Source: Curtobacterium sp. GC_Cur_3 (GTDB taxonomy: Bacteria > Actinomycetota > Actinomycetes > Actinomycetales > Microbacteriaceae). From it: 64,000 nucleotides of DNA. The notes under the pieces are model-generated. The model was not told the DNA's origin. It did not search any database and worked only from the letters and a program-made list of their open reading frames with translations. The DNA is taken from the NCBI RefSeq assembly GCF_026544205.1, contig NZ_JALNUI010000019.1, forward strand, positions 1-64,000, read 5' to 3'. Below are positions 1-64,000 of this stretch, in pieces. Each line of letters starts with the position of its first letter. The stretch's first letter is position 1. Both the position numbers and the translations under genes were made by a program.

Positions 1-1
1 C

Positions 2-3000
2 CTCCCGACCACGGCGTCGCTGCTCGACTTCCCGTACACGATGTCCTCCATCGCCTGGCCGGTCGAGGGCACCGTCGCGACCGACGACCTGCCCGCACTG
101 CGGAAGGCCGGCACGAAGTCCACCGTCGTCGCGAGCAGCAACACCTCCGCCGGTGGGGACACCACGATCGCGGCGTCCGAGAAGATCGGCGACGACCACG
201 TCCTCGTCTCCGACCAGGGCATGTCGACGATGCTCCGTGACGCCGCCACCGCCACCACGCAGCGCGCCTGGTCGAGCGCCATGAGCGAGCTCACCGCGAC
301 GCTCGCCACCGCCTCCCGCCAGGGCAGCACGAGCGGCCCGGTCCTGCTCACCCTGGGTCGCTCGTGGCCGACGGACTCCACGCGCCTCAGCGAGGCACTC
401 GACGCCCTCGAGAGCACCGCGTGGGTCTCGCCCGCCGACCTCTCCACGGCCGCGGCGACGACGCCCGGGTCGCTCACCCTCGCCAGCTCCTCCGACGACG
501 ACGCCCGGCTCGACCAGCTGCAGCGCATCGTCGAGTCCGCCCATGACCTCACCGACTTCGCCTCGGCGGTCACCGACCCGGCCGAGCTCACCGCCCCCGC
601 CCGCCTGGCGGACCTCGCCGCGGCCTCCAACGCCTGGCGGTCCGACCAGGACGGCCTGGTCGCCGCCGTCGACGCCCGGGTCGCCAAGACCGACAAGGTC
701 GTCGCGAGCGTCGGCATCCTCAACGGCAGCAGCATCCTGCTCCTGGGGGACCGGTCCTCCCTGCCCATCTCGATCCGGAACCGGTCGGCGTACCCCATCA
801 CCGTGTTCCTGACGGTCCAGCCGTCGAACTCGTTCCTGCGCATCGAGAAGAACGCGGTCAAGGTCACGGTGCAGCCGGACTCCTCGAACCGCGTCACGTT
901 CCCGGTGACCTCGGTCGCGAACGGCAAGGTCGAGCTGACCATGGCCCTCACGACGGCCGCCGGCGTCCGCATCGCCGACCCCGAGGTCGTCGAGATCAAC
1001 GTGCAGGCCCAGTGGGAGAGCGTGATCACGGCCGCCGCCGCGATCGCCGTCATCCTGATCTTCGGTCTGGGCATCTTCCGCAACGTCCGTCGCCGTCTGC
1101 GGCGCCGCCGCAACGGCGAGCCCGACGAGCCGCGGGAGGACCCGAACCGCCTGTTCGTCGAGGACCCAGCTGGGACCGACGACCGGACAGGAGGCCCCGA
1201 GCAGCTCGCCGGGACCGCCACCGCCCTCGCCACGGCCGGCTCCACCGCCACCCTCGCCGAGGACGGCGGCGACCGTCTCGACGCCGCGATCCAGCGCGCC
1301 GGAGCCGTGTCGAGCCTCCCGGCCGACGGCACCCGGCCCGACGACAGCCGCACCGACCAGCCACAGGAGCCGACGATCAGCACCCCCCAGCCCCAGCCGT
1401 CGGCCGCAGCGCCCGTCGCCCAGCGCAGCCTGGGTCGGGCGAGCGCCATGCTCGCCGCCGGGACGATGATCTCTCGCGTGCTCGGCTTCGCGAAGACGTT
1501 CGTGCTCGCGTACGCGATCGGGCAGACGCACTCCCCGGCGGCTGACGCCTTCGCGGTGTCGAACCAGATCCCGAACAACATCTACGCGCTCATCGCCGGC
1601 GGCCTCCTGTCGGCCGTGCTGATCCCGCAGATCGTCCGCTCGATGAAGCAGAACGCCGACGGCGGCGTCTCGTACGTCAACAAGATCGTCACCCTCGGGG
1701 CGACGGCGTTCCTCGTCATCACGGTCGTGGCGACGGTCATCGCGCCCGTGCTCGTGCGCCTGTACGCGTCGCAGGCCACGGACGGCAAGGGCTTCTCGCC
1801 GGAGCAGACCGACCTGGCCGTCGCGCTCGCGTTCTGGTGCCTGCCGCAGATCCTCTTCTACGCGCTGTACTCGCTCCTCGGTGAGGTCCTCAACGCCAAG
1901 CAGGTCTTCGGGCCGTTCACCTGGGCGCCGCTGATCAACAACGTGATCGCGATCGCCGGCCTCATCGTCTTCATCGCCCTGTTCGGCGGCCGCGTGGAGA
2001 ACTCCGGCGTCGACACCTGGACGCCGCTGAAGATCGCCGTGCTCGCCGGCAGCGCGTCGCTCGGTGTGCTGGCCCAGGCCGCCTTCCTGCCGCTCTTCTG
2101 GCGTCGCGCTGGTCTGACCTTCCGACCCGACTTCCGCTGGCGCGGCGTGGGCCTCAAGGCCACCGGGACGGCCGCGGGCTGGCTGTTCGCGATGATCCTC
2201 GTCACGCAGCTCGCCGGCATCGTGCAGTCCCGCGTGGCGTCCCTCGGCACCGGCAGCGCGGGCAACGCGGTGCTGCAGAACGCCTGGCTGCTGTTCATGC
2301 TCCCGCACTCGATCATCACCGTGTCGATCGCGACCGCCTACTTCACCCGGATGACCCACGACGCCGAGCGCGGCGACCTGGACTCCGTGCGGCGCAACCT
2401 GTCCCTGTCGCTCCGGATCGTCGGGCTGTTCACGGTCTTCTCGTCCGTGGCGCTCATCGTCGTCGCGGTGCCGTTCGGCCGGATGTTCGCGCGGGACTTC
2501 GAGGGCGCGCTGTCCATCGGTGCCGTGCTGCTCGCCTACATGCCCGGCCTGGTGCTGTTCAGCATGCTCTTCATCATCCAGCGGGTGTTCTGGGCCATGC
2601 ACGACCACCGCACGCCGTTCCTGATGCAGCTCGTACAGTCCGGGCTCTTCGTCATCGGTGCCCTCGCCGTCACCACGCTCCCCGGCAGCGCCATCGGCGT
2701 CGGGGTGGCCGCGTGCACGACGCTCGCCGGCACCGCGCAGACGATCGTCGCCCTCGTGCTCGTCCGTCGCCGTCTCGGTGGCATGGAGGGCGCCGTCGTC
2801 ACCCGCTCCCACGTGCAGTTCGTGATCGCGGCGCTGCTCGCCGGCGTCGCAGGACTGCTCGTCGCCAACTTCTTCGGCACCTTCTCGGCCGACGGCTTCG
2901 CGATGGCGGACTTCACCAGCGCGGCGATCACGGTGGTGCTCTCCGGCGCCGTCATGGTCGTGGTGTACTTCCTCGCCCTGGTCGTCGCGAAGAACGGCGA

Positions 3001-3046
3001 GATCACCAACGCCGTCAGCCTGCTGCGCTCCCGCCTCGGTCGCTGA
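2..3046 (+). CDS. murJ: DUF6049-MurJ fusion, 5'-truncated lipid II flippase
   Basis: The reading frame is open at the window edge, so the N-terminus is missing. The first part (to about base 1080) resembles the extracytoplasmic DUF6049 protein that sits just before murJ in many actinobacteria, and it ends in one membrane segment (bases 1021-1080) followed by a very basic stretch. A low-complexity Pro/Thr/Ala-rich linker (about 1090-1430) leads into a complete MurJ/MviN domain beginning at LGRASAMLAAGTMISRVLGF, with many hydrophobic segments to the end. MurJ flips lipid II across the membrane for peptidoglycan synthesis. There is no in-frame ATG in the linker, and the only in-frame GTG seen (1307) has a GGAG just 2 nt upstream, which is too close for normal spacing, so translation as one polypeptide is the simplest reading. 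In relatives the two are usually separate genes (family knowledge); a missed separate start cannot be excluded. Confidence 0.85.
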   Translation, partial: LPTTASLLDFPYTMSSIAWPVEGTVATDDLPALRKAGTKSTVVASSNTSAGGDTTIAASEKIGDDHVLVSDQGMSTMLRDAATATTQRAWSSAMSELTATLATASRQGSTSGPVLLTLGRSWPTDSTRLSEALDALESTAWVSPADLSTAAATTPGSLTLASSSDDDARLDQLQRIVESAHDLTDFASAVTDPAELTAPARLADLAAASNAWRSDQDGLVAAVDARVAKTDKVVASVGILNGSSILLLGDRSSLPISIRNRSAYPITVFLTVQPSNSFLRIEKNAVKVTVQPDSSNRVTFPVTSVANGKVELTMALTTAAGVRIADPEVVEINVQAQWESVITAAAAIAVILIFGLGIFRNVRRRLRRRRNGEPDEPREDPNRLFVEDPAGTDDRTGGPEQLAGTATALATAGSTATLAEDGGDRLDAAIQRAGAVSSLPADGTRPDDSRTDQPQEPTISTPQPQPSAAAPVAQRSLGRASAMLAAGTMISRVLGFAKTFVLAYAIGQTHSPAADAFAVSNQIPNNIYALIAGGLLSAVLIPQIVRSMKQNADGGVSYVNKIVTLGATAFLVITVVATVIAPVLVRLYASQATDGKGFSPEQTDLAVALAFWCLPQILFYALYSLLGEVLNAKQVFGPFTWAPLINNVIAIAGLIVFIALFGGRVENSGVDTWTPLKIAVLAGSASLGVLAQAAFLPLFWRRAGLTFRPDFRWRGVGLKATGTAAGWLFAMILVTQLAGIVQSRVASLGTGSAGNAVLQNAWLLFMLPHSIITVSIATAYFTRMTHDAERGDLDSVRRNLSLSLRIVGLFTVFSSVALIVVAVPFGRMFARDFEGALSIGAVLLAYMPGLVLFSMLFIIQRVFWAMHDHRTPFLMQLVQSGLFVIGALAVTTLPGSAIGVGVAACTTLAGTAQTIVALVLVRRRLGGMEGAVVTRSHVQFVIAALLAGVAGLLVANFFGTFSADGFAMADFTSAAITVVLSGAVMVVVYFLALVVAKNGEITNAVSLLRSRLGR

Positions 3047-3150
3047 CCCTCCAACTGGAGCACGGGACCTGTCCGTTCACCGGCCGTGTGGAATGCCCCA
3101 CGGCTAGCATTGGTTGACCCGGTCAGTACGCAACGGAAGGGCAACCAGGC

Positions 3151-4137
3151 ATGCGCCAGCTCATCATCATCGGTTCCGGCCCGGCCGGGTTCACGGCCGG
3201 CATCTACGCCGCTCGAGCCCAGCTCAAGCCGCTCATCGTCGCGTCCAGCGTCGAGACGGGCGGCGAGCTCACGAAGACGACCGAGGTCGAGAACTTCCCG
3301 GGCTTCCCCGAGGGCATCCAGGGCCCCGACCTCATGATCAAGATGCAGGAACAGGCCGAGCGCTTCGGCGCAGAGGTCCTGTACGACGACGCCGTCTCGG
3401 TGGAGCTCACCGGTGACGTCAAGCGCGTCACGGTCGGCTCCGGCGAGACGTACGAAGCCCTCGCGGTCATCTACGCCACCGGCTCGGCCTACCGCCAGCT
3501 CGGCCTGCCGGACGAGGAACGCCTGTCCGGCCACGGCGTCTCGTGGTGCGCGACCTGTGACGGGTTCTTCTTCCGCCAGAAGAACATCGCCGTCGTCGGC
3601 GGTGGCGACTCCGCGATGGAGGAAGCGACCTTCCTGACCCGCTTCGCCGACAAGGTGACGGTCATCCACCGCAAGGACACCCTGCGCGCGTCGAAGATCA
3701 TGCAGGACCGCGCGATGAACGACCCGAAGATCGAGTTCGCCTGGAACAAGGAGGTCGTCGGGATCTCCGGTGCCTCCGCGGTCGAAGGCGTCACGCTCAA
3801 GGACACCGTCACCGGTGAGACCTCCGAGCTCGCACTCGACGGCCTGTTCATCGCGATCGGCAACGACCCCCGCGTGCACCTGGTCCACCAGCAGCTGCAG
3901 CTCGCCCCCGAGGGCACCATCGCCGTCGAGGGCCGTACCTCCCGTGCCGTCGGCGTCCCCGGCGTCTTCGTCGCGGGTGACGTGCTCGACCACACCTACC
4001 GTCAGGCCATCACCGCTGCCGGTTCCGGTGCGGTCGCGGCGCTCGACGCCGAGAAGTACCTCGCCGACCTCGACGACCACGTCACGGCCGACGTCGAGGG
4101 CGACGTCCCGGTCGAGCCCGTCACCATCTCCGCGTAG
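3151..4137 (+). CDS. trxB: Thioredoxin-disulfide reductase
   Basis: NADPH-dependent flavoenzyme that reduces thioredoxin in the cytoplasm. The 328-aa length is normal for the family. An FAD-binding GSGPAGFTAG motif lies at the N-terminus, the redox pair CATC is at about residues 133-136 (SWCATCDG), and the NADPH-binding GGGDSAMEEA follows. A C-terminal FAD segment contains VFVAGDV. The ATG start has a GGAAGGG ribosome site about 10 bases upstream. It lies 59 bp before its substrate gene trxA, the usual pair near the actinobacterial origin. The C-terminus carries a short acidic extension after the canonical AAxxAEKYL end. Confidence 0.97.
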   Translation: MRQLIIIGSGPAGFTAGIYAARAQLKPLIVASSVETGGELTKTTEVENFPGFPEGIQGPDLMIKMQEQAERFGAEVLYDDAVSVELTGDVKRVTVGSGETYEALAVIYATGSAYRQLGLPDEERLSGHGVSWCATCDGFFFRQKNIAVVGGGDSAMEEATFLTRFADKVTVIHRKDTLRASKIMQDRAMNDPKIEFAWNKEVVGISGASAVEGVTLKDTVTGETSELALDGLFIAIGNDPRVHLVHQQLQLAPEGTIAVEGRTSRAVGVPGVFVAGDVLDHTYRQAITAAGSGAVAALDAEKYLADLDDHVTADVEGDVPVEPVTISA

Positions 4138-4196
4138 GGAATGCGGCGGCACACGTCGCCGTTCCCCCCACCGAACGACTTCTCGAAGGAGTACAC

Positions 4197-4523
4197 ATGT
4201 CCAACGCCAAGGCAGTCACCGACGCCACCTTCTCGGACGAGGTCCTGAAGTCCGACAAGACGATCCTCGTCGACTTCTGGGCAGAGTGGTGCGGCCCGTG
4301 TCGCGCCGTCTCGCCGATCCTCGACCAGATCGCCGAAGAGCACGCCGGCAAGATCGAGATCGTCAAGCTCAACGTCGACGACAACCCCCAGTCGGCGATG
4401 AACTACCAGATCACCTCCATCCCCGCGATGAAGGTCTTCAAGGGCGGCGAGGTCGTCAAGACCGTCATCGGCGCCAAGCCGAAGCCGGCTCTCGAGGCCG
4501 ACCTGGCCGAGTTCCTCGCGTAG
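4197..4523 (+). CDS. trxA: Thioredoxin
   Basis: Small cytoplasmic protein disulfide reductant of 108 aa, full length for thioredoxin. The active site WCGPC is at residues 31-35, preceded by the typical ILVDFWAEW strand, and the conserved cis-proline region (SIPAM) lies near residue 75. The ATG is preceded by a clear GAAGGAG ribosome site 6-7 bases upstream. It is the second gene after trxB and is followed by a strong terminator hairpin, so the two probably form a closed transcription unit. Confidence 0.97.
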   Translation: MSNAKAVTDATFSDEVLKSDKTILVDFWAEWCGPCRAVSPILDQIAEEHAGKIEIVKLNVDDNPQSAMNYQITSIPAMKVFKGGEVVKTVIGAKPKPALEADLAEFLA

Positions 4524-4538
4524 GGACTCCCGCACGCT

Positions 4539-4580
4539 CGGACGCCCCGTCCTCCATTCCATCGGAGGGCGGGGCGTCCG
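4539..4580 (+). terminator. Terminator after trxA
   Basis: Stem-loop with outer arms GGACGCCCCG and CGGGGCGTCC and an inner CCTCC/GGAGG stem around an 8-base loop; one G-T pair joins the two helices. It begins 16 bases after the trxA stop. The tail has little T, as is common in GC-rich actinobacteria. Confidence 0.75.
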
Positions 4581-4711
4581 TCTGTCCGGCTCCGTCTCAG
4601 AAGCGAGTCTCGTCCGGAGCGGTCCACCCGTTCAGGATCGGCCTGCGACACACACCCGGGGTTCGCGGACTCCATGTCGTACTGTGGCGGGACGCCTCGA
4701 ACGGAGAACCG

Positions 4712-6016
4712 ATGACGAACGGCAACAGCCTCGACCCCTGGTACGACTCCTACGCCCAGCGCACGGCTGGTCTGAGCGCCTCCGAGGTACGAGCCCTGTT
4801 CGCCGTCGCCTCCCGGCCCGAAGTGGTCTCCCTGGCCGGCGGCATGCCGTACGTCTCCGCGCTCCCTCGTGAGCTCGTCACGGGCTCCCTGGACCGCGTC
4901 ATGGCCGAGGACGCCGCCATGGCGCTCCAGTACGGCAGCGGACAGGGTCTGCGGTCCCTGCGCGAGCACATCGTCGACGTGATGTCCCTGGAGGGCATCC
5001 GTGCCAGCGCGGAGGACGTCGTGGTCACCACGGGGTCCCAGCACGCGCTCGACCTCGTCACACGCCTGTTCATCGACCCGGGCGACGTCGTCCTGGCCGA
5101 GTCGCCGTCCTACGTCGGCGCGATCGGGGTGTTCCGGTCGTACCAGGCCGAGACGGTCCACGTGACGACCGACGAGAACGGCCTGGTCCCCGAGGCCCTC
5201 CGTGAGACCATCGCGAACCTGCGCGCCGCGGGCAAGCGGATGAAGTTCCTCTACACGATCCCGAACTTCCACAACCCGGCCGGTGTCACCATGAGCCGCG
5301 AGCGTCGCATCGAGATCCTCGACATCTGTCGCTCGAACGGCATCCTCGTGCTCGAGGACAACCCGTACGGCCTGCTCTGGTTCGACGAGCCGGCACCCCA
5401 GGCCATCCGCTCCATCGACGACGAGGGCGTGGTCTACCTCGGGTCGTTCTCGAAGACGCTCGCACCGGGCTTCCGCGTCGGCTGGGCCCTCGCGCCGCAC
5501 GCCATCCGCGAGAAGCTCGTGCTCGCCAACGAGTCGGCCGTCCTCGCACCGAACTCCTTCGGCCAGTACGTCGTCAACGCCTATCTCGACGCCGCCGACT
5601 GGCGCGGGCAGATCGACACCTTCCGCGGCATCTACGCCGAACGCCGCGACGCCATGTTCCAGGCCCTGGGGGAGTTCCTGCCCGACCTGAGCTGGACGCG
5701 CCCGAACGGTGGCTTCTTCGTCTGGCTGACACTGCCTGAATCCCTGGACTCCAAGGGAATGCTCCCGCGCGCCGTCAAGGAGCTCGTGGCGTACACCCCG
5801 GGCACCGCGTTCTACGCCGACGGTCGGGGCGGCCACAACATCCGCCTCTCGTTCTGCTACCCCACGCCCGAGCAGATCAGGGTCGGCGTCAAGCGGCTGG
5901 CCAACGTCGTGAACGACGAGCTCGAACTCGTCGAGACCTTCGGACCGACGGCCCGTTCCAGCAGCACGGCCCGGCAGACGTCCTCGGTGAGCGCTCCGCC
6001 GCCGAACATCTCCTGA
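4712..6016 (+). CDS. PLP-dependent aminotransferase (fold type I, AAT-I/2-aminoadipate type)
   Basis: Aminotransferase of 434 aa; its substrate is not clear from sequence. The PLP lysine is in SFSKTLAPG (about residue 248). The typical GSGQGLRSLR near the N-terminus, NPYGLLWFDEP (Asp/Tyr contacts to the cofactor) and a C-terminal RLSFC arginine for the substrate carboxylate are all present. The frame extends far upstream, but the ATG at 4712, preceded by ACGGAGAACC, is the natural start because upstream translation is a compositional artefact overlapping trxB and trxA. It lacks the N-terminal helix-turn-helix of MocR regulators. It sits between trxA and a D-Ala ligase-like gene, an arrangement I believe is common in Microbacteriaceae but without a known functional reason. 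Confidence 0.88.
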   Translation: MTNGNSLDPWYDSYAQRTAGLSASEVRALFAVASRPEVVSLAGGMPYVSALPRELVTGSLDRVMAEDAAMALQYGSGQGLRSLREHIVDVMSLEGIRASAEDVVVTTGSQHALDLVTRLFIDPGDVVLAESPSYVGAIGVFRSYQAETVHVTTDENGLVPEALRETIANLRAAGKRMKFLYTIPNFHNPAGVTMSRERRIEILDICRSNGILVLEDNPYGLLWFDEPAPQAIRSIDDEGVVYLGSFSKTLAPGFRVGWALAPHAIREKLVLANESAVLAPNSFGQYVVNAYLDAADWRGQIDTFRGIYAERRDAMFQALGEFLPDLSWTRPNGGFFVWLTLPESLDSKGMLPRAVKELVAYTPGTAFYADGRGGHNIRLSFCYPTPEQIRVGVKRLANVVNDELELVETFGPTARSSSTARQTSSVSAPPPNIS

Positions 6017-6059
6017 CCAGCACTTTCCGTCGAACACTGCAGTACCGGAGGTCCGCAAC

Positions 6060-7022
6060 ATGGCTGAGCTCACTCGCCGTCACGTCGTCGTCGTCGCCGG
6101 CGGCATCTCCCATGAACGGGACGTCTCACTTCGATCGGGCCGTCGTGTCGCCGACTCGCTGACCGGGTACGGCTGGCAGGTCGACCTCCGCGACGCTGAC
6201 GCCTCGCTCCTGCCAGCGCTGGCGGACACCCGCCCGGACGTCGTGTGGCCGGCACTGCACGGCGCCTCCGGTGAGGACGGCGCGCTGCGCGGCATCCTGG
6301 AGGCTCTGGACATCCCGTTCGTCGGCTCACGGTCGACCTCGGCACGGTTGGCATGGGACAAGCCCACGGCCTCGGCACTGGTCGCCAGGACCGGCGTGAA
6401 GACGCCGCGCTCGGTGACACTGTCCCACGACGTCTTCCGTGAACTCGGTGCAGTCGGGGTGCTCAAGAGCATCGCGGGGGAGCACCCGGTCCCGCTCGCG
6501 GTGAAGCCGGCACGGGGCGGCAGCGCCCAGGGTGTGACCCTCGTCGAGGACGTGGACGACCTCCCGCGCGCCATGGTGACCGCGTACACGTACTGCGACG
6601 ACGTCGTCGTGGAGCAGCTCATCCGCGGGACCGAGGTCGCCGTGGGGATCATCGACACCGGGGACGGCCCCGTCGCCCTCGCTCCGGTGGAGATCGTGCC
6701 GAAGAACGGCTTCTACGGGTTCGAGGCGCGGTACAACGCGGGGGAGACCACGTTCTACACGCCCGCACGGTTGTCGTCGGACTTCGCCACCGCAGCCTCG
6801 GCCGCTGCGGTGGCGGCACACGGAGCCCTGGGTCTGCGACACATCTCGCGTGTGGACCTCATCATCGACAACGCCGGCACCCCGTGGTTCCTCGAGGCCA
6901 ACGTGCTGCCTGGACTCACGGAGACGTCCCTCGTCCCACAGGCCCTGTCTGCGTCGGGGTTCGACCTCGGCTGGACCTACGCCGAGCTGGCCGAACAGGC
7001 CATCCGCGACCACCAGGCCTGA
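6060..7022 (+). CDS. ATP-grasp D-alanine--D-alanine ligase family protein
   Basis: ATP-grasp enzyme of 320 aa. The N-terminal AGGISHERDVSLRSG is the D-Ala-D-Ala ligase signature, followed by PALHGASGEDGALRG, VKPARGGSAQGV (ATP-binding lysine and Gly-rich loop) and FLEANVLPGLTETS (metal-binding Glu/Asn). A perfect GGAGG lies 8 bases before the ATG. The family joins two D-amino acids for peptidoglycan precursors in the cytoplasm. A second, more divergent ligase is encoded at 62334-63338, so at least one of them may serve another substrate. Proximity to parB/parS rather than to mur genes suggests a specialised role, but the sequence alone does not decide this. Confidence 0.85.
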   Translation: MAELTRRHVVVVAGGISHERDVSLRSGRRVADSLTGYGWQVDLRDADASLLPALADTRPDVVWPALHGASGEDGALRGILEALDIPFVGSRSTSARLAWDKPTASALVARTGVKTPRSVTLSHDVFRELGAVGVLKSIAGEHPVPLAVKPARGGSAQGVTLVEDVDDLPRAMVTAYTYCDDVVVEQLIRGTEVAVGIIDTGDGPVALAPVEIVPKNGFYGFEARYNAGETTFYTPARLSSDFATAASAAAVAAHGALGLRHISRVDLIIDNAGTPWFLEANVLPGLTETSLVPQALSASGFDLGWTYAELAEQAIRDHQA

Positions 7023-7025
7023 TTG

Positions 7026-7646
7026 ATGCCCAACAGGCGCAGTGTTCCACGTGGAACACTGCGCCTGTTGTCGTTCTCCACCCTCACCGGTCTGGCCGTC
7101 CTCCTCTGGGCAGAGGCGATCCACTGGCGGGCGTCCCGGCGCGGGTTCCCTTTGGGCGCTCCTCCGCACATCCCGCGTGGGAGCAGCGGCACCATCGTCG
7201 TCCTCGGGATCGCCAATCGAGGGCAGGACGCCAACGCTGTCAACCGGTGGCGCGCCCGCATGGCACTGCGCTCCGTGCCGGTTGGGACCACGACGACGAT
7301 CATCACGAGTGGGGGAGCCGTGCGTGGCCCCATCCCGGAAGCGACGCTGCTCGCTCGACACCTCCGCACCGAACTCGGCTGGCATGGACCCCTCCACGAA
7401 GAGCCTGCGAGCCGGTCCACGTGGGAGAACATCCGCAACGTGACGCCGTGGCTCGAGGACGCCGCGTGGATCATGCTCGTGTCGAACAGCGTGCACGCGG
7501 AGAAGGCGCGCGCCTACCTCCGCCGCCAGCGCCCCGACCTCGCGGATCGACTGGTTCCGGCACGAGACCACCGATTCGGTGAGATGACGCTGTTCAAACC
7601 GGTGCTCGCGGTCGTCGGACTCATCAAGCTCCGGTCACTCCGCTGA
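7026..7646 (+). CDS. DUF218 / YdcF-like (ElyC/SanA family) protein
   Basis: About 206 aa. A hydrophobic segment near the N-terminus (LTGLAVLLWAEAIHW) precedes a DUF218 fold: TIVVLGIANRG, ITSGGAVRGPIPEA and EPASRSTWENIRN match the family's conserved core. DUF218 proteins are linked to envelope processes but their chemistry is unsettled. The start is uncertain: TTG 7023, ATG 7026 and TTG 7068 are in frame, and none has a good ribosome site. The first two put a 40-bp perfect palindrome carrying a parS site inside the coding sequence, whereas 7068 would leave it almost wholly upstream. Confidence 0.7.
   Translation: MPNRRSVPRGTLRLLSFSTLTGLAVLLWAEAIHWRASRRGFPLGAPPHIPRGSSGTIVVLGIANRGQDANAVNRWRARMALRSVPVGTTTTIITSGGAVRGPIPEATLLARHLRTELGWHGPLHEEPASRSTWENIRNVTPWLEDAAWIMLVSNSVHAEKARAYLRRQRPDLADRLVPARDHRFGEMTLFKPVLAVVGLIKLRSLR
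7031..7070. repeat. Perfect 40-bp palindrome enclosing parS
   Basis: The 20-base left arm (7031-7050, starting CAACAGGCGC) is exactly complementary to the right arm (7051-7070, ending GCGCCTGTTG). The centre is the parS core at 7043-7058. It lies directly after the ligase stop codon and across the start of the DUF218 gene, so it could be a parS site, a hairpin terminator for the ligase transcript, or both. Confidence 0.9.
7043..7058. promoter_or_regulatory. parS: parS site 1 (ParB-binding centromere)
   Basis: TGTTCCACGTGGAACA, a perfect 16-bp palindrome close to the bacterial parS consensus TGTTtCACGTGaAACA. It is 0.8 kb from the end of parB and one of four such sites in 2.7 kb. ParB loads here as a CTP-dependent clamp (family knowledge). 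Confidence 0.92.
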
Positions 7647-7672
7647 CAGCTGCCATTGCCTCCGCTAGCCGG

Positions 7673-7688
7673 TGTTCCACGTGGAACA
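7673..7688. promoter_or_regulatory. parS: parS site 2
   Basis: TGTTCCACGTGGAACA, identical to site 1, in the short convergent gap between the DUF218 gene and parB. Its flanks are not palindromic, unlike site 1. Confidence 0.92.
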
Positions 7689-7842
7689 TCGCGCACGCGG
7701 GGCGACCGAGACCCTGCACTCTTGATGACGTGGATCCCGACCGGCCCGGAGGGTTCTGAGGGCCGTCACCGTCGGAGGGCAGCCACGGCCTGCCGCGGCC
7801 CGTTCTCCCGCGTCAGAGGGCCGCCTGGGGCCGTCTGGGGAA

Positions 7843-7858
7843 TGTTTCACGTGGAACG
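7843..7858. promoter_or_regulatory. parS: parS site 3
   Basis: TGTTTCACGTGGAACG, just beyond the parB stop codon (which is read on the minus strand). It differs from sites 1 and 2 at one internal base and the last base. Confidence 0.9.
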
Positions 7859-7863
7859 AGACC

Positions 7864-8844
7864 TCAGGATCCCAGGTCAGCTGCCCCGAGCTCCTCGAGG
7901 ATCCGGTTCAGGTCGGCAGCATTCGCGAAGTCGATCGTGACGCGGCCCTTCCGCGCTCCCACGGCGATGCGCACGCGGGTGTTGAGTCGATCGCCCAGAC
8001 GCTCCGCGATATCGGAGAAGTGCGCCTCACGCTTGTTGGGCTGCACCGGAGCCTTCTTCGGCGAGCCCTGTGCGAGCTGCTGCGCGAGCGCCTCGGCCTG
8101 TCGCACGGACAGGTCCTCGTTCACGATCTTCTCTGCCAGGTACTCCATGGCCTCGGCGTCTGGTGCTGCGAGGATCGCACGAGCGTGTCCAGCCGAGAGC
8201 ACACCGGCGGCAACGCGGCGCTGCACCGGGGAGGGGAGCCGGAGCAGGCGGATGGTGTTCGTGATCTGCGGCCGTGAGCGACCGATTCGCTGTGCGAGCT
8301 CCTCCTGCGTGATCCCGAAGTCCGCGAGCAGCTGCTGGTAGGCGGAGGCCTCTTCCAGAGCATTGAGGTTCGCACGGTGCAGGTTCTCGAGCAGCGCGTC
8401 GCGGAGCATCGCGTCGTCGGGCGTGTCCTTGACGATCGCGGGGATCGTCGCGAGCCCGAGTTCCTTGGTCGCGCGCAGACGACGCTCACCCATGATGAGC
8501 TCGTACTGCGGCTCCGTTCCCGAAGCACCTTCGAGCGGCCGCACCACGATGGGCTGCAACACGCCGATCTCACGGATGGAGTGCACGAGCTCCTGCAGCT
8601 CTTCCTCGCGGAACTCCTTGCGCGGCTGCTGCCCGTTCGGCACGATGTCCAGCGGGTTGAGGTTCGCCAGTCGTGCGCCGGGGACGGCCAGCAGATCCTC
8701 CGCGGTTGCCCCCTCTGCCATCGCGGTCGCGGATCCCGTGCCGCCGGTGGGGAAGAACACGTCGACGGGACGGTCCTGCTGGTCCGCGGCCGTCGGGATC
8801 AGGGCGCCGATGCCTCGTCCGAGTCCGGTGCGCTTGGGTGCCAT
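7864..8844 (-). CDS. parB: Chromosome partitioning protein ParB (CTPase)
   Basis: 326 aa. It binds parS and spreads on DNA to segregate the origin. It starts MAPKRTGLGRGIGALIP, a common actinobacterial ParB N-terminus that contacts ParA. The CTP-binding/arginine patch GERRLRA, the LIENLHR-like box (LLENLHRANL) and a helix-turn-helix with GRSRPQITN are present, with a C-terminal dimerisation domain. The ATG has GAGGAG upstream and shares one base with the parA stop (TGATG), so translation is coupled. Four parS sites lie within 2 kb. Confidence 0.97.
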   Translation of the reverse strand: MAPKRTGLGRGIGALIPTAADQQDRPVDVFFPTGGTGSATAMAEGATAEDLLAVPGARLANLNPLDIVPNGQQPRKEFREEELQELVHSIREIGVLQPIVVRPLEGASGTEPQYELIMGERRLRATKELGLATIPAIVKDTPDDAMLRDALLENLHRANLNALEEASAYQQLLADFGITQEELAQRIGRSRPQITNTIRLLRLPSPVQRRVAAGVLSAGHARAILAAPDAEAMEYLAEKIVNEDLSVRQAEALAQQLAQGSPKKAPVQPNKREAHFSDIAERLGDRLNTRVRIAVGARKGRVTIDFANAADLNRILEELGAADLGS

Positions 8845-9737
8845 CAGTGCTTTGCTCCTCGTGCTGCGATCTCCGCCGCCGCTTCCAGGTAGGACAACGA
8901 CCCGGAGGAGTTGATGTCGTAGGCCACGACGCTCTGGCCGTAGCTCGGTGCCTCGCTGACGCGCACCGATCGGGGGATCATGGCCTTGAGCACCTGCTCA
9001 CCGAAGTGCTCACGGACGTCCGCCGCCACCTGGTTGGCCAGGTTGGTCCGACCGTCGTACATCGTCAGCAGGATCGTCGACACCCGCAAGTTCGGGTTGA
9101 GGTGCCGTTCAATGAGCTCGATGTTCCGCAGCAGCTGGCTGAGCCCCTCGAGTGCGTAGTACTCGCACTGGATCGGGATCAGGACTTCCTTCGCTGCGAC
9201 GAACGCATTGATGGTCAGCAGGCCCAGCGACGGCGGGCAGTCGATGAACACGTAGTGGTATGGCTCGTCCAGCGACTCGAGGTACTGGTCGAGAGCCGTA
9301 CGGAGGCGCTGCTCACGGGCAACGAGCGACACGAGTTCGATCTCCGCGCCTGCCAGGTGGATCGTCGCCGGCACGCACCAGAGGTTCTCGGACTCGGGGG
9401 AGCGCTGCACGGCGTCAGCGATCGGCGCCTCGTCCACGATCACGTCGTAGATGCTCGTGACGTCGGCCTGGTGGTTGACCCCCATCGCCGTCGAGGCGTT
9501 GCCCTGCGGATCGAGGTCGATGACCAGGACTCGGGCTCCTCCGCGTGCCAGGGCAGCAGCGAGGTTGACCGTCGTCGTGGTCTTGCCGACGCCACCCTTC
9601 TGGTTCGACACGGTCAAGATGCGGGTCTTCTCCGGCAGCGGGAACTGTTCGGACGCGATCGCACGACGGCGTCGCGTCAGATCGGCGATCTCACGAGCGA
9701 GCGGTGTCGACGCGTCGTAGTCGGTCGATGAACTCAA
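8844..9737 (-). CDS. parA: Chromosome partitioning ATPase ParA (Soj)
   Basis: 297 aa. Walker-type ATPase whose nucleoid gradient moves ParB-parS complexes. The deviant Walker A KGGVGKTTT, Walker A' VLVIDLDPQGNAS and Walker B FIDCPPSLG are visible in order. The apparent start is TTG (9737) with GAAGAGG upstream; the N-terminal 40 residues before the ATPase fold are polar and rich in Arg. It lies upstream of parB with a one-base overlap; parS site 4 sits in its leader. Confidence 0.96.
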   Translation of the reverse strand: MSSSTDYDASTPLAREIADLTRRRRAIASEQFPLPEKTRILTVSNQKGGVGKTTTTVNLAAALARGGARVLVIDLDPQGNASTAMGVNHQADVTSIYDVIVDEAPIADAVQRSPESENLWCVPATIHLAGAEIELVSLVAREQRLRTALDQYLESLDEPYHYVFIDCPPSLGLLTINAFVAAKEVLIPIQCEYYALEGLSQLLRNIELIERHLNPNLRVSTILLTMYDGRTNLANQVAADVREHFGEQVLKAMIPRSVRVSEAPSYGQSVVAYDINSSGSLSYLEAAAEIAARGAKH

Positions 9738-9760
9738 CGAGTGCCTCTTCCCCGGTTCGA

Positions 9761-9776
9761 TGTTTCACGTGGAACG
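9761..9776. promoter_or_regulatory. parS: parS site 4
   Basis: TGTTTCACGTGGAACG, identical to site 3, in the gap between rsmG and parA about 24 bases upstream of the parA start. Binding here could also influence parAB expression. Confidence 0.9.
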
Positions 9777-9822
9777 CGGGTCGCTGCACACGATCCCGGA
9801 AGGACCTCAGCGCCGCGCGGCG

Positions 9823-10521
9823 TCAGTCAACTGTAGCCCGGAAGACGCGCGTGGTTTCCTCGACCACACCGACACCGAGCTCGAGGACCTCGACGTTCTC
9901 GAGGCGCTTGCGCAGGATCACCTTGCGGGCCGCGACCACCTCGTCATCGACGCGCGCACCCTTCATGAGGATGAGCTCGCCGCCGGAACGCACGAGCGGG
10001 ACGGTCATCGGGATGAGCTTCGACAGGGCACTCACGGCCCGAGCGGTGACCTGGTCGAGCACCAGGTCGTCCGACACGTCCTCGGCCCGCGCACGGAGCA
10101 CGGAGACGTTGTCGAGGCCCAGTCGCGCCGCCTCTGCCGTCAGCCACTCGACACGACGTTCCATCGGCTCGATGAGCGTGAAGGTGACGTCCGGCCGTGC
10201 GATGGCCAGCACGAGGCCGGGCAGGCCCGCACCCGAACCGACGTCGCCGACGTGGCCACCGGCGGTCAGCAGCGGCGCAAGCAGAGCGGAGTTGAGGATG
10301 TGTCGCGTCCAAAGCCGGGGCAGTTCGAGTGGTCCGATCAGCCCGAGTTCCTCGCCACGACGCGCGAGCTCGTTCGTGAAGGACCGTGCGACGTCGATCC
10401 GGTCACCGAACAGCGTTGCCGCAGCCTCCGGCTCGGTCTCCAGCACGGGCGGCTCCTGGACGTCCGACGAGGGCCCGCCCGGGGCGTCCGACTCGGACGA
10501 CGGCTGGGCGTCCGTCGTCAT
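9823..10521 (-). CDS. rsmG: 16S rRNA (guanine527-N7)-methyltransferase
   Basis: 232 aa. SAM-dependent enzyme that methylates G527 of 16S rRNA. The SAM-binding motif GDVGSGAGLPGLVLAI and the following FTLIEPMERRVEWL are typical, as is the LWTRHILNS substrate segment. An acidic N-terminal tail of about 35 residues precedes the fold. Start ATG overlaps the jag stop by 4 nt (ATGA), making it part of the rpmH-to-parB minus-strand operon. Confidence 0.95.
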   Translation of the reverse strand: MTTDAQPSSESDAPGGPSSDVQEPPVLETEPEAAATLFGDRIDVARSFTNELARRGEELGLIGPLELPRLWTRHILNSALLAPLLTAGGHVGDVGSGAGLPGLVLAIARPDVTFTLIEPMERRVEWLTAEAARLGLDNVSVLRARAEDVSDDLVLDQVTARAVSALSKLIPMTVPLVRSGGELILMKGARVDDEVVAARKVILRKRLENVEVLELGVGVVEETTRVFRATVD

Positions 10522-11060
10522 CGCGTGATGACCGTGTGACGGTCGCGACCCTCGCCCTCGGACTCCGAGTTGAAGCCCTTCTCGGCGACCAGGTCGTGCA
10601 CGAGCTTCCGTTCGTAGGAGGACATCGGTGGCAGGGCAGCGGTGGGCGAACCGGCCTCGATGCGCTCGACAGCGGTGTCGACGAGCCGCTGGAGCTCCTC
10701 GGCACGGGCGTCACGCGACCCACCGACGTCGAGGATGAGGCGGCTGAACTCGCCGGTCTCGGCCTGCACGGCGATGCGCGTGAGCTCCTGCAGCGCGGTC
10801 ACCGTGTCCGGCTTCGCGAGGACCCGGAGGGCGTTGCCTTCGTCCGTCACCGAGAGGTACACGCGGCCGGCACGCTCCTCGATCTCGATGTCTCCGTCGA
10901 GGTCGCAGATGTCGAGCAGTTCCTCGATGTAGTCCGCGGCGATGTCGGCTTCGTCGCGGGTCTCGTCGTCGAGGTCGTCCTCGACGTCGTCGACCGCATC
11001 GGTCGTGCTGAGCGCAGTCTCGGCGGACTCGACTGGTGCGGCGGTGTCCTGCTCGGTCAC
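10518..11060 (-). CDS. jag: Jag/KhpB family R3H RNA-binding protein
   Basis: 180 aa. An acidic N-terminus (rich in Asp/Glu, residues 1-45) is followed by a KH-like region (YIEELLDICDLDGDIEIEE) and a C-terminal R3H domain (SYERKLVHDLVAE...RHTVITR). It is predicted to bind RNA in the cytoplasm; the gene lies next to yidC in most bacteria. It is coupled to rsmG by a 4-nt overlap and its start overlaps the end of yidC by 4 nt. Confidence 0.93.
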   Translation of the reverse strand: MTEQDTAAPVESAETALSTTDAVDDVEDDLDDETRDEADIAADYIEELLDICDLDGDIEIEERAGRVYLSVTDEGNALRVLAKPDTVTALQELTRIAVQAETGEFSRLILDVGGSRDARAEELQRLVDTAVERIEAGSPTAALPPMSSYERKLVHDLVAEKGFNSESEGEGRDRHTVITR

Positions 11061-12031
11061 TTGGTCTTCCCGTTCTTCTTCGAGCGCTGCTTGCCGACCG
11101 GCTGCTGGCGCTGCGTCGTCGTGATGCGCACGGCTTCCATCTCGGCGGCACCGGCACCGGCGCCGGCCTCGGCGAGGACGCCGGCGGGGGTCCCGCGGCG
11201 CTGGGCCTTCTTGGCGAGGCGGACCTCGCGGGCGAGCGCCGCTTCAGAGCCAGGCGTCGGCATGCTGCGGATGACGAAGTACTGCTGCGCCATCGTCCAG
11301 AGGTTCGACGCGAGCCAGTAGAACATGACGCCAAGGGGGAACGAGAGACCCGAGATGACGAAGATCAAGGGGAGCACGTACAGCATCATCTTCTGCTGGC
11401 GGTACATCGGAGACTCCTTGGTCTCCGGGGACATGTTCTTCGCGACGAGCTGCAGCTGCGTGACGAACTGCGATGCCGTCATCACCACGATCATGAAGCC
11501 CGCGATGATCCGGACTTCCCACCCGGAGGCGTTCGTGAAGGTCTCGTGCAGCGGAGCCCCGAAGAGGGACGCGTTGCCGAACGACGCTGCGAGGTCGTTC
11601 GTGAGCAGACCGATGCCCGTCTTGTTGATCTGGGCCTCGTGCAGCACGGAGTACAGCGAGAAGAAGATCGGCATCTGCAGGAGCAGCGGCAGGCAGGAGC
11701 TCAGCGGGTTGGTCCCGGTCTCCTTGTACAGCGCCATGGTCTCGCGGGACATGGCCTCACGCGAGAACTGGTCCTTCTTGCCCTTGTACTTGTCCTGGAT
11801 CTTCTTCAGCTGCGGCGCGACCTCGAGCATGCGGCGCTGCGACTTGATCTGGCGCACGAAGATCGGGATCAGTGCGGCACGGACCACGAAGGTCAGGAAG
11901 ATGATCGACAGGACCCAGGTCAGGCCCGCGGAGGGGTCCATGCCGAGGTTCTCGAAGATCCAGTGGAAGCCGACCAGGATGGCGGAGACCACCCACTTGA
12001 GGGGCCAGAGGATCGTTCCGATGAGGTCCAT
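11057..12031 (-). CDS. yidC: Membrane protein insertase YidC
   Basis: 324 aa, about the size of Gram-positive YidC without the large periplasmic domain. It inserts membrane proteins with or without SecYEG. The start MDLIGTILWPLKWVV matches actinobacterial YidC. Five hydrophobic segments are seen, including FVVRAALIPIFVRQ with the conserved groove arginine region, then NPLSSCLPLLLQMPIFF and a highly basic C-terminal tail (KQRSKKNGKTK) that can contact ribosomes. The frame continues upstream through yidD, but that part is noise. A GTG four codons earlier is an alternative start. Confidence 0.95.
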   Translation of the reverse strand: MDLIGTILWPLKWVVSAILVGFHWIFENLGMDPSAGLTWVLSIIFLTFVVRAALIPIFVRQIKSQRRMLEVAPQLKKIQDKYKGKKDQFSREAMSRETMALYKETGTNPLSSCLPLLLQMPIFFSLYSVLHEAQINKTGIGLLTNDLAASFGNASLFGAPLHETFTNASGWEVRIIAGFMIVVMTASQFVTQLQLVAKNMSPETKESPMYRQQKMMLYVLPLIFVISGLSFPLGVMFYWLASNLWTMAQQYFVIRSMPTPGSEAALAREVRLAKKAQRRGTPAGVLAEAGAGAGAAEMEAVRITTTQRQQPVGKQRSKKNGKTK

Positions 12032-12039
12032 GAGGACGG

Positions 12040-12453
12040 TCACGCCTTTCGAGTGCGCTGGGGGAACAGCACCGGGCGGAGGGTGCCGACCGGGGACTGC
12101 GACTGCTGCTGAACCGGGGGGAGCACGAAGCCGAACCGGTTGACGGTGTGGGGTTCGCGTCGTTCTGGGACGTCGTCGATGCCGCCGGCGGCCCAGGGGT
12201 TGCACCGGCCGATGCGCCAGGCGCCCATGGCGGTCCCGCGTACGACGCCGTACTGCTGGATCGCCTCGAGCGCGTAGCGCGAGCACGAGGGGTGGTACCG
12301 GCAGACGTTGCCGTAGAGCGGGGAGATGACGGCGCGGTAGGCACGGAGCACGACGACGCAGACGTTGCGCGGGAGCAACACGACCACCCAGAGCACACGA
12401 ACCCACTGGGTCCGAAGGGAACTCTGGGTCCGCATCGAGAGCGTCCGGTTCAT
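12040..12453 (-). CDS. yidD: Membrane protein insertion efficiency factor YidD
   Basis: 137 aa. Small membrane-associated helper of YidC. The family hallmark CRYHPSCSRYALEAI and the later GRCNPWAAGG are intact. Start ATG is preceded by GAGAAGG and overlaps the rnpA stop by 4 nt. The C-terminal 40 residues after the core are a variable polar tail. It ends 8 bases before yidC. Confidence 0.93.
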   Translation of the reverse strand: MNRTLSMRTQSSLRTQWVRVLWVVVLLPRNVCVVVLRAYRAVISPLYGNVCRYHPSCSRYALEAIQQYGVVRGTAMGAWRIGRCNPWAAGGIDDVPERREPHTVNRFGFVLPPVQQQSQSPVGTLRPVLFPQRTRKA

Positions 12454-12800
12454 GCTGCCTTCTCCACACCGCGCGCGAACGAGCGCGAGACGTCTTCGAG
12501 CAGGGTAGGCCACGTGGCCTGCGCAGCGGCTGGCAGTGCGCGGACCACGACGTCGTGCCCGACGGGGACCGTCGCGAGCAGATCGTGGGCGATGCCCTTG
12601 AACCGACGCCGCAGCAGGTTGCGGGTCACGGCGTTGCCGACCGTCTTCGCCACGATGAACCCGAACCGTGTCGGTCCGTCCGGGTCAGCGGGTCGACGAA
12701 CGACCGACACGACCACGGTCGGCGTCGCGATGCGGCGGCCCCGACGGACGACCGCGCGGTAGTCGTCTCCGCGCACGATGCGGTTCGCACGAGCGAGCAC
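12450..12800 (-). CDS. rnpA: Ribonuclease P protein component
   Basis: About 116 aa from the GTG at 12800 (VLARANRIVRGDDY). It binds RNase P RNA and helps process the 5' end of tRNA. The conserved RNR motif region is clear (GNAVTRNLLRRRFKG), and the family start 'LxxxxRIxxxxdF/Y' fits this position. The frame is open to an ATG at 12881, which would add 27 residues not typical of the family. It lies between rpmH and yidD, the universal order. Confidence 0.9.
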   Translation of the reverse strand: MLARANRIVRGDDYRAVVRRGRRIATPTVVVSVVRRPADPDGPTRFGFIVAKTVGNAVTRNLLRRRFKGIAHDLLATVPVGHDVVVRALPAAAQATWPTLLEDVSRSFARGVEKAA

Positions 12801-12929
12801 GACGTCACCGACCCGTCCGAGAGCACGGGTCGAGACGCCGACCGCGCAGCGAAGCGCCGCCCGGGTGGACCAGGGGTCCACGCCGGAGCGGCGCGATCGG
12901 CTGCACAGCCGGACCAGCGTGGAGCTGGA

Positions 12930-13067
12930 TCAGGCGGAGAGCTCGGTGCGGCCCTTGGCACGACGTGCGGCCAGGATGCTGCGGCCGGCACGGGTGCGCA
13001 TGCGGAGGCGGAAGCCGTGCTTCTTGGCGCGGCGACGGTTGTTCGGCTGGAAGGTGCGCTTGCTCAT
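12930..13067 (-). CDS. rpmH: 50S ribosomal protein L34
   Basis: 45 aa, very basic, complete: starts [20 protein letters not shown], ends KGRTELSA. Standard L34 length. GGAGAA ribosome site just upstream of the ATG. It is the first gene of the minus-strand operon and diverges from dnaA. Confidence 0.97.
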
Positions 13068-13531
13068 GATCTTCTCCACACGGCCGCCCGAGGCGAGCCG
13101 TCACGAATGGGTTTGGTTGAACCAGGTGGGCGCGACCAAGGGGCCGCAGTCAACTTGTCCACGGTACGTGACGGGGGCGATCAGGTCAAACCCCGATCGC
13201 CGACTCCGGGGTCCGTCGTCGTCGCATCCAGGTTCTCCACATTGGGGACAACTTCCGTTCGGTGTGAGCGCCCCCGGTCCTTTACAGTTGGGTCATCGAT
13301 CGGCCTGAGGCCCGCCACGACAGGGGAGTACCCCCGACCTGGCGCCCGGGGCGATCGTGGACAAGACTGTGGACAACCCTGTGGGGAGCCTGCGGCACAG
13401 CAGCGCCGACGAAGCAGCCCGGAGCCACGGACGACTCGCCGGAACCGGTGTGCTGCCGCCCGCTCCCGCGTGTTCCGTGGCGCGCCCTGCGACCCGAACG
13501 ACCGAACGAGACCCCTGGAGACGAGCGCGAC
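13068..13531. promoter_or_regulatory. rpmH-dnaA divergent intergenic region with DnaA boxes
   Basis: 464 bp without a gene. DnaA-box-like 9-mers: TTGTCCACG at 13155-13163, TTCTCCACA at 13233-13241, and on the other strand CGTGGACAA at 13356-13364 and a perfect TGTGGACAA at 13368-13376. These suggest DnaA autoregulation of dnaA and possibly of rpmH. I cannot place the promoters themselves with confidence. Confidence 0.75.
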
Positions 13532-14986
13532 ATGACGATGCCCGCCGACCCCGTCGAGGACCTCTGGTCGAACGTCCTCGGGCTCCTGGCCGAGGACGAC
13601 CGCATCACCCCGCAGCTGCACGGCTTCCTCAACCTCGTCGAGCCGAAGGGCGTCCTCGCCGGCACCCTGTACCTCGAGGTCCCCAACGACCTGACGCGCG
13701 GCATGCTCGAGCAGCGGATCAGGATTCCGATCACCGAGGCCGTCGCCAGGATCGGGGACGACACGGTCGCGAACTTCGCGATCACGGTCAACCCGGACAT
13801 GGCCTCCGAGCCGCGGGTCGACCCCGTGGTGCCCGCGTACGCCGAGCCCGCGCAGCAGCCGGTGGAGCAGAGCGCCGCACCGCGCCAGTACATCGAGGCC
13901 CCGTTCGTCCCGAGCCACATCGACTCCCCGGGCACCGGCGGCCGGCCCGAGTCGCGGCTCAACCCGAAGTACAACTTCGACAACTTCGTCATCGGGTCCT
14001 CGAACCGGTTCGCGCACGCCGCGGCCGTCGCGGTCGCCGAGGCCCCGGCCAAGGCCTACAACCCGCTGTTCATCTACGGCGACTCCGGACTCGGCAAGAC
14101 CCACCTCCTGCACGCGATCGGCCACTACGCCGAGAGCCTCTACCCGGGCATCCGGGTGCGGTACGTGTCCAGCGAGGAGTTCACGAACGACTTCATCAAC
14201 TCGATCGCGAACAACCGGTCCAACCAGTTCCAGCAGCGGTACCGCGACATCGACATCCTGCTCATCGACGACATCCAGTTCCTCCAGGGCAAGGACTCCA
14301 CGCAAGAGGCCTTCTTCCACACGTTCAACACGCTGCACGACCACAACAAGCAGGTGGTCGTGACGTCGGACGTCGCGCCGAAGCACCTCACCGGTTTCGA
14401 GGACCGGATGCGCAGCCGCTTCGAGTGGGGCCTGATCACCGATGTCCAGGTCCCCGACCTCGAGACCCGCATCGCGATCCTCCGCAAGAAGGCACAGTCG
14501 GACCACCTGCAGGTGCCCGACGACATCCTCGAGTTCATGGCCTCGAAGGTCTCCAGCAACATCCGGGAGCTCGAGGGCACGCTCATCCGCGTCACCGCGT
14601 TCGCGAGCCTGAACCGGACGGCCGTCGACATGGCGCTCGTGCAGACGGTCCTCAAGGACCTGATCACGCTCGACGAGGACAACGTCATCGCGCCGACGGA
14701 CATCATCAACCACACCGCGGAGTACTTCAAGCTCTCCGTCGACGACCTCTACGGCTCGTCCCGGTCGCAGGCGATCGCGACCGCACGACAGATCGCGATG
14801 TACCTCTGCCGTGAGCTGACGAGCCTGTCCCTGCCCAAGATCGGGCAGCTGTTCGGCAACCGCGACCACACCACCGTCATGTACGCGAACAAGAAGATCG
14901 CGGACCTGATGAAGGAACGGCGCTCCATCTACAACCAGGTCACGGAGCTCACGAGCCGGATCAAGCAGGACCGCCGGTACCGCTGA
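13532..14986 (+). CDS. dnaA: Chromosomal replication initiator DnaA
   Basis: 484 aa. AAA+ ATPase that melts oriC. Domain I (LWSNVLGLL) is followed by a short linker, the Walker A GDSGLGKTHLLHAIG, Walker B ILLIDDIQFL, sensor and DnaA signature region, and the domain IV DNA-binding motif NRDHTTVMYA that reads the box. The frame is open upstream; ATG 13532 with CTGGAG upstream gives the family N-terminus (MTMPADPVEDLW), and ATG 13538 is an alternative. oriC lies immediately downstream. Confidence 0.98.
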   Translation: MTMPADPVEDLWSNVLGLLAEDDRITPQLHGFLNLVEPKGVLAGTLYLEVPNDLTRGMLEQRIRIPITEAVARIGDDTVANFAITVNPDMASEPRVDPVVPAYAEPAQQPVEQSAAPRQYIEAPFVPSHIDSPGTGGRPESRLNPKYNFDNFVIGSSNRFAHAAAVAVAEAPAKAYNPLFIYGDSGLGKTHLLHAIGHYAESLYPGIRVRYVSSEEFTNDFINSIANNRSNQFQQRYRDIDILLIDDIQFLQGKDSTQEAFFHTFNTLHDHNKQVVVTSDVAPKHLTGFEDRMRSRFEWGLITDVQVPDLETRIAILRKKAQSDHLQVPDDILEFMASKVSSNIRELEGTLIRVTAFASLNRTAVDMALVQTVLKDLITLDEDNVIAPTDIINHTAEYFKLSVDDLYGSSRSQAIATARQIAMYLCRELTSLSLPKIGQLFGNRDHTTVMYANKKIADLMKERRSIYNQVTELTSRIKQDRRYR

Positions 14987-15467
14987 GCACCTGCTCGCAC
15001 CGGCGGCTCGCGTCGCGCAGAACATCGGTTCACACGGCCGGGAGGCTCCTCTCACGTCCCGACTTCGGCTCGCCTGGGCGCGCGTCCACCATCTGAGACG
15101 GTTCCATGCGGCGGTTTTCACACAGTGTGGAAAGCCTGTGGATAACTGTGGAGGACACGCCGAACGGTTGTACACAGCGATGGGGTCGTCTGTGGACACT
15201 GGGGATGGAAGTGGATAGACGAGGATGATTCATCCCGAGGGTGCCCACAGGCCGCCCACAAGTCACAACCGTGTAGTTCCCTTGCAGCGACTGGTGTCCA
15301 CAGAGTTGTCCACAGTGTGCACAGGCGTTAATACGATTACTCCTGGTTATCTCTGGTGATCCCTGGGCCAACCTTGTGGACGGCGGGATGACAAGAAATC
15401 CGGCCTCCGCCGGGCTGTGCCACAATGGGGCGGCCGGACAGTCCAACCATCGACAGGGGTCCCAGCT
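14987..15467. other. oriC: Chromosomal replication origin oriC
   Basis: 481-bp dnaA-dnaN gap, the usual actinobacterial oriC position. DnaA boxes: TGTGGATAA 15137-15145 (perfect TTATCCACA on the other strand), TTGTACACA 15168-15176, TGTGGACAC 15191-15199, GTGTCCACA 15294-15302, TTGTCCACA 15306-15314 (perfect) and TGTGGACGG 15375-15383 (weaker). An AT-richer stretch about 15323-15350 (GTTAATACGATTAC) is the best candidate unwinding element and abuts the strong box pair. Boxes occur in both orientations. Confidence 0.92.
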
Positions 15468-16622
15468 GTGAAGTTCGAGGTCAACCGGGACGTCTTCTCC
15501 GAAGCCGTCTCGTTCGCGGTGAAACTCCTCCCACAGCGCACGACCCTCCCGATCCTCTCGGGTGTCCTGATCCATGCCGAGGGCGAGCGTCTGACGCTCT
15601 CGTCCTTCGACTACGAGGTCTCGGCGCAGACCTCGATCTCGGCACAGATCGACGAGTCGGGCACGGTCCTGGTCTCCGGGCGTCTGCTCAACGACATCGC
15701 GAGCCGCCTGCCGAACGCTCCGGTCACGTTCTCCACGGACGAGTCCCGGATCACCGTCACCTGCGGCTCTGCGCACTTCACGCTCCTGAGCATGCCGGTC
15801 GAGGAGTACCCGACCCTGCCCGAGGTCGGACCGCAGACCGGTGTCATCCCCGGCGATGCCTTCTCGGAAGCCGTCTCCCAGGTGGCCGTCGCCGCCAGCC
15901 GTGACGACGTCACCCCGGTCATCACCGGCGTCCAGCTCGAGGTCAGCGACAACGACCTCTCGCTCATCGCGACCGACCGCTACCGCGTCGCCGTCCGCAC
16001 GATCCAGTGGGACTCGGGCCGCTCCGGTGGCGAACCCACCGAACCGATGCACGCGCTCGTCCCGGCCCGCACCCTGCAGGAGGTCGGCCGCACGTTCGGC
16101 TCGGCCACCACGGTGTCGGTGTCGATCAGCGGCAACTCGGACCGCGAACTCATCGCGTTCCAGGCCGCCGACAAGACGGTCACGTCCCTGCTCATCAAGG
16201 GCAACTACCCGCCGGTCCGCCGGCTCTTCCCCGAGACCGTCCAGGACCACGCCGTGATCAACACGGCGGAGCTGGTCGAAGCGGTCCGACGGGTCTCCCT
16301 CGTCCTGGAGCGCGAAGCCGCGCTCCGGTTCTCCTTCACGGTCGACGGGCTCACGCTCGAGGCGATCGGATCCGAACAAGCGCAGGCGTCAGAGTCGATC
16401 GATGCGTTGCTGACCGGTGAGGACATGGTGGTCTCGTTGAAGCCCGCCTTCCTCCTGGACGGGTTGAACGCGGTGCACTCCGAGTTCGTCCGCATCTCCT
16501 TCACCAAGACGGAGAACCCCAACAAGCCGGGCCCGGTGCTCATTACCGGCCAGTCCTCGCGTGAGGAACCGGCAACGGACGGATACCGGTACCTGCTGCA
16601 GCCCAACCTCCTGCTGCGATAG
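15468..16622 (+). CDS. dnaN: DNA polymerase III beta sliding clamp
   Basis: 384 aa. Ring-shaped processivity clamp. It starts MKFEVNRDVFSEAVSFAVKLLPQRTTLPILSG (first residues shown span the typical N-terminus) and ends in the clamp C-terminus with VLITGQ and YLLQPNLLLR. The GTG start has AGGGG upstream; the frame is open further upstream into oriC, which is not coding. Three tandem clamp folds fit the length. Confidence 0.97.
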   Translation: MKFEVNRDVFSEAVSFAVKLLPQRTTLPILSGVLIHAEGERLTLSSFDYEVSAQTSISAQIDESGTVLVSGRLLNDIASRLPNAPVTFSTDESRITVTCGSAHFTLLSMPVEEYPTLPEVGPQTGVIPGDAFSEAVSQVAVAASRDDVTPVITGVQLEVSDNDLSLIATDRYRVAVRTIQWDSGRSGGEPTEPMHALVPARTLQEVGRTFGSATTVSVSISGNSDRELIAFQAADKTVTSLLIKGNYPPVRRLFPETVQDHAVINTAELVEAVRRVSLVLEREAALRFSFTVDGLTLEAIGSEQAQASESIDALLTGEDMVVSLKPAFLLDGLNAVHSEFVRISFTKTENPNKPGPVLITGQSSREEPATDGYRYLLQPNLLLR

Positions 16623-16692
16623 CGCAACAGTCACACCTGCGCTGACGCGTCACTCGTGGCCCCAGCGCGACGACGAACAGAAGAAGGAAATC

Positions 16693-17577
16693 ATGGAGAT
16701 CGGTCTTGTCGGCCTCGGGAAGATGGGCAACAACATGCGTGCGCGTCTGCGCAACGCAGGGATCGACGTCGTCGGGTACGACGCCAACCCCGCCGTCTCG
16801 GACGTCGCTGACCTCGGCGCCCTCGCGAAGGCCCTGACCGGCCCGCGTCTGGTCTGGGTCATGGTCCCCCACGGGAAGATCACCGACGACGTCATCACGG
16901 ACCTCGCCGAGGTCCTCGAGCCGGGTGACCTCGTCATCGACGGCGGCAACTCGAAGTGGCTCGACGACGAGGTGCACGCCAAGCTGCTCGACGCCAAGGG
17001 CATCCGCTACATGGACGTCGGCGTCTCCGGTGGTGTCTGGGGCCTCGACAACGGCTACGGCCTGATGGTCGGTGGCGACGCCGCCGATGTCGAGCGCGCG
17101 ATGCCGGTCTTCGACGCGCTCCGCCCCGAGGGCCCCCGCGAAGAGGGCTTCTCGCACGCCGGCCCGATCGGTGCCGGCCACTACGCCAAGATGGTCCACA
17201 ACGGCATCGAGTACGCGATCATGCAGGCGTACGGCGAGGGCTACGAGCTCCTCGAGGCCAAGGACCTGATCCAGGACGTCCCCGCGGTCTTCGCCGGGTG
17301 GCAGCGCGGCACGGTCGTGCGCTCCTGGTTGCTCGACCTCATGGTGCTCGCCCTCAACGAGGACCCGAAGCTCACCGAGCTCGAGGGCTACGTCGAGGAC
17401 TCGGGCGAGGGTCGCTGGACGCTCGAGGAGGGCATCGAGCTCGCCGTGCCGATGCCGGCGCTCTCGGCGTCGATCTTCGCGCGCTTCGTCTCGCGTCAGG
17501 GCAGCGCGTCCCCGACGATGAAGGCCGTCGCGGCGCTCCGCAACCAGTTCGGCGGCCACGCCGTCAAGAAGTCCTAG
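16693..17577 (+). CDS. gnd: 6-phosphogluconate dehydrogenase, decarboxylating (short form)
   Basis: 294 aa, the short single-domain-dimer type. It oxidises 6-phosphogluconate to ribulose 5-phosphate in the pentose phosphate pathway. The Rossmann GLVGLGKMGNNM motif, DGGNSKWLDD, the substrate segment VGVSGGVWGL and the catalytic HAGPIGAGHYAKMVHNGIEY with Lys and His/Asn are present. AAGGAA precedes the ATG. Its position between dnaN and recF is characteristic of actinobacteria. Confidence 0.96.
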   Translation: MEIGLVGLGKMGNNMRARLRNAGIDVVGYDANPAVSDVADLGALAKALTGPRLVWVMVPHGKITDDVITDLAEVLEPGDLVIDGGNSKWLDDEVHAKLLDAKGIRYMDVGVSGGVWGLDNGYGLMVGGDAADVERAMPVFDALRPEGPREEGFSHAGPIGAGHYAKMVHNGIEYAIMQAYGEGYELLEAKDLIQDVPAVFAGWQRGTVVRSWLLDLMVLALNEDPKLTELEGYVEDSGEGRWTLEEGIELAVPMPALSASIFARFVSRQGSASPTMKAVAALRNQFGGHAVKKS

Positions 17578-17608
17578 GACTTCCCGGGGGAACCCGGCCT
17601 CGGCCCGC

Positions 17609-18823
17609 GTGCACGTCGACCATCTCCAACTCACCGACTTCCGGAACTACCGGCAGGCGGAGGTCGACTTCGCACGCGGGCCGAACCTGTTCGTCGGACG
17701 GAACGGCCAGGGCAAGACGAACCTCGTCGAGTCCATCGCCTACCTGTCCACGCTCGGGTCGCACCGGGTGCCCACGGACGCGGCCCTCGTGCGGCAGGGG
17801 TGCGACGCGGCGATCGTCCGCGCTCGGCTCGCGCACGAGGACCGCAGCATCCTCGCCGAGGTGCAGATCAACCGCTCGGGGTCGAACCGGGCGCAGGTGA
17901 ACCGCTCGGCGATCAAGCCGCGTGAGCTCCCGCGCTACTGCACCAGCGTGCTCTTCGCGCCGGAGGACCTGGCGCTCGTCCGCGGCGAACCGTCCGGCCG
18001 GCGTCGCATGCTCGACGAACTGCTCGTGCAGATCGCGCCGCGGATGCAGGGCGTCATCGCCGACTACGACCGCACCCTCCGGCAGCGCAACACCCTGCTG
18101 AAGTCGGCGAGGAACTCCGGCGCCAAGGCCGGGTCGCTCTCGACGCTCGAGGTCTGGGACGAACGCCTCGTCGCGTTCGGCTCCGAGATCATCGCCGCCC
18201 GCGACCACCTGACCCGTCGGCTCGCACCGTTCGTCGCGGAGTCGTACGCGATGGTCGCCGGTGAGCGGCACGAAGCCTCGATCACCGGCGTGCTCTCCGT
18301 GCGCGGCGGTGACCCCGAGGACGCGAGCGCCGCCGACCCCGTGCTCGGCACCCCCGACGAGCCCGTCACGGTCCCGGCCGCCGCTGAGGCCTTCCGTCAG
18401 GCGCTGGAACGCCGTCGCCGCGACGAACTCGACCGCGGGCTGACCCTCGCCGGACCCCACCGCGACGACGTGCTCTTCACCCTCAACGGGTTACCGGCCC
18501 GTGGATACGCCAGTCACGGGGAGTCCTGGTCGTTCGCGCTCGCGATCCAGCTCGCCTCGGCGTCGATCCTGCGCGCGGAGTCGAGCCTCGGCGACCCGAT
18601 CATCATCCTCGACGACGTCTTCGCCGAGCTCGACGAGTCCCGGCGGGAACGCCTCGGCTCCGCGGTGGCGGACTACGAGCAGGTCCTCATCACCGCGGCG
18701 GTGTTCGGTGACGTGCCCGGTCAGCTGGCCGCGCACACCGTGCGGATCGAGGCCGGGACCATCGTGACCGACGAGACCGAGCCGAGCCGAGCCTCCAGCC
18801 CGGCGACACCGACGGAGGCCTGA
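17609..18823 (+). CDS. recF: DNA replication and repair protein RecF
   Basis: 404 aa. SMC-like ATPase that loads RecA at gaps. Walker A GRNGQGKTN follows MHVDHLQLTDFRNY; the ABC signature and Walker B (SFALAIQLAS, PIIILDDVFAELD) lie near the C-terminus. The GTG start lacks a strong ribosome site. The last ~25 residues are a low-complexity tail. It shares one base (TGATG) with the next gene. Confidence 0.96.
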   Translation: MHVDHLQLTDFRNYRQAEVDFARGPNLFVGRNGQGKTNLVESIAYLSTLGSHRVPTDAALVRQGCDAAIVRARLAHEDRSILAEVQINRSGSNRAQVNRSAIKPRELPRYCTSVLFAPEDLALVRGEPSGRRRMLDELLVQIAPRMQGVIADYDRTLRQRNTLLKSARNSGAKAGSLSTLEVWDERLVAFGSEIIAARDHLTRRLAPFVAESYAMVAGERHEASITGVLSVRGGDPEDASAADPVLGTPDEPVTVPAAAEAFRQALERRRRDELDRGLTLAGPHRDDVLFTLNGLPARGYASHGESWSFALAIQLASASILRAESSLGDPIIILDDVFAELDESRRERLGSAVADYEQVLITAAVFGDVPGQLAAHTVRIEAGTIVTDETEPSRASSPATPTEA

Positions 18824-19323
18824 TGCCCAGGCCGTGGAAGCCCACCGAACCCAGCCGCGTGTACCAGCACATGAAGGCGGTGTTCGGCGACCCGGGCAAG
18901 CGCGGGGTCGACGCCCGTCGCCGACGCGCCAAGGAGATCGACGCCGACACCGTGCCGTACGGACGCGGACGTGAGCCGAAGGGACTCGGCGACATCGTCG
19001 GGTCGCTCGCGGCGGAGCTCGGCTGGACGGAGCCGCTGGCGCGCTCGGAGCTCTTCGTGGACTGGCCGAGCGTGGTCGGCGAGGAGCTCGCCAAGCACTC
19101 CCGACCGACCGACATCGAGGACGGTGCACTGCTCATCCGCTGCGACTCGACGGCGTGGGCGACGCAGCTCCGGCTGATGCGTGCGAGCGTGACCACGACC
19201 ATCGCGGAGCGGCACCCGGAAGCGGGCGTCGAGTCAATACGGGTTTCCGGACCGGACGCCCCCACCTGGAAACGTGGCCCCAGGAGCGTCCAGGGGCGCG
19301 GCCCTCGCGACACCTACGGTTGA
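18823..19323 (+). CDS. DciA/DUF721 family helicase-loader-like protein
   Basis: 166 aa. The core DUF721 region (LFVDWPSVVGEELAKHSRP, GALLIRCDSTAWATQLRLM) is clear. DciA promotes loading or activity of the replicative helicase in bacteria lacking DnaC/DnaI, which fits its place between recF and gyrB. The N-terminal third is basic and rich in Arg, the C-terminal tail is polar. It is translationally coupled to recF by a one-base overlap. Confidence 0.9.
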   Translation: MPRPWKPTEPSRVYQHMKAVFGDPGKRGVDARRRRAKEIDADTVPYGRGREPKGLGDIVGSLAAELGWTEPLARSELFVDWPSVVGEELAKHSRPTDIEDGALLIRCDSTAWATQLRLMRASVTTTIAERHPEAGVESIRVSGPDAPTWKRGPRSVQGRGPRDTYG

Positions 19324-21459
<2,136 letters not shown>

Positions 21460-21576
21460 TCACCGGACCGGAGGCGCGGCGCGAGCCGCGCGCCCTGGTC
21501 CTGACCACCTGTGGTCGCGCCCGGCGCGACGAACGCCACCACGGCCTCCCGGCCGTCAGAAAGGTAGCCGAGCCAG

Positions 21577-24214
<2,638 letters not shown>

Positions 24215-24222
<8 letters not shown>

Positions 24223-24622
24223 TGTCGCCGAGAAGCTCCAGAGGAAGGCGAAGCGGCCCGTCGGCACCCGACAGGTCCGTCTGCGCCTCGTCTACCTCGA
24301 CTTCTGGTCGGTGGTGAAGCTGAGCTTCCTCATCGCCCTCGCCGGCAGCATCGTGATCGTCGTCGCCACCGCGCTCGTCTGGCTCATCCTCAACCAGACT
24401 GGCGTGTTCGAGAAGATCGACATGCTGCTGAAGGACGTCACCGGGCAGAACGGGTACTCGATCATGGACCAGTTCTCACTGGGCCAGGTCCTCGGGTTCT
24501 CGATCGTCGTCGGCATCCTCAACGTGGTCGTCGGCACCGTGCTCGGCGCCATCGTGAGCGTGCTGTACAACCTCAGCGTGCGGATCACGGGCGGCCTGCT
24601 CGTGGGCTTCACCAACAACTGA
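24215..24622 (+). CDS. DUF3566 membrane protein
   Basis: 135 aa. A basic N-terminus (LQRKAKRP...[18 protein letters not shown]) precedes two hydrophobic helices (about residues 37-59 and 90-115) and a [10 protein letters not shown] end, matching DUF3566. The gene follows gyrA in actinobacteria broadly; its function is unknown. The 8-nt overlap with gyrA implies co-translation. Confidence 0.9.
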
Positions 24623-24697
24623 CACACCCGGCCGGATGAGGCCGACCACTCGATTTCGTTCCCACGACTTCCTGCGGTAGGCTTTCATCCGGTCTGA

Positions 24698-24774
24698 GGG
24701 GCTATAGCTCAGGCGGTTAGAGCGCTTCGCTGATAACGAAGAGGTCCAAGGTTCAAGTCCTTGTAGCCCCACCA
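24698..24774 (+). tRNA. tRNA-Ile(GAT)
   Basis: 77 nt. Acceptor GGGGCTA pairs with TAGCCCC; discriminator A and an encoded CCA (24772-24774). Anticodon stem CTTCG/CGAAG, loop CTGATAA with anticodon GAT at 24732-24734. GTTCAAGTCC T-arm present. Confidence 0.98.
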
Positions 24775-24827
24775 CAATTCAACTCCCGCGTCGGATCTCT
24801 CGACGTGGCGGCCGGTTCGGTCGCTCC

Positions 24828-24900
24828 GGGGCCTTAGCTCAGTTGGTAGAGCGCTGCCTTTGCAAGGCAGATGTCAGGAGTTCGAATCTCCTAGGCTCCA
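24828..24900 (+). tRNA. tRNA-Ala(TGC)
   Basis: 73 nt. Acceptor GGGGCCT pairs with AGGCTCC including a G3-U70 wobble, the alanine identity element. Anticodon stem CTGCC/GGCAG, anticodon TGC at 24861-24863. No CCA is encoded (CTC follows), unlike the Ile and Leu tRNAs here. Confidence 0.98.
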
Positions 24901-25112
24901 CTCCCTCGGCCCCTGGTCGGCGACTTCGGTCGTCGTCGCAGGGGCTTCGTGCTGCGTCGGTGTGCTGGTGCGCCGAGGCGGCCGCGAGCGGTCACAACAC
25001 CCCGCTCACGTCCGCCGAGTGGTCGCGAACCGTGGCTTCGGGGCTGCGTCGACGACGGACTGTGGCCGGTAGGTGGGGCGCAGACGGGGTGTCGTGACCG
25101 GTCGGCGGGCCG

Positions 25113-25218
25113 GGAGGCTCGGGGCGGGCCCGCCCCGAGCCTCCAGTCCGGTGTGCGGCCGTGAGATCGCAGTGGGTGTCGGGTCCGCCTTTGTGGAGGC
25201 GACACCAACTGCGATCTC
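25113..25218. repeat. Array module 1 (hairpins A1 and B1)
   Basis: A1 (25113-25144) is a perfect 32-bp palindrome with 16-base arms beginning GGAGGCTCGGGGCGGG. B1 (25163-25218) pairs GAGATCGCAGT with ACTGCGATCTC; the arms continue with GGTGTCG/CGACACC after one mismatch. Confidence 0.93.
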
Positions 25219-25321
25219 GGCGCCGCGAGCGGTGACGACACCCCGCTCAGGTGCGCCGAGTGGCCGCGGGTCGTCGGCCCGCGGCGCCGGAGGCGACGGG
25301 TCGTGACCGGTCGGCGGGCCG

Positions 25322-25428
25322 GGAGGCTCGGGGCGGGCCCGCCCCGAGCCTCCAGTCCGGTGTGTGGCCGGTGAGATCGCAGTGGGTGTCGGGTCCGCCT
25401 TTGTGGAGGCGACACCCACTGCGATCTC
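25322..25428. repeat. Array module 2 (hairpins A2 and B2)
   Basis: A2 (25322-25353) is identical to A1. B2 (25373-25428) has perfect 19-base arms (GAGATCGCAGTGGGTGTCG); relative to B1 the single change restores pairing. Confidence 0.93.
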
Positions 25429-25562
25429 GGCGCCGCGAGCGGTCACGACACCCCGCTCAGGTGCGCCGAGTGGGCGCGGTTCGTCGGCCCGCGGCGCCGC
25501 AGGCGACGGGCTGCGACCGGTCGCGGAACGCGAGCGGGGTGTCGTGACCGCTCGGCGGGCAG

Positions 25563-25669
25563 GGAGGCGCGGTGCGGGGCCGCGACGCGCCTCCAGTCCG
25601 GTGCGTGGCCGGTGAGATCGCAGTTGGTGTTGGGTCCGCGCGTGCCGAGGCGACACGAAGTGCGATCTC
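25563..25669. repeat. Array module 3 (hairpins A3 and B3)
   Basis: A3 (25563-25594) keeps the 32-bp length with 9-base arms GGAGGCGCG/CGCGCCTCC and a changed centre. B3 (25614-25669) keeps the 56-bp length with GAGATCGCA/TGCGATCTC arms only. Confidence 0.9.
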
Positions 25670-25772
25670 GGCGCCGCGAGTGGGCGCAACACGCCGCTCA
25701 GGTTCGCCGAGTGGGCGCGGGTCGTCGGCCCGCGGCGCCGGAGGCGACGGGTCGTGACTGGTCGGCGGCACT

Positions 25773-25879
25773 GGAGGCTCGGGGCGGGGCCGCCACGCGC
25801 CTCCGGTCCGGTGCGTGGCCGGTGAGATCTCAGTTGGTGTCGGGTCCGCGCGTGCGGAGGTGACACGAAGTGCGATCTC
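25773..25879. repeat. Array module 4 (hairpins A4 and B4)
   Basis: A4 (25773-25804) combines an A1-like left half with an A3-like right half, so pairing is reduced to GGAGGC/GCCTCC plus scattered pairs. B4 (25824-25879) is like B3 with GAGATC/GATCTC ends. Confidence 0.88.
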
Positions 25880-25917
25880 GGCGTCAGTGGTGGCGGGGCG
25901 CAGCACCCCCGGGGACG

Positions 25918-25952
25918 ACGAAGGGCCCCGGCGCAGTGCCGGGGCCCTTCGT
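25918..25952 (-). terminator. Terminator of the 25967-26542 gene
   Basis: Perfect 15-bp stem ACGAAGGGCCCCGGC with its complement around a 5-base loop, 15 bases past the minus-strand stop codon. It separates the gene from the repeat array. Confidence 0.85.
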
Positions 25953-25966
25953 ACGAACCGGAGAGG

Positions 25967-26542
25967 TCAGGCTGCGGACTTGTCCGCGGAGTCGGAGTCG
26001 TCGGCAACCCAGAGGTCGTCGTCGGCCCGGAGCGTCTGGTACGCGGCGTAGGCGGCACCGGCAACGGCGACGACACCGACGATGATCAGTGCGACACCAC
26101 CGAAGCCGAGGCCCTTCTTCTGCTGCGACGGGACGTACTTCGCAGCGGCCTTCTTCGCGCTCTTGCTCTTCTTCTGCGCGTTCTTCACGAGCTTCTTGAC
26201 GCGGGGGTCCTTCGCGAGGTCGCCCACGCTCATGACCGAGCCCGCGGTCGAGACCAGGCCGGGGATGACCTCGGTCTGGAAACGGTGCGAAGCGGTCTGT
26301 GCTGCCGAGGTGGCGGCGTGGACACCCGTCGCGACAGCCGGGCGGATGCCGTTGTCGATCGCGTTCTGGACGCGGGGTGCGATGTCCTTGCGTGCTGCGT
26401 CGGCGGCGTGCGAGCGGGCCTCGGCGAGGATCTCGTTCGCGTGCTCGAGCACCTTGCGCTGCTCACCGAGGAGCGAGGCGGTCTTGCCCTTGAGCTTCTT
26501 GATCTGCTTCCGGCGCTTGCGCGGCAGTTCGATCGTCGTCAT
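25967..26542 (-). CDS. Hypothetical protein with C-terminal membrane anchor
   Basis: 191 aa, family not recognised. A Lys/Arg-rich start (LPRKRRKQIKKLKGKT), then an Ala-rich amphipathic helical region (about 25-120), a Lys-rich patch (VKKLVKNAQKKSKSAKKAA), one hydrophobic helix (ALIIVGVVAVAGAAYAAY, about 155-172) and an acidic Asp/Ser tail. The charge pattern would place the N-terminus in the cytoplasm with possible nucleic-acid or lipid contact (inference). ATG 26542 has a perfect GGAGGTACC ribosome site; the frame runs 47 codons further upstream but without a ribosome site. It diverges from the cyclophilin gene and has its own terminator. Confidence 0.8.
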   Translation of the reverse strand: MTTIELPRKRRKQIKKLKGKTASLLGEQRKVLEHANEILAEARSHAADAARKDIAPRVQNAIDNGIRPAVATGVHAATSAAQTASHRFQTEVIPGLVSTAGSVMSVGDLAKDPRVKKLVKNAQKKSKSAKKAAAKYVPSQQKKGLGFGGVALIIVGVVAVAGAAYAAYQTLRADDDLWVADDSDSADKSAA

Positions 26543-26658
26543 CTGGTACCTCCATCGGAACGGCGTGCCCCCATCCTGCCACCGCAGCGCCTGACAGGTC
26601 ACGGAGTCGTACCTGTGGGTACCGTCTGTACGCAGGGGACGCATGCGAGAATCGGAAC

Positions 26659-27198
26659 ATGTCTCTGCACACCGCTGTCGCAACGATCCACACGAACAAG
26701 GGCGACATCCGCGTCAACCTGTTCGGCAACCACGCTCCGAAGACCGTCAAGAACTTCGTCGACCTGGCCACCGGCCAGCAGGAGTGGACCCACCCGGGCA
26801 CCGGCAAGGTCTCCACCGACAAGCTCTACGACGGCGTGGTCTTCCACCGCATCATCAAGGACTTCATGATCCAGGGCGGCGACCCGCTCGGCCAGGGCAT
26901 CGGCGGCCCGGGCTACCGCTTCGACGACGAGATCTCGCCCGAGCTCACCTTCCAGAACCCGTACATCTTCGCGATGGCGAACGCCGGGCTCCAGGGTGGC
27001 CGTGGCACCAACGGCTCGCAGTTCTTCATCACGACGGTGGCGACCCCCTGGCTCCAGGGCAAGCACACCATCTTCGGTGAGGTCGCCGACGACGAGTCCC
27101 GCGCCGTGGTCGACGCGATCGAGGGCGTCCCCACCGACGGCCGTGACAAGCCCGTCGAGGACGTCGTCATCAACAGCATCGACGTCGAGTCCGTCTGA
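26659..27198 (+). CDS. Cyclophilin-type peptidyl-prolyl cis-trans isomerase
   Basis: 179 aa, cytoplasmic (no signal peptide). Core motifs FHRIIKDFMIQGGDP, GTNGSQFFIT and the HTIFGEV end are intact, including the catalytic Arg. It assists protein folding. The ribosome site is weak (CGGAA). It is the first of a two-gene unit with the rhomboid gene (2-nt gap); this pair near pknB is common in actinobacteria. Confidence 0.95.
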   Translation: MSLHTAVATIHTNKGDIRVNLFGNHAPKTVKNFVDLATGQQEWTHPGTGKVSTDKLYDGVVFHRIIKDFMIQGGDPLGQGIGGPGYRFDDEISPELTFQNPYIFAMANAGLQGGRGTNGSQFFITTVATPWLQGKHTIFGEVADDESRAVVDAIEGVPTDGRDKPVEDVVINSIDVESV

Positions 27199-27200
27199 CC

Positions 27201-28052
27201 TTGACCGACCAGGCGTACAACCCGGCGAACTACTGCTACCGGCACCCGGACCGGCAGAGCTTCATCCTCTGCCAGCGGTGCGGACGGACGATCTGCACCG
27301 AGTGTCAGACGCCGGCGGCCGTCGGGGTGCACTGCCCTGAGTGCGTGCGCGAACAGCGCGCGCAGTTCACCGCGAACCGTCGTGCGACCGGGCCCAGCGG
27401 GTTCACGGTCGCACGACGGCGCTTCGCCATGCTCGACCAGAAGGCCACGGTCGTCATCGTCGCGGTCTCCGTCGCGATCTGGCTGCTCGACCAGGTCACC
27501 CGGGGCTTCTTCACGCAGCTGCTCGGGTACAACGCGTACTACCTGCCGACGCAGCCGTGGCGCATGGTCACGTCGCTGTTCGTCCACTCGGGGTTCCTCC
27601 ACATCCTGTTCAACATGTGGGCGGTGTTCATCTTCGGACGGATGCTCGAGAACATGCTCGGGTCGTGGCGGTTCCTCGCGCTGTACTTCCTGTCGGGCCT
27701 CGGCGGCTCGATGGCCGTGACGTTGCTGGCTCCGACGAGCTCGGTGGTCGGGGCCTCCGGCGCGATCTTCGGGCTCTTCGCGGCGTTCTTCGTCCTGCAG
27801 CGGAGCCTCGGTGCAAACGCGGTCTCCCTGCTCGTCATCATGGGGCTCAACCTGGTGATCGGGTTCCTCCCCGGGACGAACATCTCGTGGCAGGCCCACG
27901 TCGGCGGCATCGCGGTCGGCTTCCTCACCGGGTACGTCTTCTCGAAGACGCGCAACGTCCGGCAACGAGGACTCCAGATCGGGCTGTTAATCGGGGAAGC
28001 GGTGCTCATCGTCGCCCTCACGGTCGTCGGCTACGTCCTGGCTCTCGCCTGA
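27201..28052 (+). CDS. Rhomboid family intramembrane serine protease with N-terminal zinc finger
   Basis: 283 aa. The N-terminus (about 10-55) has a B-box-like Cys/His zinc-binding array (CYRHPDRQSFILCQRCGR, CTECQ, CPECV). Six to seven membrane helices follow; the catalytic Ser is in GASGAIFGLF and the His in HVGGIAVGF, with the HILFNMWA motif in helix 2. It cleaves membrane proteins within the bilayer. TTG start two bases after the ppi stop. The stop codon is the first TGA of an 8-bp tandem repeat. Confidence 0.93.
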   Translation: MTDQAYNPANYCYRHPDRQSFILCQRCGRTICTECQTPAAVGVHCPECVREQRAQFTANRRATGPSGFTVARRRFAMLDQKATVVIVAVSVAIWLLDQVTRGFFTQLLGYNAYYLPTQPWRMVTSLFVHSGFLHILFNMWAVFIFGRMLENMLGSWRFLALYFLSGLGGSMAVTLLAPTSSVVGASGAIFGLFAAFFVLQRSLGANAVSLLVIMGLNLVIGFLPGTNISWQAHVGGIAVGFLTGYVFSKTRNVRQRGLQIGLLIGEAVLIVALTVVGYVLALA

Positions 28053-28089
28053 TGACCTGATGACCTGATGACCTGATGACCTGATGACC
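28050..28089. repeat. 8-bp tandem repeat TGATGACC x5
   Basis: Five perfect copies of TGATGACC begin exactly at the rhomboid stop codon and are followed by TGAACG. Because 8 is not a multiple of 3, the TGAs fall in all three frames. Confidence 0.97.
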
Positions 28090-28109
28090 TGAACGACCGT
28101 CGTACCGCG

Positions 28110-28141
28110 AACGCCCCGTCACTGTCGTGACGGGGCGTTTT
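28110..28141 (+). terminator. Rho-independent terminator after rhomboid gene
   Basis: Perfect 12-bp stem AACGCCCCGTCA with its complement, 6-base loop CTGTCG, T-run TTTT at the 3' side. One of the few canonical terminators with a T tail in this window. Confidence 0.9.
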
Positions 28142-28147
28142 CGTACC

Positions 28148-28305
28148 TGTGGACAACTCGGTGAGTTACACGCGTGTGATTATCCCCACTGTGGAAACCC
28201 CTGTGGACAACTCCGGGTCAGGGGTGTGGAACAGCGTGTGGAGAACGCCGTCTTCTGTGGAGAACCCGGTTCTGTCGGGCCGAAGTGGTCTTCCCCTGTG
28301 GAGAA
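28148..28305. promoter_or_regulatory. DnaA-box-like cluster away from oriC
   Basis: In 158 bp: two perfect TGTGGACAA (28148-28156, 28202-28210), TTATCCCCA (28180-28188), TGTGGAAAC (28190-28198), TGTGGAACA (28225-28233) and three TGTGGAGAA (28237-28245, 28256-28264, 28297-28305), nearly all in one orientation. TTCTCCACA, the complement of the last, also occurs upstream of dnaA (13233). No gene fits here. Confidence 0.7.
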
Positions 28306-28331
28306 CGACACCACTCGTCGGGCGCACGAGA

Positions 28332-28363
28332 ACGCCCGCCGCACCAAGGGGTGCAGCGGGCGT
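28332..28363 (-). terminator. Terminator of crgA
   Basis: Outer stem ACGCCCGC/GCGGGCGT, one mismatch, inner stem GCACC/GGTGC and a 4-base loop, 22 bases past the crgA stop. Confidence 0.7.
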
Positions 28364-28385
28364 CGACAGCAGGTCGGGTCGGGGC

Positions 28386-28643
28386 TCAGCGCCACCGTGT
28401 GGTCATCAGGAAGCCGACGAACATGATGCCGAAGCCGATGAGGATGTTCCACGAGTTCAGCGACGGGACCGGCAGGGTGCCCTGTGAGATGTAGAAGATG
28501 ATCACCCAGGCGAGGCCGATCAGCATGAACCCGAACATCACCGGCTTGAACCACACGGGGTTGGGCTGGTTGCCCGCCGTGTCGACCGAGTCGGCTCGGG
28601 TGGTCGTCCGGGCGGGCTTGGTGCGGTCCTTGTCCTTGGCCAT
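28386..28643 (-). CDS. crgA: Cell division protein CrgA
   Basis: 85 aa. A charged N-terminus (MAKDKDRTKPARTTTRADS) is followed by two membrane helices (PVMFGFMLIGLAWVIIFYI and ILIGFGIMFVGFLMTTRWR). CrgA helps recruit divisome proteins in actinobacteria. The frame is open upstream, but ATG 28643 gives the family start. It diverges from pabA/trpG and lies close to the pknB operon, the usual place. Confidence 0.93.
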   Translation of the reverse strand: MAKDKDRTKPARTTTRADSVDTAGNQPNPVWFKPVMFGFMLIGLAWVIIFYISQGTLPVPSLNSWNILIGFGIMFVGFLMTTRWR

Positions 28644-28725
28644 GGCCGGTATCCTACCGTGAACATGTGTGCGCACGGGCTGCACAGAGCCTCTGCACGA
28701 CCCCCACGAGTACGGTGAACCGACC

Positions 28726-29370
28726 ATGACCAGGATCCTCGTCGTCGACAACTACGACAGCTTCGTCTACACGCTCAACGGCTACGTGCAGCAGCTCGGC
28801 GCGCAGACCGACGTCGTCCGCAACGACGCCTTCCCCGAGTCCGAGATCGCGGACCGGCTCGCCGACTACGACGGCGTGCTGCTCTCACCCGGTCCGGGCA
28901 CCCCCGGGGACGCCGGCGTCTCGATCGCCACGGTGCACGCGGCCATCGCCGCCGACAAGCCCCTGCTCGGCGTCTGCCTGGGGCACCAGGCCATCGCCGA
29001 GGCGCTGGGAGCGACCGTCACGCACGCCGAAGAACTCATGCACGGCAAGACCTCGCAGGTGGACCACGACGACAGCACGCTGTTCGCCGGCGTCCCGCAC
29101 CCGTTCACGGCGACGCGGTACCACTCCCTCGCGATCGTGGACGGCACCGTCCCCGACGAGCTCACCGTGACGGCACGGACCGGTGGCGGTGTGATCATGG
29201 GCGTCCAGCACCAGGACGCCCGCGTCTACGGCGTGCAGTTCCACCCGGAGTCCGTCCTCACCGAGGGCGGCTACCGCATGGTCGGCAACTGGCTCGAGAC
29301 CACCGGTCTGACCGGTGCGGCGGACCGCGCAGCGGGCCTGGGCCCGCTCATCGCGTCCCGACAGGGCTGA
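28726..29370 (+). CDS. Glutamine amidotransferase, PabA/TrpG type
   Basis: 214 aa. Supplies ammonia from glutamine to anthranilate or aminodeoxychorismate synthase. NYDSFVYTL, the oxyanion loop LSPGPGTP, nucleophile GVCLGHQ and the His-Glu pair QFHPESV are present. A solitary copy next to pknB is standard in actinobacteria and is often named pabA; no trpE or pabB neighbour is seen, so substrate is unassigned. The ATG follows TACGGTGAACCGACC, a weak ribosome site. Confidence 0.92.
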   Translation: MTRILVVDNYDSFVYTLNGYVQQLGAQTDVVRNDAFPESEIADRLADYDGVLLSPGPGTPGDAGVSIATVHAAIAADKPLLGVCLGHQAIAEALGATVTHAEELMHGKTSQVDHDDSTLFAGVPHPFTATRYHSLAIVDGTVPDELTVTARTGGGVIMGVQHQDARVYGVQFHPESVLTEGGYRMVGNWLETTGLTGAADRAAGLGPLIASRQG

Positions 29371-29414
29371 CACCCGACCGCACGACCAGACGGACCACAC
29401 GGTCACACCGGACG

Positions 29415-29446
29415 GGAGGCTCGTGACGGGCCCGTCACGAGCCTCC
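29415..29446. terminator. 32-bp palindromic element between convergent pabA/trpG and pknB
   Basis: Perfect palindrome with 16-base arms starting GGAGGCTCGTGACGGG, followed by AGTCCG. Same length, same GGAGGCTCG/CGAGCCTCC ends and same AGTCCG flank as element A in the 25-kb array, with a different centre. Position between two convergent stop codons suits a bidirectional terminator. Confidence 0.85.
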
Positions 29447-29498
29447 AGTCCGTCGGTGGGCTGGAACCACGCCAGTCCGCGTACGCGGACGCGACGGC

Positions 29499-31319
29499 TC
29501 AGTTGCCGCCGTCACCGCCGCCGTCAGTGCCGCCTTGGTTGGTGCCGCCCTGGTCGGCGCCCGTGTCGTTCGTCGGGGCCGGCGGTGCGGTGGGTCGGTC
29601 GGAGGCGGCGCACCACGTGAGCGTGACGGTGCTGCCCTGCGCGATGTCACCAGCCGGCGCACTCTGCTGCACCACGGTGCCGCCGGTGCAGGAGTAGACG
29701 GGCTGCGACTGCACGGTGAGCCCGAGGTTCGCCAGCGTGGAGTTGGCGGTGGTGAACGGCTGCTGCAGCACGGCCGGCAGCGCCACGAGCCCGTTCGACA
29801 CCGTGAGGTTCACGACCGTGCCCTTGGTGTGGCTCGTGCCCGACGTCGGGTCGGAACCCAGGACGGTGCCCTCCGGGATGGAGGTCGAGTACTCGGACGT
29901 GATCGACCCGACGTCGAAGCCGGCGGCCTTCAGGGACTGCTCGGCGTCGGCCTGGGCCTGGTTCGAGACGTCGGGCACCGCGACCTGCTCCGGTCCGAGG
30001 GAGACCACGACACGGATGTCCTGCTGCCGCGCCACGGCCGTGCCGGAGCCCGGCTCGGTGCGGATCACCGAGCCACTGGCCACGTCGTCGGAGTTCTCGT
30101 CGACGCGCATCGGCTTCAGGTCGCGGCGGGCGAGGGCGCTCGACGCGGACTTCCAGGTCGCGCCGTCGACGTTCGGGACGCTCACCGACGACGAGATCGG
30201 CGCCTGGCCGGGCTGGAGGTTCGCCACCCAGAACCCGACGCCGGTGATGACGGCGATCGTCAGCAGGATGCCCACCCAGATCCACGCGACCGGCGGGCGG
30301 TTCTGCGTGCGCTGGGGGCGGTGCTCCTGGGTGTCGTCGAGCTCGCGGAAGGCGACCTCGGAGTTCGTGGTGCTGCGCGGGTTGACGCCGAAGAGCATCG
30401 TGGAGGCGTCGTTCGCGCGCTGCTGCTGGAGCTTCTTGGTCGATGCGGGCACCTGGCCAGCTGCCGCCTGCTCGAGGTCGCGGCGGAACTCGGCGGCGTT
30501 CTGGAAGCGCCGCGTGCGGTCCTTCACCAGGGCGTGCAGGGTCACGGCGTCGATCGCCGGCGAGACCACGGGGGTGATCGTCGACGGGGGGACAGGCTGC
30601 TCGCTGACGTGCTGGTACGCGACGGCGACGGGCGAGTCCCCGAGGAACGGCGGACGGCCCGTGAGCAGCTCGAACAGGACGACGCCGGTGGAGTACAGGT
30701 CGGTGCGGGCGTCCACGGTCTCCCCGCGGGCCTGCTCCGGCGAGAAGTACGACGCGGTGCCGAGGATCGACGTGGTCTGCGCGACCGTGGCCGAGGTGTC
30801 GGTGATGGCTCGGGCGATGCCGAAGTCCATGACCTTCACCTGGCCGGTGGTGGTGACCATGACGTTGGCGGGCTTGATGTCGCGGTGGACGACGCCGGCG
30901 CGGTGCGAGTACTCGAGCGCCGTCAGGATGCCGCTGGTGATGCGGACCGCTTCGGCCTGGTCGACGGGGCCCTCGGCGATGATCTCGCTGAGGGGTCGGC
31001 CCTCGACGTGCTCCATGACGATGAACGGGACCTGGACCTCGGCGCCGGAGTTCTCGGTGACGGTCTCTTCGCCGGCGTCGTACACGCGGACGATGGTCGG
31101 GTGGGCCATGCGCGCCGCCGCCTGGGCTTCCTGACGGAACCGCGTGCGGAAGGCCGGGTCGTTCGCGAGGCTCGGCTTCAGGAGCTTGACGGCCACACGA
31201 CGGCCGAGCCGCGTGTCCTGACCGACGTGCACCGTGGCCATGCCGCCCCGGCCGATCACGTCGCCGATCTCGTAGCGGTTGGCGAGGAGGGTGATCCCCG
31301 CGGTCACACCTTCAGGCAC
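29499..31319 (-). CDS. pknB: Ser/Thr protein kinase PknB with PASTA domains
   Basis: 606 aa. Membrane receptor kinase that senses peptidoglycan or lipid II and controls wall growth. Kinase domain (about 15-275): GRGGMATVHVG, HRDIKPANV, DFGIAR, activation loop with GTASYFSPEQA. Juxtamembrane region, one helix (WIWVGILLTIAVITGVGFWV, about 345-367), then three PASTA repeats. The last has a Cys pair (YSCTGG and TWCAAS) that may form a disulfide. Ends in a Gly/Asp-rich tail. GTG start with GGAGGAGTAC ribosome site. Last gene of the fhaA-to-pknB operon. Confidence 0.95.
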   Translation of the reverse strand: MPEGVTAGITLLANRYEIGDVIGRGGMATVHVGQDTRLGRRVAVKLLKPSLANDPAFRTRFRQEAQAAARMAHPTIVRVYDAGEETVTENSGAEVQVPFIVMEHVEGRPLSEIIAEGPVDQAEAVRITSGILTALEYSHRAGVVHRDIKPANVMVTTTGQVKVMDFGIARAITDTSATVAQTTSILGTASYFSPEQARGETVDARTDLYSTGVVLFELLTGRPPFLGDSPVAVAYQHVSEQPVPPSTITPVVSPAIDAVTLHALVKDRTRRFQNAAEFRRDLEQAAAGQVPASTKKLQQQRANDASTMLFGVNPRSTTNSEVAFRELDDTQEHRPQRTQNRPPVAWIWVGILLTIAVITGVGFWVANLQPGQAPISSSVSVPNVDGATWKSASSALARRDLKPMRVDENSDDVASGSVIRTEPGSGTAVARQQDIRVVVSLGPEQVAVPDVSNQAQADAEQSLKAAGFDVGSITSEYSTSIPEGTVLGSDPTSGTSHTKGTVVNLTVSNGLVALPAVLQQPFTTANSTLANLGLTVQSQPVYSCTGGTVVQQSAPAGDIAQGSTVTLTWCAASDRPTAPPAPTNDTGADQGGTNQGGTDGGGDGGN

Positions 31320-31383
31320 GTACTCCTCCGAATGTCCGTCCGCGCAAGTGTACGACAGGGGTCCCTGACGGGAGGCTGGCCGG

Positions 31384-31427
31384 GGGGCCGTCCGGACAAC
31401 CGTTACCGGAACGGTGTGGACGGCCCC
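31384..31427 (-). terminator. Stem-loop between pknA and pknB
   Basis: Outer stem GGGGCCGTCC/GGACGGCCCC with inner ACCGTT/AACGGT, in the 118-bp gap downstream of pknA and upstream of pknB. It may attenuate read-through so that the two kinases are made at different levels. Confidence 0.6.
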
Positions 31428-31437
31428 GCGGGCAGGA

Positions 31438-33171
31438 TCAGTTGTTGTCCTGCGGACCCGTCGGCTCGCCCGTCGCCGAGCTGGTCGGCTGCGGGGTCTC
31501 GACCGGTGCCTCCCACGTGGCGCTGGCGGGGTCCGAGTTCTCGGACGGCGTGAGGTTGCCGCAGGTCACGTTGTAGACGAACGAGACGCTCTGTCCGGCG
31601 GCGTCGGCCTGCACGTCCACGGCCTTCGACGTGGTCGTGCCGGACGTCGCACCGGAGCTGTCCTTGCCACCCGTGACGCTCCACGAGTACTCCTTCACCG
31701 TGTAGCCGGTGGGGCAGGTCGCGTCGGTCCAGGTGAAGGTGACGGCGCCGTCGGTCGAGACGGGGCCGGCGCTCGGCGTGTTCGGCTTGTTCACCGTCGG
31801 CGGCGCGGTGTAGCTGCGCAGGGTGATGAGCGTGCCGTCAGCGACGCTCCCCGTCGGCGTGATCGACTGCACCGTGTTGGCCTGGTCGGCACTGGGTGCG
31901 GCGTCGCCGTCCTCGACGGTGACCTCGAAGCCCAGGTTCCGCAGCGCGGCCTGTGCCTCGGTGGTGCTGCGTCCGACGTAGTCGCTCTGGTTGACGAACA
32001 ACCGCTCCTGCGTCGGGGAGGACGACGGCGTCGGGCTCGGCTTCGGGGGAGCACTGCTCGACGACGCGACCGGCTTGGGCTCGTCCTGGTTCGTGAGGGC
32101 GAACGCGGCGATGACGGCTCCGACGAGCAGCAGCACCCCGATGGCCACGACCCACCAGATCCACGCCCGGCGCTTCTTCGGGGCGTCGTCCTCGTTCGCG
32201 ACCGGCGAGACCGGCGTGCGCGGGACACCGCCGACGGTGCTGCCCGCCTGCGTGCCGATCAGCGCGGTCGCTGCGTCGTTGCCCCGCGGCGGGTTGAACG
32301 CGACCGTGCCGGCGCCGCCGAGGGCGGGGACCGCGACGGTCGCCGCAGCGACGTCTCCGCGACGGAGCGCCTGAGCCGCACGGGCCAGGTTGGCGGCCGT
32401 CGCCGGACGGTCGGCCGGCTTCTTCGCGATGCAGGAGATGACGAGGGCGGCGACCGGCTCCGGGATGTCCCCGGGGAGCGCGGGCGGCTGCTCGTTGATG
32501 TGCGCCATCGCGATCGCGACCTGCGACTCGCCGGTGAAGGGACGACGACCCGCCAGGCACTCGTACGCGACGATGCCGAGCGAGTAGATGTCGGTCGACG
32601 GGGACGCCGGGTGGCCGCTCGCCTGTTCCGGCGAGAGGTACTGGACCGTGCCCATGACCTGACCGGTCGCGGTGAGCGGGACCTGGTCGGCGATGCGGGC
32701 GATGCCGAAGTCGGTGATCTTGACGCGGCCGTCCGGCGTGATCAGCAGGTTGCCCGGCTTGATGTCGCGGTGGACGAGCCCGACGGCGTGCGCGGCCTGC
32801 AGGGCGTTGGCGGTCTGCGCGACGATGTCGAGGACCTTGTCGACGGGCAGGGTGTGCTCGCGCTCGATCATCGTCGAGAGGGCCTCGCCCGGGACGAGCT
32901 CCATCACGAGGTAGGCGCTGCCGTCCTCCTCGCCGTAGTCGAAGACGTTGGCGATGCCCTCGTGGTTGACGAGCGCGGCGTGACGGGCCTCGGCACGGAA
33001 CCGCTCGAGGAACCCGGGGTCGCCGAGGTACTCGTCCTTGAGGATCTTGAGGGCGACGGTCCGTCCGATGACGAGGTCGGTCGCCTGCCAGACCTCGCCC
33101 ATGCCGCCGATGGCGACCCGGGACGAGAGTTGGTACCGCCCACCGAAGGTGAGTCCGCTGGTGGGTCTCAT
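31438..33171 (-). CDS. pknA: Ser/Thr protein kinase PknA with extracellular PASTA and FN3-like region
   Basis: 577 aa. Kinase domain at the N-terminus (GGRYQLSSRVAIGGMGEVW, HRDIKPGNL, DFGIAR, MGTVQYLSPEQ), a linker, one helix (WIWWVVAIGVLLLVGAVIAAF, about 358-381), a Ser/Pro-rich stalk and one PASTA-like domain (YVGRSTTEAQAALRNLGF). The final ~110 residues (PVSTDGAVTFTWTD... with two Cys) look like an FN3-type beta sandwich, not found in the short PknA of mycobacteria. Start ATG 33171 overlaps the pbpA stop by 4 nt; the longer upstream frame is noise. Confidence 0.92.
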   Translation of the reverse strand: MRPTSGLTFGGRYQLSSRVAIGGMGEVWQATDLVIGRTVALKILKDEYLGDPGFLERFRAEARHAALVNHEGIANVFDYGEEDGSAYLVMELVPGEALSTMIEREHTLPVDKVLDIVAQTANALQAAHAVGLVHRDIKPGNLLITPDGRVKITDFGIARIADQVPLTATGQVMGTVQYLSPEQASGHPASPSTDIYSLGIVAYECLAGRRPFTGESQVAIAMAHINEQPPALPGDIPEPVAALVISCIAKKPADRPATAANLARAAQALRRGDVAAATVAVPALGGAGTVAFNPPRGNDAATALIGTQAGSTVGGVPRTPVSPVANEDDAPKKRRAWIWWVVAIGVLLLVGAVIAAFALTNQDEPKPVASSSSAPPKPSPTPSSSPTQERLFVNQSDYVGRSTTEAQAALRNLGFEVTVEDGDAAPSADQANTVQSITPTGSVADGTLITLRSYTAPPTVNKPNTPSAGPVSTDGAVTFTWTDATCPTGYTVKEYSWSVTGGKDSSGATSGTTTSKAVDVQADAAGQSVSFVYNVTCGNLTPSENSDPASATWEAPVETPQPTSSATGEPTGPQDNN

Positions 33172-34622
33172 TTGTTCAGCACCGCCTCCATGACGTTCTT
33201 CGCGATCGGGGCCGCGACCGTGTTGCCGACGCCGGACTGTCCGAGCCCGCCGCCGTTCCCGACGACGACCGCCACCGCGACCTCCGGGTCCTTCGCGGGC
33301 GCGAACCCGGTGAACCACAGTGTGTAGGGGTCACCCGTCCCGCCCTCGGCCGTTCCGGTCTTGCCGGCGACGTCGACCCCGTCGATCTTCGCATTGGTTC
33401 CGGTCCCGGCCTTCACGACGCTCTGCATGGCCTCCGTCAGGTCGGACGCCTCGGAGTTCGACAGCGGGCTGCTGTACTGCTTCGGCGAGAACGACTGCAC
33501 GGTCTTCAGGTCGCTCGTCGTGATCGAGTCCACGAGCGACGGCTGCATCACCGTGCCGCCGTTCGCGATGCCGGCCGAGACCATCGCGATCTGCAACGGG
33601 GAGACGCGGACGCTCGCCTGGCCGAACGAGCTCAGCATGAGCTGGGCCGTCGAGTCGACGTCGGGGTACTGGCTCGCGGTCGCACGCATCGGGACGTCGA
33701 TCGCGTCACCGAAGCCGTACTTGTCCGCCATCGCCTTGATGGTGTCGTAGCCGAGCTTCTGTCCGAGCTCCGCGAACGGGATGTTGCACGAGTTCTGGAT
33801 GGCGACACGGAGCTTCACGGTGTCGCCGCCGCCGCACGAGCCGCCCTCGGCGTTGTTGATGTAGCTGCTCGTGCCCGGCAGCTGCAGGCGCGACGGGTTC
33901 GGGAACTCGGAGTCGAGGTCGTACTTGCCGCCCTGGAGCGCCGCGGACGCGACGATGAGCTTGAAGACCGATCCTGGCGTGTACAGGTCGCCGCCGATCG
34001 CGCGGTTCTGCAGCGGCGTCGGGGTCTGCGCCAGGAGGGCGTCGTACTGCGCCTTGACGGCCTTGGTGTCGTGGGACGTCAGCGAGTTGGGGTCGTACTC
34101 GGGCTTCGAGACCATCGCGAGGATCTTGCCGGTCTTCGGCTGGATCGCCACGACGGCACCGCTGTTGGCGCCGAGGGAGTCGTACGCCGCGCGCTGCACG
34201 TCGGGGTCGATCGTCAGGTTGACGTTGTCGCCCTGGACGTCCTGCCCGGTGAGGATCGAGTTGAGGTTCTGGAAGAACGAGTCGTCCGAGTTGCCGGAGA
34301 GCACGGTGTTCTCCGCGCCCTCGATGCCGGTGTTGCCCTGGCCGATCGTGAAGTAGCCCGTGACGGCCGAGTAGAGCGCGCCGTCGGAGTACTTCCGCTG
34401 GTACCGGTACTGGTCGTCCACGGCGGTCGACTCGGCGATGGGGGTGCCGTTGACGAGGATCGCGCCGCGCTTGTTCGAGTAGCTGTCGAGGATCGTGCGG
34501 GAGTTCCGCGAGTCGGCCCGGAGCGAGTCGGCCGCGAAGAACTGGATCGAGGTCGTCGACACGAAGAGCGCGACGAACATGAGGACGACGACGGTGGAGA
34601 CGCCGCGGAGCTGCCGGTTCAT
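33168..34622 (-). CDS. pbpA: Penicillin-binding protein, transpeptidase (PbpA/FtsI-like)
   Basis: 484 aa. Class B PBP that cross-links peptidoglycan with RodA. One N-terminal membrane anchor (VVVLMFVALFVSTTSI), then a dimerisation-like region and the transpeptidase: SxxK in YTPGSVFKLI, SxN in NSCNIPF, KTG in AGKTGTAEG. Size and motifs match actinobacterial PbpA. ATGA overlaps at both ends couple it to rodA upstream and pknA downstream. Confidence 0.95.
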   Translation of the reverse strand: MNRQLRGVSTVVVLMFVALFVSTTSIQFFAADSLRADSRNSRTILDSYSNKRGAILVNGTPIAESTAVDDQYRYQRKYSDGALYSAVTGYFTIGQGNTGIEGAENTVLSGNSDDSFFQNLNSILTGQDVQGDNVNLTIDPDVQRAAYDSLGANSGAVVAIQPKTGKILAMVSKPEYDPNSLTSHDTKAVKAQYDALLAQTPTPLQNRAIGGDLYTPGSVFKLIVASAALQGGKYDLDSEFPNPSRLQLPGTSSYINNAEGGSCGGGDTVKLRVAIQNSCNIPFAELGQKLGYDTIKAMADKYGFGDAIDVPMRATASQYPDVDSTAQLMLSSFGQASVRVSPLQIAMVSAGIANGGTVMQPSLVDSITTSDLKTVQSFSPKQYSSPLSNSEASDLTEAMQSVVKAGTGTNAKIDGVDVAGKTGTAEGGTGDPYTLWFTGFAPAKDPEVAVAVVVGNGGGLGQSGVGNTVAAPIAKNVMEAVLNK

Positions 34623-36058
34623 CGACCCGCCTTCCTGCTGCGCCCGCGGGCGTTCCCGCCGAGCGCGTCGCCGCGGTCGGAGAGGACGCGCTGTTCCGCG
34701 GGGATCGAGTCGGTCAGCCGCAGCAGCATCGCCGCGATGATCCAGTTGGCGACCAGCGACGAACCACCGGCGGCCATGAACGGCGTGGTCAGCCCGGTGA
34801 CCGGGATGATCCGGGTGATGCCGCCGACGACGACGAAGACCTGCAGGGCGATGGTGAACCCGAACCCGATGCCGAGGAGCTTCCCGAAGTCGTCCTGCGC
34901 CATGAAGCCGACGCGGATGCCACGGGAAGCGAGCACGATGAACAGGGCGAGGATCGCGAAGACGCCGATCAGCCCGAGCTCCTCGCCGAGCGACGCGATG
35001 ATGTAGTCCGCGTTGGCGACGGGCGTGATGTACGGACGTCCCTGGCCGAGGCCGGTCCCCGTGATGCCGCCGTTCGCGAAGCCGAACAGGCCCTGGACCA
35101 GCTGGTAGCTCGCCTGCGTCGACGCGTTGTAGATCGTCGGGTCGAACGGGTTCAGCCACTGCTCGAACCGGCCGTGCACGTACTCGAGGACGTTCGCGGC
35201 GACGAGGGCACCGCCGATGAACAGCCCGAGGCCGATGACGACCCAGCCGAGTCGTCCCGTGGCGACGTAGATCATCACGAGGAACAGGCCGAAGTAGAGC
35301 AGGGCGGTGCCGAGGTCGCGCTGGAACACCAGCACGCCCATCGCGACGCCCCAGACGATCAGGATCGGTCCGAGGTCACGCGCGCGCGGGAACGTCATCC
35401 CGAGGACCTTCTTGCCGACGATCGACAGGCTGTCCCGCGCGGTGACGAGGTACCCGGCGAAGAACAGCGCCATGGTGATCTTCGCCAGCTCGCCCGGCTG
35501 GAACGTGAACGGGCCGAGGTGGATCCAGACGCGGGCGCCGCCGCGTGCGTAGCCGAGCCCCGGGAGGATCGGCATGAGCAGCAGCGCCACCGTCAGGAAC
35601 ATGAAGATGTACCGGTACCGCTGCAGGAAGCGGTGGTTCCGGACGAGGACCAGGGTGACGATCGCCAGGACCATCGCCAGGAGCGTCCACACGATCTGCT
35701 TGACGCCGATCGCCGCCCAGCCGAGGTCGCCGTTGTGGACGTCGATGCGGTAGATCTCCGCGATCCCGATGCCGTTGAGCACCAGGGCGACGGGCAGGAT
35801 GAAGGGGTCGGCGTTCTTCGCGACGATCCGCAGCACCACGTGCATGACGAGCGCCAGCCCGAGGATCGACCCGCCGGCCCACAGCACCGAGGTGTCGAAG
35901 ATCCGGCCCTTGGTCCCGAGCTGCACGAGCACCATCGCTCCGGCGCAGATGCCGCAGGCGATGACGAGCAGCGCCAGCTCGAGGTTGCGGGCGCGCGCGG
36001 GCTCACGGAGCTTGATCGTGATCGCCTGCGTGAAGGACTGCTGCGCGGTGGCGGTCAT
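34619..36058 (-). CDS. rodA: SEDS peptidoglycan glycosyltransferase RodA
   Basis: 479 aa with about ten to twelve membrane helices. It polymerises lipid II into glycan strands. SEDS signatures include GYARGGARVWIHLGPFTFQPGE (positions about 180-200), the catalytic Asp region FQRDLGTALL, and FGFANGGITGTGLGQGRP. It acts with the adjacent PbpA. The start overlaps the pstP stop by 4 nt. Confidence 0.95.
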   Translation of the reverse strand: MTATAQQSFTQAITIKLREPARARNLELALLVIACGICAGAMVLVQLGTKGRIFDTSVLWAGGSILGLALVMHVVLRIVAKNADPFILPVALVLNGIGIAEIYRIDVHNGDLGWAAIGVKQIVWTLLAMVLAIVTLVLVRNHRFLQRYRYIFMFLTVALLLMPILPGLGYARGGARVWIHLGPFTFQPGELAKITMALFFAGYLVTARDSLSIVGKKVLGMTFPRARDLGPILIVWGVAMGVLVFQRDLGTALLYFGLFLVMIYVATGRLGWVVIGLGLFIGGALVAANVLEYVHGRFEQWLNPFDPTIYNASTQASYQLVQGLFGFANGGITGTGLGQGRPYITPVANADYIIASLGEELGLIGVFAILALFIVLASRGIRVGFMAQDDFGKLLGIGFGFTIALQVFVVVGGITRIIPVTGLTTPFMAAGGSSLVANWIIAAMLLRLTDSIPAEQRVLSDRGDALGGNARGRSRKAGR

Positions 36059-37419
36059 CGTCCGCCCCGCGTGGCACTCGGGGACGGCGAGGGCGACGAC
36101 GATCGCGTCGGGCTCGGGCTCGGGGACGACGAGCCGCCGGAACCGCCCGTGCCGGACTGGTCCTGGCCGGTCCGCGCGGCGGTCCGCAGGCGGTCGACGA
36201 TGTCGCGGGCGTCGGACAGCGACTGCGCGTTGATCGTCGAGCGGACGTTCTCCCGCGTGTACTCGGGCAGGTCGGCGACCTCGACACCGGAGTCCTCGTA
36301 GACGTCGGACAGCGCGAGCGGGCCGATCTGCTGCTGCACGCCCTTGTAGATCGCGACCTGGCCGCGGTCCGAGCCGACGTAGTAGTGGTCCTGCACGATC
36401 CGCCAGCCGAGGAACACGGCCCCGACGAGGGCGGCGACGGCGAGCACGAGTGCGATCGTCCAGGTGATCCGGCGACGCACACGGCGGCGGCGGTCCTCGG
36501 CGATGAGCTCGGCGAAGTACTGGTCGCTCTCGGGCTCGAAGTGCGAGTCCTCGGGGGCGGTGGTGACCTTGAGCGGGTGCAGCAGGATCGTGGGGAGGCG
36601 GATCGGCTTGCGGCCGGTCGAGGCCTCGAAGGTGAGGGGCGCCGCTGCCGACCCGACGGTGGTGGCAGCGTCGTCGTCGTCCTCGGTCGGCACCGTGTCG
36701 GTGACGTCCATCACGACGACGGTGACGTTGTCCGGGGCGCCGTGGTCGAGCGTCTCCTTGACGAGGCGCTGCGTGACCTGGTTGGCGTCCATGTTCGAGG
36801 CCAGCGCGTGTCGGATGCGCTCCTCGGCGAGGTAGGAGGACAGCCCGTCCGAGCAGAGCAACCAGCGGTCGCCGGGACGGATGTCCATGATCGCGGTGTC
36901 GACCTCCGGTGCCGCGTCGACGTCGCCGAGCACGCGCATCAGGACGGAGCGGCGCGGGTGGACCGCGGCTTCTTCCGGGGTGATGCGCCCACTGTCGACG
37001 AGCCGCTGCACGAAGGTGTGGTCCGAGGTGATCTGCTGCAGTTCGCCGTCGCGGTGGCGGTAGATCCGGGAGTCACCGATGTGCGCGATCGCGAGCTGGT
37101 CGCCGACACGGATCATGGCGCTCACCGTGGTGCCCATGCCCGTGAGCTCCTGGTGCTCGAACACGGTCTCGGTGATGAGCTGGTTCGCGGCGATCAGCGC
37201 TGACTGCAGGGCGAACTCGGCGTCGTGGGCGGAGGGGAACTCGCGGTCGACCTCTCGGATGCGACGGATCGCGATCGCCGAGGCGACGTCGCCGCCGGCG
37301 TGACCGCCCATGCCGTCCGCGACCGCGAACAGGTGCGCTCCCGCGTAGCCGGAGTCCTGGTTGTTGGCGCGGATGCGCCCGACGTGGGACACAGCGGCGC
37401 TCAGCGTGCGAGCGGTCAT
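36055..37419 (-). CDS. pstP: PP2C-type Ser/Thr phosphatase PstP
   Basis: 454 aa. Removes phosphates placed by PknA/PknB. Metal-binding motifs VADGMGGHAGG, IGDSRIYR, LLCSDGLSSYL and GAPDNVTVVV are all present in the first 240 residues. A linker, one membrane helix (ITWTIALVLAVAALVGAVFLGW) and an extracellular Ser/Pro-rich end (SPSPSPTRSS) follow. Six bases separate it from fhaB. Confidence 0.95.
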   Translation of the reverse strand: MTARTLSAAVSHVGRIRANNQDSGYAGAHLFAVADGMGGHAGGDVASAIAIRRIREVDREFPSAHDAEFALQSALIAANQLITETVFEHQELTGMGTTVSAMIRVGDQLAIAHIGDSRIYRHRDGELQQITSDHTFVQRLVDSGRITPEEAAVHPRRSVLMRVLGDVDAAPEVDTAIMDIRPGDRWLLCSDGLSSYLAEERIRHALASNMDANQVTQRLVKETLDHGAPDNVTVVVMDVTDTVPTEDDDDAATTVGSAAAPLTFEASTGRKPIRLPTILLHPLKVTTAPEDSHFEPESDQYFAELIAEDRRRRVRRRITWTIALVLAVAALVGAVFLGWRIVQDHYYVGSDRGQVAIYKGVQQQIGPLALSDVYEDSGVEVADLPEYTRENVRSTINAQSLSDARDIVDRLRTAARTGQDQSGTGGSGGSSSPSPSPTRSSSPSPSPSATRGGR

Positions 37420-37425
37420 CCGGGG

Positions 37426-37983
37426 CTACCGCCGCAGCTCGAACGTGGTCGTCCCGATGGTGATCGGCGTGCGCTCGGCCACGGGGACCGGGGAGGTCAC
37501 CTTCTGCCCGTTGACGAACGTGCCGTTCGTGGACTCCAGGTCGATGACGACCCAGCCGGACGACTGCAGTTCCAGCCGTGCGTGGTTGGTGGACGTGTAG
37601 TCGTCACGGATGACGACGTTGCTCTCGCTGGAGCGGCCGACCGTGATCGGGCCGCGACCGAGCGGCATCTCCATGCCTTCTCGAGCGCCCTCGGTGATGA
37701 CCAGTCGGGTCGCGACGTCCGTGGCGGACGGCCCGCTGCCTCCCGCTCGGTTCTGGTCGATCAGTTCCGTGAACGACCCGGCCCCGCCACCCGCCGCGGC
37801 ACCGCTGGCCGGGATCGTCGGTGTCGTCGGGCCGGACGGCGCGCCCTTCGGGTCCGTGGGGATGGTCCGGACGCGCTGGCCGAAGAGGTCGCTGCGCAGG
37901 GCGAACACGATGACGAAGACGAACAGCCAGAGCACCGCGAGGAACGCGAAGCGCAGGACGAGCAGGGTCAGTCCTGTGGTCAT
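37426..37983 (-). CDS. fhaB: FHA-domain protein FhaB (FipA-like)
   Basis: 185 aa. An N-terminal membrane helix (LTLLVLRFAFLAVLWLFVFV), a Pro/Gly-rich linker and a C-terminal FHA domain that binds phosphothreonine (GRSSESNVVI, STNHARLEL, STNGTFVNG). A phosphorylated adaptor of PknA/B in cell-wall and division control. Overlaps fhaA by 4 nt. Confidence 0.94.
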   Translation of the reverse strand: MTTGLTLLVLRFAFLAVLWLFVFVIVFALRSDLFGQRVRTIPTDPKGAPSGPTTPTIPASGAAAGGGAGSFTELIDQNRAGGSGPSATDVATRLVITEGAREGMEMPLGRGPITVGRSSESNVVIRDDYTSTNHARLELQSSGWVVIDLESTNGTFVNGQKVTSPVPVAERTPITIGTTTFELRR

Positions 37984-38657
37984 CGCGCACCTCCGTTCTC
38001 AGGGATCACCCGGAACACCATACGGGTACGACCGATCTCGATGGTGGAGTCCGGCTCCACGATCGCCTGCTGGAACCGTTCGCCGTTCAGCTTCGAGCCG
38101 TTCGTGGACCCGAGGTCGTTGGCCTGCGCGTGCTTGCCGTCCCACACGATCTCCACGTGTTTCCGGCTGGTCCCGGTGTCCGCCACGGTGATGTCGGCGT
38201 CGGTGCCGCGGCCGATCACGGTGCGCCCGCGCTGGAGCTTGTGCCGCTGCGAGCCGATGTCGAGCACGGCCACCCAGGCGACGTCGCGCTGCACGGTGGT
38301 GGCGTCGATCTGCAGGATCCCGGTGGACAGCGTGCCGTCCTGCTGCAGCCGGATGGTGACGGGGCCGGAGAACGAGTAGTTCTGCGCCACCGCGTGCTGC
38401 TGCACCATCTGCGTGAGTTCGTCGACCAGGGGACGGCCGACGTCGTTCATGCGCGTGAAGTCCGGCGGCGCGAGGCGCACGCTGAACTCGTTCGGCACCA
38501 GGATGCGGTCGCGCGACACGACGGCGGCCTTGGTGTCGAGCTCGCGTCGGAGCGCGCTGGAGATCTCGACCGGCTGCACGCCGGAGCGGAAGGTCTTCGC
38601 GAACGCACCGTTGACGGCGCGTTCCAGTCCCCGCTCGAAGCTGTCCAGCAGTCCCAT
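37980..38657 (-). CDS. fhaA: DUF3662/FHA-domain protein FhaA
   Basis: 225 aa. Starts MGLLDSFERGLERAVNGAFA, the DUF3662 head (about 1-120), then an FHA domain (IGRGTDADITV, SRKHVEIV, STNGSKLNG). In mycobacteria FhaA binds phosphorylated MurJ (MviN), which connects this operon to the MurJ fusion at the window's left end (inference). GGGAG ribosome site; first gene of the seven-gene minus-strand operon ending at pknB. Confidence 0.94.
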   Translation of the reverse strand: MGLLDSFERGLERAVNGAFAKTFRSGVQPVEISSALRRELDTKAAVVSRDRILVPNEFSVRLAPPDFTRMNDVGRPLVDELTQMVQQHAVAQNYSFSGPVTIRLQQDGTLSTGILQIDATTVQRDVAWVAVLDIGSQRHKLQRGRTVIGRGTDADITVADTGTSRKHVEIVWDGKHAQANDLGSTNGSKLNGERFQQAIVEPDSTIEIGRTRMVFRVIPENGGAR

Positions 38658-38742
38658 GGGCTCCCACGTTCTCGGTCGATGACCTCTGCATGGTAGTCGG
38701 CGTCAGCTGAGGCATTCTGTGCGTGGTAGTGTTCCATGGCTG

Positions 38743-38829
38743 GCGCGAGTGGCGGAATTGGTAGACGCGCACGGTTCAGGTCCGTGTGCTGGAAACGGCG
38801 TGGGGGTTCAAGTCCCCCCTCGCGCACCA
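38743..38829 (+). tRNA. tRNA-Leu(CAG)
   Basis: 87 nt with the long variable arm of class II tRNA. Acceptor GCGCGAG pairs with CTCGCGC, discriminator A, CCA encoded. Anticodon stem CACGG/CCGTG, loop TTCAGGT, anticodon CAG at 38777-38779. Confidence 0.98.
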
Positions 38830-38835
38830 GGCAAG

Positions 38836-38869
38836 ACGAAGGCCCCGATCGAGAGATCGGGGCCTTCGT
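38836..38869 (+). terminator. Terminator after tRNA-Leu
   Basis: Perfect 15-bp stem ACGAAGGCCCCGATC with its complement and a GAGA loop, starting 6 bases after the tRNA CCA. Confidence 0.88.
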
Positions 38870-38972
38870 GCATTCCCGGGGCGTCTTCCACAGGAGCGAC
38901 ATCCACGGGGCGTCGTCCACAGCCGCGACGTTCCCGGGCGCCGCGCCGACCGCCGCGGCCTACGGTGGCCGA

Positions 38973-39956
38973 ATGAGCCCTCAGCGCGTGGTCGTCATCG
39001 GCGGCACCGGACACATCGGCACCTTCCTCATCCCGCGGCTGGTCCGCGCCGGTCACGACGTCGTGAACGTCAGTCGTGGGACGCGCTCGGCCTACGTCGA
39101 CGCCCCGGAGTGGGAACAGGTCGAGCAGGTCGTCGCCGACCGCGAGCAGGAGGACCGCGACGGCACCTTCGGCGAGCGGGTCGTCGGACTGCGCCCGGAC
39201 GTGGTCGTCGACCTGGTCTGCTTCACACTCGAGTCCGCCGTCGCGCTGGTCGAGCGGCTGCGCGGCACGGGGGTGCACCTGGTGCACTGCGGGTCGATCT
39301 GGCGTGCGGGGCCGAGCTCGGTGGTGCCGATCACCGAGGAGAACGGCACCGCCCCCGTCGGCGAGTACGGCGTCGAGAAGGACCGCATCGCACGGATGCT
39401 CAAGCAGGAAACCGCCGATGGTGGTGTCGTCACGACCTCCCTCCACCCCGGGCACATCAGCGGACCGGGCTGGATGCCGATCGGTCCGGTCGGCAACCTC
39501 GACCCCGGCGTGCTGCGCACGCTGTCCGCCGGGGAGTCGCTCGCGATCCCCGGGATCGGCGCGGAGACGATGGCGCACGTGCATGCCGACGACGTCGCCC
39601 AGGCCTTCCAGCTCGCGGTCGAGCACCGGGACGCCGCCGCCGGCGAGGACTTCACCGTGGTCGCCCCGGACGCGCTGAACGTCCGTGGGTACGCATCGCT
39701 CGCGGCGTCCTGGTTCGGCCAGGAGGCCCGGCTCGAGTCCGTCCCGTTCGACCGGTTCCGCGAGACCACGGACCAGGACGCGGCGCAGGCGAGCTGGGAC
39801 CACCTGTCCCGCAGTCAGGTCTTCAGCATCGACAAGGCGCGTCGCCTGCTCGGCTACGAGCCGCAGCACACGGCGGGGGAGACGGTCGAGGAGGCGGTCC
39901 GCTGGCTCGTCGAGCACGGCGAGCTCGACGTCGCGGCACCGCTCACGACCGTCTGA
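38973..39956 (+). CDS. NAD(P)-dependent epimerase/dehydratase family protein
   Basis: 327 aa, extended-SDR fold. The Rossmann VVVIGGTGHIGTFLIP at the N-terminus and YGVEKDRIARML near residue 130 (YxxxK) match nucleotide-sugar epimerase relatives. Substrate unknown. The leader (38878-38929) carries two copies of a 23-base motif GGGGCGTC-TCCACAG--GCGAC, 29 bp apart. ATG 38973 chosen; the frame extends across the tRNA upstream, which is not coding. Confidence 0.85.
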   Translation: MSPQRVVVIGGTGHIGTFLIPRLVRAGHDVVNVSRGTRSAYVDAPEWEQVEQVVADREQEDRDGTFGERVVGLRPDVVVDLVCFTLESAVALVERLRGTGVHLVHCGSIWRAGPSSVVPITEENGTAPVGEYGVEKDRIARMLKQETADGGVVTTSLHPGHISGPGWMPIGPVGNLDPGVLRTLSAGESLAIPGIGAETMAHVHADDVAQAFQLAVEHRDAAAGEDFTVVAPDALNVRGYASLAASWFGQEARLESVPFDRFRETTDQDAAQASWDHLSRSQVFSIDKARRLLGYEPQHTAGETVEEAVRWLVEHGELDVAAPLTTV

Positions 39957-40180
39957 CGCGTCGGCACCTCCGGTGCTCGGCGCCGGCCCCGCCGCGATGG
40001 CGAGCCGGGGGCGTGCTGCGGGACGTGGCGTCGTGTGGCCGGGCCGCGCCTCCAGACCGGATCCCGTCTCGATCCTGGAGACCAGTCGTGAACCGGCTGC
40101 GTGCGCGCGACGAGGACCCTCAGCGTCGCGAGCGCTCCCCTCGGTGTGCTCGCGGAGGACGTCCGTACGCTCTCGATCCC

Positions 40181-41314
40181 ATGCAGCGCACGAACCGTCC
40201 CCGTCCCCTCACCGCGGTCGTCGCGGTGCTGGTCGTCCTCACCGTCGTCAACCTCGGCGTCTCGGCGACCTGGTGGACCCGAGCGGCCGACGGTGCGACG
40301 ACGCACGGTGCGACTGCGTCCGGGACGTCCGCATCCGGACCGTCCGTCGTCGTGTCGGCGTCGCCGTCATCGGTCGGGCCGGACCGCGGCACGGCGGCGC
40401 CCCCGCCGACCTCGGACGTCGGCATCCCCGCTCCGGAGACGCCAGGGTCCACCGCGGCGCCGGTCACCGAGGACCTCGCGAGGACGTGGACCGCTCCGGC
40501 CACGACGCCGACGCGCGGACGGCTGCTCCGCGTGCAGATCCCGAGCACCGTGTCGCACTTCAGCGCGCGTCCGGCCCTGGTCTGGCTGCCGCCAGCCGCG
40601 CTCACCCCGGACCCGCCGCACCTGCCGGTCGCCGTCCTGTTGTCGGGACAGTCCCGCGGTGCCGGCCCCGACGACGTCGAGGACAGCGGCCACATCGCGG
40701 CGACGGCCGACGCGCTCGCCAGGACCGACCGCGGACTGGCGCCGATCATCGTCGTCCCCGACCAGCTCGGCCCCCGGTCGGCCAACCCGATGTGCGTCGA
40801 CGGACCGCTCGGCAACAGCCGGACCTACCTGGAGCAGGACGTCCCCCGGTGGATCACGTCCCACCTCCTGGTGCAGTCGGGAGCGTCCGCGTGGACGATC
40901 GGCGGGTTCTCCCAGGGCGGCACGTGTGCGATCCAGCTCGGGGCCGGCGACCCCGAGCGGTTCGGCAACCTCATCGACGTCTCCGGCCAGGACGCGCCGA
41001 GTCTCGGGTCCGTCACGGCGACGATCGACCAGGGCTTCTCCGGCAACGCCGCCGCGTACCACGCAGCCGTCCCCGCGACGGAGCTCTCGGCCCACGCGCC
41101 CTACTCGTCGTCCGACGCCTTCTTCGCGGTCGGTCAGGACGACCGCGTGTACGGACCCGTGATGCCGGTCATGGCGGCGCGGGCACGAGCCGCGGGCATG
41201 CACGTCACGACCTGGGTCGTCCCCGGGGGTGGGCACAACTGGACGACTGCGGGTGCTGGCCTGGCGGAGGGGCTCGCGTCGCTGATGCAGCGCACCGGTC
41301 TCGCGCCGAGCTGA
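40181..41314 (+). CDS. Secreted or membrane-anchored alpha/beta-hydrolase (esterase, PF00756-like)
   Basis: 377 aa. N-terminal hydrophobic segment (TAVVAVLVVLTVVNLGVSA) as signal peptide or anchor, then an Ala/Ser/Thr/Pro-rich stalk (about 35-105). The hydrolase core has the nucleophile GGFSQGGT (GxSxG), a likely acid at VGQDDRVYG and His in GGGHNWT. This resembles the antigen 85/esterase D group that acts on envelope esters. Ribosome site weak; 224 bp upstream hold no gene. Confidence 0.8.
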   Translation: MQRTNRPRPLTAVVAVLVVLTVVNLGVSATWWTRAADGATTHGATASGTSASGPSVVVSASPSSVGPDRGTAAPPPTSDVGIPAPETPGSTAAPVTEDLARTWTAPATTPTRGRLLRVQIPSTVSHFSARPALVWLPPAALTPDPPHLPVAVLLSGQSRGAGPDDVEDSGHIAATADALARTDRGLAPIIVVPDQLGPRSANPMCVDGPLGNSRTYLEQDVPRWITSHLLVQSGASAWTIGGFSQGGTCAIQLGAGDPERFGNLIDVSGQDAPSLGSVTATIDQGFSGNAAAYHAAVPATELSAHAPYSSSDAFFAVGQDDRVYGPVMPVMAARARAAGMHVTTWVVPGGGHNWTTAGAGLAEGLASLMQRTGLAPS

Positions 41315-41488
41315 CCGGCGCCGTGTCCTTCGGCGTCCGCCGAACCGGCGCACGGGGCCTGACGAGTCACCTCACCCGTTGCGGGATCAACCCGTGTCGG
41401 GTGCGATGGGAAGCGGGAACGCGCGTGGGGAGTCGGGAGGTTCGACACCCTCCGCGCGGTTCGACCCCCTGTTCGCGGAAGGACCGGG

Positions 41489-42805
41489 TCAGGCGACCGG
41501 GCTGAGCAGGTCGTCGACCGAGACCTCGACGTCGAGGATCCGGTTCGCCGCCCGGAGTCCGGACAGCAGGGCGCCGTGCACCGTCGCGGGGTCGTCCGAC
41601 CACGTGGCCTCGCCGGCGAGCTGGACCCGTCCGGACGGCGTGGCGAGCCGGTCGTGGTCGTCGACGGTCGCGCCGACGTGCAGGTACGAGTACGACCCGC
41701 GCGTGTAGGGGTCGGCACCCCACCGGGTGATCTGGACGGCGTCGGGCGTCGGGACGTCGGGGCCGTACATGTGGCGGATCGCGGCGAGGCCCTCGGCGAC
41801 GACCTCGTCGTCGGGCAGGCGCTCGAGCCGCCGGGCGCTGTCACCGCCGACGAGGGCCGCGAGCACGGGCACGCCCGTCACGCGGGACATGTCGTACCAG
41901 GAGTGCCAGTCGGAGCCGGCAGCACCCTGCTGGCGGATCACCCACGAGTCCCAGAACTTGACGGGGAAGCGCAGGAAGACCTTGTCGTACACGCCCATGC
42001 CGAGCCGCTCGATGGCGTCGGCGGCCGGAGCCTCGAGGGGCGGGTCGAACCGGACGTCGCCGGCCTGCAGGACGCCGAGGGGCACGGTCACGACGACGTG
42101 CTGGGCGCAGAACACCGAGCCGTCCGCGGTGGTCACCCGGACGTGGTCGTCGCGTTGCTCGACGAGGGTCACGACGGCCTCGGTGCGGATGTCGAGGCCC
42201 TCGGACAACGCGGTGACGTACTGCTGGTAGCCGCTGGGGAACACGACCTGGTCCCCGGGCAGGTGGTCGGGGTCGAGCCCGTGGGCGTCGATCTCCGCGG
42301 GAGGTGCGCCGGTGAAGTCCTCGGACCGGTGCGCGAGGTACTCCTCCACGCGGAGGGCCCGGCTGTCGCCCCAACCCAGGTCGGCGACGACCCGGGCGAC
42401 CACGTCGGCGTAGGTGGTGCCGGGAGCCGCGGCCTCGACCGCCGCGGGCAGCAGGTCCTCGACGGTGTGCAGGTCGGCCAGGAAGGCGCCGGCGGGGACC
42501 TCGGTCAGCCGTGCGCCGACGGGGTCGTGCCAGGCGATCGGGCGCCCCTCGAACTGGAAGCTCCCGACGGAGAACTCGACGGTCTCGATGTCGAGCGACT
42601 TCGCCATCGACCAGAGCGGGTTGCCGTCCACGCCGAGGATCCACGACGCTCCGAGGTCGACCGGCACACCGAGCGTGTCGTCGGTCCAGGTGCGCCCGCC
42701 GACCCGGTCGTGGGCTTCGAGCACGACGACGTCGACGCCGTTCAGCGCCAGGGCACGGGCGGTGGCGATGCCGGCGATCCCGGCTCCCACGACGATGACG
42801 TCCAC
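41489..42805 (-). CDS. FAD-dependent amine oxidase (MAO family)
   Basis: 438 aa. FAD-binding VVGAGIAGIATARAL at the start, LEAHDRVGGRTWT, and a C-terminal LAGEATWSDDPATVHGAL flavin-binding end typical of monoamine/polyamine oxidases. Oxidises an amine to an aldehyde or imine with O2; substrate unknown. GTG start. It lies 26 bp downstream of the GMC gene on the same strand, so it is probably the last gene of that operon. Confidence 0.88.
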   Translation of the reverse strand: MDVIVVGAGIAGIATARALALNGVDVVVLEAHDRVGGRTWTDDTLGVPVDLGASWILGVDGNPLWSMAKSLDIETVEFSVGSFQFEGRPIAWHDPVGARLTEVPAGAFLADLHTVEDLLPAAVEAAAPGTTYADVVARVVADLGWGDSRALRVEEYLAHRSEDFTGAPPAEIDAHGLDPDHLPGDQVVFPSGYQQYVTALSEGLDIRTEAVVTLVEQRDDHVRVTTADGSVFCAQHVVVTVPLGVLQAGDVRFDPPLEAPAADAIERLGMGVYDKVFLRFPVKFWDSWVIRQQGAAGSDWHSWYDMSRVTGVPVLAALVGGDSARRLERLPDDEVVAEGLAAIRHMYGPDVPTPDAVQITRWGADPYTRGSYSYLHVGATVDDHDRLATPSGRVQLAGEATWSDDPATVHGALLSGLRAANRILDVEVSVDDLLSPVA

Positions 42806-42831
42806 GTCGACCAGTCTGCACCCGTCGGTCG

Positions 42832-44421
42832 TCAGACGGCGGTGAGCAGTGCCTCGTCCCGGTCGGCCCGGACGTCGTCGCGGAGCATGCGGTCAGCGGT
42901 GCGGAGCGACAGCGCCATGATCGTCAGCGCCGGGTTCGCGATGAGGGAGCTCGGGAAGACCGAGTTGTCGACGATCCACAGGTTCGGCACGTCCCACGAC
43001 CGCCCGGCCGCGTCCACGACGGAGCTCGCCGCGTCGGTGCCCATCCGCGCCGTGCCGACGGTGTGCGCCGTGCGGTCGAGGACGCGGACGTCGTGGCCTC
43101 CCGCGGCCTCGACGATCGCGGTCATCGTGCGGACGGCGTGCCGGGTGATCGCGGCCTCGTTCTCACCGGGCGAGAAGCTGACGCGGGCCTTCGGCACCCC
43201 GTTGGCGTCGAGCTCGTCGGAGAGCACGAGCCGGTTGTCGTCGTACGGCAGGCACTCGGCGTTGATGCCGACGCCGGCCATGTACGGGTAGTCCTGGATC
43301 GCCCGGACGAGGGCGGAGCCGCGGAGCCCGCCGCCGCGCACGAGCGACGTCGTCAGCGTCTGTGGCTGGGCGCCGAGGCTCTGGATGAGGTAGCCCCCGG
43401 CGAAGTCGGCACCCTCGGGACGGATGAAGTCCTCGGTGATGATCGACGACGGGTAGCCGCGGTAGGACCGCATCGACTCGTCGAACTTCGCCCACACCTG
43501 GGTGGCCCCGTGCGCGGTGAAGTTGCGGCCGACCTGACCGCTGCTGTTCGCGAGCCCGGTGTGGAGCAGCAGGCGCGGGGTCTCGATCCCGCCGGCCGCG
43601 AGGACGAGCGCCCGGGTGCGCTGCCGGTGGTCGCGGCCGTCCTGGCGGTAGACGACGGCCTCGACCTCGCCGCGGGCGTCCAGCTCGATGCCGTGCACGA
43701 ACGCCCCAGGACGGATCTCGGCACCGAAGGCCACCGCGGCGGGCAGGTACGTCGTGTCCATCGACACCTTCGAGCCGTTGCGGCAGCCCTGGTGGCACGA
43801 CCCGCAGGCGACGCACGCCTGGCGGAGTCCGTGGTGCTCCTGCATCCGGTCCTCGGTCGTGAGCCCGACGGGGGCGTCGGTCGCGGTGATCCCGACCTCG
43901 GCAGCCCCGCGGATCATCATGTCCGAGGACGCGTTCCGCGCCGGCGGGCCCATCAGGTACCGGCGCTCGGGGTCCCACGGGTAGTGCGCGGGACCGGCGA
44001 CGCCCACGTCGTGTTCGGCCTGCTCGATGTACCGGACAAGGTCGGCGTGCTCGATCGGCCAGTCCTCGCCCTCACCCGAGTCGGTGCGCAGGTGGATGTC
44101 GTGCTCGTTGGGCCGCGGGGTGAACGCACCCCAGTGCAGCGTCGACCCGCCGACGCCGGTGCCGCTGTTGTTCGGACCGAAGGCGGTGGGTGCACCGCCG
44201 CCGCTGATGCGCTCGTCCATCCAGTTGATGTCCGCGGGCGCCTCGACCTCGTCCGGGGTGTGGTCGCCGGGCTCGGTGTTCGGGCCGGCCTCGAGCGCGA
44301 CGACACGGAGGCCCCGGCGCGCCAGGGTCGCGAGCAGCGGAGCGCCGCCGGCCCCGGTGCCGACGACGACCACGTCGACGATGTCGTCCTCGTCGTACCG
44401 GCGCTGGTTGGTCAGGTTCAT
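42832..44421 (-). CDS. GMC family oxidoreductase (gluconate/choline dehydrogenase-like)
   Basis: 529 aa. FAD-binding VVVGTGAGGAPLLATLARRG, GVGGSTLHWGAF, a Cys cluster (CVACGSCHQGCRNGSK) and the C-terminal GTARMG...NLWIVDNSVFPSS with the catalytic His region. The Cys-rich form usually works with a small 'subunit 3' protein and passes electrons to a cytochrome or acceptor. Here the subunit-3-like domain is fused to the upstream gene. Start 44421 overlaps that gene's stop by 4 nt; GGGAG ribosome site. Confidence 0.87.
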   Translation of the reverse strand: MNLTNQRRYDEDDIVDVVVVGTGAGGAPLLATLARRGLRVVALEAGPNTEPGDHTPDEVEAPADINWMDERISGGGAPTAFGPNNSGTGVGGSTLHWGAFTPRPNEHDIHLRTDSGEGEDWPIEHADLVRYIEQAEHDVGVAGPAHYPWDPERRYLMGPPARNASSDMMIRGAAEVGITATDAPVGLTTEDRMQEHHGLRQACVACGSCHQGCRNGSKVSMDTTYLPAAVAFGAEIRPGAFVHGIELDARGEVEAVVYRQDGRDHRQRTRALVLAAGGIETPRLLLHTGLANSSGQVGRNFTAHGATQVWAKFDESMRSYRGYPSSIITEDFIRPEGADFAGGYLIQSLGAQPQTLTTSLVRGGGLRGSALVRAIQDYPYMAGVGINAECLPYDDNRLVLSDELDANGVPKARVSFSPGENEAAITRHAVRTMTAIVEAAGGHDVRVLDRTAHTVGTARMGTDAASSVVDAAGRSWDVPNLWIVDNSVFPSSLIANPALTIMALSLRTADRMLRDDVRADRDEALLTAV

Positions 44422-45767
44422 CGTGTGGCTCCCGCCGGTTCCCATGCTTCGCGCTGCCCGGCTCCGAGGAGCAGGAAGCCCTGTTTGCGGACGCCGTCGC
44501 CACCGTTGGCGAAGCCGTCGTAGTCGATGTCGGCCATCGTGGCCGGGTGCGTGACCCAGTGCTTCGCCAGGTCGACGGCGGCGTCCTCGGCCCAGGCGCG
44601 GAGCTGCTCGGCGTCGAAGGGACCGGCGGCCGGCGTGTGCGTGCCGGCGGTGACGGCGTCGAGCACCGTGGCGAGGTGCTCGTCCGACCGTGCGGCCTCG
44701 GGCGCGAGGGCGTCGAGTCCGGCGCGGTAGGCCTCGACGTCCACCGGCAGGCCGTCCGGACGCCAGCCGTCACCGAGCCCGGCAGCGAGCTGGGCGTCGA
44801 CACGGAGCGCGAGGTCGATCGACCGCTCGCCGGGCTGCGGCACGACGACACGGGCGAGGGCCCGCAGCGTCTCGAGCTGCGCGGCCGACAGGGCCTTGGG
44901 CGCAGCGCCGGGGTCGTCGGCCAGCGACCGGATCGCCAGGATGCCGCGCGTCCGGGCGCTCACGCGGGGCGAGGCGAGGACGCGGACGCTGGTCGCCGGC
45001 ACGACGGGGCCCGGCGCGACGCGGCGTTCCCAGAACGCGCGGATGCGCTGGGCGACCTCGTCGGGACGTTCCCACGGCAGCAGGTGCGCTGCACCGGGGA
45101 CGACGTCGAGCTCGCCGGCGGTCCAGTGCGGCAGGTTCAGCGCCCGCTGGGCGTCGGTGCCGAGGTCGCCGTCGCCGACACCGGCCAGGATGAGTGCGGG
45201 CACGGGGTTCGGCGGGAACTGGGTGGACCAGTCCTCGCGGCTGCCGCGCACCAGCCAGTCGGTCCAGGCACGGGGATCGGCGCGCTGGACGTCGTGCACG
45301 GCCATGGCGTGCGGCTCCGGGGGCAGCCGGGAGTCGGTGTTCGCCTCGACGAAGGTGTCGGCCTCGTCCGGTCCGATCACGCCGTCGGCGGCCCAGCCCA
45401 GCATCGTGGCGCGGCGCTCGTCGTCCATCGGCTCGGGGGAGAGCGGGGACGCGGCGAGCAGGACCACGGCACGCAGCCCGAACAGGCCGTTCGCGCCGTT
45501 GATCGTCCGCGACGCCACGACCGAGGCGACCTTGCCGCCCATGGAGTGCCCGATGAGCACCCACTCGGTGGCGCCGCTGCGACCGACCGCCCGCTCGACG
45601 AGCTCGGCCATCTCCTCGACCGTCGTGCCGGTGACGGCGGAACTCCGGCCGAAGCCGGGCAGGTCGATGCCGATCAGGTCCAGGGTGCCGGCGAGACGGG
45701 CGCGGAGCGTCGCGAACTCCTCGGAACTCGACCCGAGGGCGTGGAGGCAGAACGCGGTGGCCGTCAT
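44418..45767 (-). CDS. Alpha/beta-hydrolase fused to gluconate 2-dehydrogenase subunit 3-like domain
   Basis: 449 aa. Residues 1-265: alpha/beta-hydrolase with IGIDLPGFGRSS, nucleophile LIGHSMGGKVA, and an acid/His pair at GVGDGDLG and AAHLLPWERP. From about 290 on: LSAAQLETLRALARVVVPQPG...WVTHPATMADIDYDGFANGGDG, resembling the subunit 3 family that pairs with GMC oxidoreductases. The ATGA overlap with the GMC gene supports a shared complex. ATG 45767 chosen (MTATAFCLHALG); another start at 45803 would add 12 polar residues. The domain assignment of the C-terminal half is moderate. Confidence 0.78.
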   Translation of the reverse strand: MTATAFCLHALGSSSEEFATLRARLAGTLDLIGIDLPGFGRSSAVTGTTVEEMAELVERAVGRSGATEWVLIGHSMGGKVASVVASRTINGANGLFGLRAVVLLAASPLSPEPMDDERRATMLGWAADGVIGPDEADTFVEANTDSRLPPEPHAMAVHDVQRADPRAWTDWLVRGSREDWSTQFPPNPVPALILAGVGDGDLGTDAQRALNLPHWTAGELDVVPGAAHLLPWERPDEVAQRIRAFWERRVAPGPVVPATSVRVLASPRVSARTRGILAIRSLADDPGAAPKALSAAQLETLRALARVVVPQPGERSIDLALRVDAQLAAGLGDGWRPDGLPVDVEAYRAGLDALAPEAARSDEHLATVLDAVTAGTHTPAAGPFDAEQLRAWAEDAAVDLAKHWVTHPATMADIDYDGFANGGDGVRKQGFLLLGAGQREAWEPAGATR

Positions 45768-45771
45768 GTCT

Positions 45772-45781
45772 GTAGTACTAC
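45772..45781. promoter_or_regulatory. Possible operator palindrome
   Basis: GTAGTACTAC, a perfect 10-bp palindrome five bases upstream of the hydrolase start, in the 132-bp divergent region with the ligase operon. No regulator gene is adjacent, so function is only suggested. Confidence 0.35.
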
Positions 45782-45899
45782 GGGTCTCCCCGCCGCCGTT
45801 CACAGCACGCTGTACCCCGCTGACACCGGTTTGTTACGACCGCGCGAAGTTCTCCCACGACGCAGGCCCACCCACGGGTCCCGGCGATAGGTTCCACAC

Positions 45900-48449
45900 A
45901 TGAGTGCAGAGCTGACGCTCGGCGCCGAGGAAGAGCTGCACCTCATCGACCTCGAGTCCGGCCGACTTTCCGCGAAGGCCCCGCGCCTTCTGCCCAAGCT
46001 GCCATCGGACCGCTTCGGCGCCGAACTGCAGCGCACGACCATCGAGACGAACACCCCCGTGGTGACGACGCTCGACGACCTGCGGCGGGTGATCGTCGAC
46101 CTGCGGAGCGAGCTCTCCGCGGCCATCGCCCCGGCGGGCGTCACCATCGCCGCCGTCGGGACCGCTCCCAGGTCCGAGTACGCCGACTTCGAGCTGACCT
46201 CGGGTGGCCGCTACGGCCGCATGCAGGAGCAGTACCGGATGCTCGTCGACGAACAGCTCATCTGCGGCCTGCAGGTGCACGTCGGGGTGAGCGACCGCGA
46301 CCTGGCGGTGGAGATCGCCCAGCGCGTGGCCCCGGTGCTGCCCGTGCTGCTGGCGCTCAGTGCGTCGAGTCCGTTCTGGAACGGGCAGGACACCGGGTAC
46401 GCGTCCTTCCGGAGCATCATCTGGCAGCGCTGGCCGTCCGCCGGCAGCTTCGGGCGGGTCGAGAACGCCGCCGAGTACGACCGGGTGCTCGACGACCTCA
46501 TCGCCTCGGGTGTGATCGCCGACAAGAAGATGGCCTACTTCGACGTGCGGCCGTCCTCGCACGCCCCGACGCTCGAGCTCCGGGTCTGCGACGCCACCCC
46601 CGTGGTCGACGACGCGGTCCTCATCGCCGGGCTCTTCCGCGCCGCCGTCCGTCGCGCCGAGAAGGTGATCGAGTCGGGCGCCGAGTGGCACCCCCGGAGC
46701 GAACCGCTGCACCGCGCGGCGATGTGGCAGGCGGCCCGCAGCGGCCTGAGCGGTGAACTCCTCGGCCTCGGCCAGCACCCGGAGCGGCTGCCCGCCGAGG
46801 TCGCCGTCCGGCAGCTCGTCTCCCGACTGCGTCCGGAGCTCGAGGAGCTCGGCGACTGGGGCACGGTGAGCGGCCTGCTCGAGGACACCCTGGCGCGCGG
46901 CAACTCCACCGACCGCCAGCGCACCGCGTACGCCGAGCGCGGGGAGCTCGACGACGTCGTGACCCAGGTCGTCGAGGACACCGCCGGCACGCCGTCCGGC
47001 CGCGACGAGCACCCGATCATCGCGATCCCGTCGTACCGGGTCCGCGCCGGTGACGAAGCCGTCGGTCCTGGTGCCCGTCCGCGCCCGGCCTTCCGCGACC
47101 TCGCCGCGTTCTTCCGTGGCTGGGACGCCGACACGACCATCGAGCACTGCACCGCCCGCGACGTCTGGACCCGCGAGCACGAGATCGGGTTCGTCGTCGA
47201 CGGCGGGGTGCAGCAGTTCGGCTGCGACCTCGTCCCGCGCACGGTCAGCGCGTACGAGTGGGCGCAGCTGGAGCAGGGCCTCGGGCAGCGTGCACGGGCC
47301 ATCGAGCTGTTCCTCCGCGATGCCTACGGCCCGCGCCGCATCGTGGCCGACGGCGCGATGGACGAGCGCGACGTCGTCGGCAAGAACGGCTGGGACCCGG
47401 ACGCCGAGCGGCTCCCGCAGCACGCCGTCCGCGCACCGGTGATGGGCTTCGACCTGGTCCGCAACGAGTTCGGCGGCTGGCGGGTGCTCGAGGACAACGT
47501 CCGCTCGCCCTCCGGTGTCGCCTACGGCCTGGCGCTCCGCGAGCTGATGGACGACGTGGTGCCCGACGCGCCGCGTCCCGACCGGCTGCGTGACCCCTCC
47601 GGCGTCCCGGCGCTCCTCCGGGAGACCCTGCGGCGGAACGCCGCCGCCGTGACCGGCAACCAGGACCCGGTCCTGGCGCTGGTGACCGACGGCCCCACCG
47701 CCGGCGCGTGGTACGAGCACCGCCGGCTGTCCGACGGGGCCGGGATGCGCCTCCTGACCGGGTCCGACCTCACCGTCCGGGACGGCCGCGTCGTCGAGGC
47801 GGCGACCGGCGACGTGCTGGACGCGCTGTACCTGCGGGTCGACCGCGACGTGCGCGCCCTGGCGAGCGAGCACGCGCCGGACCTCGGCGCCCAGGTCCTC
47901 GACGTCGCTGCCGCCGGGCACGTCTACCTGGCGAACGCCCCCGGCAACGCCCTCGTCGACGACAAGGCCATGTACGTCAACGTGCCGGACCTGATCTGGT
48001 ACTACCTCGAGGAGAAGCCGCTGCTCGAGTCGGTGCCGACCTACCGCACCAGCATCGAGGGCGAGCGGCTGTCCGTGCTCGACCGCGTCGGGGAGCTCGT
48101 GACGAAGCCCGTCGACGGCGAGGGCGGACGCGGGGTCCTCATCGGTCCGAGCGCGAGCGCACCAGAGGTCGCCGAGCGCCGCCGGGAGATCGCGGCGGAC
48201 CCGGCCGGCTGGGTCGGACAAGAGGTGGTGCAGCTCTCCTCGCACCCGACCATCGGTCCGGCCGGACTCGACCCGCGGCACGTCGACCTGCGCGCGTTCG
48301 TCTACGTCACGGGCACCGGTCCGGACGACACCCACCTCGCCGACGTCGCACTCACCCGCGTCGCACCCGAGGGCAGCATGGTCGTGAACTCGTCGCGGGG
48401 CGGCGGCGCGAAGGACACCTGGATCATCGGGACGACAGGGGAACGCTGA
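45900..48449 (+). CDS. GCS2/YbdK carboxylate-amine ligase fused to circularly permuted ATP-grasp
   Basis: 849 aa, two ligase modules. Residues 1 to about 365 match YbdK-type glutamate-cysteine ligase-2 proteins (GAEEELHLIDL, IETNTPVVTTLDDLR, CGLQVHVGVSDRDLA, LELRVCDATPVVDD). About 395-849 is a circularly permuted type-2 ATP-grasp (MGFDLVRNEFGGWRVLEDN, SPSGVAYGL, DDKAMYVNVPDLIWYYLEEK, VTKPVDGEGGRGVLIGP, HVDLRAFVYV). Both fold types activate a carboxylate with ATP and join an amine. The gene leads a three-gene operon with overlapping starts, followed by an amidotransferase and a peptidase, so a short peptide amide is a plausible product (inference). Confidence 0.88.
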   Translation: MSAELTLGAEEELHLIDLESGRLSAKAPRLLPKLPSDRFGAELQRTTIETNTPVVTTLDDLRRVIVDLRSELSAAIAPAGVTIAAVGTAPRSEYADFELTSGGRYGRMQEQYRMLVDEQLICGLQVHVGVSDRDLAVEIAQRVAPVLPVLLALSASSPFWNGQDTGYASFRSIIWQRWPSAGSFGRVENAAEYDRVLDDLIASGVIADKKMAYFDVRPSSHAPTLELRVCDATPVVDDAVLIAGLFRAAVRRAEKVIESGAEWHPRSEPLHRAAMWQAARSGLSGELLGLGQHPERLPAEVAVRQLVSRLRPELEELGDWGTVSGLLEDTLARGNSTDRQRTAYAERGELDDVVTQVVEDTAGTPSGRDEHPIIAIPSYRVRAGDEAVGPGARPRPAFRDLAAFFRGWDADTTIEHCTARDVWTREHEIGFVVDGGVQQFGCDLVPRTVSAYEWAQLEQGLGQRARAIELFLRDAYGPRRIVADGAMDERDVVGKNGWDPDAERLPQHAVRAPVMGFDLVRNEFGGWRVLEDNVRSPSGVAYGLALRELMDDVVPDAPRPDRLRDPSGVPALLRETLRRNAAAVTGNQDPVLALVTDGPTAGAWYEHRRLSDGAGMRLLTGSDLTVRDGRVVEAATGDVLDALYLRVDRDVRALASEHAPDLGAQVLDVAAAGHVYLANAPGNALVDDKAMYVNVPDLIWYYLEEKPLLESVPTYRTSIEGERLSVLDRVGELVTKPVDGEGGRGVLIGPSASAPEVAERRREIAADPAGWVGQEVVQLSSHPTIGPAGLDPRHVDLRAFVYVTGTGPDDTHLADVALTRVAPEGSMVVNSSRGGGAKDTWIIGTTGER

Positions 48450-50263
48450 TGTGCGGACTCGCGGGCGAGATCCGGTTCGACGGCACCTCCCCGGACGTCG
48501 GGGCTGTCGCACGGATGACCGGCTGTCTGGCGCACCGCGGTCCCGACGGCGACGGACTGTGGGCGCGTGGTCCGGTCGCGCTCGGGCACCGTCGGCTGTC
48601 GATCGTGGACCTGTCGACGGCCGGGGCGCAGCCGATGGTCGTGCCGCGCCTCGGCCTGACGATCGCCTACAACGGGATGGTCTACAACTACCGGCAGCTC
48701 CGCGACGAGCTGCACGGCAAGGGCCACACCTTCTTCTCGACGTCCGACACCGAGGTCATCGTCACCGCGTACGCCGAGTGGGGCACCGCGTTCGTCGAGC
48801 ACCTGATCGGGATGTTCGCGATCGCGATCTGGGAGCACGGCAGCGGTCGACTCGTCCTGGCGCGCGACCGGCTCGGGATCAAGCCGCTCTACGTCGCCGC
48901 GGTGCCCGGCGGCCTGCGGTTCGCCAGCTCGTTGCCCGCGATCCTCGCCGGTGACCGGAACGACGACGGCACCACCGGCGCGCACGCCGTCGACACCTCC
49001 GTCGACCCGGTCGCCCTGGCGTCCTACATGACCTTCCACTCGATCGTGCCGGCACCACGCACGATCCTGTCCGGCGTCGGCAAGCTCCCACCTGCGACGG
49101 TCCGAGTCGTCGAACCGGACGGCACCGCGACGGACACGACCTACTGGGAACCCAGGTTCGAGCGTGACCCGGCGAAGGCGGACTGGTCCGATGCGGACTG
49201 GCAGCAGGCCTTCATCGACTCGCTCCGCACGGCCGTCGAGCGCCGCATGGTCGCCGACGTGCCCGTCGGGGTGCTGCTGTCCGGCGGCATCGACTCGTCC
49301 CTCGTGGTCGCGCTGCTCGCCGAGGCCGGCCAGCGGGACCTCGCCACGTTCAGCATCGGCTTCGAGTCGGCAGGCGGGGAGTCCGGCGACGAGTTCGAGT
49401 ACTCCGACGAGGTCGCGCGCCACTTCGGTACCGACCACCACCGCATCCGGATCCCGTCGTCGCGGCTGCTGGACGGGATCGACGGGTCCATCCAGGCGAT
49501 GAGCGAACCGATGGTCAGCCACGACTGCGTGGCCTTCTGGCTGCTGTCGCAGGAGGTCTCGCAGCACGTCAAGGTCGTGCAGTCCGGCCAGGGCGCCGAC
49601 GAGGTCCTCGGCGGGTACAGCTGGTACCCGCCGCTCGCCGACGTCCCGCGCGACCAGGCCGCCGAGGCGTACCGGTCCGTCTTCATGGACCGCCGGTGGG
49701 CGTCCCTGCAGGGCTTGCTCGGGGAGCGTTGGCGGAGCGACGACGACACCCCGTCGGCCTTCGTCGACCGGGAGTTCGCCCGCCCCGGCGCCGAGACGAG
49801 CGTCGACGCAGCGCTCAGGAGCGACACCACGATCATGCTCGTGGACGACCCGGTCAAGCGCGTGGACAACATGACCATGGCGTGGGGCCTCGAAGCCCGC
49901 GTGCCGTTCCTGGACCACGAGTTCGTCGAGCTCGCCGGCGCGGTCCCGCCGGCCCTGAAGCTCGCCGACGGCGGCAAGGGCGTCATGAAACGAGCGGCGC
50001 GTGGCATCGTCCCCGACGCCGTCATCGACCGCACCAAGGGGTACTTCCCGGTGCCGGCGATCCGGCAGCTCGAGGGCCCGTACCTGGAGCGCGTCCGGCA
50101 GGCGCTGCACGCCCCGGAGGCGCGGGAACGCGGGCTCTTCGACCCGGGTACGGTCGAGCGGATGCTCCAGGACCCGAACACGACGAGGACCGAGATCGGC
50201 GCGAACGCGCTCTGGCAGCTCGGCCTGATCGAGATGTGGCTGCAGCACCAGGGGGTGCGGTGA
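48449..50263 (+). CDS. Asparagine synthase-type amidotransferase, N-acetylglutaminylglutamine amidotransferase-like
   Basis: 604 aa. Class II glutaminase (Cys2 nucleophile in MCGLAGEIRFDG; LGHRRLSIVDLS; AYNGMVYNY) plus synthetase domain with the PPi loop VLLSGGIDSSLV. The features ASYMTFHSIVPAPRTIL and KLPPATVRVVEPDG match my recollection of the AsnO-like enzyme that amidates N-acetylglutaminylglutamine in the NAGGN osmolyte pathway rather than asparagine synthetase AsnB. One-base overlap (TGATG) with the upstream ligase and 4-nt overlap (GTGA) with the peptidase gene. Confidence 0.85.
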   Translation: MCGLAGEIRFDGTSPDVGAVARMTGCLAHRGPDGDGLWARGPVALGHRRLSIVDLSTAGAQPMVVPRLGLTIAYNGMVYNYRQLRDELHGKGHTFFSTSDTEVIVTAYAEWGTAFVEHLIGMFAIAIWEHGSGRLVLARDRLGIKPLYVAAVPGGLRFASSLPAILAGDRNDDGTTGAHAVDTSVDPVALASYMTFHSIVPAPRTILSGVGKLPPATVRVVEPDGTATDTTYWEPRFERDPAKADWSDADWQQAFIDSLRTAVERRMVADVPVGVLLSGGIDSSLVVALLAEAGQRDLATFSIGFESAGGESGDEFEYSDEVARHFGTDHHRIRIPSSRLLDGIDGSIQAMSEPMVSHDCVAFWLLSQEVSQHVKVVQSGQGADEVLGGYSWYPPLADVPRDQAAEAYRSVFMDRRWASLQGLLGERWRSDDDTPSAFVDREFARPGAETSVDAALRSDTTIMLVDDPVKRVDNMTMAWGLEARVPFLDHEFVELAGAVPPALKLADGGKGVMKRAARGIVPDAVIDRTKGYFPVPAIRQLEGPYLERVRQALHAPEARERGLFDPGTVERMLQDPNTTRTEIGANALWQLGLIEMWLQHQGVR

Positions 50264-52242
50264 GCGCCGTCCGGCCAGGAGGCGCGACCCACGTCGCGTC
50301 CGCACCGCGCGCCGAGTCCGTGGCCGGTCCCGACACCGTGGCCGGTCCCGACACCGGGGCCGGTACCGCCGCCGACCTCGGCGAGCGGCTGACCGCTGCC
50401 TGGGGCTCGTGGGGCCCGACCATGACGCGGAGCGCCCGCCGCGTGGCGTTCGTCAGCGACCGACACGGCACGCCGGAGGTCTTCGTGCAGGACGTCGTCG
50501 TCGACGGACCCCTGCCCGAGCCGACGCGCATCACGCTGAGCGACGACCCCGTCATCCGCGTCTCGTGGTCGTCCGACGGGGAGTGGCTCGCCGTGGCCAT
50601 CGCGACCGACGGCGGCGTGAAGCAGCAGGTCTGGGTGGTCCGACCCGACGGCACCGACCCCGCGCAGATCGCCGGGTCCCGGTACCAGCACGCCGAGCTC
50701 GGCCCGTGGAGCCGCAGCGGCCACCGGGTCGTCATCACGCTGCCCTCGACCGAGGCCGACCAGCCTGCCCGCGCGTACCTCGTCGACCCCGTGTCCGGCG
50801 ACCGCGACGACCTGGCCCTCGGGGAGCTCATCCACGTGCTCGACCTCTCCGTCGAGGAGCGCCTCGTGGTGCTGCGCGACGGGCAGCGCGGCCACGAGTT
50901 CGTCGTCGTCGTGGACCGCCTCACCGACGAGGACCACCCGCTCCTCACCGATCCACCGTCCGGCTCGGCCGAGATCGCGTTCATGCGACCGTCGCCCGCC
51001 AGCGAGACCAGCCCGCTCGTCGCCTACGTCGCCACCGAGGCCGGCGCACCCCGACGCCAACTCGTCGCCCAGCCCGTCGGCCCGCACGGGTGGCGCGGAC
51101 GCCCCCGGAGCATCGTCGCCCGACCGGACGCCGAACTCGAGTTCCTCGACGCCGACGACGCCGGCCGCACCGTGCTGCTCGGCTGGAACGTCGACGGGCG
51201 CAGCGAGCTCGAGCTCATCAACACGCACGACGCCTCGCGCACCCCTGTGCCCGACCTGCCCGGGGAGGTCGTCACCGACCCCGTGCTGAGCCGCGACGGC
51301 CGGAGCGTCCTGCTCGCGGTCGAGGGGCCGACCCACCCGCGGGAGCTCTGGCGCCTGGACACCAACGCGTTGACGTGGAGCCGCGTCACGGGCGTGCCGG
51401 ACCTGCCCGCCGTCGCGCTCGTCGAGCCGACCCTGGAACGCGTGCGGGCGCGGGACGGACTCGAGCTGACCGGGTGGCTGTACCGGGCGGTGGAGCCGGC
51501 CGTGTCGTCGACGCTGGCTGTGGACGGGACCGGCACCGAGCCTCCCGTCCGTGGTGTCCGTCGCGCAGCGATGATCCACCTGCACGGCGGACCGGAGTCG
51601 CAGGAGCGGCCGACGTTCTCCGCGCAGCACCAGGCGCTCGCCGCGGCGGGCATCACGGTGTTCGCCCCGAACATCCGCGGCTCGTCCGGGTACGGGCACG
51701 AGTTCGTGCACGCCGACGACCTCGGGTTGCGGTGGAACGCGCTCGCGGACGTCGTCGACTGCGCGCGGTGGCTCGTGACGAACGACCTGGCCGACCGGTC
51801 CCGGGTGGCGGTCGAGGGCCGGTCCTACGGCGGCTACGCCACGCTCGCGTCGCTGGCCTTCACGCCCGACGTGTTCGCGGCCGGGGTCGCGGTGTGCGGG
51901 ATGAGCGACTTCGCGACGTTCTACCGGGACACCGAGCCGTGGATCGCGGCAGCGGCGGCGACGAAGTACGGCCACCCGGTGGACGACGCCGCACTGCTCG
52001 ACGCCCTGTCGCCGATGCGGGCGATCGACGAGGTCACGGCGCCGCTGCTGGTCGTGCACGGCGAACTCGACACGAACGTGCCGATCGGTGAGGCGCACCA
52101 GGTCGTCGCCGCGCTGCGGGAGCGGTCGCACGACGTCGGCTACCTGGAGCTCGAGGGCGAGGGGCACGAGTACCGCCGCCGGTCGTCCCAGGCGCTGCTC
52201 GTGCGGCGGATGGTCGAGTTCCTGGCGGCGCGCTTGGCGTGA
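50260..52242 (+). CDS. S9 family prolyl oligopeptidase
   Basis: 660 aa. N-terminal beta-propeller (about 45-400) and C-terminal alpha/beta-hydrolase with Ser in VEGRSYGGYATL, Asp in VHGELDTNVPIG and His in EGEGHEYRR; HGGPESQERP supplies the oxyanion site. Acylaminoacyl/dipeptidyl peptidase-like, cytoplasmic (no signal peptide). The first 30 residues hold an imperfect AGPDT repeat. GTG start overlaps the amidotransferase stop by 4 nt. In known NAGGN trios the third gene is an M42 peptidase, so S9 may play the matching turnover role. Confidence 0.88.
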   Translation: MSAVRPGGATHVASAPRAESVAGPDTVAGPDTGAGTAADLGERLTAAWGSWGPTMTRSARRVAFVSDRHGTPEVFVQDVVVDGPLPEPTRITLSDDPVIRVSWSSDGEWLAVAIATDGGVKQQVWVVRPDGTDPAQIAGSRYQHAELGPWSRSGHRVVITLPSTEADQPARAYLVDPVSGDRDDLALGELIHVLDLSVEERLVVLRDGQRGHEFVVVVDRLTDEDHPLLTDPPSGSAEIAFMRPSPASETSPLVAYVATEAGAPRRQLVAQPVGPHGWRGRPRSIVARPDAELEFLDADDAGRTVLLGWNVDGRSELELINTHDASRTPVPDLPGEVVTDPVLSRDGRSVLLAVEGPTHPRELWRLDTNALTWSRVTGVPDLPAVALVEPTLERVRARDGLELTGWLYRAVEPAVSSTLAVDGTGTEPPVRGVRRAAMIHLHGGPESQERPTFSAQHQALAAAGITVFAPNIRGSSGYGHEFVHADDLGLRWNALADVVDCARWLVTNDLADRSRVAVEGRSYGGYATLASLAFTPDVFAAGVAVCGMSDFATFYRDTEPWIAAAAATKYGHPVDDAALLDALSPMRAIDEVTAPLLVVHGELDTNVPIGEAHQVVAALRERSHDVGYLELEGEGHEYRRRSSQALLVRRMVEFLAARLA

Positions 52243-52273
52243 GCGGGGCGGAGCCGTGCCGGACTCGGTCGCT

Positions 52274-52339
52274 CCGGTGCGAGGTTGGCCACCCCGTGCG
52301 AGCTTGATCGTCCGCACGGGGTGCGCAACCTCGCACCGG
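52274..52339 (+). terminator. Long hairpin ending the ligase operon
   Basis: Arms CCGGTGCGAGGTTG / CAACCTCGCACCGG, a 3x3 internal loop, then ACCCCGTGC/GCACGGGGT around a 14-base loop. Total 23 base pairs, 31 bases past the peptidase stop. Confidence 0.75.
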
Positions 52340-52397
52340 GCGGGGGACCGAGCACGGTGCGAAGTCCGTGCATCCTGGATTCTCTAGGATCGAGGGC

Positions 52398-53114
52398 GTG
52401 ACCACGACGATGCCCGGCTTCGGTGCGCACCGCATCACGCAGCGCGGGCTCCGTGACCGCGTCTACGACCGGGTGCTCGACGTCCTGATGGGGCACGACG
52501 TCGAACCCGGCATGCGCCTGTCGATCGACGGGCTCGCCCGGACGCTCGGGGTCTCGCCGACCCCCGTGCGCGAGGCCCTCGTGCAGCTCGAGCGCACCGG
52601 GCTCGTCGTGCGGGAGGCCAACAAGGGCTACCGGGTCGCCCCGCCGCTGCAGGGGGACCAGCTCGAGGCGCTGTTCGACGCCCGGCTCATCATCGAGAGC
52701 GGCGCCGTCGAGCTCGCGGCCCGCGGGGACGTCGCCACGCTGCGTGACCGGCTCGGGTCGGCGCTCGCCGAGCAGTCGGCCGTCGTCGAGGAGATCGCCG
52801 TGGTCGGGGTGGCAGCGGCGTCCGAGGAGCTGATGGCGCGGTTCTTCCGCAGCGACTGGCAGTTCCACCAGGTGCTGTTCGACGCGACGCGGAACCCGTT
52901 CCTGCAGGAGATGTCCGAGGTCATCACGACCCGGGTGCACCGGATGCGCCAGATCGTGGAGGGCGGGGACGACGACACCGACCGTGCCGTGCAGGAGCAC
53001 CGGGCGATCGTCGAGGCCCTGGCGGTCGACCCCGCGTCGGCCGTCGAGGCGATGCGCGTGCACATCGACGCCGTGCGGCTGCGGTCGCGGGCGGACGCGT
53101 CGCACGGAGTCTGA
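52398..53114 (+). CDS. GntR family regulator, FCD (FadR) subfamily
   Basis: 238 aa. Winged helix with DGLARTLGVSPTPVREALVQLERTGLVV, then an FCD ligand domain containing ARLIIESGAVELA, DWQFHQVLF, EHRAIVEAL and HIDAVRLRS with the metal-binding His residues. It probably represses the operon 0.2 kb downstream, which has a clear palindromic operator. GTG start with GAGGG; a looser inverted repeat ATCCT-N9-AGGAT at 52372-52390 overlaps its own leader and may allow autoregulation. Confidence 0.9.
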   Translation: MTTTMPGFGAHRITQRGLRDRVYDRVLDVLMGHDVEPGMRLSIDGLARTLGVSPTPVREALVQLERTGLVVREANKGYRVAPPLQGDQLEALFDARLIIESGAVELAARGDVATLRDRLGSALAEQSAVVEEIAVVGVAAASEELMARFFRSDWQFHQVLFDATRNPFLQEMSEVITTRVHRMRQIVEGGDDDTDRAVQEHRAIVEALAVDPASAVEAMRVHIDAVRLRSRADASHGV

Positions 53115-53121
53115 GCCAGGC

Positions 53122-53162
53122 GGACGCCCGTGCCGAGGTTCGGGTCAGCGGCACGGGCGTCC
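53122..53162 (+). terminator. Terminator of the GntR gene
   Basis: 14-bp perfect stem GGACGCCCGTGCCG with its complement and a 13-base loop, 7 bases after the stop. It isolates the regulator from the operon that follows. Confidence 0.85.
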
Positions 53163-53255
53163 TGATCCTCCGAGCCCGGTCTTCTTCGGAGCCCCCGGAC
53201 GGGGGGTTTGGTCGATTGTTGAACAAGACGGTTGCGTGATCCTGCTGACGGGGTA

Positions 53256-53273
53256 TCTTTCCTATAGGAAAGA
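53256..53273. promoter_or_regulatory. Operator palindrome upstream of catabolic operon
   Basis: TCTTTCCTATAGGAAAGA, a perfect 18-bp palindrome in the 150 bp between the GntR terminator and the first structural gene, 38 bases before its start. Position and symmetry fit a GntR/FadR-type operator overlapping the promoter. Confidence 0.75.
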
Positions 53274-53311
53274 GGTTCGACGACGAGCCTCGACATGCGA
53301 AGGAGCATCCC

Positions 53312-54358
53312 GTGAACCACGCACAGGACTGGGTCCAGCAGGACTGGGACACGACGACCTGGACCGCCGAGACATGGCCGATCGCCGCCTGTCTCCACGG
53401 GTTCCCGGCCGTCGGCACCGATGGCATCGCCGTGCACGACGCGGCTCCCGAGGTGTGGGACGACATCCTCGGGCAGGTGGCGGCCGCGGGCTTCTCGCTG
53501 GCCGAGGTCGCGGACAGCCACATCCGCCCCGCTGACCTCGAGGCCTCTCGCCGCGACGAGTTCCTGGCGATCGCGCGGTCGCACGGCGTCGGCATCCCGT
53601 CGGTGCACCTGCAGCGTCGCAGCGTCATCCAGCCCGGGCACGAGGAGGACAACCTCGCCTACGCGCACCGCACGATCGACGCCGCTGCCGAGTGGGGCAT
53701 GCAGGTCTTCTCGACGGGGCTGCACCAGCCGTTCAACGACGCCCAGAAGCGGGCGCTCTGGTTCTGGACCGCGCAGGGCCCGAAGGACCCCGACGACCCC
53801 GAGGTGTGGCAGGCCGCGGTCTCCCGGCTCCGCGAACTCGGGGAGCACGCGGCATCGGTCGGGCTGCCGATGGCGCTCGAGATGTACGAGGACACGTACC
53901 TCGGCACCGCGGACAGCGCCGTGCGCCTGATCGAGGACATCGGACTCGACACCGTCGGCCTGAACGCGGACGTGGCGAACCTGATCCGCCTGCACCGTCC
54001 GGTGGAGGACTGGAAGGAGCTGTTCGCCAAGACGCTCCCGTACACGAACTACCTGCACGTGAAGAACTACACGCGGGACGAGGCCGGCGACGGGAGCTGG
54101 GCGACGAGCGTGCCGAGCACGATGGAGACCGGGCTCATCAACTACCGTCAGGTCCTCCGCGACGCCGTGGCGAACGGCTTCCGCGGCATCCTCATGACCG
54201 AGCAGTACGGCGGCGACAGCCTCGGCGTCTGCGCCACGAACCAGCGCTACATCCGGTCCGTCCTCGCCACCGCGAAGTTCGGCGACTCCACCGGCACCAC
54301 CGGTGCCCGCCCGACCACCCGCACCACCGTCACCACCACCGAAGGAGCAGTTCGATGA
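53312..54358 (+). CDS. Sugar phosphate isomerase/epimerase (AP-endonuclease-2 TIM barrel)
   Basis: 348 aa. TIM-barrel features: LEMYEDTYLG (metal Glu), LNADVANLIRLH, HVKNYTRD and MTEQYGGDS near the C-terminus. The family includes xylose isomerase-like enzymes and EryC-type tetrulose-4-phosphate racemase of erythritol catabolism. Given the kinase and triosephosphate isomerase-like genes downstream, a tetrulose or tetrulose-phosphate epimerase is possible. GTG start with AAGGAG. A Thr-rich C-terminal tail is unusual. ATGA overlap with the next gene. Confidence 0.82.
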   Translation: MNHAQDWVQQDWDTTTWTAETWPIAACLHGFPAVGTDGIAVHDAAPEVWDDILGQVAAAGFSLAEVADSHIRPADLEASRRDEFLAIARSHGVGIPSVHLQRRSVIQPGHEEDNLAYAHRTIDAAAEWGMQVFSTGLHQPFNDAQKRALWFWTAQGPKDPDDPEVWQAAVSRLRELGEHAASVGLPMALEMYEDTYLGTADSAVRLIEDIGLDTVGLNADVANLIRLHRPVEDWKELFAKTLPYTNYLHVKNYTRDEAGDGSWATSVPSTMETGLINYRQVLRDAVANGFRGILMTEQYGGDSLGVCATNQRYIRSVLATAKFGDSTGTTGARPTTRTTVTTTEGAVR

Positions 54359-55308
54359 GCACCCTCGACATCGCCGTCGTCGGATCCGGCTACATGGGCG
54401 GCGGGATCGCCCAGGTCCTCGCGCTCGCCGGCCACACCGTCCGCATCGCCGACGTCTCCGGCGAGATCGCCCGGGCGAACCTCGACCGGCTGCTCGTCGA
54501 GACGCAGCAGTTCGTCGACGACGGGCTCTTCCCCGCCGACGCCGTCGAGCGTGTGCGCGAACACCTCAGCGCCGCCGAGAGCATCGAGGACGCGGTCGCC
54601 ACGGCCGACTTCATCGAGGAGGCCGTGCCCGAGAAGCTCGCGATCAAACACGAGACCCTCCGACGGATCACGGCTGCTGCCCGGCCCGACGCGGTGACCG
54701 GCTCGAACACGTCGACGATCCTCATCGAGTCCCTCGCCGAGGCCGTCACCGGTCCCGAGCGGTTCCTCGGGGTCCACTTCTCCAACCCCGCGCCCTTCAT
54801 CCCGGGCGTCGAGCTCATCCCGCACCCGACCACCGGGGACCACGCGGTCCAGGTCGCCGAGGCGGTGGTCGCCGCGACGGGCAAGCAGTCGGCGCGGGTG
54901 AAGGACTCCACCGGCTTCGTGCTGAACCGGCTGCAGTACGCCCTGTTCGAGGAGGCGACGAAGATCGCCGACGAGGGCATCGCGACCCCGGACGACATCG
55001 ACACGATCGTCCGGACGACGTTCGGGTTCCGCCTGCCGTTCTTCGGTCCGTTCGCGATCGCCGACATGGCCGGGCTCGACGTCTACGCCTTCTGCTTCGA
55101 GTCGCTGCAGACCCGCTGGCCGGAGCGCTTCGCCACGCCGTCGTCGCTCCAGCAGCACGTCGACGCCGGGGAGCTCGGCACGAAGTCCGGTGCCGGGTAC
55201 CTGCAGGTGCCGGCCGACCGCACGCCGGAGCTCGTCGCCTACCGCAACCGTGCCTACGTCGCCATGCAGAAGCTCCTCGACGAGCTCGGCCCGGCACCGA
55301 TCCACTGA
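54355..55308 (+). CDS. 3-hydroxyacyl-CoA dehydrogenase family NAD-dependent dehydrogenase
   Basis: 317 aa. Rossmann AVVGSGYMGGGIAQVLALAGH, EEAVPEKLAIKHETL, SNTSTILIESLAEA, HFSNPAPFIPGVELIPHP (catalytic His) and a C-terminal helical domain. Beyond fatty-acid enzymes the family includes L-gulonate 3-dehydrogenase and carnitine dehydrogenase; in this sugar-catabolic operon a hydroxy-acid or polyol substrate is more likely than acyl-CoA. GAAGGAG ribosome site and ATGA overlap. Confidence 0.83.
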   Translation: MSTLDIAVVGSGYMGGGIAQVLALAGHTVRIADVSGEIARANLDRLLVETQQFVDDGLFPADAVERVREHLSAAESIEDAVATADFIEEAVPEKLAIKHETLRRITAAARPDAVTGSNTSTILIESLAEAVTGPERFLGVHFSNPAPFIPGVELIPHPTTGDHAVQVAEAVVAATGKQSARVKDSTGFVLNRLQYALFEEATKIADEGIATPDDIDTIVRTTFGFRLPFFGPFAIADMAGLDVYAFCFESLQTRWPERFATPSSLQQHVDAGELGTKSGAGYLQVPADRTPELVAYRNRAYVAMQKLLDELGPAPIH

Positions 55309-55319
55309 GGGCGGCGACC

Positions 55320-56090
55320 ATGACCACCCAGCAGCACCAGCGCCGCACGGTCGTCCTCACCGGGGCGGCGTCCCCGCGGGGCATCGGCCGCGCCACCGCA
55401 CATCACCTGGCCGAGGCCGGTTGGGACGTCGGCGTCATCGACCTCGACCACGACGCGTCCGAGGCCGTCGCCGCCGAGGTCCGTGACGCCCACGGGGTCC
55501 GTGCCGTCGGGGTCGGGGCCGACGTCAGTGACGAGACCGCCGTGCGCGCCGCCTTCGACACGATCGAGGCCGAGCTCTCGCCGCTCGTCGCCCTCGTGAA
55601 CCTGGCGGGCGTCTCGTCCGCGCACGCCTACCTCGACCTGCCGCCCGGGGAGTGGCACCGCGTGCTGTCGATCAACCTCGACGGCGTGCACTTCGCGAGC
55701 CTGCGGGCAGCGGAGTCGATGGTGCGGAACGGGTACGGCCGGATCGTCAACCTGTCGTCGGTCTCCGCGCAGCGCGGGGGCGGCACGTTCAGCAAGACGC
55801 CGTACACCGTCGCGAAGGCCGGGGTGATCGGGCTGACCCGTGGTCTCGCCCGCGAGCTCGGCCCGCACGGGGTGACCGTGAACGCGATCGCCCCCGGACC
55901 GATCGACACCGACATCATGGGCGGGACCCTGACCGAGGAGCGCAAGACGGCCATGGCGGCCGACGGTGTGCTGCCCCGGATCGGCACCCCGCGCGACATC
56001 GCGGCCGCGGTCGCGTACCTCATCGGCGAGGACGCCGGGTTCGTCACGGGCCAGACGCTCAACGTCGACGGCGGCCTCTACATGCACTAG
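55320..56090 (+). CDS. Short-chain dehydrogenase/reductase
   Basis: 256 aa. Cofactor motif TGAASPRGIGRA, VNLAGVSS, catalytic Ser in LSSVSAQRG and YTVAKAGVIG (YxxxK), then NAIAPGPIDTDIM. Typical of polyol or sugar dehydrogenases; could oxidise a tetritol to a tetrulose in this operon. 11 bases after the preceding gene. Confidence 0.87.
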   Translation: MTTQQHQRRTVVLTGAASPRGIGRATAHHLAEAGWDVGVIDLDHDASEAVAAEVRDAHGVRAVGVGADVSDETAVRAAFDTIEAELSPLVALVNLAGVSSAHAYLDLPPGEWHRVLSINLDGVHFASLRAAESMVRNGYGRIVNLSSVSAQRGGGTFSKTPYTVAKAGVIGLTRGLARELGPHGVTVNAIAPGPIDTDIMGGTLTEERKTAMAADGVLPRIGTPRDIAAAVAYLIGEDAGFVTGQTLNVDGGLYMH

Positions 56091-56136
56091 GGCCCAGCGG
56101 CCCCCACCCACACCGTGCTCGCAAAGGAGCGAACCC

Positions 56137-57525
56137 GTGTCACTTCCCCCTGCCCCCGCGCTCGGGTCGACGAACGACCCCGGCCTGAAGTCCGCCATCG
56201 GCAAGGCGACGAAGCACCTCATGCCGATGCTGGTGATCCTGTACTTCGTCGCCTTCCTCGACCGCACGAACGTCGGGTTCGCCGAGGAGGCCCTGCGCGT
56301 CGACCGCGGCATCTCGGACGCCGCCTTCGCCCTCGGCGCCGGCATCTTCTTCATCGGCTACGCGATCTTCGAGATCCCGTCGAACCTGCTGCTCAAGCGG
56401 TTCGGTGCCCGCTTCTGGCTCGCCCGCATCGCGATCACGTGGGGCATCGTCGCCGCGCTGTTCGCCTTCACGACGAACGACACGATGTTCATCGTGCTGC
56501 GCTTCATCCTCGGCGTGACCGAGGCGGGCCTGTTCCCCGGCGTGATCATGTACCTGTCCGAGTGGTTCCCGAACAAGGTCCGCGTGCGGATGTTCGCGAT
56601 CTTCTACCTGGCGCAGCCGTTCTCACAGATGATCGGCGCCCCGCTCTCCGGCGGCCTGATCAGCGTCGGCGACCAGGTCACCCCGTTCCACGGCTGGCAG
56701 GTGATGTTCGCCGGTGAGGGCGTCCTCGCGGTGCTCGCCGGCATCGCGGCCGTGGTCTTCCTGACGAACAGTCCGCAGCAGGCGAAGTGGCTGGAGCCGG
56801 GGGAGAAGGCGTCCCTGACCGCGGCCATGGAGCGCGAGGACACCGCCCGCACCGAGGACGGCCCGACGGGCATCTGGAAGGCGATGGCGAGCGGCCGCGT
56901 CTGGTACTTCACGATCATCTACTTCTGCCTGCAGGTCGCCGTCTACGGCACCACGTTCTACCTGCCGCAGCAGGTGTCCTCGCTCCTCGGGCAGGACGTC
57001 GGCTGGCAGGTCGGGCTCGTCACCGCGATCCCGTGGCTGGTGGGCCTGGTCGCCTGCTACCTGATCGGCTCGCGGGCGGACACGGTGGGTCGTCGTCGCC
57101 GCTGGGGCACGCTGTTCTACGTCACGACCGGCCTGTCGATCCTCGGGTCGGCGTGGGCGGGAGCGAACGAGCAGCCCGTCCTCGGCATCGTCTTCATCAC
57201 CCTGGCCGTCGCGAGCTTCCTCTCCGTCGGGCCGATCACGTGGGCGTACCCGACGGCGTTCCTCACCGGGGCCGCCGCGGCCGCGGGCATCGGCCTGATC
57301 AACTCGCTCGGCAACCTCGGCGGGTTCGTCGCCCCGATCATGCGCACCGCGATCAACGAGGTGGTCCCGACCGACAGCGGCGCGTTCGGCATCGTCTCGC
57401 TCGGCGTGCTGGCCTTCGTCGCCGCGGTGATGATCGCCTGCACGAGGTTCTTCCGGGGCTCCCGAGCGGACGACCTGCTCGACACGTCCCACGTCCGCAC
57501 GACCGACACAGGAGCACGACGATGA
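56137..57525 (+). CDS. MFS transporter, anion/cation symporter-like (ACS) family
   Basis: 462 aa, 12 predicted membrane helices. FVAFLDRTNVGFAEEAL, GYAIFEIPSNLLLKRFGARFW and GVTEAGLFPGVIMYLSEWFP are ACS-family hallmarks. These carry sugar acids, tartrate-like acids or related small anions, so it is the likely importer for the operon's substrate. GTG start with AAGGAG. Overlaps the kinase gene by 4 nt. Confidence 0.88.
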   Translation: MSLPPAPALGSTNDPGLKSAIGKATKHLMPMLVILYFVAFLDRTNVGFAEEALRVDRGISDAAFALGAGIFFIGYAIFEIPSNLLLKRFGARFWLARIAITWGIVAALFAFTTNDTMFIVLRFILGVTEAGLFPGVIMYLSEWFPNKVRVRMFAIFYLAQPFSQMIGAPLSGGLISVGDQVTPFHGWQVMFAGEGVLAVLAGIAAVVFLTNSPQQAKWLEPGEKASLTAAMEREDTARTEDGPTGIWKAMASGRVWYFTIIYFCLQVAVYGTTFYLPQQVSSLLGQDVGWQVGLVTAIPWLVGLVACYLIGSRADTVGRRRRWGTLFYVTTGLSILGSAWAGANEQPVLGIVFITLAVASFLSVGPITWAYPTAFLTGAAAAAGIGLINSLGNLGGFVAPIMRTAINEVVPTDSGAFGIVSLGVLAFVAAVMIACTRFFRGSRADDLLDTSHVRTTDTGARR

Positions 57526-59228
57526 CCCGGCTGTTCAACGACCCGGCGGACTTCGCCGACGAGATGGTGGACGGCTTCGTCGCCGCGAACCAGTCCCGCG
57601 TCCGGAAGGTGCACGGCGGGGTCGCCCGCTCCACGGCGAGCCCGGACGGCACGGTCGCCCTGGTGATCGGTGGCGGCTCCGGCCACTACCCGGCGTTCGG
57701 CGGGCTCGTCGGGCACGGCCTCGCTGCGGGGGCGGCGATGGGGAACCTGTTCGCCAGCCCGTCCGCGCAGCAGGTCACCGCGGTCGCGAAGGCCTCCGAG
57801 CACGGCGGCGGGGTGCTGCTGTCCTACGGCAACTACGCCGGCGACGTGCTGAACTTCGACGCCGCCGAACGGGCCCTCCGTGACGCGGGCATCGAGGTCC
57901 GCACGGTCCGCGTCACCGACGACGTCGCCTCCGCCAGCGCGGACGAAGCGTCCAAGCGTCGTGGCATCGCGGGGGACCTCTGCGTCTTCAAGGTCGCCGG
58001 CGCCGCCGCCGAACAGGGCCTGACCCTGGAGGAGGTCACCGCGATCGCCGAACGGGCCAATGACCGCACCCGGTCCTTCGGGGTCGCGTTCTCCGGCTGC
58101 TCCCTCCCCGGCGCTGACGAGCCGCTGTTCACGGTCCCCGAGGGGCGCATGGCCATCGGGATGGGCATCCACGGGGAGCGGGGGATCGACGAAGCCGACG
58201 TCCCGAGCGCCGCGGACCTGACGCGTCTCCTGGTGGAGCGCCTGCTCGACGAGGTCCCGTCCGGCGTGGCGCTGCCGGGGGCGCACGTCGTGCCGATCCT
58301 GAACGGGCTGGGGAGCGTGAAGTACGAGGAGCTCTTCGTCGTCTACGCCACCGTCCAGCGGCTGCTCGAGGACGCGGGCGCGGTGATCGTGGAGCCCGAG
58401 GTCGGGGAGCTCGTCACGAGCTTCGACATGGCCGGCGTCTCGCTCACGCTCTTCTGGCCGGACGCGGAACTCGAACAGCTCTGGGCAGCACCGACTGACA
58501 CCCCCGCCTACCGCAAGGGCGGCGCCGTCCCGCAGGAGCGGCTCCCCGAGGACGTCCTCACCGCAGACGTCGCCCCGCCGATCGGACCCGCATCCGACGC
58601 CTCCCGCACCTCCGGGCAGCGCCTGGTCGAGGTCGTCGCCGCCGTGCGCCGGGTCGTCGACGACCACGCCGACGAGCTCGGCAGGCTGGACGCGGTCGCC
58701 GGTGACGGGGACCACGGCATCGGGATGCAGCGTGGTTCCACGGCTGCCGACGCTGCGGCGCGCGACGCAGCGGCCCGAGGTGCCGGTGCGGGCACGGTCC
58801 TCGCCATCGCGGGAGACGCCTGGTCCGACAAGGCCGGTGGCACGTCCGGCGCGATCTGGGGTGCCGCCCTGGAGGCTCTGGGCCGGGTCCTCGGCGACAC
58901 CGACCGGCCCGACGCGGCCACCGTCCAGACCGCGGTGCACGCCGCCACCGACGCCGTCCTCGCCTTCGGCGCGGTCGTCGGCGACAAGACCATGGTCGAC
59001 GCCCTCGTCCCCTTCGACGCGGTGTTGTCCCAGCGGCTCGATGCCGGCGTCCCGCTCCGTGAGGCGTGGCGGGCTGCCGCGGACGCCGCACGGGAGGCCG
59101 CCGACGGCACCGCCGCGCTGCTGCCGCGCATGGGACGGGCCCGGACGCACGCCGAGCACGCCGTCGGCACGCCGGACCCCGGCGCGGTGTCGTTCGCGCT
59201 CATCGTCGACGCGGTCGCCGCGTGCTGA
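57522..59228 (+). CDS. Dihydroxyacetone/L-erythrulose kinase (DhaK-DhaL fusion)
   Basis: 568 aa. DhaK domain: GGGSGHYPAFGGLVGHG, and GMGIHGERG with the His that binds the ketone. DhaL ATP-binding domain from about 370: AGDGDHGIGMQRG with the Mg-binding Asp residues, then AGDAWSDKAGGTSGA. ATP-dependent single-chain kinases of this type phosphorylate dihydroxyacetone or tetruloses (LerK, DerK in M. smegmatis). Neighbouring tetrose-type genes favour erythrulose. ATGA overlap upstream, 7-nt overlap downstream. Confidence 0.9.
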   Translation: MTRLFNDPADFADEMVDGFVAANQSRVRKVHGGVARSTASPDGTVALVIGGGSGHYPAFGGLVGHGLAAGAAMGNLFASPSAQQVTAVAKASEHGGGVLLSYGNYAGDVLNFDAAERALRDAGIEVRTVRVTDDVASASADEASKRRGIAGDLCVFKVAGAAAEQGLTLEEVTAIAERANDRTRSFGVAFSGCSLPGADEPLFTVPEGRMAIGMGIHGERGIDEADVPSAADLTRLLVERLLDEVPSGVALPGAHVVPILNGLGSVKYEELFVVYATVQRLLEDAGAVIVEPEVGELVTSFDMAGVSLTLFWPDAELEQLWAAPTDTPAYRKGGAVPQERLPEDVLTADVAPPIGPASDASRTSGQRLVEVVAAVRRVVDDHADELGRLDAVAGDGDHGIGMQRGSTAADAAARDAAARGAGAGTVLAIAGDAWSDKAGGTSGAIWGAALEALGRVLGDTDRPDAATVQTAVHAATDAVLAFGAVVGDKTMVDALVPFDAVLSQRLDAGVPLREAWRAAADAAREAADGTAALLPRMGRARTHAEHAVGTPDPGAVSFALIVDAVAAC

Positions 59229-59983
59229 CGATCGGCGTCTCGCTGAAGATGTACCTCGGCCATGCGCACACGGTCGCGTGGGCCGAGGCGGTCGCCGACG
59301 TCGCCCGGACGCACCCCGCCCTGACCGAGGGCGTCGTGGAGGTCTTCGTCGCGCCGACCTTCCCGGCACTCGTGCCGGTGCGGCAGGCGCTCGCGGGCTC
59401 GGGCGTGCTGCTCGCGGCGCAGGACCTCGCGACCGCCGACGAGGGCGCCTTCACCGGCGAGGTCTCCGGGCGCGAGCTCGCAGAGATCGGCGTCGACCTC
59501 GTCGAGATCGGCCACGCGGAGCGGCGCTCGCTGTTCCACGAGGACGACGCGACGGTCGCGGCGAAGGTGCGCGCCGCGTTCCGCAACCAGCTGCGGCCGC
59601 TGGTCTGCGTCGGGGAGCCGAGCCGAGCCTCCGTCCCGGACACCATCGCCACGGTGACTACCCAGCTCGACCGCGCCCTCGGGCCCGCCGTGGCGGACGG
59701 TTTCGCGAGTCCGGTCGTCGTCGCGTACGAGCCGGTCTGGGCCATCGGGGCTGCGCAGCCGGCGCCGGACGACCACGTCGTCGCGGTGCTCGCCGGCGTC
59801 GACGCCGCGCTGGCCACCCGTCCGGCGCTCGCGGGGAGCGTCGCGATCTACGGCGGCAGTGCTGGTCCGGGGCTGCTCACCCGCGGGCGGGGGCGGATCG
59901 GCGGGCTGTTCCTCGGCCGGTCCGCCCACGACCCGGAGGCGGTGCGGAGCGTCCTCGACGAGGCGCTGGCCCTGCACCGCTGA
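59222..59983 (+). CDS. Triosephosphate isomerase family protein (tetrulose-phosphate isomerase-like)
   Basis: 253 aa. TIM family: SLKMYLGHA (Lys equivalent), EIGHAERRSLF (catalytic His), VAYEPVWAIG (catalytic Glu), IYGGSAGPG phosphate loop. Divergent from the housekeeping TpiA normally found next to pgk, and similar in context to EryH/LerI, which isomerise L-erythrulose-1-phosphate. GTG start inside the end of the kinase gene. No RpiB-type second isomerase is visible in the window. Confidence 0.83.
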   Translation: MLTIGVSLKMYLGHAHTVAWAEAVADVARTHPALTEGVVEVFVAPTFPALVPVRQALAGSGVLLAAQDLATADEGAFTGEVSGRELAEIGVDLVEIGHAERRSLFHEDDATVAAKVRAAFRNQLRPLVCVGEPSRASVPDTIATVTTQLDRALGPAVADGFASPVVVAYEPVWAIGAAQPAPDDHVVAVLAGVDAALATRPALAGSVAIYGGSAGPGLLTRGRGRIGGLFLGRSAHDPEAVRSVLDEALALHR

Positions 59984-59997
59984 GGTCGTCCACGGAC

Positions 59998-60393
59998 CTA
60001 GCTGGCGGCCGAGTCCTCGGCGTCGTCCGTGCGGCTGGTCTCGGCGTCGGCCCTGTCGTCCGCGTCGCTCGACCCGACGCCCTTGAGGTCCGAGCGGGTG
60101 TTGGCGTGGATCGGCTCGCTGTGCCCGAAGGTGCGCGCGGCCGCGCGGAGGCGCTCGACGAAGTCGCCGTCCTCGTCCTCGAGCTGGTCGTCGTCGGCGT
60201 CCTCGACCACGACCTCGCTGGTCGGGCCGATCAGGATCTTCGTCGTGGTGCGCGTGCCGTCCGGTGCGATCGCCGGCACCGCGACGGTGTCGGCTCGGTC
60301 GCCGCCGGCGAGGGCGGCCGCGTACTCGATCACGGCGTCGGCGATGTCGTCGCCGGTCAGGATCGTGGTGTTGTCGTAGTGGATGTGTTTCAT
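59998..60393 (-). CDS. Hypothetical acidic protein
   Basis: 131 aa, family not named. Begins MKHIHYDNTTILTGDDIADAV with a compact alpha/beta N-terminal half (through ILIGPTSEVVVED) and an extremely acidic, disordered C-terminus (SDADDRADAE...). No membrane segment. GAGAGGGAACG ribosome site supports ATG 60393. Convergent with the isomerase gene. The start looks familiar from other Microbacteriaceae, which suggests conservation, but no function is known to me. Confidence 0.78.
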   Translation of the reverse strand: MKHIHYDNTTILTGDDIADAVIEYAAALAGGDRADTVAVPAIAPDGTRTTTKILIGPTSEVVVEDADDDQLEDEDGDFVERLRAAARTFGHSEPIHANTRSDLKGVGSSDADDRADAETSRTDDAEDSAAS

Positions 60394-60481
60394 CGTTCCC
60401 TCTCTCCGTCCATCTTGGCGCGGAACCGGGCAGCCGTCTTCCAGCCGCCGCGCGATCCGCACAGGACGGTGCGCAGCGGCG

Positions 60482-61150
60482 TCACTCCCGGGCGCCGGCG
60501 AGCCCGTGGTCGTTCGCGTAGACGACGAGCTGCACCCGGTCGCGCAGCCCGAGCTTGCCGAGCACGCTGCTGAGCTGGGTCTTCACGGTCGACTCGGTGA
60601 CGAACTCGCGCGCCGAGATCTCGCTGTTCGACAGGCCGCGTGCCGCCCAGCCGAAGACGATCCGCTCCCGCTCGGTCAGGGTGCCGAACTCGACCGGCTG
60701 CGGGGTCGGTGCCCGTTCGACGTCCTGCCCGAACAGCTGCGCGAGGTCGTTCGGGGCGATCACCGAGCTGCCCTCGTGCACGGCCCGGACCGCGGCGAAC
60801 AGGAACGACGGCGTCGCGTCCTTGAGCAGGAACCCGCTCGCGCCGAGCCGGATCGCGGTCGCGGCGGCGGGGTCGAGGCCGAAGGTGGTGAGCACGATGA
60901 CCCGGGGCAGGGGGTCCGGGAAGGTGCCGTCGAACAGTCGGCGGACGGTCTCGAGGCCGTCCGTCCGGGGCATCCGCATGTCGAGCAGGACGATGTCCGG
61001 GTGCAGCTCGGCGACCAGCGTCAGGGCCTCGGCACCGTCGGAGGCCTCACCGACGACCTCCATGTCCTCCTGCGCGTCGAGGACCACGCGGAGGCCGGCG
61101 CGGAACAGTGCCTGGTCGTCCGTCAGCAGGATCCGGATGGGCGTGGTCAC
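60482..61150 (-). CDS. NarL/LuxR-type response regulator
   Basis: 222 aa. Receiver domain with DDQ acidic pocket, phospho-Asp in VLLDMRMPRTDG and Lys in LLKDATP; C-terminal LuxR helix-turn-helix LTERERIVFGWAARGLSNSEIS. GTG start overlaps the kinase stop by 4 nt. Partner is the adjacent histidine kinase; targets unknown. Confidence 0.93.
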   Translation of the reverse strand: MTTPIRILLTDDQALFRAGLRVVLDAQEDMEVVGEASDGAEALTLVAELHPDIVLLDMRMPRTDGLETVRRLFDGTFPDPLPRVIVLTTFGLDPAAATAIRLGASGFLLKDATPSFLFAAVRAVHEGSSVIAPNDLAQLFGQDVERAPTPQPVEFGTLTERERIVFGWAARGLSNSEISAREFVTESTVKTQLSSVLGKLGLRDRVQLVVYANDHGLAGARE

Positions 61151-62337
61151 GGGGTGACTCCTTCGTCGCGGTCGAGCGGGATGCGGGCACGGGCGGCGAA
61201 GACGTCCTCGACGACCGCCGCGTCGAAGGACCCGTCGAGGGCGGCCAGGCGGGAGCGCATGCCGGCGATGCCCCGCCCTGAGCCGCCGGTCGCCCCGGTG
61301 CCGACGCGGTTCTCGACGTCGAGCACGACGTCGCCCGAGCGCCAGGTCTCGCGGACCGTGACCGGCTGCCCCGGGGCCCCGTGCCGCAGCGCGTTCGTGA
61401 GCATCTCCTGGAGCACCCGGCGGATCGCGGTGCCGGTGTCCGAGCGCATCGCCCTCGGGGTGCCGCGGACCGTGCGGTCGACCTCGACACCGGCGTCGCG
61501 GATGCCCTGCACGATCTCCTCGAGCGAGCCAGGGTCCACGCGGTCGCCGGTGCCGTCGATGTGACCGAGCACCTGTCGGACCTCGAGCAGGGAGCTACGG
61601 GCGGTGCTGGCGATGGTGGCGCTCACCTCGCGGATCCGTGCTTCGTCGTGCAGGAACGGCACCGAGTCGGCCTGGGCGATGATGACGGCGAGGGAGTGGC
61701 CCACGACGTCGTGGACGTCCCGGGCGATGGCACCGCGGATGCGTTCCGACTCGGCCTCGTCGACGGCGCGCGTGGCGACCTCCTCGGCCTGCACGCGGAG
61801 TTCGGACTCACGCACGCGCAGCGCGGACTCCCGGTTGCGCGACGTCAGCGACCGGACGGCCAGACCTGTCGCCCACACGACGAGCAGGGACGCCACCGGT
61901 GCGGCGAGGGCGATCAGCGCCTGGTCGAGCGGCCCGTTGACGAGCAGCGCGAACCGGAAGCCGGTGGTGGCGAGGTACACGGTCGCACCGACGCCCGCGA
62001 CGACGGCCAGGGCGCCGGACAGGACGACCTCGACCTTGTTGCCGACGATGACCGTCGTGCCGACGACGACGTAGAGCGCGATGTCGACCAGCGACGGTCG
62101 CTCGGAGCCGATGACCTGCACGGCGCCCAGCACGACGACCGCGAACATCGAGCCGGAGGGGGAGATCCGACGGACGGCGATCGCGACGACGGCGAGCACG
62201 ACCGCCCAGGTGCTCGCCTGCTCCAGCTCGACGTCCACCGGGGCGATGAACACCAGGCCGGCGACGAGCCCGAGGGCCAGGTCGATGACGACGGAAGCGG
62301 GCGCGATCGCCCTGATGAACCCCCGCCGATCGGTCAC
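61147..62337 (-). CDS. Two-component sensor histidine kinase (HisKA_3 type)
   Basis: 396 aa. Six or so membrane helices at the N-terminus (about 8-175) without a large extracellular sensor, a coiled-coil linker, then the H-box ARDVHDVVGHSLAVI and an ATPase domain (LQEMLTNALRHG, GRGIAGMRSRL). GTG 62337 overlaps the ligase stop (GTGA), so it is co-translated with the D-Ala ligase-like gene. It may sense envelope stress (inference from context). Confidence 0.92.
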   Translation of the reverse strand: MTDRRGFIRAIAPASVVIDLALGLVAGLVFIAPVDVELEQASTWAVVLAVVAIAVRRISPSGSMFAVVVLGAVQVIGSERPSLVDIALYVVVGTTVIVGNKVEVVLSGALAVVAGVGATVYLATTGFRFALLVNGPLDQALIALAAPVASLLVVWATGLAVRSLTSRNRESALRVRESELRVQAEEVATRAVDEAESERIRGAIARDVHDVVGHSLAVIIAQADSVPFLHDEARIREVSATIASTARSSLLEVRQVLGHIDGTGDRVDPGSLEEIVQGIRDAGVEVDRTVRGTPRAMRSDTGTAIRRVLQEMLTNALRHGAPGQPVTVRETWRSGDVVLDVENRVGTGATGGSGRGIAGMRSRLAALDGSFDAAVVEDVFAARARIPLDRDEGVTP

Positions 62338-63338
62338 CACGCGATCATCGCACGGGCGCGTCCGGTCGTCGCGAGCAGGGCGGCAACGAGGTCGACGTAC
62401 GGCAGACCCGTCGCGGCGAACATCCGCGGGACCTGCGACTGCTCGGTGAACCCCGGCGCCGTGTTCACCTCGTTCAGCACGACGCCGGTCGGGGTCACGA
62501 AGAAGTCGAAGCGGGCGACGCCGGCACACCCGAGCACGTCGTAGAGCGTCCGCGCGGCCTGCTCGAGTCGGGCGTGCTCCTCGGGACTGATCCGTGCGGG
62601 GACCGTGAAGTCGGCCGAGCCGTCGTACTTCTGCTCGCGGCCGAAGACCTCGCCGTGACGGACCCCGATCTCGAGCGTCGACCCCGCACGCACGCGGCCG
62701 TCGCGGTCGCGGAACAGCGCGATGTCGACCTCGCGACCGGTGACGAAGGCCTCGACGAGTGCGTGCTCGCCGGCCGAGAACGCCCGGTCCAGGGCGACCC
62801 CGAGGTCAGCGAGGTCCCGGACGACGGAGACGCCGTTGCTCGAACCGCCCGTCGTCGGCTTGACCACGACGGGGAGCTGCACGGCGACGGCGGGGAGGTC
62901 GTCACGAGCCGCACCCGGCCCGGCGGTGTCGTCCCGGTGCACGAGCTGCCCGGGCGCTGTGCGGATGCCGACCGCCTCGGCGATGGTCTTCGTCACCCAC
63001 TTGTCGATCCCGAGTGCCCCGGCGCGGACCGGTGACCCGACGAACGGCACGCCGAGCAGTCCGAGGAGCCCGGCGATCGCGCCGTCCTCGCCGCCGACGC
63101 CGTGCAGGACGGGGAACGCCACGTCGCCCGACGTCAGGACGGCCACCGCGTCGGTCGGGGAGAGCGTGGTGCCGTGCTCGTCGACCCACCCGCCGGACCG
63201 GTCGATCGTGAGCGGGACCGCGTCGTGTCCGAGCTGCCGCAGCGCCCGGGTGACCGCCGCGGCCGAGGCGAGGGAGACGTCGTGCTCGTCGTTGGCACCG
63301 CCGCCGATGACGGCGACGGTCTGCTGGGCGTCACGCAC
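62334..63338 (-). CDS. D-alanine--D-alanine ligase family protein (second copy)
   Basis: 334 aa. IGGGANDEHDVSLASAAAV, PVLHGVGGEDGAIAGLL, VVKPTTGGSSNGVSVV, ARFDFFVTPTG and LNEVNTAPGFTEQS. The omega-loop region reads GEVFGREQKYDGSADF, lacking the YDYxAKY tyrosine pattern of housekeeping Ddl, so the second substrate may differ (e.g. D-Ser, D-Lac or another D-amino acid). GTG start with GGAGG and 8-nt overlap with the racemase gene upstream. Confidence 0.88.
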   Translation of the reverse strand: MRDAQQTVAVIGGGANDEHDVSLASAAAVTRALRQLGHDAVPLTIDRSGGWVDEHGTTLSPTDAVAVLTSGDVAFPVLHGVGGEDGAIAGLLGLLGVPFVGSPVRAGALGIDKWVTKTIAEAVGIRTAPGQLVHRDDTAGPGAARDDLPAVAVQLPVVVKPTTGGSSNGVSVVRDLADLGVALDRAFSAGEHALVEAFVTGREVDIALFRDRDGRVRAGSTLEIGVRHGEVFGREQKYDGSADFTVPARISPEEHARLEQAARTLYDVLGCAGVARFDFFVTPTGVVLNEVNTAPGFTEQSQVPRMFAATGLPYVDLVAALLATTGRARAMIAW

Positions 63339-64000
63339 GGAGGGCCTCCCGGATGCGCTCGGTGTCCACGGTCCGGTCGGTGTCCACGGCGCGCTCGACG
63401 CTCGTCGTGCGGTGCACGCGCGCCACCCGCGTCCCGATCCGCGTCACGATCTCGTGCTCGATGGTGTCCGACCACGCGGCCCACTCCGCCACGGTCGGTT
63501 CCCCGGCGGCACCGGGTCCGAACACCGTGACGGTCTCCCCGGCGTCCAGACGGTCGTCCCCGGTGTCGACGACGACCATGTCCATCGAGAACCGGCCGAC
63601 CAGGGGGCGCCGACGTCCGCGGACGAGCACCTCCGCCCGCTCGGACGCGGCGCGGGGCAGCCCGTCGCCGTAGCCGATCGGCAGGAGCGCCAGGTTCGTC
63701 CGCCGGTCCACGACGTGGTCCAGGCCGTACCCGACGCCGGTGCCGGGCTCGACCTGCCGTGCGGCGGCGACCTGGGTGGTGAGCGAGAGGGCGGGACGCA
63801 GCGCCGTCGAGGTGCCCGACGGGTCGATGCCGAACAGGCCGGCGCCGATCCGGTGCAGGTCGAAGCCGTCGCCGACGCCGGTGATGGTCGCGGCGGTCGC
63901 GGCGAGGTGGGTCACGGACGGCGTCAGTCCGCTCCGCCGAGCCGTCCGCACGGCGTTCCGGAAGAGCAGGCGCTCGCGGGCGTTCTGCGGGTGGTCGGCC
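63331..64000 (-). CDS. Alanine racemase, N-terminus beyond window
   Basis: C-terminal ~220 residues; the frame is open to the edge (the visible start reads ADHPQNARERLLFRNAV). The beta-domain motifs TPSVTHLAATAA, RIGAGLFGIDP (PLP phosphate contacts), PIGYGDGLPR with the catalytic Tyr, and GRFSMDMVVVDTG are present. Interconverts L- and D-alanine with PLP. First visible gene of an operon with the D-Ala ligase-like gene and a two-component system. Long His/Thr/Arg-rich tail after VTRIGTRVARV. Confidence 0.9.
   Translation of the reverse strand, partial: ADHPQNARERLLFRNAVRTARRSGLTPSVTHLAATAATITGVGDGFDLHRIGAGLFGIDPSGTSTALRPALSLTTQVAAARQVEPGTGVGYGLDHVVDRRTNLALLPIGYGDGLPRAASERAEVLVRGRRRPLVGRFSMDMVVVDTGDDRLDAGETVTVFGPGAAGEPTVAEWAAWSDTIEHEIVTRIGTRVARVHRTTSVERAVDTDRTVDTERIREALRA

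Follow-up and report, generated by a model that had tools for sequence, protein, structure and literature searches.

What does an amidotransferase of the N-acetylglutaminylglutamine amide (NAGGN) kind produce in a genome that lacks its usual synthetase partner? The question is raised by positions 45,900–52,242 of the window (the whole stretch of 64,000 nucleotides analyzed) from Curtobacterium sp. GC_Cur_3, a member of a plant-dwelling genus, where the genes of a two-domain fusion protein, an AsnO-like amidotransferase, and an S9 peptidase are tightly packed on the plus strand. The trio may be a rebuilt NAGGN-like pathway, with ligase and peptidase swapped for unrelated ones and with a stress metabolite that is perhaps undescribed.

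The asnO–ngg pair was reportedly the subject of a study by Sagot in 2010. The composition of the NAGGN trio given in the original prediction, that is, a GNAT/ATP-grasp synthetase, an amidotransferase, and an M42 peptidase, is found in an Azospirillum plasmid (annotated as amidotransferase, ngg, and "osmoprotectant NAGGN system M42 family peptidase") and is supported by PMC8070244. The Curtobacterium locus shares with this system (asnO–ngg–M42; Sinorhizobium, Pseudomonas, and Azospirillum) the amidotransferase family and a tight operon with a peptide-bond ligase and a peptidase. On the contrary, GCS2 and a circularly permuted ATP-grasp (CP-ATP-grasp) domain stand in the place of Ngg (GNAT plus ATP-grasp), and an S9 peptidase in the place of M42.

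Organization of the Locus

The three genes overlap as had been predicted, and their positions, their domains, and both junctions were verified (table 1). The first junction, TGATG, is a one-base overlap with the amidotransferase start lying within the stop codon of the fusion gene, and the second, GTGA, is a four-base overlap with the GTG of the peptidase over the preceding stop.

Table 1. Coordinates of the genes, domains, motifs, and putative expression signals of the locus
Feature	Position	Strand	Remarks
TANNNT (−10-like) hexamer TAGGTT	45888..45893	+	6 bases 5′ of fusion ATG; consensus only, putative promoter
Fusion gene, GCS2 + circularly permuted ATP-grasp	45900..48449	+	849 aa
GCS2 (glutamine-synthetase-fold ligase) domain	45918..46748	+	residues 7–283; PF04107, E 7.6e-54
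GhExE motif, G8-A9-E10-E11-E12 (GAEEE)	45921..45935	+	Mg/ATP site of GCS2
Circularly permuted ATP-grasp domain	47235..48365	+	residues 446–822; PF14403 (CP_ATPgrasp_2), E 2e-98
AsnO-type glutamine-dependent amidotransferase gene	48449..50263	+	604 aa; TIGR03104
Cys2 of AsnO	48452..48454	+	MCG at residue 1
SGGIDSS motif, synthetase domain of AsnO	49280..49300	+	residues 278–284
S9 family peptidase gene	50260..52242	+	660 aa; GTG start; PF00326
Likely catalytic triad stretch of S9	51823..52167	+	Ser522 (GRSYGG), Asp604 (HGELD), His636 (GHEYR)
Long GC-rich hairpin after last gene	52262..52350	+	−67.5 kcal/mol; z −8.4 vs 200 shuffles

The start of the fusion gene looks like a leaderless one. Of 84 fusion loci, 76 have a TANNNT hexamer no more than 20 nt upstream of the start codon, a raw count without a chance expectation, and a sigma-B-like motif was found in just 3 of the 84 upstream regions and in none of four from the Streptomyces-type loci described below. 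The hairpin that follows the last gene is the probable end of the transcription unit; simple scans found neither a T-run terminator after the peptidase gene nor a promoter.

The Fusion Protein and the Peptidase

The N-terminal half of the fusion is a full GCS2 of the YbdK type (TIGR02050, PRK13517), which passes TIGR02050 (265.7 bits, cut-off 176.4), matches the YbdK structure 1r8g (E 4.7e-26), and retains the GhExE motif and the conserved E/H/R residues. The motif, described as the Mg/ATP site of GCS2 in PMC2588565, reads GAEEE (residues 8–12) invariantly across 16 aligned fusions, in which E531 and N533 of the CP-ATP-grasp part, of putative functional importance, are invariant as well. The C-terminal half covers PF14403 in full (model positions 1–374 of 374; 330.2 bits, cut-off 32) and matches structure 3n6x (E 3.2e-76), as in CP-ATP-grasp type 2 proteins. 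In contrast to these two families, the domains are joined to each other here and the GCS2 is linked to AsnO and S9 genes; in the PF14403 tree, the 27 fusion rows are separated (SH-aLRT 94) from the 17 other PF14403 and four DUF1028-type proteins compared. An AlphaFold model of the fusion (16 sequences) was set aside at a mean pLDDT of 56.6.

The peptidase matches PF00326 (E 9.7e-46; 156.4 bits, cut-off 22.6), and no M42 match was found in the operon. Its best solved chain is 5l8s ("Amino acyl peptidase"), followed by an S9 peptidase, prolyl oligopeptidase, and acylamino-acid-releasing enzymes, and its Ser522, Asp604, and His636 likely form the catalytic triad. The predicted exchange of the peptidase is supported, with peptidases of families S9, M20, and M42 recurring beside AsnO.

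The Amidotransferase

The 604-aa protein had been described as closely resembling the NAGGN amidotransferase. Its assignment to this type, as opposed to AsnB, is upheld by its score with the NAGGN amidotransferase model TIGR03104 (909.3 bits, cut-off 570.1) and by sequence identities; clustering with AsnB, named in advance as the contrary outcome, was not seen. In detail, it is 57.4% identical to AsnO of S. meliloti 1021, and the mean identity to Ngg-linked AsnO proteins, which are 68.1% identical among themselves, is 62.6%, versus 32.4% to E. coli AsnB.

AsnO is conserved across partner types, and the active-site residues of this locus appear intact. Cys2 is presumably the glutaminase nucleophile, but its invariance in the comparison carries no weight because the rows were trimmed to [MVL]CG. 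Within SGGIDSS, the pyrophosphate-loop motif, S278, G279, and G280 are invariant over the four AsnO partner groups compared. In place of the AsnB segment T322-T323-x-R325 (Met = 1), which belongs to the aspartate site of that enzyme, the four partner types compared have a shortened Ser-His, with one Ngg row deviating at the His.

Conservation and Modularity of the Trio

The fusion, AsnO, and S9 genes occur together in 54 of the 80 fusion loci fetched, 19 of which are titled Curtobacterium, and their grouping is not a matter of chance. Among 74 loci with room downstream, 53 have both AsnO and S9, 17 have neither, and the two classes with only one of them have two loci each (Fisher p 1.2e-12, a value which ignores relatedness and is not readable as a probability). 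AsnO and S9 mostly come and go as a pair; an example is Herbiconiux, with an empty AsnO–S9 site (locus L139 vs L098). In 26 genomes, AsnO or S9 was missing from the fusion locus; 23 of them were searched and 17 contain no TIGR03104 protein at all. The fusion is therefore able to exist by itself, and amidation of its own product is not a necessity. The expected co-occurrence in relatives holds for the majority of the loci and fails in these 17 genomes.

No Ngg (TIGR03103) was detected in the genome itself, the best match reaching 26.9 bits (cut-off 569), and every match in 14 control genomes was below the cut-off. Among 396 evenly drawn Actinomycetota genomes, 46 carried TIGR03104, and 14 of these had no Ngg match at E 1e-50, the threshold defining absence. 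A GCS2-fold ligase adjoins AsnO in 12 of the 14, which agrees with the original view that the usual synthetase partner has been replaced.

Other Partners of AsnO

Streptomyces-type loci consist of GCS2, AsnO, and S9, with the GCS2 belonging to the same clade as that of the fusion, and none of the four genomes has PF14403. A second carboxylate activation is thus not needed everywhere, because this form manages without CP-ATP-grasp in 4/4 genomes. The suggestion that two carboxylate activations make a dipeptide does not extend to the Streptomyces-type form.

Further arrangements include an overlapping trio of M20 peptidase, GCS2, and AsnO with the GCS2 on the same strand (L237), a GCS2 of another subfamily beside AsnO (L150), a divergent GCS2 near it (L232), and loci with a DUF1028 partner. 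AsnO and S9 without an adjoining GCS2 are found in G298/L149 and in Streptomyces L175, and AsnO with none of the partners sought in L223, L234, L236, and L238. The Frankia locus asnO–dipeptidase–"ngg" has, according to PMC5563000, an AsnO of high identity, a peptidase gene in between, and a partner <15% identical to Ngg. Among the literature matches listed, mostly without subscription papers, no paper was recognized as describing AsnO paired with either GCS2 or CP-ATP-grasp.

Phylogeny and Partner-Related Residues

The GCS2 tree unites the fusion and Streptomyces-type GCS2–AsnO–S9 proteins in one set (33 rows, SH-aLRT 96). With 13 of the 27 fusion GCS2 rows used, a clade shared by the L150 GCS2 and the fusion-type GCS2 was rejected (p 2.4e-5), while the placement test of the DUF1028-type GCS2 gave p 0.37. 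AsnO-linked GCS2 proteins come from more than one subfamily. The AsnO tree did not reject one common origin for all AsnO proteins lacking an Ngg (p 0.30 and 0.27), and therefore the case for repeated recruitment comes from the GCS2 tree. An AU test for one clade of GCS2/CP-ATP-grasp-linked AsnO (p 0.002) was discarded as invalid, having placed the AsnO–S9 rows L149 and L175 on the Ngg side. The paralogous GCS2 loci L187–L190, matched by no tblastn query, were left out.

The AsnO rows were reduced from 132 to 112 and then 70 by removing 18 named partial or duplicate loci, proteins <541 aa, and rows ≥88% identical; L166 was left out for lack of an [MVL]CG start. In this set, residue 580 is aliphatic in 27/27 Ngg-linked rows and non-aliphatic in 43/43 others, a partner split of 70/70 that is broken by two sequences fetched later, L237 (Leu580) and L232 (Met580), both near a GCS2. 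The residue was picked as the best of all columns, and the starred branches offer just two pairs that are independent (sign test p 0.5), so that it gives only a hint of partner type. Leu387/Gly388, once considered fusion-specific, track lineage and not partner, and were dropped.

Proposed Pathway and Alternative Readings

Overall, the locus probably, though by no means surely, encodes a peptide-amide pathway that follows the NAGGN plan with a different ligase. The features pointing to such a pathway are the gene order, the apparently intact active sites, the absence of Ngg, the conservation of AsnO, and the GCS2–AsnO linkage. Substrates, product, and osmotic role are what we infer for it. The GCS2-fold ligase would make an N-capped peptide, probably a gamma-glutamyl one. 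Only in lineages carrying it, the CP-ATP-grasp domain would add a second amide bond, so that the product there would be a longer or doubly capped peptide. AsnO would then move glutamine ammonia onto the C-terminal carboxylate to give an amide, as in N-acetylglutaminylglutamine amide, and the S9 peptidase would hydrolyze and recycle the capped peptide once it is not needed. The end product may be a small glutamine amide with an N-terminal cap, neutral or zwitterionic, that serves the cell as a compatible solute or as some other stress metabolite. The calculated [M+H]+ is 275.135 for gamma-Glu-Gln amide, equal to that of Gln-Gln, 403.194 for gamma-Glu-Gln-Gln amide, and 316.162 for NAGGN. Two known neutral solutes, NAGGN and N-alpha-carbamoyl-glutamine amide, are N-capped glutamine 1-amides, as stated in PMC1224877. 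Several findings speak against the pathway: none of the neighbors scanned with Pfam was recognized as a salt gene, a transporter, or an osmotic regulator; sigma-B-like motifs are rare upstream of the fusion; the fusion persists without AsnO in 17 genomes; AsnO also occurs with no GCS2 beside it; and the GCS2 part passes a glutamate–cysteine ligase model.

The fusion itself may make N-acetylglutaminylglutamine, for instance from N-acetylglutamate or N-acetylglutamine plus glutamine, in which case the product of the trio would be ordinary NAGGN. AsnO is indeed little altered between Ngg- and fusion-linked types (seven diagnostic columns under the filter used), and amidation plus a peptide bond would be possible for two ligase domains. 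However, the Pfam scan detected no acetyltransferase domain in the trio, the Streptomyces-type form manages with GCS2 alone, and residue 580 separates Ngg-linked AsnO from the rest, save for the later Leu and Met exceptions linked to GCS2; ordinary NAGGN is an unlikely product.

A thiol or tagging pathway, in which the fusion would produce a gamma-glutamyl thiol or attach tags to proteins and AsnO and S9 would modify the product, is quite unlikely. The GCS2 part passes the glutamate–cysteine ligase subfamily model NF010041 (354.3 bits, cut-off 332), and the fusion is also found without AsnO, but the scores with the equivalog models for EgtA and for plant and cyanobacterial GSH fall far short of their cut-offs (22.6–33.2 vs 249–463 bits) and its AsnO partner is of the NAGGN kind. 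A tagging role was reportedly proposed by Iyer et al. in 2009, in work on amidoligases, for neighborhoods of CP-ATP-grasp, GCS2, alpha-E, and Ntn-hydrolase. The present locus differs from these, as no alpha-E, Ntn-hydrolase, or transglutaminase partner was found in the Pfam scan of nine proteins (41489–55305).

Finally, it is highly improbable that the amidotransferase is the asparagine synthetase of the cell with incidental neighbors, and this identity was rejected: although the protein is the only PF00733 (asparagine-synthase family) match in the genome and passes the general model TIGR01536 (417.5 bits, cut-off 267.1), S. meliloti AsnO equally passes it (430.6), the AsnB equivalog model NF006949 is failed (277.7 bits, cut-off 499), the mean identity to AsnB is low, and none of 17 fusion-bearing relatives without AsnO yields a PF00733 match at E 1e-20, so that these live without any such synthetase.

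Significance of the Proposed AsnO Cap

If the peptide-amide pathway is real, a known two-enzyme osmolyte pathway has been rebuilt on a different ligase fold, the trio could yield a new compatible solute, and the label "NAGGN amidotransferase" is being attached to genes that probably make a compound other than NAGGN. A wider reading is possible and is put forward tentatively, with somewhat more doubt than belief. AsnO would be an exchangeable C-terminal amide cap, serving at least two unrelated ligases (Ngg, and the GCS2 fold with or without CP-ATP-grasp) together with peptidases of the unrelated families M42, S9, or M20, and soil and plant actinobacteria including Streptomyces would make unrecognized gamma-glutamyl or N-capped glutamine amides as stress solutes. 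In that event, many genes named N-acetylglutaminylglutamine amidotransferase make something else. The minimal GCS2–AsnO–S9 form lives in Streptomyces, where the pathway is directly testable. In a plasmid of Streptomyces fungicidicus, an AsnO-type gene annotated as N-acetylglutaminylglutamine amidotransferase lies between a glutamate–cysteine ligase and an alpha/beta hydrolase.

Genes and borders of the trio

The predicted set of three genes with overlapping junctions is confirmed, as profile searches identify a fusion of GCS2 and circularly permuted ATP-grasp (CP-ATP-grasp, PF14403), a TIGR03104 amidotransferase (AsnO) and an S9 peptidase. The host genome comprises 3.76 Mb in 66 contigs, and the best named protein relatives of the fusion come from Curtobacterium.

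Features of the trio and its borders in the window
Feature	Position	Strand	Remarks
Alpha/beta hydrolase (upstream neighbor)	44418-45803		divergent from the trio
TAGGTT hexamer (TANNNT)	within 45888-45899		six bases 5′ of the fusion ATG
Three-gene set	45900-52242	+	head to tail
Gene 1, fusion		+	849 residues; GCS2 at residues 7-283, circularly permuted ATP-grasp at 446-822
Gene 2, amidotransferase	48449-50263	+	604 residues; start codon within the fusion's stop codon
Gene 3, S9 peptidase		+	4-base overlap with the amidotransferase gene
GC-rich hairpin, very stable	52262-52350		directly 3′ of the S9 gene; -67.5 kcal/mol, z -8.4; no T-run
GntR-type regulator (downstream neighbor)	at 52368		

Of 84 fusion loci, 76 have a TANNNT hexamer at most 20 nt from the start, and in the window its proximity to the start codon suggests a leaderless-looking mRNA for the fusion gene. 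The divergent run (41489-45803) encodes a flavin amine oxidase, a GMC oxidoreductase and the alpha/beta hydrolase, which carries approximately 200 extra residues without a Pfam match and belongs to a 13-locus cluster.

The trio is not the known NAGGN trio. In the latter, the amidotransferase is partnered by Ngg (the TIGR03103 GNAT/ATP-grasp synthetase) and an M42 peptidase (excerpted text of PMC8070244), as also annotated on an Azospirillum plasmid, whereas in the window the fusion and an S9 peptidase take these places. The top TIGR03103 match in the window's genome reaches only 26.9 bits (cut-off 569). The same genome has three GCS2 matches, the fusion among them, and single matches to PF14403 (the fusion) and to the asparagine synthase family (the trio's amidotransferase).

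Phylogeny and probable activity of AsnO

The assignment of the amidotransferase to the NAGGN kind and not to AsnB is upheld by 909.3 bits against TIGR03104 (N-acetylglutaminylglutamine amidotransferase; cut-off 570.1) and by a mean identity of only 32.4% to AsnB. Fusion-linked AsnO proteins are on average 62.6% identical to Ngg-linked ones, compared with 68.1% among the latter. Only seven columns separate the two groups (at least 85% of one residue per group, residues differing). The T322-T323-x-R325 segment of Escherichia coli AsnB, presumably part of the aspartate site, corresponds to a shortened Ser-His in four AsnO partner types. Because of this high identity, the few diagnostic columns and the Ser-His segment, the same chemistry is expected, and AsnO probably still amidates an N-acylated residue at the C-terminus, in the simplest case glutamine. 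Asparagine synthesis is an unlikely job for it, since a PF00733 search at E 1e-20 found no match in any of the 17 relatives without the gene.

In the AsnO tree, a set of 39 rows (SH-aLRT 94) unites the fusion, Streptomyces-type (gene order GCS2, AsnO, alpha-beta hydrolase, as on the S. fungicidicus plasmid) and AsnO-S9 types, and tree tests did not reject a single origin for all AsnO without Ngg.

Distribution in Actinomycetota

Among 396 evenly drawn genomes of Actinomycetota, TIGR03104 was present in 46, with TIGR03103 above cut-off in 30 of these and fragmented in 2 more. In 12 of the 14 remaining, Ngg-less genomes a GCS2-fold ligase adjoins the amidotransferase, as the fusion (G000, G086, G308, G386), as GCS2 without CP-ATP-grasp (G023, G128, G193, G246, G121) or as two genes, one for GCS2 and one for CP-ATP-grasp (G130, G237, G379). 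The other two have CP-ATP-grasp (G076) or S9 only (G298) beside it. The full-length fusion (E 1e-120) occurred in 5 of the 396 genomes, the fifth being an incomplete one (G317, 87%) with no TIGR03104 match. No same-strand GCS2 was found at 38 Ngg-type loci, many with flanks of only 1.5 kb and some represented twice in the set.

In the window's family, TIGR03104 was detected in 46 of 398 genomes, including 7 of the 10 same-genus genomes listed; two genomes (G492, G798) carry two copies each. Among the 40 loci fetched from 48 matches, 34 adjoin the fusion (L259 visible only as CP-ATP-grasp and S9), one lies beside another same-strand GCS2 (L237) and five are without any queried partner on the same strand, among them L232, where a divergent GCS2 neighbors AsnO (PF04107, E 1.5e-54).

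GCS2 as the ligase core

GCS2 enzymes phosphorylate a carboxylate (in most cases the gamma-carboxylate of glutamate) for attack by the amine of an amino acid, and a GhExE motif is described for them (both in the excerpted text of PMC2588565). Across the AsnO-linked rows and 20 paralogues, the GCS2 residues that in the window's fusion are E10, E12, E42, E49, H127, R171, R217, E226, R228 and D231 are conserved; YbdK has Asp at the position of E42.

The locus on the S. fungicidicus plasmid is annotated as glutamate--cysteine ligase, N-acetylglutaminylglutamine amidotransferase and alpha-beta hydrolase. G023, G193 and G246 cluster with this locus in the GCS2 tree, and G128 has their genus code and an identical gene order; PF14403 is nowhere in these four genomes. 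The GCS2 tree unites six Streptomyces-type rows with 27 of the fusion in a single starred set. The AsnO-adjoining GCS2 of L150 is of a different subfamily, and the tree test rejects its grouping in one clade with the fusion type (p 2.4e-5). Loci L145, L146, L147 and L158 combine CP-ATP-grasp, AsnO and a DUF1028 protein (by Pfam in L145 and L147, by tblastn in L146; the contig of L158 ends before it), and all except L145 contain a very divergent GCS2, which may be a separate recruitment (tree test, p 0.37). ABC-transporter-like genes were seen by eye near L145.

In L237 (5983-10629), genes of an M20 peptidase, GCS2 and AsnO (868.3 bits, TIGR03104) overlap head to tail, a further trio that follows this logic but draws its peptidase from a third family; the top NCBIfam match of the M20 protein, a dipeptidase, is under cut-off (302.9 vs 441). 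Since peptidases of the M42, S9 and M20 families all occur beside AsnO, a dedicated peptidase is favored as part of the pathway logic. Against this stand AsnO-S9 pairs without adjacent GCS2 (L149; Streptomyces L175) and Microbacteriaceae AsnO loci without any queried partner (L223, L234, L236, L238), which by eye lie in other contexts. The original prediction of a NAGGN-like pathway on other folds is partly supported and is refined to a modular set with GCS2 as ligase core.

Modularity of the trio

Of 234 fusion matches in named genomes the best 80 were kept (19 titled Curtobacterium), and 54 of these loci have both AsnO and S9, one with little downstream room. Neither gene follows in 17 loci with 3.8 kb or more of downstream sequence and in one short locus. 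AsnO without S9 was found in two loci with room and three short ones, S9 without AsnO in two with room and one short. Of the 26 genomes whose fusion locus lacks AsnO or S9, 23 were searched genome-wide for TIGR03104, which was present in 6 and absent from 17. Co-occurrence in relatives therefore stands for most fusion loci but fails in these 17 genomes.

In three of the 6 (L134, L136 and L144) the fusion retains S9 and AsnO pairs with Ngg elsewhere; in the L136 genome (G411, contig C2; L214, L215) the two pairs are on the same strand, approximately 10 kb apart. The Blastococcus genome of L108 has both Ngg-type and fusion-type AsnO. In two Herbiconiux loci the fusion is followed by the same conserved block, 0.4 kb away in L139 and 3.75 kb in L098, indicating that AsnO and S9 were gained or lost there as a unit; other locus pairs compared gave no equally clean picture. 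From the locus counts and this pair, the trio is genuine, but it consists of a ligase joined to a cassette for amidation and recycling. In L085, AsnO and S9 each seem broken across two frames in the assembly.

Probable product and AsnO residue 580

The product is probably gamma-glutamyl-glutamine amide or, in lineages with CP-ATP-grasp, a longer version of it. It would be a third N-capped glutamine amide solute, after NAGGN and N-alpha-carbamoyl-glutamine amide. The best solved match of the S9 protein is an amino-acyl peptidase, closely followed by acylamino-acid-releasing enzymes, which may weakly suggest a capped substrate. In the literature searched, no paper was found to describe AsnO partnered by GCS2 or CP-ATP-grasp. 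The closest published case is the Frankia asnO locus, where a dipeptidase gene stands between asnO and an "Ngg" that shares <15% identity with other Ngg (excerpted text of PMC5563000).

At AsnO residue 580, all 27 Ngg-linked rows carry Leu or Ile, and the 43 rows not linked to Ngg all carry Arg, Lys, Ser or Thr. In a later set (45 loci, 43 with the position readable), the residue was Leu in 3/3 Ngg-linked rows and Arg in 33 of 34 rows beside a same-strand GCS2, the exception being L237 (Leu); L232 has Met. This set is hardly an independent test, because 16 of the 45 proteins are at least 99% identical to those of the first and most others belong to the same clade. With only two independent pairs, residue 580 is a hint of a different cap and a lead for mutagenesis, no more. 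The C-terminal motif of AsnO also varies with the partner, being [LI]TPLRG in many Ngg-linked proteins and RTxxGxNxLWQ in the S9-linked clade, with L237 and L232 as exceptions.
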